A stretch of DNA of 34,421 nucleotides from Lachnospiraceae bacterium (GTDB lineage: Bacteria; Bacillota; Clostridia; Lachnospirales; Lachnospiraceae). The stretch lies in the NCBI GenBank assembly GCA_024684355.1, contig JAIKXA010000031.1, positions 1 to 34,421 of the forward strand. The letters are read 5' to 3'. How positions within the stretch are numbered: the stretch's first letter is position 1; each line of letters starts with the position of its first letter. Positions 1 to 34,421 of this stretch are shown piece after piece. The notes under the pieces are model-generated. The model made no database searches, had not been told where the DNA came from, and was given only the letters and a program-made list of their open reading frames with translations. Position numbers and translations under genes: made by a program.

Positions 1-41
1 GAATAGGCTTTCGGACAGGGGTTCGACTCCCCTCTGGTCCA
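1..41 (+). ncRNA. ssrA: 3' end of tmRNA (T-arm and acceptor strand; truncated by window start, CCA not encoded)
   Basis: TTTCGGACAGGGGTTCGACTCCCCTCTGGTCCA: T-arm AGGGG-TTCGACT-CCCCT preceded by TTCGGAC as in many bacterial tmRNA 3' ends, followed by a terminator. A tRNA 3' half cannot be fully excluded. Confidence 0.6.
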
Positions 42-45
42 CTTG

Positions 46-87
46 AAAAGACATGTAACAGGCAAAGCCGATTATATGTCTTTTTTT
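46..87 (+). terminator. Rho-independent terminator after the tmRNA/tRNA
   Basis: AAAAGACATGTAA-CA-GGC-AAA-GCC-GA-TTATATGTCTTTT stem (one G-U) followed by T-run. Confidence 0.85.
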
Positions 88-119
88 GTGATTTTTTTGT
101 GTATTAACCCATATAAAAG

Positions 120-148
120 TTGACATGTTGCGGTAATTCACATAAAAT
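120..148 (+). promoter_or_regulatory. Sigma-A type promoter
   Basis: TTGACA (120-125), 17-nt spacer, TAAAAT (143-148), directly upstream of the lipoprotein gene. Confidence 0.75.
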
Positions 149-181
149 GATATATAGGGATACGATTTAAAGAGGTTGGAA

Positions 182-880
182 ATGTTAAGAAAAAATAACA
201 TTAAAAAAAGAATAAGCATTGTTATTATGCTTGTTTTTTGCATACTGACTGTGTCGGGATGCTCGGATGAAGAAACAGAGACTCCGAAGCAGTTTACAAA
301 AGAAGGAAAATACAGTCTGGCCAGGATCAATATAAGGGATTACGGGTCTGTTTCATTCAGACTGTATTCGGATGAGGAACCTGAGCTTGTAGTAGCATTT
401 CTTGATGCATGCAGGTCCGGTTATTATGACGGAAAGCCGGTTTATAACATAATAGAGGATTACATCCTTATGGCCGGGAGCGAGACAAAGGATGCGGATA
501 AAAAATTTAACCGTGAACATAAGGGACATCTTTATCCGTTTAAAGGTGCTTTGTGTTTTAGCCCTTCAGATGACGATATGTGCAATGCTTCGGGGTTTGA
601 GATCGTTTGCATCGATAAACAGAGCCTGGCCGATATGGAGACACTTATTGAACATAAAGGCTATACTTTTTCGGATTATATTAAGTTCGGATATGAAACA
701 GAGATTACCCGTGAGGAAATGGACTTATTTATGGAATACGGAGGCGCTCCGTGGCTGACAGGACATATTGCGGTATTCGGGCAGGCATATGAAGGTCTTG
801 ACATTCTTGATAAGGTTATAAGTTCTTATGCGGAGGATCAGGAGGCTTTGATCATTATTGACTCAGTAGAAACAAACTGA
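182..880 (+). CDS. Cyclophilin-like (peptidyl-prolyl isomerase family) lipoprotein, probably degenerate
   Basis: Lipobox-like VSGCS after hydrophobic N-terminus; cyclophilin-like core (YSLARINIRDYGSVSFRLYSDEEPELV...). ATG at 182 with SD AGAGG preferred over TTG at 176. Confidence 0.65.
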   Translation: MLRKNNIKKRISIVIMLVFCILTVSGCSDEETETPKQFTKEGKYSLARINIRDYGSVSFRLYSDEEPELVVAFLDACRSGYYDGKPVYNIIEDYILMAGSETKDADKKFNREHKGHLYPFKGALCFSPSDDDMCNASGFEIVCIDKQSLADMETLIEHKGYTFSDYIKFGYETEITREEMDLFMEYGGAPWLTGHIAVFGQAYEGLDILDKVISSYAEDQEALIIIDSVETN

Positions 881-894
881 AAAGGAGATCTGGC

Positions 895-1620
895 ATGTGG
901 GAAGGATTAAAAATCGGAGGTTTCCAGTTTGATGATTCTATGGACTATGCTTTGGCAAAAAAAGAGTCCGATATAATTGAATATGTTTCTGAGAGAATGA
1001 ATATAAGCGATCCCCAGGTTGCACTGCTTGTTTATTATAAGCTGCTTGACCGGCAGGATATGAATACTGTCGTGGGTCTGACTTTTTTAAAGCAGCTGAG
1101 GGATTATTGTATTCAGAGCGGCGTGGCGGAAGATTCACAGATCAGAATGATCCCTATAAAAGGTGAAAACAGCAGGAAAGGTAAGCTTTCATCGTATGGT
1201 GATGAGGATGCTTTGGAGACCGATGCGGCCATATCGCAAGGTGAAGAGAGCATGAATGAAGGCTTCAGCACATTGGAGAACAAGATAAACGAAGAGTTTT
1301 CCAATGAGGAAAAACAGTTGAAACGCGATATAAAAAGCCATATTGACCGCGAGAATAAACTGAGATCGGTCGCCGATCATTATAAGAACAAGGTTAAAAA
1401 GTGTTACTACGTTATTTCCGCGCTGTTTATCATAATACTGATCCTGTTTGTTCTGGCAGTAAAGAGCGGGAATACTTCTTTCAGTGATACGGAGAAAGAC
1501 ATACAGGATAAATATGCGGCATGGGCTGAAGAGCTTTCTGAAAGAGAGCAGGCCATAAAGGAAAAAGAAAGTCAATTGGGAGGCGAAACAGATGGACGTG
1601 ATCAAGGTTCTGATAGCTGA
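895..1620 (+). CDS. Hypothetical membrane protein with coiled coil and one C-proximal TM helix
   Basis: ORF with SD AAAGGAGA; TM segment CYYVISALFIIILILFVLAV; overlaps start of the response regulator gene. Confidence 0.75.
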   Translation: MWEGLKIGGFQFDDSMDYALAKKESDIIEYVSERMNISDPQVALLVYYKLLDRQDMNTVVGLTFLKQLRDYCIQSGVAEDSQIRMIPIKGENSRKGKLSSYGDEDALETDAAISQGEESMNEGFSTLENKINEEFSNEEKQLKRDIKSHIDRENKLRSVADHYKNKVKKCYYVISALFIIILILFVLAVKSGNTSFSDTEKDIQDKYAAWAEELSEREQAIKEKESQLGGETDGRDQGSDS

Positions 1621-2263
1621 TGATGAAAGCAGGATGAGAAAGCTGGTCAAAGACTTTTTGAATAAAAACGGGATACAGGTATTGGAGGCTGCTGATGGTG
1701 AGCAGGCTTGTGATATCTTTTATTCGGAAAAGGATATCGCACTTATCATTTTAGACGTGATGATGCCTAAGATGGATGGTTGGCAGGTATGCCGAGAGAT
1801 CAGGAAAAACTCCAAGGTACCTATCATCATGCTTACTGCAAGGGGAGATGAAAAGGATGAACTGCTGGGTTTTGAACTGGGTGTAGACGAGTATATAACC
1901 AAACCTTTCAGCCCTAAGATCCTGGTAGCCCGTATAGATGCCATACTCAGACGTACGGGAAGCTTTGATACGGATACTGTTGAAATAGGCGGTATAAAGC
2001 TGGACAAACAAGCTCATGAGGTATATGTGGACGGAAAACTTATCGAGCTTAGTTTAAAAGAGTTTGAACTGCTTGAATATTTTATTCAGAACAAAGGTGT
2101 GGCATTATCACGTGACAAGATCTTAAACAATGTATGGAATTATGATTATTTCGGTGATGCCAGGACTATAGATACACATGTCAAGAAGCTCCGCAGTAAA
2201 ATGGGAGAAAAAGGAGATCTTATTAAAACTGTTTGGGGCATGGGATACAAATTTGAGGCATAA
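1592..2263 (+). CDS. OmpR/PhoB-family response regulator
   Basis: Receiver domain (VKVLIADDESRMRKLV, IILDVMMPKMDGW, PIIMLTARG, YITKPF) and winged-helix C-terminus (RTIDTHVKKLRSKMG..VWGMGYKFE). Confidence 0.96.
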   Translation: MDVIKVLIADDESRMRKLVKDFLNKNGIQVLEAADGEQACDIFYSEKDIALIILDVMMPKMDGWQVCREIRKNSKVPIIMLTARGDEKDELLGFELGVDEYITKPFSPKILVARIDAILRRTGSFDTDTVEIGGIKLDKQAHEVYVDGKLIELSLKEFELLEYFIQNKGVALSRDKILNNVWNYDYFGDARTIDTHVKKLRSKMGEKGDLIKTVWGMGYKFEA

Positions 2264-2265
2264 AT

Positions 2266-3804
2266 ATGAGATATTCGTTAAAGGGCAAGATCTCTCTGGT
2301 TTTTACCTTTTCACTGTTCCTTATGATATTTTTATGCTGGATGGCAAACAACTTTTTCCTCCAGGCATATTATGAAAAGACCAAGATAGATTCTCTGGAA
2401 GACGTTTATAATAAGATAAATAATATAGTCGGGGATAATAATCTGACGGAACAGTATGGTCAGGACGATATCGTATCGGAGATAGAAAAAACAGAAAGCG
2501 TATCTAATGTTAACGTATATATACTGTATAATAATGATGTGGCGCTGAGCTTTGTATATCCTCTGTCTTTCAGTCTTGCAGAAAAAGATCCGGCAAGCAT
2601 TTTCAGAAATGACAGGCTTATGAGGATAGTTACGGCCCTTAGAAAATACATGTATGGAGCTGATCAGGGTGAACGTGCACCCGAGCTGCTGGAGACCAAT
2701 GCCGAGAAATATGATGTATATAAAAATTTTGAGGAAAGATACGACTCGGAATATATTGATCTGGTAGGTTTTTTAAACAACGGAGATGTTATATTTATAA
2801 GGACGAGTTACTCGAACCTAAAAGAAAGTGCACTCATCTCAAATCAGTTTTTGCTTATCTCGGGCGGGATACTGCTCATACTGTGCTCTGTACTTACCTA
2901 TCTGTTCAGCTGCGGTATTACGAAGCCCATACTTGAGCTTTCCGATATTTCAAAAGATATGAGTTCCTTAAAGTTTGAAAACAGATATACGGGAAAGCGT
3001 AAAGATGAGATAGGTGAACTGGGAAGAAATATAAATACACTTTCAGACAAACTGGAAAAAACCATAAGTGAACTGAAATCGGCCAATATAGAGCTGGAAA
3101 AAGATATTAAGCAGAAAAACGAAGCAGAGGAGATGAGGAGGGAATTCATCGCCAATGTTTCCCATGAGCTGAAAACTCCGATAGCCCTTATACAGGGATA
3201 TGCCGAAGGTCTGTCGGACAATATAAACGACGACGAGGAAAGCAGACAGTTTTACTGTGATGTTATAGTGGATGAAGCCCGGAAGATGAACAATATGGTC
3301 AAAAAGCTTCTGACATTGAACGAACTGGAATTCGGCAACTCAAATCTGGAGCTTGAGAGATTTGATATTGTTTCCCTTGTCAAGACTGTAGCAGACTCTG
3401 TGGAATTGCTTGCAAAACAGAAAAACATCAATGTGGTATTCAACAATACGGAACCGGTATATGTCTGGGCAGATGAGTACCGTATAGAAGAAGTGATAAC
3501 AAATTACTTAAGCAATGCGGTTAACCACTGTAAAGATCCGAATGTTATAGATATCAGCTTTAAAAAGCATGACAATAAGATCAGGGTTTCTGTATTTAAT
3601 ACCGGTGATGTGATCGGTGAAGCCGATCTTAATAACATCTGGGACAAGTTTTATAAGGTGGATAAAGCAAGAACACGCGAATATGGCGGAAGCGGTATCG
3701 GATTGTCCATAGTTAAGGCGATCATGGAGTCTCATAACGAAGAATACGGAGTGGTCAACCATTCTACAGGCGTAGAGTTCTGGTTTGAGCTGACAATAGA
3801 CTAA
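2266..3804 (+). CDS. Membrane sensor histidine kinase
   Basis: Two TM segments, HAMP-like linker, HisKA (FIANVSHELKTPIALIQGYAEGL), HATPase motifs (NYLSNAVNH, GGSGIGLSIVKAIMESH). Confidence 0.96.
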   Translation: MRYSLKGKISLVFTFSLFLMIFLCWMANNFFLQAYYEKTKIDSLEDVYNKINNIVGDNNLTEQYGQDDIVSEIEKTESVSNVNVYILYNNDVALSFVYPLSFSLAEKDPASIFRNDRLMRIVTALRKYMYGADQGERAPELLETNAEKYDVYKNFEERYDSEYIDLVGFLNNGDVIFIRTSYSNLKESALISNQFLLISGGILLILCSVLTYLFSCGITKPILELSDISKDMSSLKFENRYTGKRKDEIGELGRNINTLSDKLEKTISELKSANIELEKDIKQKNEAEEMRREFIANVSHELKTPIALIQGYAEGLSDNINDDEESRQFYCDVIVDEARKMNNMVKKLLTLNELEFGNSNLELERFDIVSLVKTVADSVELLAKQKNINVVFNNTEPVYVWADEYRIEEVITNYLSNAVNHCKDPNVIDISFKKHDNKIRVSVFNTGDVIGEADLNNIWDKFYKVDKARTREYGGSGIGLSIVKAIMESHNEEYGVVNHSTGVEFWFELTID

Positions 3805-3809
3805 ATTTC

Positions 3810-3838
3810 TTGCAAAAATCCTGTATAAGTGATAAAAT
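3810..3838 (+). promoter_or_regulatory. Sigma-A type promoter
   Basis: TTGCAA (3810-3815), 17-nt spacer, TAAAAT (3833-3838). Confidence 0.6.
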
Positions 3839-3878
3839 ATTCTAATAAGTTAATTTTGACAGAAGGGAGTGGAAGAGC

Positions 3879-4646
3879 ATGAAAAAAATGAAGATGCTGG
3901 TTGCTTTGTTTATAATTATGGGCTGCATGATCACCGGCTGTTCTTCCGGCCCGCATATTGAGCTGACCGAAGAGGAATCGGATGCAATAGCACAGTATTC
4001 TGCATACCTTTTACTCAAATACGATAAAAATAAAACTGCAGAGAGAAAGCTTCTTGATATTAAAGAGCTGGAAGATATATATAACGAAGAAAACGGAAAA
4101 CAGGATGCGGAAACGGCAACACCCACTCCGGATATTCCGACTCCCACGCAGATTCAGGATGATCCGGAGCCTTCTGCAACACCTACCGAAGCGCCTACTG
4201 CAGAACCTTCGGTTACAAGTACGCCTGAAAACAAAGCAGACAGTCTGACAGAACTGTATGCAAAAGACGGTTTTACCGTGGAATACGGTTACTACAAGCT
4301 GGAAGAACAATATGTTGAAAATGAGTTTTCGGTTATTACTCCGAAACAGGAGGGGGATAAAGTTCTTTCTCTGAATTTCCTGATAAAGAATACAGGCAAG
4401 AACAACGCAAAGTTTGTATCCAAGGACAGTGCGGTGAAATATCTGCTTTACTGTGACAACGGTGATATATTAGGACCGCAGATATGTGCTCTTCCAAATG
4501 ATATCCAGTTTTTAAACGATGATATAAAAGCCGGCGGGTCGTATGATGCGGTGCTTTTGTTCTTTGTAAACGATAATGAAAAGGCGTACAGCCTTAAGGC
4601 AGTTGACGAAAATACAGGGTTAGAGTACGATATCAAGATAAAATAA
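3879..4646 (+). CDS. Lipoprotein with Thr/Pro-rich linker and DUF4352-like C-terminal domain
   Basis: Lipobox MITGCSS; TPTPDIPTPT..ATPTEAPTAEPS linker; C-terminal sheet-like domain (VLSLNFLIKNTGKNNAKFVS...). Confidence 0.7.
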   Translation: MKKMKMLVALFIIMGCMITGCSSGPHIELTEEESDAIAQYSAYLLLKYDKNKTAERKLLDIKELEDIYNEENGKQDAETATPTPDIPTPTQIQDDPEPSATPTEAPTAEPSVTSTPENKADSLTELYAKDGFTVEYGYYKLEEQYVENEFSVITPKQEGDKVLSLNFLIKNTGKNNAKFVSKDSAVKYLLYCDNGDILGPQICALPNDIQFLNDDIKAGGSYDAVLLFFVNDNEKAYSLKAVDENTGLEYDIKIK

Positions 4647-4659
4647 AGGGGGAAGCCAA

Positions 4660-5568
4660 ATGGATACTAAGATTCTACTTGAGAGCGGAACCAATGAGCT
4701 TGAGATACTTGAATTTATTGTAGGGTCCCATCATTATGGGATCAATGTGGCTAAGGTAAGAGAGATACTGCCTTACAAAAAACCTACGCCGATCCCGAAT
4801 TCACACCCCTGCATAGAAGGCATATATATGCCGCGTGATGTGATCATTACGGTCATAGATCTGAATAAAAGCCTTGCGGTACCTTATGATACCAACGAAG
4901 AAACCGATATGTTTATTGTGACCAATTTTAATAAGCTGAACGTGGCGTTCCATGTACAGTCGGTTTTAGGTATTCACAGAGTATCCTGGGCTGATATTTC
5001 AAAACCGGACGAGTCGATCAATAATTCGGGAAGAAGTATTGCTACAGGTTTCTTAAAGATAAACGGAAAGCTTATAGTTATCCTTGACTTTGAAAAGATA
5101 GTTACGGATATCAGCCCCGAAACCGGACTCAGAATGTCGGATATAGATGCACTTGGCATCAGACAGAGAAATAATGCCCCCATACTGGTGGCAGAGGATT
5201 CGCCGCTGCTTAACAAGCTTATACACGATTCACTGTCTAAAGCAGGATATACAGCCATTACTCTTACAAATAACGGCAAAGAAGCCTGGGATCTGTTGTG
5301 CAGATATAAAGCTGAGAATTGTGTGCATGAAAAAGTTAAATGTGTTATTACAGATATAGAAATGCCTCAGATGGATGGACATCATCTGACAAAGCTTATA
5401 AAAGAGGATCCTGAACTTAAGAGTCTGCCGGTCATCATTTTCTCTTCGCTTGTAAACGAGGAAATGAGACGAAAAGGAGAGCTTTTAGGTGCAGATGCAC
5501 AGCTTTCAAAACCGGAAATCGGATCCATGGTACAGGTGCTTGATCATTATATTTCAAAAAATAACTAA
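4660..5568 (+). CDS. cheV: CheV-type chemotaxis protein (CheW domain + receiver domain)
   Basis: CheW-like N-terminus (NELEILEFIVGSHHYGINVAKVREILPY..PCIEGIYMPRDVIITVIDLNKSL) and receiver (PILVAEDSPLLNKLI, CVITDIEMPQMDG, PVIIFSSL). Confidence 0.9.
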   Translation: MDTKILLESGTNELEILEFIVGSHHYGINVAKVREILPYKKPTPIPNSHPCIEGIYMPRDVIITVIDLNKSLAVPYDTNEETDMFIVTNFNKLNVAFHVQSVLGIHRVSWADISKPDESINNSGRSIATGFLKINGKLIVILDFEKIVTDISPETGLRMSDIDALGIRQRNNAPILVAEDSPLLNKLIHDSLSKAGYTAITLTNNGKEAWDLLCRYKAENCVHEKVKCVITDIEMPQMDGHHLTKLIKEDPELKSLPVIIFSSLVNEEMRRKGELLGADAQLSKPEIGSMVQVLDHYISKNN

Positions 5569-5584
5569 TTAGAAGTGGTGACTG

Positions 5585-7195
5585 ATGGGAACATGTCTTA
5601 AGTGTCACAAAAAGATCCGGGACGGTCAAAAATATTGTGACAGCTGTAAACAGAAGAGAAAAAATAAAGCAGATGAGTCTTATTTGGACAGTCTGCTTAG
5701 TTCTGTTGGAGTAAAAAGTATCAGTTCTGTCAAATCAGCAACAGAAAAAGCCAACTCTGCCCGAAAAGATATGCGCAAAGAAGAAGTAAAAGCAAAGCCT
5801 GACAGTGATATGGATGAGATGCTGACGGACCTTCTTGCTGATATGGATACAGCCGATATGTCCGAACCGCAGGGCGATATCATCCCTGATGAGGACTTGG
5901 ATAATATATTTGATGAAGCAGAAGCTTACGCATCACTTTTAAGCAAAGATAACGGTACAGACCTGCAATCGGAACAAATAGACGATGACAGACTCTTTGA
6001 TACCGTTGAACCGGAAATACCTGAGGCACAAAATGTAAACACTCCGAGTATCTCTGCGACAAGTCCCGAAATGAACAGTGCCGATAATGCAGGGGAAGAA
6101 CTGCTTGATGTCGAATGGAAGAGCGGAAATGATGATACAGAGGTACAGGCTGATGTAGATGCTCTGTTTGTGGATATAGACAGGGATATCAGCGAGAATA
6201 TCGAAGAAGGGCTGCCGGATCACGATGAAGAGCTTAATCTGATAGACCGGAGTCTTCGCGGAGAAAATGAGGATCAGGTATCAACCCAGACTGTATTCTC
6301 GGATTTTAATCCGATAGATGAAGAAATATCCTCTCAGCCCAAAAAGAAGAAAAAGAAACCCGGCTTCTTTAAGAGGCTGTTCGGCAATATAAACGAAGAC
6401 GTTACTCCCGAGATGCTTGAAGCTGACCGCAGGGAAAAGCAGGAGCAGGAAGAAAAGGCACAGCTCGATAAAGAAGAAAAGAAACGTCTGGCAGAGGAAA
6501 AGAAAGCTGAAGCCGAAGCTGAAAAGGCAAGGAAGAAAGCAGAAGCTGATGCCGAACGTAACAGAAAAATGGCATTGGCCATGGAGAAAAAGGCTTTAGC
6601 CAAGGAAAAGGAAAAGCAGAAACGAGAAACAGCCCTTGCTATTGCGGAATATGAAGTTGAACACGGCAGGATCAACAAAGCCGGCGCAACTATCCTGTTT
6701 GTGATCTTTGCAATTCTTACAGTTGTCATAATAATCGGAAGCAATATTTATTCATATAACCTGAGTATAGAAAATGCACAGGAAGACTTCAACGTAAAGA
6801 AGTACAATGAAGCTTATTATGAGGTTTACGGTCTTAAGATCAAGGATGAAGATATAGAGCTTTATGACAGGATCATGACGGTCATGTTCGTAAACCATCA
6901 GCTGAATTCATATGAATATTATATGAAGTCCAATAACAAGGAAAAGGCACTTGATTCCCTGCTTAAAGGATTGCAGCGTTACGAAAAATATCTGCAGCTT
7001 GCTCAGATGCTTGAGATCACGGAAGATCTTGATTATGTAAAAGCTGAGATACTTGACAAGCTTTCTACCGAGTTTAAGATGAGCGAAAAGGAAGCTTATG
7101 AACTTGCAGAGGTTGATGATTCAGTAGATTACAGTGAATATATATACGGTCTTCTCGGTAATTACGATGAACTTGAAATATTCAGCGAGAAATGA
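5585..7195 (+). CDS. Zinc-ribbon / acidic linker / charged coiled-coil membrane protein of unknown function
   Basis: N-terminal CLKCHKKIRDGQKYCDSCKQ ribbon; long Lys/Glu/Ala coiled coil; TM AGATILFVIFAILTVVIIIGSNIY; helical, TPR-like C-terminus. Confidence 0.75.
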   Translation: MGTCLKCHKKIRDGQKYCDSCKQKRKNKADESYLDSLLSSVGVKSISSVKSATEKANSARKDMRKEEVKAKPDSDMDEMLTDLLADMDTADMSEPQGDIIPDEDLDNIFDEAEAYASLLSKDNGTDLQSEQIDDDRLFDTVEPEIPEAQNVNTPSISATSPEMNSADNAGEELLDVEWKSGNDDTEVQADVDALFVDIDRDISENIEEGLPDHDEELNLIDRSLRGENEDQVSTQTVFSDFNPIDEEISSQPKKKKKKPGFFKRLFGNINEDVTPEMLEADRREKQEQEEKAQLDKEEKKRLAEEKKAEAEAEKARKKAEADAERNRKMALAMEKKALAKEKEKQKRETALAIAEYEVEHGRINKAGATILFVIFAILTVVIIIGSNIYSYNLSIENAQEDFNVKKYNEAYYEVYGLKIKDEDIELYDRIMTVMFVNHQLNSYEYYMKSNNKEKALDSLLKGLQRYEKYLQLAQMLEITEDLDYVKAEILDKLSTEFKMSEKEAYELAEVDDSVDYSEYIYGLLGNYDELEIFSEK

Positions 7196-7216
7196 CAAAG
7201 ATTGGAAACAGATAAA

Positions 7217-7861
7217 ATGTCAAAGATAGCAGTAATTGATTATGATGCCGGTAATACTATGAGCGTTATGAATGCTCTGAAATTTTTGGGATATGATGTG
7301 GAGCTTTCAAAGGATCCTGCAGTGCTTTATAAGGCGGATCATGTGGTATTTCCCGGAGTAGGTGCTTATGCGGATGCAATGGGCAAGCTCAATGAATACG
7401 GACTTATCGGACCCATAAAGGAAATAACCGGAAAAAAGACTCCGTTTTTGGGTGTTTGTCTCGGTATGCAGCTCTTATTCGAACACAGCAGTGAAAACAT
7501 CGGAGAGACTGATAAGGATCGTATTGAGGGACTTGGACTTTTGCCCGGAAGCATTTTGGGATTTAAAGAGAATGCTTCGTTCGATCATACATTAAAGGTT
7601 CCGCATATGGGGTGGAATTCACTTGAACTGACCAATAAGGATTCCAAGCTTTTTAAGGGTATAGATAATGGGAGTTTTGTGTACTTTGTACATTCATTCT
7701 ACCTTAATGCGGCAGACAGAAATGATATAGCGGCGGTTACAGAATACGGCATAACCTTTGACAGTGCTGTGGAGCATGAGAACATCTTTGGGTGTCAGTT
7801 CCATCCGGAAAAGAGCGGAGATATAGGAATGGAGATATTAAAGAATTTCTGCTCGATCTGA
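7217..7861 (+). CDS. hisH: Imidazole glycerol phosphate synthase, glutamine amidotransferase subunit HisH
   Basis: SKIAVIDYDAGNTMSVMNALKFLGYDVELSKDP, nucleophile motif FLGVCLGMQLLFEHS, GCQFHPEKSG. ATG at 7217 preferred over TTG at 7202. Confidence 0.96.
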   Translation: MSKIAVIDYDAGNTMSVMNALKFLGYDVELSKDPAVLYKADHVVFPGVGAYADAMGKLNEYGLIGPIKEITGKKTPFLGVCLGMQLLFEHSSENIGETDKDRIEGLGLLPGSILGFKENASFDHTLKVPHMGWNSLELTNKDSKLFKGIDNGSFVYFVHSFYLNAADRNDIAAVTEYGITFDSAVEHENIFGCQFHPEKSGDIGMEILKNFCSI

Positions 7862-7912
7862 TACCGGAATACACGATCATAAGGACTTAATAAAGAGAAT
7901 AAGGATAGATTT

Positions 7913-8674
7913 ATGTTTACGAAAAGGATAATTCCCTGCCTGGATGTAAAAGACGGAAGGGTTGTTAAGGGAACTAATTTTATAAACTTAAGAGATGCCG
8001 GCGATCCTGTTGAAGTCGGAGCGAATTACAGCAAAAACGGAGCGGACGAACTTGTATTTCTGGATATTACCGCATCGTCCGATAAAAGAAATACGGTAGT
8101 GGATATGGTGCGGAAGGTTGCCGAAAATGTATTTATACCGTTCACTGTCGGCGGAGGCATCCGTACGGTCGATGATTTTAAGACTATTTTACGAGCGGGA
8201 GCCGATAAAGTGGCGGTCAACTCCGCAGCTATAGACAATCCGCAGGTAATAAGTGATGCTGCATCCAAATTCGGAAGCCAGTGTGTGGTTTGTGCAATAG
8301 ATGCCAAAAGACGTGCGGACGGAAACGGCTGGACCATATACAAACACGGCGGCAGGATTGATATGGGTATTGATGCGGTAGAATGGGCCAGACGGGCTTA
8401 TGAGCTCGGGGCAGGTGAGATACTTCTTACAAGCATGGATTGTGACGGTACTAAAGAAGGATATGATTGTGAACTGACGCGGGCCGTATCCGATGTGGTT
8501 GAGATACCTGTTATTGCATCCGGCGGAGCCGGAGCATATGAGCATTTCCTTGACGCCTTTGAGATAGGACATGCAGATGCGGTACTGGCAGCATCATTAT
8601 TTCATTATAAAGAGATGGAAATCTCGGATCTGAAAGATTATCTGAACAAACATAACATACCAGTAAGACTTTAA
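7913..8674 (+). CDS. hisF: Imidazole glycerol phosphate synthase, cyclase subunit HisF
   Basis: [62 protein letters not shown]. Confidence 0.97.
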
Positions 8675-8684
8675 AAGAAATAAA

Positions 8685-8713
8685 GAAAAACCCGGTTTTT
8701 AAACCGGGTTTTT
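8685..8713. terminator. Bidirectional Rho-independent terminator between convergent genes
   Basis: AAAAACCCGGTTTTTAAACCGGGTTTTT hairpin between hisF (+) and the activase gene (-). Confidence 0.9.
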
Positions 8714-8722
8714 GCATAATTA

Positions 8723-11700
8723 TTATTCTTCCATCTTTCTTAATGCAGCGGAGAGCATAAGCTTTATACGGTTAAGCTGGTTAACTTCGCTGGCACCGGG
8801 ATCGTAATCGACTGCGACAATGTTTGATTCCGGATATTGACGTCTGAGCTCTTTGATAACTCCCTTACCGACTATATGATTGGGCAGACATGCGAAAGGC
8901 TGTGCACATACGATATTGGGTACGCCTGATTTTATAAGTTCTACCATTTCTCCGGTAAGGAACCATCCTTCACCGGTCTGGTTGCCGAGTGAACATATGG
9001 GAGAAGCAAGTTCGGCCAGATGTTCGATCCGCATAGGCGGCTCAAAACGCTTGCTCTTTTCAAACGCAAGCCTTGATTCTTTTCTGCAGAACTCAACGAT
9101 ATTGATGATCATTTTGTTGAACTTGACGTCACGTTTACTTTTACCCAGACACTCATATTTAAACTTCGCATCAAATGAGCAGTAAAGGATAAAGTTGATA
9201 AGCTCGGGACATACAGCCTCTGCACCTTCACGCTCTAACAGTTCAACAAGATTATTGTTGGCCATGGGAGCATACTTTACAAGGATCTCGCCGACTATGC
9301 CGACTCTGGGTTTTACCAGACCTTCGATCAAAGGAAGCTCATCGAATTCTTTAATGATATTTCTTACGTTTTTCTTGTATTCGGACCAGAACAGTGTATA
9401 TCTGAAATCTTTTCTGGAAAGAGACTTGGTTACTATATCCAGCCACTTTTTATGAAGTGCATTGGCTGATCCGGGTTCTTTTTCATAAGGTCTTGTACGA
9501 TAAAGAACCTTCTGGAAGATATCGCCGTAGCAAAGTCCGTGCATAACCTTAACTATAAGTGAAGGCGTAAATTTAAATCCGGGGTTTTTCTCTATGCCTG
9601 ATGTGCTGATAGAAAGAACAGGTACCTGAGGCATTCCGGCTTTCGCGAGAGCTCGCCGGATCAAACCGATATAGTTTGTTGCACGGCATCCTCCGCCTGT
9701 CTGGGTATAAATAACACCTACACGGTTAACATCGTATTTTCCCGACTGAAGAGCCTGGATAACCTGACCTACCACTATAAGTGAAGGATAGCATGCGTCA
9801 TTGTTTACGTATTTAAGTCCGACATCTACGGCACTTCTGTCATCGTTTTGCAATATTTCGAGTTTATAACCTTCCGATCTGATGGCAGCTTCCAATACTT
9901 CAAAATGTATGGGTGACATCTTGGGAGCCAGAAGAGTATAAGTCTTCTTCATTGCCTTTGTGAAGACTACACGCTCAACTGCTGCAGAATGTACATGAGG
10001 TATATAATTGTTCTTTTCTCGGTCTTTTACTGCAGAGAGGAGTGAACGGATCCTTATACGGGCAGCGCCTAAGTTGTTAACCTCGTCAATCTTAAGTACA
10101 GTGTAGATCTTGCCGGAGGCGTTAAGAATGTCGGATACACCGTCGGTAGTAACGGCATCAAGACCGCAGCCGAATGAGTTGAGCTGCACGAGCTCAAGAT
10201 TCTTTTGGGTACGGACATATGAAGCTGCCGCATAAAGTCTTGAATGATACATCCACTGATCGACCACTATAAGAGGGCGGTCAACTTTTCCGAGATGCGA
10301 GATACTGTCCTCGGTAAGTACGGCCACACCGTAAGAGTTGATCATTTCGGGTATTCCGTGATTGATCTCGGGATCGATATGGTAAGGACGTCCGGCAAGA
10401 ACAATTCCTTTTCGGCCGGTACGCTTTAAGTATTCAATGGTTTCTTCTCCCTTTCTTTCCACGTCACGTCTGGCAGAAGCAAGCTCGAGCCAAGCTGCAC
10501 GGGCCGCTGCTATTACTTCATCATGTGTAAAGTTCTGGTAATAACGTGCACTTTCATCGCAAAACAGTTTTACAAGCCTGTCTGTAACAATTTCCTCGCT
10601 TTCAAGAGAAAGGAAGGGATCCATATATATGATGTTTTCGTCGCGAAGTTCCTCGACGTTGTTTTTGATATTTTCTCCGTAGGATGTAACAATAGGGCAG
10701 TTGTAATGGTTTCCTGCACCTTCGGCTTCAATTCTTTCGAAAGGAATACAGGGATAGAAAATAAACTTACAGCCTTCCTTGAGCAGCCACATGATATGTC
10801 CGTGGGCAAGTTTTGCGGGATAGCATTCCGACTCCGAAGGAATGGACTCAATACCCATTTCATATATTTTACGGCTTGAAAGAGGAGACAGCACTACTCT
10901 GTATTTAAGCTTTGTAAAGAAGGTATGCCAGAAGGGATAATTCTCATAAATATTCAATACTCTGGGGATACCTACAGTGCCTCGTACGGCTTCTGCCTCG
11001 GGAAGGGATGTGTAACCGAATACACGGTCAAGCTTGTAATCATAAAGATTAGGGATATTGTCCTTGTTCTTTTCTCCGCCGATACCGCGCTCACATCTGT
11101 TGCCGGAAATAAACCTTCTGCCGTCGCTGAATCTGTTTATGGTAAGCATGCAGGTATTTGTACAGCCTTTACATCTGCTCATAGAGGTTTCAAATGTAAG
11201 AGCTGATATCTGGTCAATGGTGAGCATGGTGGTGGGTGTCCCTGCTTCATAATCACGTCGTGCTATAAGTGCTGCACCGAATGCGCCCATGATACCAGCT
11301 ATATCGGGACGGATGGCATTGCATCCCAAAATGGATTCCAAAGCACGGAGCACGGCATTATTATAGAAGGTACCGCCCTGGACTACTATGTGCTCGCCTA
11401 GATCTTTGGGATCGGTAACCTTGATAACCTTATATAAAGCGTTTTTGATAACTGAATAGGCCAGACCTGCGGAAATATCAGCTACTGTAGCCCCTTCCTT
11501 TTGCGCCTGCTTAACCTTCGAGTTCATAAATACAGTACAGCGGCTTCCAAGGTCGATGGGGTTTTCGGCAAAAAGTGCTATATCCGAAAAGTCGGCTATC
11601 TCATAATCAAGTGATTTCGCAAATGTCTCAATAAAGGATCCGCAGCCGGAAGAACATGCTTCATTAAGCTGGACAGAATTAACGGCTCCGTCCTTTATCC

Positions 11701-13009
11701 TTATGCATTTCATGTCCTGACCGCCTATATCGAGTATGCAGTCTACTTTCGGGTCGAAGAATGCTGCTGCCTGATAATGGGCAACGGTTTCGACTTCGCC
11801 CTGATCCAGCATGAGAGCAGCCTTAATAAGAGCTTCACCGTATCCGGTAGAGCATGAACGTACGATCTTTACTCCCTCGGGAAGCTTTCCGTATATTTCT
11901 TTTATGGATCTGATGGCGGTCTTAAGCGGGCTGCCGTTATTATTGGAATAGAATGAGTATAACAGTTCGCCCTTTTCACCTACGAGTGCAACTTTGGTAG
12001 TGGTTGAACCTGCATCGATACCGAGGTATGCATTGCCTTTATAATCTGCAAGCGATGCTTTTTTAACGGAATGAGATGCATGTCTTTCCTTAAAAGCCTC
12101 AAAGTCTTCCTTTGAAGAAAAAAGAGGGCTCATACGGCTGACTTCAAACTTGATATTTACATGATTCCTAAGTGTGGTAAGAAGGTCGCCTAAGCTAAAG
12201 AACTTGATATCTTTTTCGGGTAAAGGATGTCCGCCGGGAAGAAGACATGATGAAAGAGCAGCTCCGCTGGCAGCAAAAAGATGTGAGTCCTTAGGAGATA
12301 TCGCTGTTTCATCGGTAAGATTTAAAGTGCGGATAAATGCGGCTTTTAATTCCGAAAGGAAGGTAAGAGGTCCTCCTAAAAATACGACCTTACCTCTGAT
12401 CGGCTTTCCGCAAGCCAGACCGCTTATGGTCTGGTTAACTACTGCCTGGAATATAGAGGCAGCAAGATCCGGCTTTGTAGCCCCTTCATTGATGAGTGGC
12501 TGGATATCACTTTTTGCGAATACGCCGCAGCGTGCTGCGATAGGATAGATTGCTTTATATGTTTTTGCATATTCATTAAGACCCGAAGCATCTGTTTTTA
12601 AAAGAGAAGCCATCTGGTCTATGAACGATCCGGTACCTCCGGCACATATACCGTTCATTCTCTGTTCGATGGTGGAACCGAAATATATGATCTTTGCATC
12701 TTCGCCGCCGAGCTCGATCGCAACATCGGGTTTTACGGGCAGAAGCTCTATAGCGGTGGAAACAGCTATAACTTCCTGTGTAAAAGGAATACCCAGAAAT
12801 TCGGCTATGGCCAGACCGCCGGAGCCGGTTATGGAACAGGCGGCTTCAATACCGGGGTATTCTTTTAAAGCTTCTTCCGTAAGGTCGGCCAAGGTTTCCT
12901 GTATATTGGCAAAATGTCTTTTATAATCACTGAAAAGTTTATTGTTGTTTTCGTCAAGGAGTACGACTTTAACTGTCGTAGATCCTATATCAATACCAAA
13001 CTTGTACAT
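8723..13009 (-). CDS. Giant fused 2-hydroxyacyl-CoA dehydratase activase-type protein (two BcrAD/BadFG ATPase domains + DUF2229 and dehydratase-like region)
   Basis: Two ASKHA-type modules ([20 protein letters not shown] and [21 protein letters not shown]) with [13 protein letters not shown] and [14 protein letters not shown] motifs; long C-terminal Cys-rich region. ATG at 13009 with upstream AAAGGAAGT SD preferred over ORF-track start 13117. Confidence 0.92.
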
Positions 13010-13138
13010 TATATTACTTCCTTTATAAACTGTAATTGAGTAGCAAAAACCCAATATTGCAGGCTGTTTTACGAATATGGTTTTTAATTCGACATAATAT
13101 CGTTTTAAAAACGTCATGAAATGCCCTGCAACTTATGT

Positions 13139-13167
13139 AGTATATCAAATAATGAAATTAATTACAA
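13139..13167 (-). promoter_or_regulatory. Putative sigma-A promoter for the activase gene
   Basis: On minus strand TTGTAA (13167-13162), 17-nt spacer, TATACT (13144-13139). Confidence 0.55.
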
Positions 13168-13209
13168 GAAGTGATTTGATTTTTATAAATAATTAATATT
13201 TTGGTCTGC

Positions 13210-13238
13210 TTTACTTTTTGGTGCTAAAATGCTACAAT
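13210..13238 (+). promoter_or_regulatory. Putative sigma-A promoter for the GH115 gene
   Basis: TTTACT (13210-13215), 17-nt spacer, TACAAT (13233-13238). Confidence 0.55.
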
Positions 13239-13298
13239 ATATATTGGTTTTTTATGGGCATGAAATAGACACTTTTTATTTATGGGAGGGTTTACAAT

Positions 13299-16181
13299 AT
13301 GACATTTTTACTTTCGGACGGGATAAGATCAAAGAGTATTTTTATTGATAAAAACGAATACAGCGGAGTAAAGAAAGCTGCCGGCTGGCTTGCTGATGAC
13401 ATAGGCATGGTTTCGGGTTGCAGGACTATCGTTAACTGCATCGATCAAAACAACGAAGAGATGCCTGTCGAAGGCATAATTGCTGGAACTGTGGGTGTTT
13501 CATCCCTTATGGACAGCCTGTTGGAAAAGTATGGTATTGATACAGGATGCATCAAGGATAAAAGAGAGGTTTTCGGAGTCTTCATAAAAGAAGATTATGT
13601 ACTTGTGGCAGGAAGCGATAAAAGGGGAACAATATACGGACTTCTTCATATTTCGGAAGCCATCGGAGTTTCTCCGCTCTGCTTTTTCGGAGATGTTGTC
13701 CCTAAGAAATATAAGAAGATATATCTCTGTGACAATGCTTCAAAGGCATTGGGGATAAATGACGGTTCGGATGTGCTTTTTGCCGATGTAACGGGCATAT
13801 CGCGTGAACCTTCGGTCAGATACAGGGGATTTTTCATAAATGATGAATGGCCTGCTTTCGGCAACTGGTGTAACAAGCATTACGGCGGGTTCACCGTTAA
13901 GTGCTATGAAAAGGTATTTGAGTATCTGCTTAGATTAAATGGCAATTATATGTGGCCGGCAATGTGCAGTTCTGTGTTTAGCGAGGACGGTCCGGGACTT
14001 GCGTCAGCCGAACTGGCAGATGAACTGGGTGTGGTAATGGGTACTTCACATCACGAACCCTGCTGCAGGGCCGGAGAAGAGTTCAATAAGTTAAAGCCAT
14101 CGCATCCCGAATATGGGACGGCATGGAATTTCCTTACTAACAGGGAAGGTATCATTAAATTTTGGGAGGACGGGTTAAAACGCAACGGCCGCCTTGAAAA
14201 TGTGATAACCGTCGGTATGAGAGGCGAACAGGACTCAAAGCTTTTTAACGATGCGGGATTACAGGATAATATCAATGTATTAAAGAGTGTCATCACCTGC
14301 CAGAAAGAATTGATAGAAAAATATACTGACGGGAAGAGCCCGTTGATGCTCGCGGTTTACAAGGAAGTCGAGGAGTACTATAAGGGAAGCGACGAGGTAG
14401 AGGGTCTTAAAAGCTGGGACGGCCTTGACGGCGTGACACTTATGCTGTGCGATGATAACTTCGGAAACTTACGGCTTATGATGGATGACGACCAGAGAGA
14501 TCATAAGGGCGGATACGGAATGTATTATCATTTCGATTATCACGGAGGTCCTGTATCTTATGAGTGGGTCAACAGTTCATATCTGCCCAAGATATGGGAG
14601 CAGATGACAACTGCTTACGATTTCGGTATCAGGGACATCTGGATCGTTAATGTGGGAGATCTTAAGAACCAGGAGCTGCCGTTAAGCTATTTTATGGATC
14701 TGGCTTATGATTTTGATAAATACGGGACAAATGCACCCGGCAATTATACGGCATATCTTGAAGAGTGGACAGCCAGGCAGTTTGCGGGGCTGAATGAAAA
14801 TACGGTAAAGAGCATAGCCGGCATAGCTGACGGCTATACCAGACTCAACAATATAGTCAAGCCCGAGGTGATGTCCGAAGAAACCTTCAGTATAGAGCAT
14901 TACAATGAAGCCGATAATATACTCGATATCTGTAATGAACTGGAAAAGAAGACTGAACTTGTCATGGAGCTTTTTCCGGGAAATCATAAAGATGCATTTT
15001 ACAGTCTTATAGGTTTCCAGGCTTTGGCTTCGGTCAATCTTATAAAGATGCAGATATATGCCGCATATAATAAGAGATGCGCTTTTATGGGACGGGTGAC
15101 CGCCAATAAGTATGCGGGACTTATCAAGGAGTGCATAGATAAGGATAAGAGCCTTACAGAAAGTTTCCATACCATGAAATTCGGAAAATGGTACGGTATG
15201 GGCTTGTCAAAGCATATCGGTTTTAAAAACTGGAATGAAGAAGGCTGCAGGATGCCGGTCATGGTTTATGTTGAGCCGGAAGCAAATAATGATGTTGTTA
15301 TATCCGATAATGATTCAAAGGGTTACAGCGGCGGCGGAGCATGGACCAGACATCCCGTTAAGCTTACCGGCTTTGATTATAGGGGATGCGGCGGGTTTAC
15401 GGTTTCATCTGCCGGAAAGAATCCGGTGACATATACCATAGAATGCCAGGACCCCGATATTGTATTTACCGGAAAAGATGATAAATATATACTTTCCGGA
15501 ATGGCGGATCAGGAAAATGATGCCGTTATCCGGGTAACTGTTAAAAGTGGTGCAAAAACCGGAAAGCATGAGTTTACGGTAAAGACCAATGCCGGATCCG
15601 TTATGGTATTCTTTGAGTATTCGGGGGACGGTGTATGTCCGGATAATGAAAAAGTGCACAGTTTTACAGGTATTACAGCATCCGTGCCGGCAGAAAAGTA
15701 TTACAGCCTTGACAAGGGTAAAGATGGCGAATTTAGAGAACTGGAAAGCTTCGGAAGGCTTCTGCCGGGACAAAAGGGTGCGGCATTAAAAGCCTATCCT
15801 CAGGATATATGGTTTGATGACGGCCCTATTGCCGAATACCGTGTTATCGCACCGAAGGCCGGCTATTACAGACTTAAGCTGTACACGGCACCTTCCAATC
15901 CGTCGGATCATAAAAACAGGATATCCTGTTATATCAGTGTAAACGATGCTCCAAAGATAAAGACGGATACCATTCCCGAAGGCTACGTTGGCGGTGAAAA
16001 CTCCTGCAGGGCATGGTGTTTTGCAGTGATAGAAAACGTAAGGGTAACCGAAGCGGTTATAAAGCTGAATGAGGGTGAAAACAGTATAAAGATAAGCCCC
16101 ATAGGCCCCGGTTTTGTACTTGAAAAACTGACATTTACCATGACGGACAAAGAAATACCGGTAAGCAGGCTCGGAGCCTGA
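13299..16181 (+). CDS. Glycoside hydrolase family 115 (xylan alpha-1,2-glucuronidase-like), no obvious signal peptide
   Basis: GH115-like segments RYRGFFINDEWPAFGNW, LLRLNGNYMWPAMCSSVF, GVVMGTSHHEPCCRAGEEF, NVITVGMRGEQDSKL, MYYHFDYHGGPVSYEWVNS. Confidence 0.9.
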   Translation: MTFLLSDGIRSKSIFIDKNEYSGVKKAAGWLADDIGMVSGCRTIVNCIDQNNEEMPVEGIIAGTVGVSSLMDSLLEKYGIDTGCIKDKREVFGVFIKEDYVLVAGSDKRGTIYGLLHISEAIGVSPLCFFGDVVPKKYKKIYLCDNASKALGINDGSDVLFADVTGISREPSVRYRGFFINDEWPAFGNWCNKHYGGFTVKCYEKVFEYLLRLNGNYMWPAMCSSVFSEDGPGLASAELADELGVVMGTSHHEPCCRAGEEFNKLKPSHPEYGTAWNFLTNREGIIKFWEDGLKRNGRLENVITVGMRGEQDSKLFNDAGLQDNINVLKSVITCQKELIEKYTDGKSPLMLAVYKEVEEYYKGSDEVEGLKSWDGLDGVTLMLCDDNFGNLRLMMDDDQRDHKGGYGMYYHFDYHGGPVSYEWVNSSYLPKIWEQMTTAYDFGIRDIWIVNVGDLKNQELPLSYFMDLAYDFDKYGTNAPGNYTAYLEEWTARQFAGLNENTVKSIAGIADGYTRLNNIVKPEVMSEETFSIEHYNEADNILDICNELEKKTELVMELFPGNHKDAFYSLIGFQALASVNLIKMQIYAAYNKRCAFMGRVTANKYAGLIKECIDKDKSLTESFHTMKFGKWYGMGLSKHIGFKNWNEEGCRMPVMVYVEPEANNDVVISDNDSKGYSGGGAWTRHPVKLTGFDYRGCGGFTVSSAGKNPVTYTIECQDPDIVFTGKDDKYILSGMADQENDAVIRVTVKSGAKTGKHEFTVKTNAGSVMVFFEYSGDGVCPDNEKVHSFTGITASVPAEKYYSLDKGKDGEFRELESFGRLLPGQKGAALKAYPQDIWFDDGPIAEYRVIAPKAGYYRLKLYTAPSNPSDHKNRISCYISVNDAPKIKTDTIPEGYVGGENSCRAWCFAVIENVRVTEAVIKLNEGENSIKISPIGPGFVLEKLTFTMTDKEIPVSRLGA

Positions 16182-16197
16182 AAAAGAAAAGACGCTT

Positions 16198-16530
16198 ATG
16201 AAAAGAGAATGTTTAAAATATCAGTCCATGGTTGAAAGCTTTCTGGAAGGAAAACTGTCGGGATACGACAGACAAAGCTTTGTGGACCATGTAAAGGACT
16301 GTAAGACCTGTCATGAAGAGCTCGAGATATATCATGTAATATTCTCGGTGATAAATGAACTGAATGACGAATCCGGCAGGGAGACTTCAAATTATATGGA
16401 GACTCTGGAAAAGAAACTCGGTTCAAACGGCAATGACAAGGGAGATACGCGATATGATGCCGCATACGGTTTTTTGATAGCCGGCATCTCAGCGATCATA
16501 GCCGGAGTGGCTTTATTGATCTTCGGATAA
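16198..16530 (+). CDS. Small zf-HC2 (anti-sigma-factor-like zinc finger) membrane protein
   Basis: HVKDCKTC (HxxxCxxC) and C-terminal TM YGFLIAGISAIIAGVALLIFG. Confidence 0.75.
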   Translation: MKRECLKYQSMVESFLEGKLSGYDRQSFVDHVKDCKTCHEELEIYHVIFSVINELNDESGRETSNYMETLEKKLGSNGNDKGDTRYDAAYGFLIAGISAIIAGVALLIFG

Positions 16531-16550
16531 AAACATAACGGAGTTTACAA

Positions 16551-19391
16551 ATGGATAACGATATTTTATTGCTTGTGGATGGATCAAGCCTTCTTACCAC
16601 ACAGTATTACGGTAACCTTCCTCGGGAAATACTGTTTGCCAAAACAGAGGAAGACAAAAAGAAGTTTTATCATAAGATCATGCAGACCGGAAGCGGGATA
16701 TATACCAATGCGGTATATGGTTTTATGCGCACACTGGTCAAGATAATAAAGGAACAGAAGCCCAAATATCTTGCGGTGGCATGGGATAAGAGCAGAAATA
16801 CTTTCAGACGCAGGATATACAGCGATTATAAAGGCAACCGCGGGGAAACGCCTATTCCGTTAAAGGATCAGTTTATTCTGTGCGAAGAATTGCTTAAGTC
16901 CATGAACATAAAACAGTTCATGGATGATGAATACGAAGCTGACGATTTTTGCGGTACACTTGCCAAAAAATTTGAGAGTATCATTCCGGTAAAGATCCTT
17001 ACAAAAGATAACGATTATCTTCAGCTCGTAACAGAAAATACCAATCTGTGGTTAATGCATTCTACTGTCCAGAAAACAGATGAGTTATACAAAAAATACG
17101 GGATCAGGCATGAGGCGGATGTTCCTGATCGGGCATTTAATCTTACTCCGGAACTGGTCAAAAAGGAATTCGGAGTGTGGCCGGATTCCATAAGCTCTCT
17201 TAAAGGCCTTCAGGGCGATACTTCGGATAATATCAAAGGCGTGCCGGGGGTCGGTCCTGCTACAGCTGTTTCGCTTATCGCATATTATGAGACGGTAGAA
17301 GCACTGTACGATGATATCAGAGATCTTGATGAGAAAGGACAAAAGGCAAAGGCGGCCGAATGGAAGGAGAAACTCGGGATCACCAGGTCGCCAATGGGAC
17401 AGCTGCTTAAAAAAAGCGAAACTGAACTGGTAGGTGAAGAGGCTGCTTTTATCAGCAAAAAGCTTGCAACCATTAAATGCGATATACCGCTTGAAGATGT
17501 TGATCTTAATACCCTGGAGCTTCATATTGACACTGCAAAAACAAGACAGGAGTTTATGAAGCTGGAGTTTTCCTCTATCCATATAGAAGATGCGGGCGAA
17601 AGTGAGCCCGAACAGAAAAATGAGGAGAAGATCATTTCGGACTTTAACGAATTTACGGTTTTGATGGATGCGCTTACAAAGGAAAACGATACGGTTGGAG
17701 TGTCTTTGGCTGTGGATGATTCCGAGCGTTTCCACGGGTTCAGGCCCGAGAAGATCCTCGGAGTTGCATTTAGCATAAAAGATAAGGATTACTGCATCTT
17801 TGCAGAAGGTTTTATTACCGGAGCGGTGATAGCCGATCAGCTGAGACGTATGATAAAGGCAGGAGTTACACTTGCGGTTTCCGATATGAAAAAGTTTATG
17901 AAATATATCGGGATCTCGGAGTGCGGAAACTGCTTTGACGTATCAATAGCAGCATATCTGATAAATCCGCTTCTTGGCAGCTACGATTATACTGTTGCCG
18001 CTTCGATCGCAGAACTGAGCATCCCAAGATCATCTGCGGAAATACTTGGGAAAACAAAACTTAAAGAAGCCAAAGAAAATGATAAGGATGTTTTTGCGAG
18101 AGTTTTATTTACAGAAGCCGAGACACTTGCAAAGAGCAGCCCTGTGCTTAAAGAAAAGCTATCGGAAGATAAAATGTCTTCCTTATATAATGATATAGAG
18201 CTTCCGTTAACGGTAGTATTAAAGGAGATGGAGGAGAACGGTATATATATACTGTCGGATGAACTTGTAAGCTTCGGCAAAAAGCTTGATGCCGATATCA
18301 AGGTGCTTGAAGAACAGATATATGAAGGCTGCGGAGAGGTATTTAACATCAATTCGCCAAAGCAGCTCGGAGTTATCCTGTTTGAAAAGCTTAAGCTTCC
18401 GGGCGGCAAAAAGACAAAGACCGGCTATTCCACATCGGCTGATATCCTCGAAAAATTAAAGATTGAAGATCCTGTGGTGGAAAAGATACTTAATTACAGA
18501 CAGTTAAGCAAATTAAAATCCACATATGCTGACGGACTTTCGGAGTACATAGATGAGGACGGAAGGATAAGGACAAGTTTTAACCAGACTGTCACAGCCA
18601 CGGGAAGACTTTCAAGTACCGAGCCGAATCTCCAGAATATTCCTATAAGAGAGAAGCTGGGGAGGGAGCTGAGAAAGGTATTTGTATCGGAACCGGGGAA
18701 GGTGCTTATTGATGCGGACTATTCCCAGATAGAACTCAGGATACTTGCTTCGGTTTCGGGGGATGAAAAACTGATATCCGCTTACCGCAATTCGGCTGAT
18801 ATACACAGAAGTACTGCGGCAGCAGTTTTTAAAGTTCCCGAGAATGAAGTTACCGCAGAACTCAGAAGCAGGGCAAAAGCTGTCAATTTCGGGATCGTAT
18901 ACGGTATCAGCTCTTTCGGCCTCGGGACAGGATTGAATATTTCAAGGAAAGAAGCGGAAGAATATATAAAGAGTTATTTTGAAACATATCCCGGAGTAAA
19001 GAAATACCTGGACAATGCAGTATCTGAAGCCGGCGCTAACGGATACAGCACTACGATATTCGGAAGACGCAGGCCTATACCTGAGCTTTCGTCAAGCAAT
19101 TTCATGCAGAGGTCATTTGGTGAAAGAATAGCCATGAATTCGCCTGTCCAGGGCTGTGCTGCAGATATTATCAAGATTGCCATGCTCAAAGTTTATAAAA
19201 GGCTTAAGGCTGAAATACCTTCTGCTAAGCTTCTTCTGCAGATACATGATGAACTTTTGGTGGAAGCTGAAGAAAAAGATGCCGAAGCCGTAAAACGTAT
19301 AATGCAGGAAGAGATGCAGTCGGCAGCAGAATTACCGGTTATACTGGAAGTGGGAACGGCTGTCGGAAAGAGCTGGTTTGAAGCACATTAA
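16551..19391 (+). CDS. polA: DNA polymerase I
   Basis: 5' nuclease domain (LLVDGSSLL, DEYEADDFCGTLA, GDTSDNIKGVPGVGPATA) and family A polymerase motifs (DADYSQIELRILA, RSRAKAVNFGIVYGIS, QIHDELLVEA). Confidence 0.97.
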   Translation: MDNDILLLVDGSSLLTTQYYGNLPREILFAKTEEDKKKFYHKIMQTGSGIYTNAVYGFMRTLVKIIKEQKPKYLAVAWDKSRNTFRRRIYSDYKGNRGETPIPLKDQFILCEELLKSMNIKQFMDDEYEADDFCGTLAKKFESIIPVKILTKDNDYLQLVTENTNLWLMHSTVQKTDELYKKYGIRHEADVPDRAFNLTPELVKKEFGVWPDSISSLKGLQGDTSDNIKGVPGVGPATAVSLIAYYETVEALYDDIRDLDEKGQKAKAAEWKEKLGITRSPMGQLLKKSETELVGEEAAFISKKLATIKCDIPLEDVDLNTLELHIDTAKTRQEFMKLEFSSIHIEDAGESEPEQKNEEKIISDFNEFTVLMDALTKENDTVGVSLAVDDSERFHGFRPEKILGVAFSIKDKDYCIFAEGFITGAVIADQLRRMIKAGVTLAVSDMKKFMKYIGISECGNCFDVSIAAYLINPLLGSYDYTVAASIAELSIPRSSAEILGKTKLKEAKENDKDVFARVLFTEAETLAKSSPVLKEKLSEDKMSSLYNDIELPLTVVLKEMEENGIYILSDELVSFGKKLDADIKVLEEQIYEGCGEVFNINSPKQLGVILFEKLKLPGGKKTKTGYSTSADILEKLKIEDPVVEKILNYRQLSKLKSTYADGLSEYIDEDGRIRTSFNQTVTATGRLSSTEPNLQNIPIREKLGRELRKVFVSEPGKVLIDADYSQIELRILASVSGDEKLISAYRNSADIHRSTAAAVFKVPENEVTAELRSRAKAVNFGIVYGISSFGLGTGLNISRKEAEEYIKSYFETYPGVKKYLDNAVSEAGANGYSTTIFGRRRPIPELSSSNFMQRSFGERIAMNSPVQGCAADIIKIAMLKVYKRLKAEIPSAKLLLQIHDELLVEAEEKDAEAVKRIMQEEMQSAAELPVILEVGTAVGKSWFEAH

Positions 19392-19408
19392 ACAGCGGAG
19401 AGATCAAT

Positions 19409-20020
19409 ATGAAGATAATAGGACTTACAGGCGGGATCGGAAACGGTAAATCATTTGTGGCGAAGGTTGCAGAAAAACATTTTCCGATACTCCATATAAA
19501 TACGGATGAGATAGCCCGTATGCAGATGCAAAAAGGCGGAAAAAGCTTTATAAAGGTAGTTGAAGAGTTTTCTCATTTATCGGATAAGCTTCTTAACACG
19601 GATGGAGAGATAAACAGACAGGAGCTTTCCAGACTGGTAATGGCTGACCGTGGTCTCCTGGACAGGCTTGATGAGATAACACATCCGGCAGTAATAGAAG
19701 AGATAAATGATATAATCGAAAAAGAGAAAGCATCCGGCAGGTTTAAGGCAGTGCTGATCGAAACGGCACTTATATATGAAGCCGGGATTGACAGCATATG
19801 CGACGAAGTTTGGTATGTATACGCTCCGGAAGGAACCAGACGAAGAAGGCTAATGACGGAAAGAGGATATACCCAGGAAACTATTGATTCATTCTTTATG
19901 AATCAGAATCCTGTGGAATTTTTCTTAAGCCGTGCAGACAGAACGGTACCCAACGGATTCGATGTTACGGAAAAAGATATGCTGGAGATACTGTCAGGTT
20001 ATCTGATGATCACGGAATAA
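19409..20020 (+). CDS. coaE: Dephospho-CoA kinase
   Basis: MKIIGLTGGIGNGKSFVAKV P-loop, HINTDEIARMQ, LLDRLDEITHPAVI; located directly after polA. Confidence 0.93.
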   Translation: MKIIGLTGGIGNGKSFVAKVAEKHFPILHINTDEIARMQMQKGGKSFIKVVEEFSHLSDKLLNTDGEINRQELSRLVMADRGLLDRLDEITHPAVIEEINDIIEKEKASGRFKAVLIETALIYEAGIDSICDEVWYVYAPEGTRRRRLMTERGYTQETIDSFFMNQNPVEFFLSRADRTVPNGFDVTEKDMLEILSGYLMITE

Positions 20021-20039
20021 AGATTGGAGAATATGGGTT

Positions 20040-22187
20040 ATGGATGAGGCTAAATCCTTTGATAATATGGTTTTTGGTCTTGATATAGGTACCAGGAGCG
20101 TAGTGGGTACCGTAGGATACAGGAAGCCGACAGGTGAATTCATAATACTTGCTCAAAAGTCGGCATGTCATGAAACCAGGGCTATGCTGGACGGGCAGAT
20201 ACATGATATAGGTAAAGTGGCCGATACCGTATGCCATATCAAATACGAACTCGAAAAAGAGCTTAATATGGTGCTTGATAAGGTTTGTATAGCTGCTGCC
20301 GGACGAGTACTTAAGACCGTAAAGGTCAGGATGGATTATGACTTGGGCGATGACATGGCTGTAACCGAGGATATGGTATATGCCATGGAGCTTATGGGAA
20401 TGGAACAGGCACATGCAAAATTACGTGCGGAAGAAAAAGACGGTACCGAATATTTTTGTGTGGGATATTCGATAGTTAAATACTATCTGGGAAATGTACA
20501 GCTGACAAATCTTGAAGGACACAGAGGATCTAAGATATCTGCCGATGTGCTGGCTACATTCCTTCCCAGAGATGTCATAGACGGTCTCTATTCGGTATGT
20601 GACAGGGCAGGACTGAAAGTGCTCAACCTTACTTTGGAACCCATAGCCGCAATAAATGTTGCAATACCTGAGAAGTTCCGTTTGCTTAATCTTGCATTGG
20701 TAGATATCGGAGCAGGAACTTCAGATATATGTATAACCAGAGAGGGCAGTATCACCGGATACGGAATGCTCCCCTGTGCGGGCGATTATCTTACGGAAAG
20801 TATCATGTATGAGCTCCTTACGGATTTTGCTACAGCAGAACAGGTAAAACTTGATTTTTCCGAAGGAAAAGATAACATCCCCTATATCGATGTTATGGGA
20901 ACGAAACAGACGGTAGAAGCGTCTAAGATACATGAGGTATTATCAGAACCCTTTAAAAAGCTTTCAAAGCTTATTGCGGATAAGATACTTGAACTTAATG
21001 GCGGGGAAAGAGTCGGAGCCGTATTTATTGTCGGAGGCGGCGGTAAAAATCCGGAGTTTTCAAAGCTTTTATCCCAGGCGATAGGTCTTCCGGAGCAGCG
21101 TGTGGCTCTCAGGGGCGAAGAAGTATTTACACGTATCGTTACACCCGATAATGTACCTATCAATGATCCTATGCTGGTTACTCCAATAGGTATCTGTTTA
21201 AACTATTATGAGCAGAACAACAACTTCATAATAGTAAAGATGAACGGGGTCGATATAAAGCTTTACGATAACGGAAAGCTTAATGTTATGGATGCCGTGA
21301 TAAGTGCCGGACTCGGGAATGCGGATATATTCCCTAAAAAAGGAAAAGACCTGACCTTTATGGTAAACGGTAAAGAAAGAGTTATTAAAGGCCGGAACGG
21401 GGAGTCTGCTTTTGTTATGGTAAACGGCGAAGAATGCGGAGTGATCACACCTGTAAAGTGCAATGATATAATCATTGTAAAGGAATCCACTGCCGGCGCC
21501 GACGGACATATTAAGGCCGGCGAACTCGAGGAATACAAAAAGGGCATATTCTTTATAGTTAACGGCAAGCAGGTCAGATTTGAAAGAAAAATAAGAGTTA
21601 ACGGCAGGGAAGAAGAAAGGGATTATGAGATATCGGAAGGAGATAATGTTGAGATCCACGATTATTATAATGCCGGTGAACTGTTTAAGAAACTTGATAT
21701 ACCGTCAGGACATAAGGTGATCTTAAATAACCGTTCGCTTGATCCGGAGACTGCCGATCCTTATGAAAAGATCTATGAAAACTACATAATAGACATTGTA
21801 AACGAGACTGAAGATAGTATCTCGGGCATTATCATGAATAAGAACGAAGCCGGTGATACCCAAAAGCCGGACGGGGAAGCAAACCATGAATTAAAAGATC
21901 AGTATAATGAACTGGTTGAGAGAACAAGAATGCTTACCGAGGAGCTCTCAAAGATGAAAAAAGCCGGGGAAACTCCCATTTCGAAGGATGTACCCGTTAT
22001 GGTCAATAATGTTCCGGTGCTCCTTCAGGGAAAGAGTTCTTATACCTTTGTGGACGTGCTTGATTTTTATCAGTTTAATACGTCGGCACTGCTTGGCTCA
22101 AGGATCGTATGCAAAAGAAACGGGACAGAAGCCGATTTCTTTACCCCTGTAGCAGATGGGGATATGTTGGAACTTTTCTGGGAATAA
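20040..22187 (+). CDS. FtsA-like actin-fold ATPase with long C-terminal extension
   Basis: FGLDIGTRSVVGTVGY, LALVDIGAGTSDICI, VGAVFIVGGGGKNPEFSKLLSQAIGLP; C-terminal ~300 aa with repeated MVNG../GDxxE motifs. Confidence 0.88.
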   Translation: MDEAKSFDNMVFGLDIGTRSVVGTVGYRKPTGEFIILAQKSACHETRAMLDGQIHDIGKVADTVCHIKYELEKELNMVLDKVCIAAAGRVLKTVKVRMDYDLGDDMAVTEDMVYAMELMGMEQAHAKLRAEEKDGTEYFCVGYSIVKYYLGNVQLTNLEGHRGSKISADVLATFLPRDVIDGLYSVCDRAGLKVLNLTLEPIAAINVAIPEKFRLLNLALVDIGAGTSDICITREGSITGYGMLPCAGDYLTESIMYELLTDFATAEQVKLDFSEGKDNIPYIDVMGTKQTVEASKIHEVLSEPFKKLSKLIADKILELNGGERVGAVFIVGGGGKNPEFSKLLSQAIGLPEQRVALRGEEVFTRIVTPDNVPINDPMLVTPIGICLNYYEQNNNFIIVKMNGVDIKLYDNGKLNVMDAVISAGLGNADIFPKKGKDLTFMVNGKERVIKGRNGESAFVMVNGEECGVITPVKCNDIIIVKESTAGADGHIKAGELEEYKKGIFFIVNGKQVRFERKIRVNGREEERDYEISEGDNVEIHDYYNAGELFKKLDIPSGHKVILNNRSLDPETADPYEKIYENYIIDIVNETEDSISGIIMNKNEAGDTQKPDGEANHELKDQYNELVERTRMLTEELSKMKKAGETPISKDVPVMVNNVPVLLQGKSSYTFVDVLDFYQFNTSALLGSRIVCKRNGTEADFFTPVADGDMLELFWE

Positions 22188-22206
22188 TTTACGGAGGACC
22201 AAAAGA

Positions 22207-22995
22207 GTGGAATTTTGCAGTATAGCGAGCGGCAGCAGCGGCAACTGTATATTTGTCGGAACCGATGAAGCCAATATCCTGATCGATGCAGGGATCAGTG
22301 CCAAAAAGATCTGTGAAGGTCTAAAAGGTATAGATATCGATCCTTCGGATATAGACGGGATATTCGTTACTCATGAGCATATAGATCATATCCAGGGTAT
22401 TTCAACTTTTGTAAAAAAATACCCGATGGAGATATTCGGTACAAAAAAAACATTAAAGGCTCTTTATTCAAAGTTTGACGGTGATTTCGGCGAAAGTGTG
22501 TTCACCGAGATCGTTCCGGATATTGACTTTTATTTTAAAGATGCTATAATACATCCGTTTGCTGTTTCACATGATGCAGTGGATCCGGTAGGATACCGTA
22601 TCGAATCTGACGGCAAGAGATTTGCTGTAGCAACGGATATGGGTTTTTTTGACGACAGGATAGTTAATTGTCTTAAAGACCTTGATGCCATATGTTTAGA
22701 AGCCAATCATGATATTAACATGCTTATGGTAGGTAAATACCCGTATAACCTTAAACAAAGGGTATCGGGACCCAAAGGACATCTTTCAAATGATTCGGCT
22801 GCGGATCTGCTTTGCAGGATATTCAGTGAAAGACTTAAATATATATTGCTGATCCATTTAAGCAAGGACAATAATTATGCGGAACTCGCTTATGAAACGG
22901 TAAGGGCGGAATTGCTCACCAGATGCTGTAACAGTCCTGTGACACTTGATGTGGCCGGACGAAATACTGCTTCTGATATATACAGTATTATATAG
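22207..22995 (+). CDS. yycJ: YycJ/WalJ-type metallo-beta-lactamase fold hydrolase
   Basis: EFCSIASGSSGNCIFVGTDEANILIDAG, THEHIDHIQGI, ATDMGFF, LEANHD, GHLSNDSAADLL. GTG at 22207 with SD GGAGGA preferred. Confidence 0.92.
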   Translation: MEFCSIASGSSGNCIFVGTDEANILIDAGISAKKICEGLKGIDIDPSDIDGIFVTHEHIDHIQGISTFVKKYPMEIFGTKKTLKALYSKFDGDFGESVFTEIVPDIDFYFKDAIIHPFAVSHDAVDPVGYRIESDGKRFAVATDMGFFDDRIVNCLKDLDAICLEANHDINMLMVGKYPYNLKQRVSGPKGHLSNDSAADLLCRIFSERLKYILLIHLSKDNNYAELAYETVRAELLTRCCNSPVTLDVAGRNTASDIYSII

Positions 22996-23048
22996 AAAGA
23001 AATTTGTCGAAGAAAATATTACAATAAAATATTACAAAGTTTTTAAAG

Positions 23049-23081
23049 ATGTAACATTCATGTCATAATTATGTAACATTT
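23049..23081 (+). promoter_or_regulatory. Pho-box-like triple direct repeat (11-bp period)
   Basis: ATGTAACATTC / ATGTCATAATT / ATGTAACATTT, followed by TATAGT (23088-23093), upstream of the ACT-domain gene. Confidence 0.5.
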
Positions 23082-23161
23082 GTATTTTATAGTGTATATA
23101 TAAAATGACATGAAGGGAGATGAAAGCAACAGAATTATCAATATAACAGGAGGACGTTAAG

Positions 23162-23434
23162 ATGCAAAAGGTAGTTATTACCGTAGTAGGAAAGGACAAG
23201 GTTGGTATCATGGCTAAAGTCTGTACATACCTTGCAGATAACGGGATAAACATTCTTGACATTTCACAGACAATAGTATCGGGTTATTTCAATATGATGA
23301 TGATCGCCGATATGGGAGAAAAGATCGCAGAGTTTGAAAAGGTTAAGTCCGAACTTGATGAAATGGGCAAGTCCATAGGAGTACAGATACGTCTTCAGAG
23401 AGAAGAAATATTTGACATGATGCACAGGATCTGA
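23162..23434 (+). CDS. ACT domain-containing protein (UPF0237/GcvR-like)
   Basis: VVITVVGKDKVGIMAKVCTYLADNGINILDISQTIVSGYFNMMMIADM; SD AGGAGG; paired with PFL family gene. Confidence 0.95.
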   Translation: MQKVVITVVGKDKVGIMAKVCTYLADNGINILDISQTIVSGYFNMMMIADMGEKIAEFEKVKSELDEMGKSIGVQIRLQREEIFDMMHRI

Positions 23435-23470
23435 TAGTGCGATATAAAAGTATTAAGGAGTGTTTCAGTT

Positions 23471-24835
23471 ATGATTAATATATCTGAAGTTATAGAAACA
23501 AATGATATGATCCAGCATGAAAACCTCGATGTGCGTACTATCACGATGGGTATAAGCCTGTTTGACTGTATGGACAGCTCGCTGGAAGAGTGCAGTACAA
23601 AGATCTATGATAAAATATGCAAAAAAGCCGGTAAGCTTGTAGAGACAGGCGAACATATCTCACAAAGCTACGGTATTCCGGTAGTTAATAAACGTATCTC
23701 CGTAACACCTATTGCCACTGTTGGTTCTTCTGCGTGCAAAACAGAAGAAGATTATGTGAAGCTTGCGGAGACACTTGATAAGGCTGCTGAAAACGTCGGC
23801 GTCAACCTTATCGGCGGTTATTCGGCTATGCTTGCAAAGGGTAATACCGAAAAGGAAATGATATTCCTTAATTCCATTCCGGAGGCGTTAAAGCGCACTT
23901 CACGCGTATGCAGCTCTGTAAACGTGGGTTCTTCCAGAACAGGTATCAATATGGATGCTGTAAGACGTATGGGTGATATAGTGCTTGAAACAGCTTTAAA
24001 GTCACATGGTACGGAAAGCTTGGGAGCAGCAAAACTTGTTGTTTTCTGCAATGCTCCTGACGACAATCCTTTTATGGCCGGTGCTTTCCATGGTATCACA
24101 GAGGGAGAGTCTGTCATAAATGTAGGTGTAAGCGGCCCCGGTGTAGTTAAGAAGGCGCTTGAAGCTGCAAGAGGTGCTGATTTTGAAGTACTTTGCGAGA
24201 CTATTAAGAGGACTGCATTTAAGATAACACGTGTAGGACAGCTTGTTGCCCGTGAAGCAGCATCCATGCTGAATGTACCTTTCGGTATCGTTGATCTTTC
24301 GCTGGCACCTACTCCGGCAATAGGGGACAGTGTGGCAGAGATATTACAGGAAATAGGTCTTGAATATCCCGGCGCTCCCGGTACCACGGCTGCGCTTGCA
24401 TTACTTAACGACCAGGTTAAGAAAGGCGGAGTTATGGCCAGCTCATATGTTGGCGGTTTAAGCGGTGCTTTTATACCCGTAAGCGAAGATCAGGGTATGA
24501 TAGATGCTGTGGAAGCAGGTGCGCTTACACTTGAAAAGCTGGAAGCCATGACCTGCGTATGTTCTGTAGGACTTGATATGATAGCTATACCCGGCGATAC
24601 TCCTGCTGAGTCGGTAGCCGGTATTATAGCTGATGAGATGGCTATAGGTATGATCAATAATAAGACTACCGCTGTAAGGCTTATCCCCGCTATCGGTAAA
24701 ACAGTGGGTGATTCTCTTAATTTCGGCGGTCTGTTCGGCTATGCACCGGTAATGCCCGTAAACAGATTCTCATGTGAGAAGTTTGTAAACCGCGGCGGCA
24801 GGATACCTGCACCTATTCACAGTTTTAAGAACTAA
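23471..24835 (+). CDS. PFL family protein (UPF0210/DUF711)
   Basis: Full-length 454-aa ORF ([31 protein letters not shown]...[13 protein letters not shown]), the usual partner of the ACT protein. Confidence 0.94.
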
Positions 24836-25013
24836 AACTATTCGCAGCTAAATCTGTGGAAAGCAAAGCGCAAGCCTGCTTGCAGATTTGCTTATACACA
24901 GATTAAGCTACGAAAGCTGGGCAAAACTAACGAGTAAACAAAAGCCGCTTTAGCGGCGGCTTACGGCGGAGCCGGAAGGTTTATGAGTGGTTTTGTACAG
25001 CGGCGAATAGTTT
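24835..25013. repeat. Structured ~180-bp element with terminal inverted repeats and nested hairpins
   Basis: AAACTATTCGC (24835-24845) / GCGAATAGTTT (25003-25013) perfect 11-bp IR, extending to 15 bp with one mismatch; internal hairpin 24846-24909; second hairpin GCCGC-TTTA-GCGGC 24944-24957. Confidence 0.75.
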
Positions 25014-25037
25014 ATAACAAATATATGAGGACTAAAA

Positions 25038-26597
25038 ATGAGTGATTTTGACGATGATGATCTTGAGTTTGATGATGATCTCCCGGAACTTGAGCTCGCC
25101 GATCTGGACAGGATCGGAGCATCCGAAGCCGGAAGGTCTTATCACAAAAACGAGATCACAAAATATGAGCAGATGGATGATCCGGGTGATGTAAGTGACA
25201 TCGATGCTCTTATAGAATACGAAGCTATGCGCGCTCTTGATATAGAGGGTGAAGAAGCAGGTTCAGGTGAGCTCCTTTTATATAACGGAGACGATGCCGA
25301 GTATTTTGATTATACCGATGATGATTTCGAGGAAGATATGAAAAAGACAAAGAAAAAAGGCGGTAAAAAAGCCTTAAAGATCATACTCGGTATTGTGATA
25401 TTTATTTTGGCTGCCGCAGCGTTTCTGGCATTTACCAAACCCGGCAGAAAGATTGCATACCGTATTGCCGCTATCTGGGCACACGGACAGATGAACCAGG
25501 ATATAGATGAAGATCCGATACTGGTTGATAATTCCGGTGAATCCGGCAATATCGGAACGGAAACAGATCCATCCACTACTACAAAGGATCCGACGGACAT
25601 CCAGGATATTCCGGAAGATCTTGTGATAGATCCGGGTGAAGAAAATACAGTTATCGAAAAACTTCCCAGATCAGAGGATTATGTTAGAACATATCTGTTA
25701 TTCGGTGTTGAAAGTATTTATGTTGATGCCGACGGAAATATAAAGTTTGATACAAGCAGCGTTGGAAATACGGATGCGATCATACTGCTTTCCGTAAACA
25801 CAAAAGATAATTCCATCAAGCTTACATCGTTACTCAGGGATACTTATGTGGAGATACCCGGAGTTAAGGAAAGTGTTGACGGTATCCCGTACGGTAATAA
25901 GATCAACTCGGTATATGCAACCGGATACAGAACAGGAGAGACCACCGAAGAAAAGAAAAGAAACGGTGCGGAGCTTCTGATGAAAGTCATAGAGAACACC
26001 TATGATATAGATATTACAGGTTATGCATTTGTTAATTTCTCAAGCTTCGAAAAGATCATTGACAGACTTGGAGGCATAGACCTTCAGCTCGGTGAAAAAG
26101 AAGCTGCATATTTACGTACTACCAATTATATATCCAAGGAACAATACAGGACTGTTCAGGCGGGATGGAACCACATGAACGGCAATCAGGTACTTGGTTA
26201 CTGCCGTGTAAGAAAGGAAGTTACTCTCGGAGGAGCAAGCAACGATTACGGAAGAACACAGAGACACAGACGTGTTATCAATGCCGTTGTCCAGCAGTAT
26301 AAGAGTTTGAGCCTCACAAGCATGTATTCCGTCCTTAAAGACTGTCTGGGATATATAAATACCAATCTTACGGTAGATCAGTTATCAGAGTTATTGGAAA
26401 ACGTTGTTGAGAATAAAACCTTTACGATCAACCAGATGAGACTTCCTTCCGAAGAATTGTTTAAGGACAGTGGGAAAAAAGGAAAATATAACGGATATTC
26501 CAATATCACATATGCAATTGTGCTTGACGGTTATTTAGAGCAGAATATCAAAAAACTTCATCAGTTCGTATTTTTAGATGAAGAGGATCCTGCCTGA
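25038..26597 (+). CDS. LytR-CpsA-Psr (LCP) family protein with acidic cytoplasmic N-terminus
   Basis: LCP motifs YLLFGVES, TDAIILLSVNTKDNSIKLTSLLRDTYVEIPG, YAFVNFSSFEKIIDRLGGIDLQL, LGYCRVRKE..NDYGRTQRHRRVINAV. Confidence 0.95.
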   Translation: MSDFDDDDLEFDDDLPELELADLDRIGASEAGRSYHKNEITKYEQMDDPGDVSDIDALIEYEAMRALDIEGEEAGSGELLLYNGDDAEYFDYTDDDFEEDMKKTKKKGGKKALKIILGIVIFILAAAAFLAFTKPGRKIAYRIAAIWAHGQMNQDIDEDPILVDNSGESGNIGTETDPSTTTKDPTDIQDIPEDLVIDPGEENTVIEKLPRSEDYVRTYLLFGVESIYVDADGNIKFDTSSVGNTDAIILLSVNTKDNSIKLTSLLRDTYVEIPGVKESVDGIPYGNKINSVYATGYRTGETTEEKKRNGAELLMKVIENTYDIDITGYAFVNFSSFEKIIDRLGGIDLQLGEKEAAYLRTTNYISKEQYRTVQAGWNHMNGNQVLGYCRVRKEVTLGGASNDYGRTQRHRRVINAVVQQYKSLSLTSMYSVLKDCLGYINTNLTVDQLSELLENVVENKTFTINQMRLPSEELFKDSGKKGKYNGYSNITYAIVLDGYLEQNIKKLHQFVFLDEEDPA

Positions 26598-26620
26598 CCC
26601 CGTGTTTTAAGGAGCTTTAA

Positions 26621-28072
26621 ATGGAAGACAATAAAGAAGAGCTGGTATCTGCGGAAAAAGAAAACGATACCCCGGATGATACTGTGGTGGTTTCAGAAGA
26701 AATAAAAGATATTCCAGAACAAAATGAGCTTGAGTCGGAAAGTGATTTCGCCGATGAACTACTCGAGATGGAACATGAAGAAGCCGACAATGCTATTATT
26801 GAGGGTCTGGGAGACTCTATAAACAGACAGGTGGAGCTGGAGATGGATCCACTGGTACCCGATGGTCCGTCAGATGCACCGGACGGTCCGGGAAACGGTG
26901 AGCCTGAGCTAGAAGAAAAGAAAGAGAAAAAAGGAGTTTTAGGTTTTCTTGCTAAGATCCCCAAATGGATATACATCATGGCCGGGATAGCGTTATTCAT
27001 AGTATTGCTTGTAGTATTTTTGAATATCAGCGGACTTGGAGTAAAGCTTATCAGCTGGTTTATTGACAGCAACGTAAATCATGAGACGATAGATGCAAAT
27101 GTGGCTCCGGAACCTACGCTTCCGGAAGAGGATCTGAATAAGTTTAAGGATATGCTTACACCTATCCCCACACAGATCACCACACCCACTCCCGAACCTA
27201 CACAGGCCCCGCTGATGTTTGATAAAAAGATAATGAATATCCTATTGCTCGGTGTTGAGAATATAGATCCGGTAACAGGAAAGAGTCTTACGGGAAAAAC
27301 ATCCAGCAGAGGCAGGACGGACCTGATTGTTTTGCTAACGATCAACAGTGAAGATAAGACAGTTAAACTTACTTCTTTTATGCGTGATTGTTATGTAACT
27401 ATTCCGGGTAAGGAGAACAACAGAATAAATGCTGCTTATGCAAAGGGCGGCGTTGCTCTGTTATATGATACATTGGAGGCAAACTTCGGTATTGTTCCGG
27501 ATCATTATATACTGGTTAATTTTGAAGATTTCCGTACAGTTGTTGATTCAATTGGAGGAATAGATATTAAGCTTTCGAAGAAAGAAGCCGATTATCTTAA
27601 TAAGACCAATTATATATCACAGGAAGCAAACAGGAATGTAGTTGAAGGTCTTAACCATATGAATGGTGACCAGGCTTTGGGTTACAGCAGGATAAGGTAT
27701 GTTGCCACAAAGGGAAAAGAGAAAAACGACTTTGGACGTACCAACAGACATCGTGAAGTAATACAGGCGATCATTGCACAGTTAAAGAAACTTAACTATA
27801 TAGATCTTCTTAAAGTAGGTCTTGAATGTCTGCCGCTTGTTACAACTGATGCTGATGCCGAAGCAATAGAGAAATACACAAATATGGTCATGGCAATAGG
27901 TGTTACCGATATTGATATTCAGGAGTTCCGTGTTCCTCAGGACGGAACATACAAGTATCTTACCGTGGATAAGATGAGTGTTATCCAGATAGATATCGAG
28001 AAAAACAGGGACGCATTATGGAGATTTTTATATGGGGATTCTGAGGAGGAAGCAAGAAAGAAATTACAATAA
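26621..28072 (+). CDS. LytR-CpsA-Psr (LCP) family protein, tandem paralogue
   Basis: NILLLGVENID, RTDLIVLLTINSEDKTVKLTSFMRDCYVTIPG, HYILVNFEDFRTVVDSIGGIDIKLS, ALGYSRIRYV..NDFGRTNRHREVIQAI. Confidence 0.95.
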   Translation: MEDNKEELVSAEKENDTPDDTVVVSEEIKDIPEQNELESESDFADELLEMEHEEADNAIIEGLGDSINRQVELEMDPLVPDGPSDAPDGPGNGEPELEEKKEKKGVLGFLAKIPKWIYIMAGIALFIVLLVVFLNISGLGVKLISWFIDSNVNHETIDANVAPEPTLPEEDLNKFKDMLTPIPTQITTPTPEPTQAPLMFDKKIMNILLLGVENIDPVTGKSLTGKTSSRGRTDLIVLLTINSEDKTVKLTSFMRDCYVTIPGKENNRINAAYAKGGVALLYDTLEANFGIVPDHYILVNFEDFRTVVDSIGGIDIKLSKKEADYLNKTNYISQEANRNVVEGLNHMNGDQALGYSRIRYVATKGKEKNDFGRTNRHREVIQAIIAQLKKLNYIDLLKVGLECLPLVTTDADAEAIEKYTNMVMAIGVTDIDIQEFRVPQDGTYKYLTVDKMSVIQIDIEKNRDALWRFLYGDSEEEARKKLQ

Positions 28073-28091
28073 AACATGATCGGAGAAGGTT

Positions 28092-28895
28092 ATGGAAATA
28101 CAAATGTGGAGGGAGATACTTGAGCCGTACGCTTTGGCGGTGGATGAGCTTAAGGTCAAGTTTGAACATGTTCAAAACTCTTATCGTAATGCGGGACTGT
28201 ATTCTCCTATAGAGCAGATATACGGAAGAGTAAAGTCTATTTCATCACTTCTTGAGAAAGTCCAGAAAAAGCATATCTCGCTTGACGACATAGAGGATAA
28301 TATTGATGATATAGCAGGTATCCGTATCATCTGTCAGTTTGTTGAGGATATATACAAGGTAGTTGAGCTTATCGGTAAAAGAAGTGATATGATAGTCATT
28401 GAGGAACAGGACTATGTGAAAAACAGGAAGGCTTCAGGATACCGCAGCTATCATATGGTAGTAAAATACGTGGTAGAGACGATAAACGGACCTAAAGAGC
28501 TGCATGTGGAGATCCAGATAAGAACTCTTGCCATGAACTTCTGGGCTACCATAGAGCATTCCCTACAGTACAAGTATAAGCAGAACATGCCTGCGTCACT
28601 GCGTGCAAGACTTCTTAAGGCAGCAGATGCCATCGGGGTCCTGGACAGTGAGATGGCTGAGGTACGTGAAGAGATCATGGATGCGCAAAATACATTTACA
28701 CTGCGTTCCAATCTTGTGGCTGACATCCTTAACAATATCCAGAACCTGTATAAGGCAGCCAATAAACGTGAGATCATAAAGATACAGGACGAATTCTTTA
28801 AGATATATGCATCAGAGGATCTGGAACATCTTGAAAGGTTTGCAAAGGAACTTGATACCATTTCGGAAGGTTACAGAGCCCAGAGTTTAAGATAA
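28092..28895 (+). CDS. RelA/SpoT-domain small alarmone synthetase (RelQ-like GTP pyrophosphokinase)
   Basis: DDIAGIRIICQFVEDIYKV, NRKASGYRSYHMVVKY, HVEIQIRTLAMNFWATIEHSLQYKYK; no HD hydrolase domain. Confidence 0.93.
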   Translation: MEIQMWREILEPYALAVDELKVKFEHVQNSYRNAGLYSPIEQIYGRVKSISSLLEKVQKKHISLDDIEDNIDDIAGIRIICQFVEDIYKVVELIGKRSDMIVIEEQDYVKNRKASGYRSYHMVVKYVVETINGPKELHVEIQIRTLAMNFWATIEHSLQYKYKQNMPASLRARLLKAADAIGVLDSEMAEVREEIMDAQNTFTLRSNLVADILNNIQNLYKAANKREIIKIQDEFFKIYASEDLEHLERFAKELDTISEGYRAQSLR

Positions 28896-28954
28896 CTGTT
28901 GCACTACTCGCCGCGTTTGCGAAGCAAATGTGACTAAAATATGATGGGATAAGG

Positions 28955-28990
28955 GAAAAAGGGCGGTTTTACAGACTGTCCTTTTTCGTT
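28955..28990 (+). terminator. Probable Rho-independent terminator after the alarmone synthetase gene
   Basis: AAAAAGGGCGGT-TTTACAG-ACTGTCCTTTTT stem followed by T-rich tract. Confidence 0.75.
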
Positions 28991-28995
28991 TTTCC

Positions 28996-29024
28996 TTGAC
29001 ATTATGTGGCATTAATAGTAAATT
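28996..29024 (+). promoter_or_regulatory. Sigma-A type promoter for the RNA methyltransferase operon
   Basis: TTGACA (28996-29001), 17-nt spacer, TAAATT (29019-29024). Confidence 0.65.
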
Positions 29025-29073
29025 TGTTTTGTATCGGTAGAATAAAGAAAAGCTAATACAGACATATATAGAT

Positions 29074-30591
29074 ATGGACAGAAAAATGGAAAATAAAAAT
29101 ACATGGCTTCCGGAAAAGTTTCTTAACGAAATGGAGAAACTGCTGGGGAGCGAATATGAAGCTTTTATTGCTTCATATGATGACGATCATATGAGGGGAA
29201 TGAGGTGCAACACTCTTAAAACATCCCCTTCGGAGTTTGAGAGCAAGGCTCCGTTTATATCTGAAAAGGTTAAGTGGATGGAAAACGGGTATTACACAAG
29301 TGAGGATGAACAACCGGCAAAACACCCGTACTATTTTGCCGGTCTGTACTATATACAGGAACCAAGTGCCATGCTGCCGGCAGCTTTACTTCCGGTAGAA
29401 CCGGGAGACCGGGTACTTGATCTGTGTGCGGCGCCTGGCGGCAAAACAACCGAGCTTGGGGCAAAACTAAAAGGAAAAGGACTGCTCGTCAGCAACGACA
29501 TCAGCGCATCCAGAGCAAAGGCACTTGTTAAGAATGTGGAACTGTTCGGTATCAAAAACGCTGTTGTGGTCAGTGAAGCACCTGAAAAGCTTGCGGAAAG
29601 ATTTGAAGGATATTTCGATAAGATACTTGTTGATGCACCCTGTTCCGGAGAAGGAATGTTCAGAAAGGTGCATTCCATCGCAAAAAACTGGGAACAATAC
29701 GGATCGCAGTATTATGCGGATATTCAGCGTACAGTGCTTCCTTCGGCAGTAAAGATGTTAAAGCCGGGGGGACTGATGTTATACTCAACATGTACATTCT
29801 CAAAATCTGAGGATGAAGACAGTATAAGGTTTATCCTGGAAAACTTCCCGGAAATGGAAGTGACTGATGCGATAGATTTTGATGATCAAAGATACGAGGG
29901 ATTTGTAAAAGGATTCGGAGAAGATACTGACCTTAATAAAACTATCCGGCTTTTCCCGCATAGGATAAAGGGTGAAGGACACTATGCTGCACTTCTGCGT
30001 AAGAGATGTGCAGGGGCAGCGGATTTTTCATTTGGATCTTTCGAGCGAAGCTTACAGGATGACAGATCCGAAACTCGTGATGATAGATGTGACACTCAGG
30101 GTCATATGCCCCAAAGTGTCATTCTGAGCGGTGCAAAGAATCTTTATGATACCCGTACAAGATCAAAATATAAAAAGATCAGCGATGAGGCTTTTGATTT
30201 CTTTGAAAAGATCGGATTTGAAATAGATGCATCAAGGCTCAGAGTAAGTGATAACAGGATTTATCTGCTTCCGGAAAATATGCCTGATTTTGACAGATTA
30301 CGAGTATTGCGTACAGGTCTTTTCATGGGAGAAATGAAAACGGGAAGATTTGAGCCGTCTCAGTCATTGGCACTGGCTTTAAGAAAAGAGGAATACTTGA
30401 ACTCTCTTGATCTTTCACTCGAAGATGAACGCGTAGTAAGATTTTTAAAATGTGAAAGTATAGATGTTGAAGACGGCGAGGCAAAAGACGGGTACTGTCT
30501 GGTTACAGTCGACGGCTATCCTCTTGGCTGGGGAAAGCTTGATAAAGGCCGTTTTAAAAATAAATATCTGCCGTCATGGAGACTGCAGTAA
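29074..30591 (+). CDS. NOL1/NOP2/Sun-family (RsmF-like) rRNA cytosine-C5 methyltransferase
   Basis: DRVLDLCAAPGGKTTELGAKL, KILVDAPCSGEGMFRK, LMLYSTCTFSKSEDE; C-terminal RsmF-type domain. Contains an in-frame repeat insertion. Confidence 0.93.
   Translation: MDRKMENKNTWLPEKFLNEMEKLLGSEYEAFIASYDDDHMRGMRCNTLKTSPSEFESKAPFISEKVKWMENGYYTSEDEQPAKHPYYFAGLYYIQEPSAMLPAALLPVEPGDRVLDLCAAPGGKTTELGAKLKGKGLLVSNDISASRAKALVKNVELFGIKNAVVVSEAPEKLAERFEGYFDKILVDAPCSGEGMFRKVHSIAKNWEQYGSQYYADIQRTVLPSAVKMLKPGGLMLYSTCTFSKSEDEDSIRFILENFPEMEVTDAIDFDDQRYEGFVKGFGEDTDLNKTIRLFPHRIKGEGHYAALLRKRCAGAADFSFGSFERSLQDDRSETRDDRCDTQGHMPQSVILSGAKNLYDTRTRSKYKKISDEAFDFFEKIGFEIDASRLRVSDNRIYLLPENMPDFDRLRVLRTGLFMGEMKTGRFEPSQSLALALRKEEYLNSLDLSLEDERVVRFLKCESIDVEDGEAKDGYCLVTVDGYPLGWGKLDKGRFKNKYLPSWRLQ
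30034..30144. repeat. Imperfect inverted-repeat element carried in frame inside the methyltransferase CDS
   Basis: Left GGATCTTTCGAGCGAAGCTTACAGGATGACA (30034-30064); right TGTCATTCTGAGCGGTGCAAAGAATCTT (30117-30144), whose reverse complement resembles the left end; encodes SVILSGAKNLYD. Confidence 0.75.
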
Positions 30592-30612
30592 AAGATAAAA
30601 GGATAAAAGTTA

Positions 30613-31281
30613 ATGGGACTATTGGATAATATAGATGCCGTAATATTTGATATGGACGGTACACTCATTGATTCTATGTGGATGTGGGAACAGATAGATA
30701 TTGATTATCTTGCACGTTTCGGGTATACGCTTCCGGCGGATCTGCAGGAATGCATAGAAGGAATGAGTTTTACAGAAACAGCTTTCTATATCAAAGACAG
30801 GTTTAATATTCCGGAAGATACGGATACTATGATGAAAACATGGAATGATATGGCTTATGAGTTTTACAGGACAAAAGTTGATTTTAAACCGGGAGCCAGA
30901 GAATTCCTGTCTGAGTTAAAAAAACGGGGGATAAAGATCGGAATGGCTACAAGCAACTCCATGGAGCTTGTGGATGTGGTCCTGGATCATCTTGATGCGC
31001 ATGTATATTTTGATGAGATACATATTTCATCGGAAGTTAAGCATGGAAAACCTTTCCCGGATATATACCTGCTGGTAGCTGAAAAGCTTGGAGTTGAAAG
31101 AAACAGGTGTCTGGTATTTGAGGATATCCTCCCGGGCATATGGGCGGGAAAAGCAGCCAGGATGAAGGTGTGTGCGGTGTATGATAAATACGCACATCAG
31201 GAAATAAATATTGCCATGAAGTATTCGGATTATTACATAAGAGGATTTGATATACTCTTTGATGCACCGTCACTTTTGTGA
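30613..31281 (+). CDS. HAD-superfamily phosphatase (beta-phosphoglucomutase-like)
   Basis: VIFDMDGTLIDSMWMWEQ, GMATSNSMELVDVVLDHL, KHGKPFPDIYLLVAEKLG, CLVFEDILPGI. Confidence 0.94.
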   Translation: MGLLDNIDAVIFDMDGTLIDSMWMWEQIDIDYLARFGYTLPADLQECIEGMSFTETAFYIKDRFNIPEDTDTMMKTWNDMAYEFYRTKVDFKPGAREFLSELKKRGIKIGMATSNSMELVDVVLDHLDAHVYFDEIHISSEVKHGKPFPDIYLLVAEKLGVERNRCLVFEDILPGIWAGKAARMKVCAVYDKYAHQEINIAMKYSDYYIRGFDILFDAPSLL

Positions 31282-31298
31282 GACAGTTGAGGTACCCT

Positions 31299-32048
31299 AT
31301 GGAACGACTCGATAAAATCCTCTCGAATTATGGCGGACTTACCAGGTCCGATGCCAAGCAAGCCTTGAGAGCCGGCCGTGTGAAATTAAACGGAGCAGTG
31401 ATAAAGGATCCCGCTGTAAAGGTGGCTGAAACCGATGAGGTAACTTTAGACGGGAAGCAGCTTATATTATCAAAATTCAGATACTATATGCTGAATAAGC
31501 CCGCGGGATACATATCATCCACTGAACCCGAGCCCGGGGATCTGAGCCCCAATGTTATAAGCTTGTTTAAGAATGAAGGCGTAAAAGGTCTTTTCCCTGT
31601 GGGAAGGCTTGATAAGGATACTACGGGACTTCTCATCGTCACTAATGACGGGGAACTCGGGCACAGGCTTACAGCACCGGGGAAACATGTGGATAAAACA
31701 TATATAGCTAAAGTAAAGGGAGCACTTGATGAAAGTGCGGTAGAAGCATTTGCTTTGGGGTTTGAATTTAAAGAGTTTACATCTGCACCCGCAAAACTTG
31801 AAATACTTCAAAACTTGCAGGAACAATCGCAAGGGGCTGAAACTGCAGATAACGAACCAATGGCTCAAGCAAAGGTTACTATATGTGAAGGCAAGTTCCA
31901 TCAGGTGAAGAGGATGTTTCAAAAGGTAGGCTGCGAGGTAGTGGAGTTAAAGCGTATATCCATGGGCACATTAGCTTTAGATGAAACACTCAAGCCCGGT
32001 GAGTACCGGGAATTAAGCCCTGAAGAATTGAAAGTATTAATATTATAA
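31299..32048 (+). CDS. RsuA/RluB-family pseudouridine synthase
   Basis: S4 domain MERLDKILSNYGGLTRSDAKQALRAGRVKLNG; FPVGRLDKDTTGLLIVTNDGEL; EGKFHQVKRMFQKVGCEV. ATG at 31299 preferred over GTG at 31278. Confidence 0.94.
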   Translation: MERLDKILSNYGGLTRSDAKQALRAGRVKLNGAVIKDPAVKVAETDEVTLDGKQLILSKFRYYMLNKPAGYISSTEPEPGDLSPNVISLFKNEGVKGLFPVGRLDKDTTGLLIVTNDGELGHRLTAPGKHVDKTYIAKVKGALDESAVEAFALGFEFKEFTSAPAKLEILQNLQEQSQGAETADNEPMAQAKVTICEGKFHQVKRMFQKVGCEVVELKRISMGTLALDETLKPGEYRELSPEELKVLIL

Positions 32049-32099
32049 GATAAAATCGAAACTGTAATAAGTTATAAGATGATTTGGAGGAAGAATCCG

Positions 32100-32687
32100 G
32101 TGACATTTAAAAGAAAAGGCGAGCAGGGATATATAAGCTTTATGAAAAAGTTCAACCTGCTGGTAACGGTAGTGTGTTTTCTGCTTGCGGCAGGCCTGTT
32201 CCTGATAGGCATATCGATATATGAAACTAAAGCAAATGTATTTACAATAGTCGGTGCGTTGTTTGTAATACCTGCTGCCAGATTTATGACGGTATGGATA
32301 CTCTTTATGCCTCATAAATCCGTGACGGAAGAGGAATATAATAAGGTATTTAAAGCTATGAAGGCAGGTAACCTGCTCTATGCCGATGTGCTTTTTACTT
32401 CTACGGAAAAAGCATACGGAGTATCATTCCTGGTAGTCACAGGAGACAAGATTTTTGCTTTGGCGGGAAAAAATGTGAATAAGCTTGAAGATTATCTTAA
32501 GGACATTTTGAAGAGAAGAGCATTTGCGATAAAGGCAACATGTACCGATGATAAGGGAAAGTTTATGAACTTCTTAAAGAGTGCAGATGCATACGGCGAG
32601 AAGGTATACGAAAGCAAAGAGGAAAAAGAGGCTGACGAGCTGGAACGAAAGAGACTCCGTGAAGTGCTTGAAAGCTTCATGGCATGA
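32100..32687 (+). CDS. Hypothetical membrane protein with two TM helices
   Basis: TM segments LLVTVVCFLLAAGLFLIGISIY and VFTIVGALFVIPAARFMTVWILF. GTG at 32100 with SD GGAGG favoured over ATG at 32079. Confidence 0.65.
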   Translation: MTFKRKGEQGYISFMKKFNLLVTVVCFLLAAGLFLIGISIYETKANVFTIVGALFVIPAARFMTVWILFMPHKSVTEEEYNKVFKAMKAGNLLYADVLFTSTEKAYGVSFLVVTGDKIFALAGKNVNKLEDYLKDILKRRAFAIKATCTDDKGKFMNFLKSADAYGEKVYESKEEKEADELERKRLREVLESFMA

Positions 32688-32694
32688 GGTGTAA

Positions 32695-33747
32695 ATGCAG
32701 ATCATTACAGTCGGAAAAAATGAAGAAGACCAACGCTTGGACAGGATCCTGATACGGCTGCTGCCGAATGCCGGTAAGGGACTTCTTTTTAAGATGCTCA
32801 GAAAAAAGAATATAGTCCTTAACGGGAAAAAAGCTGAAGGCAGTGAACGTTTGGCGCTGGGCGATGAAATAAAGATGTTCTTTTCCGATGAATCTTATGC
32901 AAAGCTTTCGGGCAGAGGAACAGGTGGTCTTTCAGGAACAAATGAAAACAAGCCTTTATCCTACAGCGACAAATCGACAGATAATAAATATTCAAATAAA
33001 GGTCCGGCTGATAAGCTTTCATCTATGATAATCTACGAAGATGACGATGTGATCATACTTGATAAACCCAAAGGGGTATTATCCCAGAAGGCTGAAACTA
33101 CAGATATCTCGCTTAATGAAATGCTTATCGCATATATGACTGATAAGGGAGAACTGAGTGCAGAACAGATGGCAACCTTTAAGCCTTCTATGTGCAACCG
33201 TCTTGACAGAAACACCTCGGGACTTATATGCGGCGGAAAAACTTTAAAAGGTTTAAGAGGACTCTCGGAGCTATTCAGAAGCAGAGAACTTGATAAGTAT
33301 TACCTGTGTATTGTAAAGGGGCAGGTTGAAAAGCCTCAAAGAATAGAAGGATATCTCATTAAGGACGAAGCATCCAACAAGGTCTCTGTAAAACTGCTGT
33401 CAAACAGCGGCATTGATGACGCAAATGCCAAAGATATCAAAGAATCAAAGATAGTAACCGAATACAGACCCATCTCATACGGAGAAGGATGCACTCTTTT
33501 GGAGGTAAAGCTTATAACCGGAAAAAGCCATCAGATAAGGGCACATCTGGCATCCATAGGGCACCCGTTAGCGGGAGATATGAAGTATGGAGACGAGATG
33601 TTTAACCGAAAGCTACGGGATAAATACAAGGTAAAAAGCCAGGTGCTCAGGGCTTACCGCATGGTATTTCCAAAGAATTGCGGCGAGATTATGAATCTGA
33701 GCGGTAAAGAGATAATCTTGAATAAAACAGATGAATTTTTTATCTGA
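32695..33747 (+). CDS. RluA-family pseudouridine synthase with S4 domain
   Basis: S4-like N-terminus (QRLDRILIRLLPNAGKGLLFKMLRKKNIVLNGKKAEG), VIILDKPKGVLSQ, NRLDRNTSGLICGGKT, KSHQIRAHLASIGHPLAGDMKYG. Confidence 0.94.
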   Translation: MQIITVGKNEEDQRLDRILIRLLPNAGKGLLFKMLRKKNIVLNGKKAEGSERLALGDEIKMFFSDESYAKLSGRGTGGLSGTNENKPLSYSDKSTDNKYSNKGPADKLSSMIIYEDDDVIILDKPKGVLSQKAETTDISLNEMLIAYMTDKGELSAEQMATFKPSMCNRLDRNTSGLICGGKTLKGLRGLSELFRSRELDKYYLCIVKGQVEKPQRIEGYLIKDEASNKVSVKLLSNSGIDDANAKDIKESKIVTEYRPISYGEGCTLLEVKLITGKSHQIRAHLASIGHPLAGDMKYGDEMFNRKLRDKYKVKSQVLRAYRMVFPKNCGEIMNLSGKEIILNKTDEFFI

Positions 33748-33754
33748 TAAAAAA

Positions 33755-33780
33755 GTGACAGGGGACGGTTCTCTGTTTCA
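33755..33780. repeat. REP-like imperfect hairpin motif
   Basis: GTGACAGGGGACGGTTCTCTGTTTCA; CAGGGGA-CGG-TTCTCTG pairs with two G-U wobbles. Confidence 0.55.
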
Positions 33781-33797
33781 AAAACCGGGAGAAAAAT

Positions 33798-34334
33798 ATG
33801 CCATCATGGAATTCACGAGGTCTTCGAGGCTCGGCCTTAGAGGAAAGCGTAAATATGACAAATGAAAAATACAGGGAACAGGGGCTGGCTTTGATACAGA
33901 AAATACCCACCCCGATCACACCTGTTGAGATGGATAAGGCGCATGGACATATCACGCTCGCATACTTTGATAAGAAAAGTACTGTGGATTATATCGGTGT
34001 CATACAGGGAATACCGGTATGTTTTGATGCAAAAGAGTGTGCGGCGGACACATTTGTACTGCAGAACATACATGAGCATCAGGTTCTTTTTATGCGTGAT
34101 TTCGAAAAGCAGGATGGCATAGCTTTTATCCTGATTTATTTTACAAAACGGGATATTTATTATTATATGCGTGATGAAGAACTTGAGCGTTTTTGGAAGA
34201 GGGCGGAAGACGGCGGCAGAAAAAGCTTCCGTTTTGATGAGTTAGATGAAGGCTTCTTCTTTAAATCGACTAACGGGTATCACATCCCATACCTTGATAT
34301 GATCAATAAAGATCTGGCTTTGAGAGAAGAGTAA
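33798..34334 (+). CDS. recU: Holliday junction resolvase RecU
   Basis: WNSRGLRGSALEESVNMTNEKYREQGLALIQKIPTPITPVE, ITLAYFDKKSTVDYIGVIQGIPVCFDAKECAADTFVLQNIHEHQVLFM, GGRKSFRFDELD. SD GGGAG 6 nt before ATG. Confidence 0.92.
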   Translation: MPSWNSRGLRGSALEESVNMTNEKYREQGLALIQKIPTPITPVEMDKAHGHITLAYFDKKSTVDYIGVIQGIPVCFDAKECAADTFVLQNIHEHQVLFMRDFEKQDGIAFILIYFTKRDIYYYMRDEELERFWKRAEDGGRKSFRFDELDEGFFFKSTNGYHIPYLDMINKDLALREE

Positions 34335-34385
34335 TTAAAAAACCATTGTATTATAAAGCTTTTAATAAGAAAAATAAAAAAATGG

Positions 34386-34415
34386 TTAACAAACAGGGTG
34401 TTCATTCGTTATAAT
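34386..34415 (+). promoter_or_regulatory. Putative promoter of the next (off-window) gene with palindrome around -10
   Basis: TTAACA (34386-34391), 18-nt spacer, TATAAT (34410-34415) flanked by TTCGT/ACGAA. Confidence 0.5.
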
Positions 34416-34421
34416 ACGAAC

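Follow-up and report, generated by a model that had tools for sequence, protein, structure and literature searches.

The element at 24835-25013 of the window (by which we mean the whole analysed stretch of Lachnospiraceae DNA, 34,421 nucleotides long) is one copy of a previously unannotated, non-coding, apparently mobile repeat family, here named R1. We consider it likely that the copy is an old one and that R1 is a dispersed MITE-like family, non-autonomous and about 185 bp in length, that has kept its fold and is probably a distant relative of the Clostridiales-1 RNA; the family would have spread with a transposase acting in trans and would act as RNA in cis. R1 copies are dispersed, are present at a given site in some genomes and missing in others, maintain their fold and are placed preferentially in sense orientation at gene ends, immediately 3' of stop codons, terminators and tRNAs. 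The preliminary description had offered a small mobile element or a structured RNA as alternatives; R1 is a dispersed insertion and a conserved fold at once, and the two are not exclusive.

The window element and its fold

The element lies between two plus-strand genes and comprises a closing stem (P1), a long hairpin (P2) and a branched long stem (P3), as follows.

23471..24835, + strand: upstream gene, DUF711/UPF0210 ("PFL family", PF05167); the first base of the element falls within its stop codon
24835..25013, + strand: whole element, an R1 copy roughly 179 bp long, oriented like the flanking genes; fold z -7.4
24835..24845, + strand: P1 left arm, the left terminal inverted repeat AAACTATTCGC (inverted-repeat check, alignment, covariation)
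24846..24909, + strand: P2, long hairpin (folding, read-out copies, covariation)
24916..25001, + strand: P3, long stem with conserved domain and two apical hairpins (folding, covariation)
24930..24934, + strand: ACGAG, with UAAAC after it, making up the 5' side of P3's tandem G.A motif (mostly invariant columns)
24942..24962, + strand: first apical hairpin of P3, AAGCCGC-UUUA-GCGGC... (helix 6, double changes in 4 of 5 pairs)
24960..24979, + strand: second apical hairpin of P3, around CGGC-GGA-GCCG (helix 7, double changes in 7 of 7 pairs)
24984..24989, + strand: TGAGTG, with GUUUA before it, making up the 3' side of the same G.A motif (mostly invariant columns)
25003..25013, + strand: P1 right arm, the right terminal inverted repeat GCGAATAGTTT (inverted-repeat check, alignment, covariation)
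25038..26597, + strand: downstream gene, LytR-CpsA-Psr (LCP) family (PF03816), the first of two LCP genes

Re-reading the sequence confirmed the anatomy given in the preliminary description: the 11-bp terminal inverted repeats are perfect and extend to 15 bp with one mismatch, AGCTAAATCTGTG (24846-24858) pairs with CACAGATTAAGCT (24897-24909), the coordinates and pairings of the hairpin at 24942-24957 and of the nested helices are exact, and the left repeat includes the last A of the upstream TAA stop. Within the window the terminal 11-mer occurs at two places only, allowing up to one mismatch, and no ORF of at least 80 amino acids lies inside the copy, in keeping with the claim that the element is non-coding. 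Folding of 24833-25015 as RNA gave a single closed multi-branch structure, as had been predicted, with a minimum free energy of -80.2 kcal/mol versus a shuffled mean of -48.8 (sd 4.3); this corresponds to a z score of -7.4, and none of 200 shuffles was equally stable, confirming a real structure far above chance. The R1 covariance model matches 24832-25016 with 179 bits, and in relatives the closing stem frequently has two to three extra pairs outward of the limits first drawn. No Rfam family reaches its gathering cut-off anywhere in the window. The LCP gene begins 24 bp beyond the element; it belongs to a tandem pair (25038-28072) that has a 97-bp stretch in common at 70% identity.

Covariation was assessed in 70 R1 copies aligned to the model. 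Standard pairs fill 94.9% of pair cells, compared with 80.9% after shuffling and 34-43% with the partners slid, and both-sided changes occur in 41 of 52 pairs (483 cells), a level that no shuffle attains; these figures lean upward, the alignment being fitted to the structure and some copies being related. A MAFFT alignment of the seven copies in the window's own genome already contains 23 double-changed pairs. Double changes affect 10 of the 12 pairs of helix 1 (P1), in which the ACTAT core of the left arm is nearly invariant across the family, and 14 of the 15 pairs of helix 2 (P2). The P2 stem differs in sequence in almost every copy yet stays paired around a conserved GCAAGC/GCUUGC tip, and in some copies it has been replaced wholesale at the same site with pairing kept. 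At several shared sites the 3' domain falls at the 94th-99th similarity percentile and the 5' domain nearer the median, which suggests that P2 is replaced in place. Covariation among R1 copies thus supports the structured-RNA half of the earlier reading.

Orthologous copies can diverge slowly. The window element differs from those of G079 and G066 at 4 of 185 and 5 of 184 positions, while its 400-bp flanks diverge by about 20% from the orthologs (p 1.4e-12 and 2.4e-11). Of four element pairs shared by G066 and G079, a further two change more slowly than either flank (p 3e-5 and 6e-5), one gives no significant difference, and one (L125/L117) has a non-orthologous and unusable right flank, so the pooled divergence figure containing it is left out; in three of the pairs the closest 60 bp on the left are likewise unchanged. 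The slow divergence is therefore not uniform.

Distribution, insertion sites and placement of R1

The window's genome is a draft of 1.94 Mb in 182 contigs, 66% complete. A DNA search of it gave partial matches at six further places, all of which read out as full copies of 179-188 bp, and the covariance model found exactly these seven copies. R1 matches with E 0.001 or better occur in 20 of 24 genomes of the genus, with a maximum of 19 per genome; copy counts throughout this analysis include orthologs and are not independent. Copies measure 179-190 bp with terminal inverted repeats of 11-14 bp, and paralogs inside one genome are at most 90% identical, with no near-identical pairs. A strict P3 pattern run against an 84,980-species collection matched 41 contig stretches; the genomes concerned are all uncultured Lachnospiraceae or Clostridia, many of them with rumen or ruminant sample names, and, as far as seen, R1 is restricted to one genus of rumen Lachnospiraceae. 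Searches of the phage, plasmid and IMG/VR collections returned no R1 match and hence no sign of phage or plasmid carriage. No account of such repeats from Lachnospiraceae turned up in the literature searched. L278 (G073:C4:10514-11028) is a diverged R1 relative, arrayed in tandem as three units and with a fold of its own, suggesting that further R1-related subfamilies exist.

Of the 24 genus genomes, 23 have a readable spacer between the DUF711 and LCP genes. Three of them (G000, G079 and G066) hold the full element, G071 has it without the 5' half, and 19 have none, showing only the stop codon, a short spacer and the downstream start; this distribution marks the window element as an insertion. 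A TTTTAAGAACTAA-like flank also occurs in the empty relatives, indicating that the target there pre-existed. Full, short, scar, remnant and empty states were all encountered at other sites in the genus. The short forms either retain only P1 plus P2 or reflect slippage between GCGCAAGC repeats, L296 is a scar of fused arms GACTATCCGCGGATAGTC, and L279, L281 and L282 carry a tandemly duplicated 3' domain. Copies L040 and L121 follow the same gene with different start bases, which fits independent insertions. Dispersed copies, empty orthologous sites, terminal inverted repeats and internal-deletion derivatives together give good support to the MITE half of the earlier reading. The preliminary description had looked to dispersed copies with flanking duplications as the mark of a MITE: the copies were found, whereas duplications are only rarely recognisable in R1. 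A statistical search over many offsets and lengths in 65 copies gave no clear excess of a common target duplication, and recognisable ones are confined to two of the 65, L165 with an exact 8-bp repeat GTGAATAA on either side and L131 with an approximate 8-9 bp duplication relative to the empty sites L300/L301. Most insertions are probably too old for such a test, given that paralogs do not exceed 90% identity. No long-spaced pair of R1 ends that might hold a transposase partner was present in the two draft genomes scanned (G066 and G071).

Gene calling by codon usage placed 42 copies in sense with both neighbouring genes and 8 in antisense to both. For 34 of the 65 copies the stop codon of an ORF of at least 100 codons is only a few bases away, a T5 tract precedes 14 more, and tRNA 3' ends or T-box leaders come before others. 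The 5' flank shows a weak TTTG-tg-AAA consensus and the 3' flank little. Neighbouring genes are functionally unrelated and include fliE-fliF, rimP, valS and tRNAs, among others. At three loci (L110, L129 and L159) R1 separates a T-box leader, whose terminator it directly follows, from what appears to be a valyl-tRNA synthetase gene. Targeting of 3' ends is reminiscent of integron attC sites, group II introns and IS200/605-type insertion; these candidates were set aside, no such core, domain or protein having been seen.

Clostridiales-1 copies and their relation to R1

In relatives of the window's genome, the annotated copies of Clostridiales-1 RNA (Rfam RF01699) are miniature transposons (loci L209-L248, e.g. 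L216, L217, L220, L228 and L236). Weinberg et al. 2010 present this family as a probable RNA that is not cis-regulatory (PMC2864571). It is present in 32 of 60 genomes of the family Lachnospiraceae, frequently in dozens of copies; one genome has about 94 right and 118 left ends, and the copies in G038 have a median identity of 97%. Conserved sequence extends beyond the Rfam model and includes a 3' tail that is the second terminal repeat, so that the unit runs from GATRCCAGGGTCAAAAGG to CCTTTTGACCCYNACATC over 182-194 bp. Exact 7-bp flanking duplications accompany 23 of 32 such units, versus 1.7 expected as the control mean with re-paired flanks. Units of 69, 122 and 128 bp have the same ends and duplications as the full ones, and the inner RNA domain is therefore apparently dispensable for mobility. 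Loci L253-L266 of G038 comprise classes of 36, 69, 122 and 128 bp with Clostridiales-1 ends, the 36-bp class being a bare palindrome. A head-to-tail Clostridiales-1 array at L222 (G038:C4:37397-37842) repeats every 146 bp, adjacent units having a closing-stem arm in common. Three spans of 1.2-1.7 kb between Clostridiales-1 ends in G038 contained no transposase; judged by eye, their ORFs are amidohydrolase-like, GntR-like and aldolase-like. An Rfam "sRNA" family is thus tied to transposon biology, counting its hits as independent sRNA genes misleads, and covariation among dispersed copies must be read with care. The full, short, scar and empty sites also provide a natural series for the effects of folded repeats on operon expression.

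R1 falls outside Clostridiales-1 as Rfam defines it: RF01699 matches eight distinct R1 copies, in the correct strand orientation, with 22.9-35.7 bits, whereas its cut-off is 48. In the reverse direction the R1 model hits 3 of 17 Clostridiales-1 loci, in the right places and with E 0.006 or better. Both have a closing stem, a long variable hairpin with a GCUUGC tip and a stem with the tandem G.A motif (AYGAGUAA / UUAYGARU, at the same position in the two on reading by eye), both are dispersed in high copy number in the same host family, and they co-occur in the window's genome. These reciprocal sub-threshold scores and the shared architecture make common descent likely. Clostridiales-1 differs in its fourth stem, GGATTGC..GGGAGC..GCAATCC, which is absent from the R1 copies listed and in place of which R1 carries the two apical hairpins of P3; R1 also lacks the 3' tail, none of the R1 copies listed shows the GATRCCAGGGTCAAAAGG ... 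CCTTTTGACCCYNACATC ends with a 7-bp duplication, and R1 copies are old and diverged, unlike those of Clostridiales-1.

Competing explanations, proposed mechanism and known small repeats

The preliminary description had also suggested a leader RNA for the LCP operon, and in this or riboswitch form the proposal agrees with the position of the element just 5' of the LCP start codon. It is contradicted by the 19 genus genomes that are empty there and by the unrelated genes beside other copies; promoter-like sites in the region do not rise above chance, and we regard this explanation as extremely improbable. An ordinary bidirectional terminator between gene ends could account for the many copies at transcript ends, for the T-rich 3' arm of P2 (at least six T in eight nucleotides in 21 of 56 scorable copies) and for the terminator-like matches in the window, which exceed those of shuffles, chiefly on the minus strand. 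R1 goes far beyond a terminator in complexity, however, P3 with its conserved domain would have no explanation, a number of copies separate co-directional genes (fliE-fliF, for example), and the window copy has no proper plus-strand U-tract; we hold this explanation to be quite unlikely.

Two broader explanations each take up one half of the evidence, and we hold both to be possible, though rather less probable than the combined reading. A dispersed functional RNA gene or cis-regulatory RNA, moved by rare duplication or recombination and held at its sites by selection, would make the mobile look secondary; it draws on the compensatory changes in nearly every helix, the non-Watson-Crick tandem G.A motif kept in both R1 and Clostridiales-1, the bias to sense orientation and the 2-3% divergence of the window element against about 20% in its flanks. 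It sits poorly with the 19 empty sites, the functional disparity of the neighbouring genes, the decay of R1 copies into remnants and short forms and the transposon hallmarks of Clostridiales-1. Conversely, R1 could be a selfish MITE at the DNA level only, forming a DNA hairpin or cruciform, with the paired changes produced by templated quasi-palindrome correction and not by selection on RNA. P1 and P2 are near-perfect palindromes, stems at the same site have been swapped wholesale yet remain paired, slippage deletions (the L296 scar, L308) occur and small palindromic derivatives are found, and for P1 and P2 the paired changes may indeed have such an origin. The short apical helices covary too, however, the G.A motif of the internal loop and single-stranded segments are conserved, and the sense bias relative to neighbouring genes is strong, which speaks against this reading.

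We therefore favour an old, non-autonomous mobile element with a maintained RNA fold. The 7-bp duplications and the 36-194 bp size classes of Clostridiales-1 suggest that R1 would likewise have spread at the DNA level, through a transposase acting in trans on the terminal repeats. By analogy with ERIC, BOX and SPRITE, a transcribed copy would then act in cis, forming a compact structure between cistrons or in the 3' UTR that alters the processing, stability or attenuation of the upstream message, and R1 may persist through this effect; it is probably a cis RNA in read-through transcripts. Some copies may serve as terminators via the U-rich 3' arm of P2; for the window copy, with no U-tract on the sense strand, co-transcription with the DUF711 and LCP genes is more likely. 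A more speculative extension, to which we give low weight, would join R1 and Clostridiales-1 in one Lachnospiraceae superfamily of mobile elements that fold as RNA. In this view R1 enters at the 3' ends of transcripts and afterwards stays there as a functional module of cis RNA, its P2 hypervariable but always paired and its P3 conserved and possibly protein-binding. If so, a mobile element fits host genes with a standard RNA 3' module.

Set against bacterial MITEs, R1 stays below about 200 bp, has no coding capacity, bears terminal inverted repeats and occurs in dispersed copies at non-orthologous sites that are empty in relatives; the consistent association with a regulated gene expected of an LCP leader is not seen. 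The enterobacterial ERIC and YPAL elements are also non-autonomous and shorter than 200 bp, and co-transcribed ERIC copies change the stability of the upstream message (PMC2229807). The duplications of YPAL differ in size and occur at or beside dyad symmetries (PMC2229807), as R1 often adjoins terminators. BOX, RUP and SPRITE of Streptococcus pneumoniae are small, dispersed and folded if transcribed, BOX being modular with one module in variable copy number and SPRITE being enriched at gene 3' ends (PMC3049150); one BOX copy is composite with T-box RNAs (PMC3049150), and R1 copies likewise follow apparent valS T-box leaders. Host, ends and fold of R1 differ from those of ERIC and YPAL and from those of BOX, RUP and SPRITE, and in both cases the likeness drawn is one of description. 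Unlike BOX, RUP and SPRITE, R1 combines extensive compensatory change with a conserved internal-loop motif.
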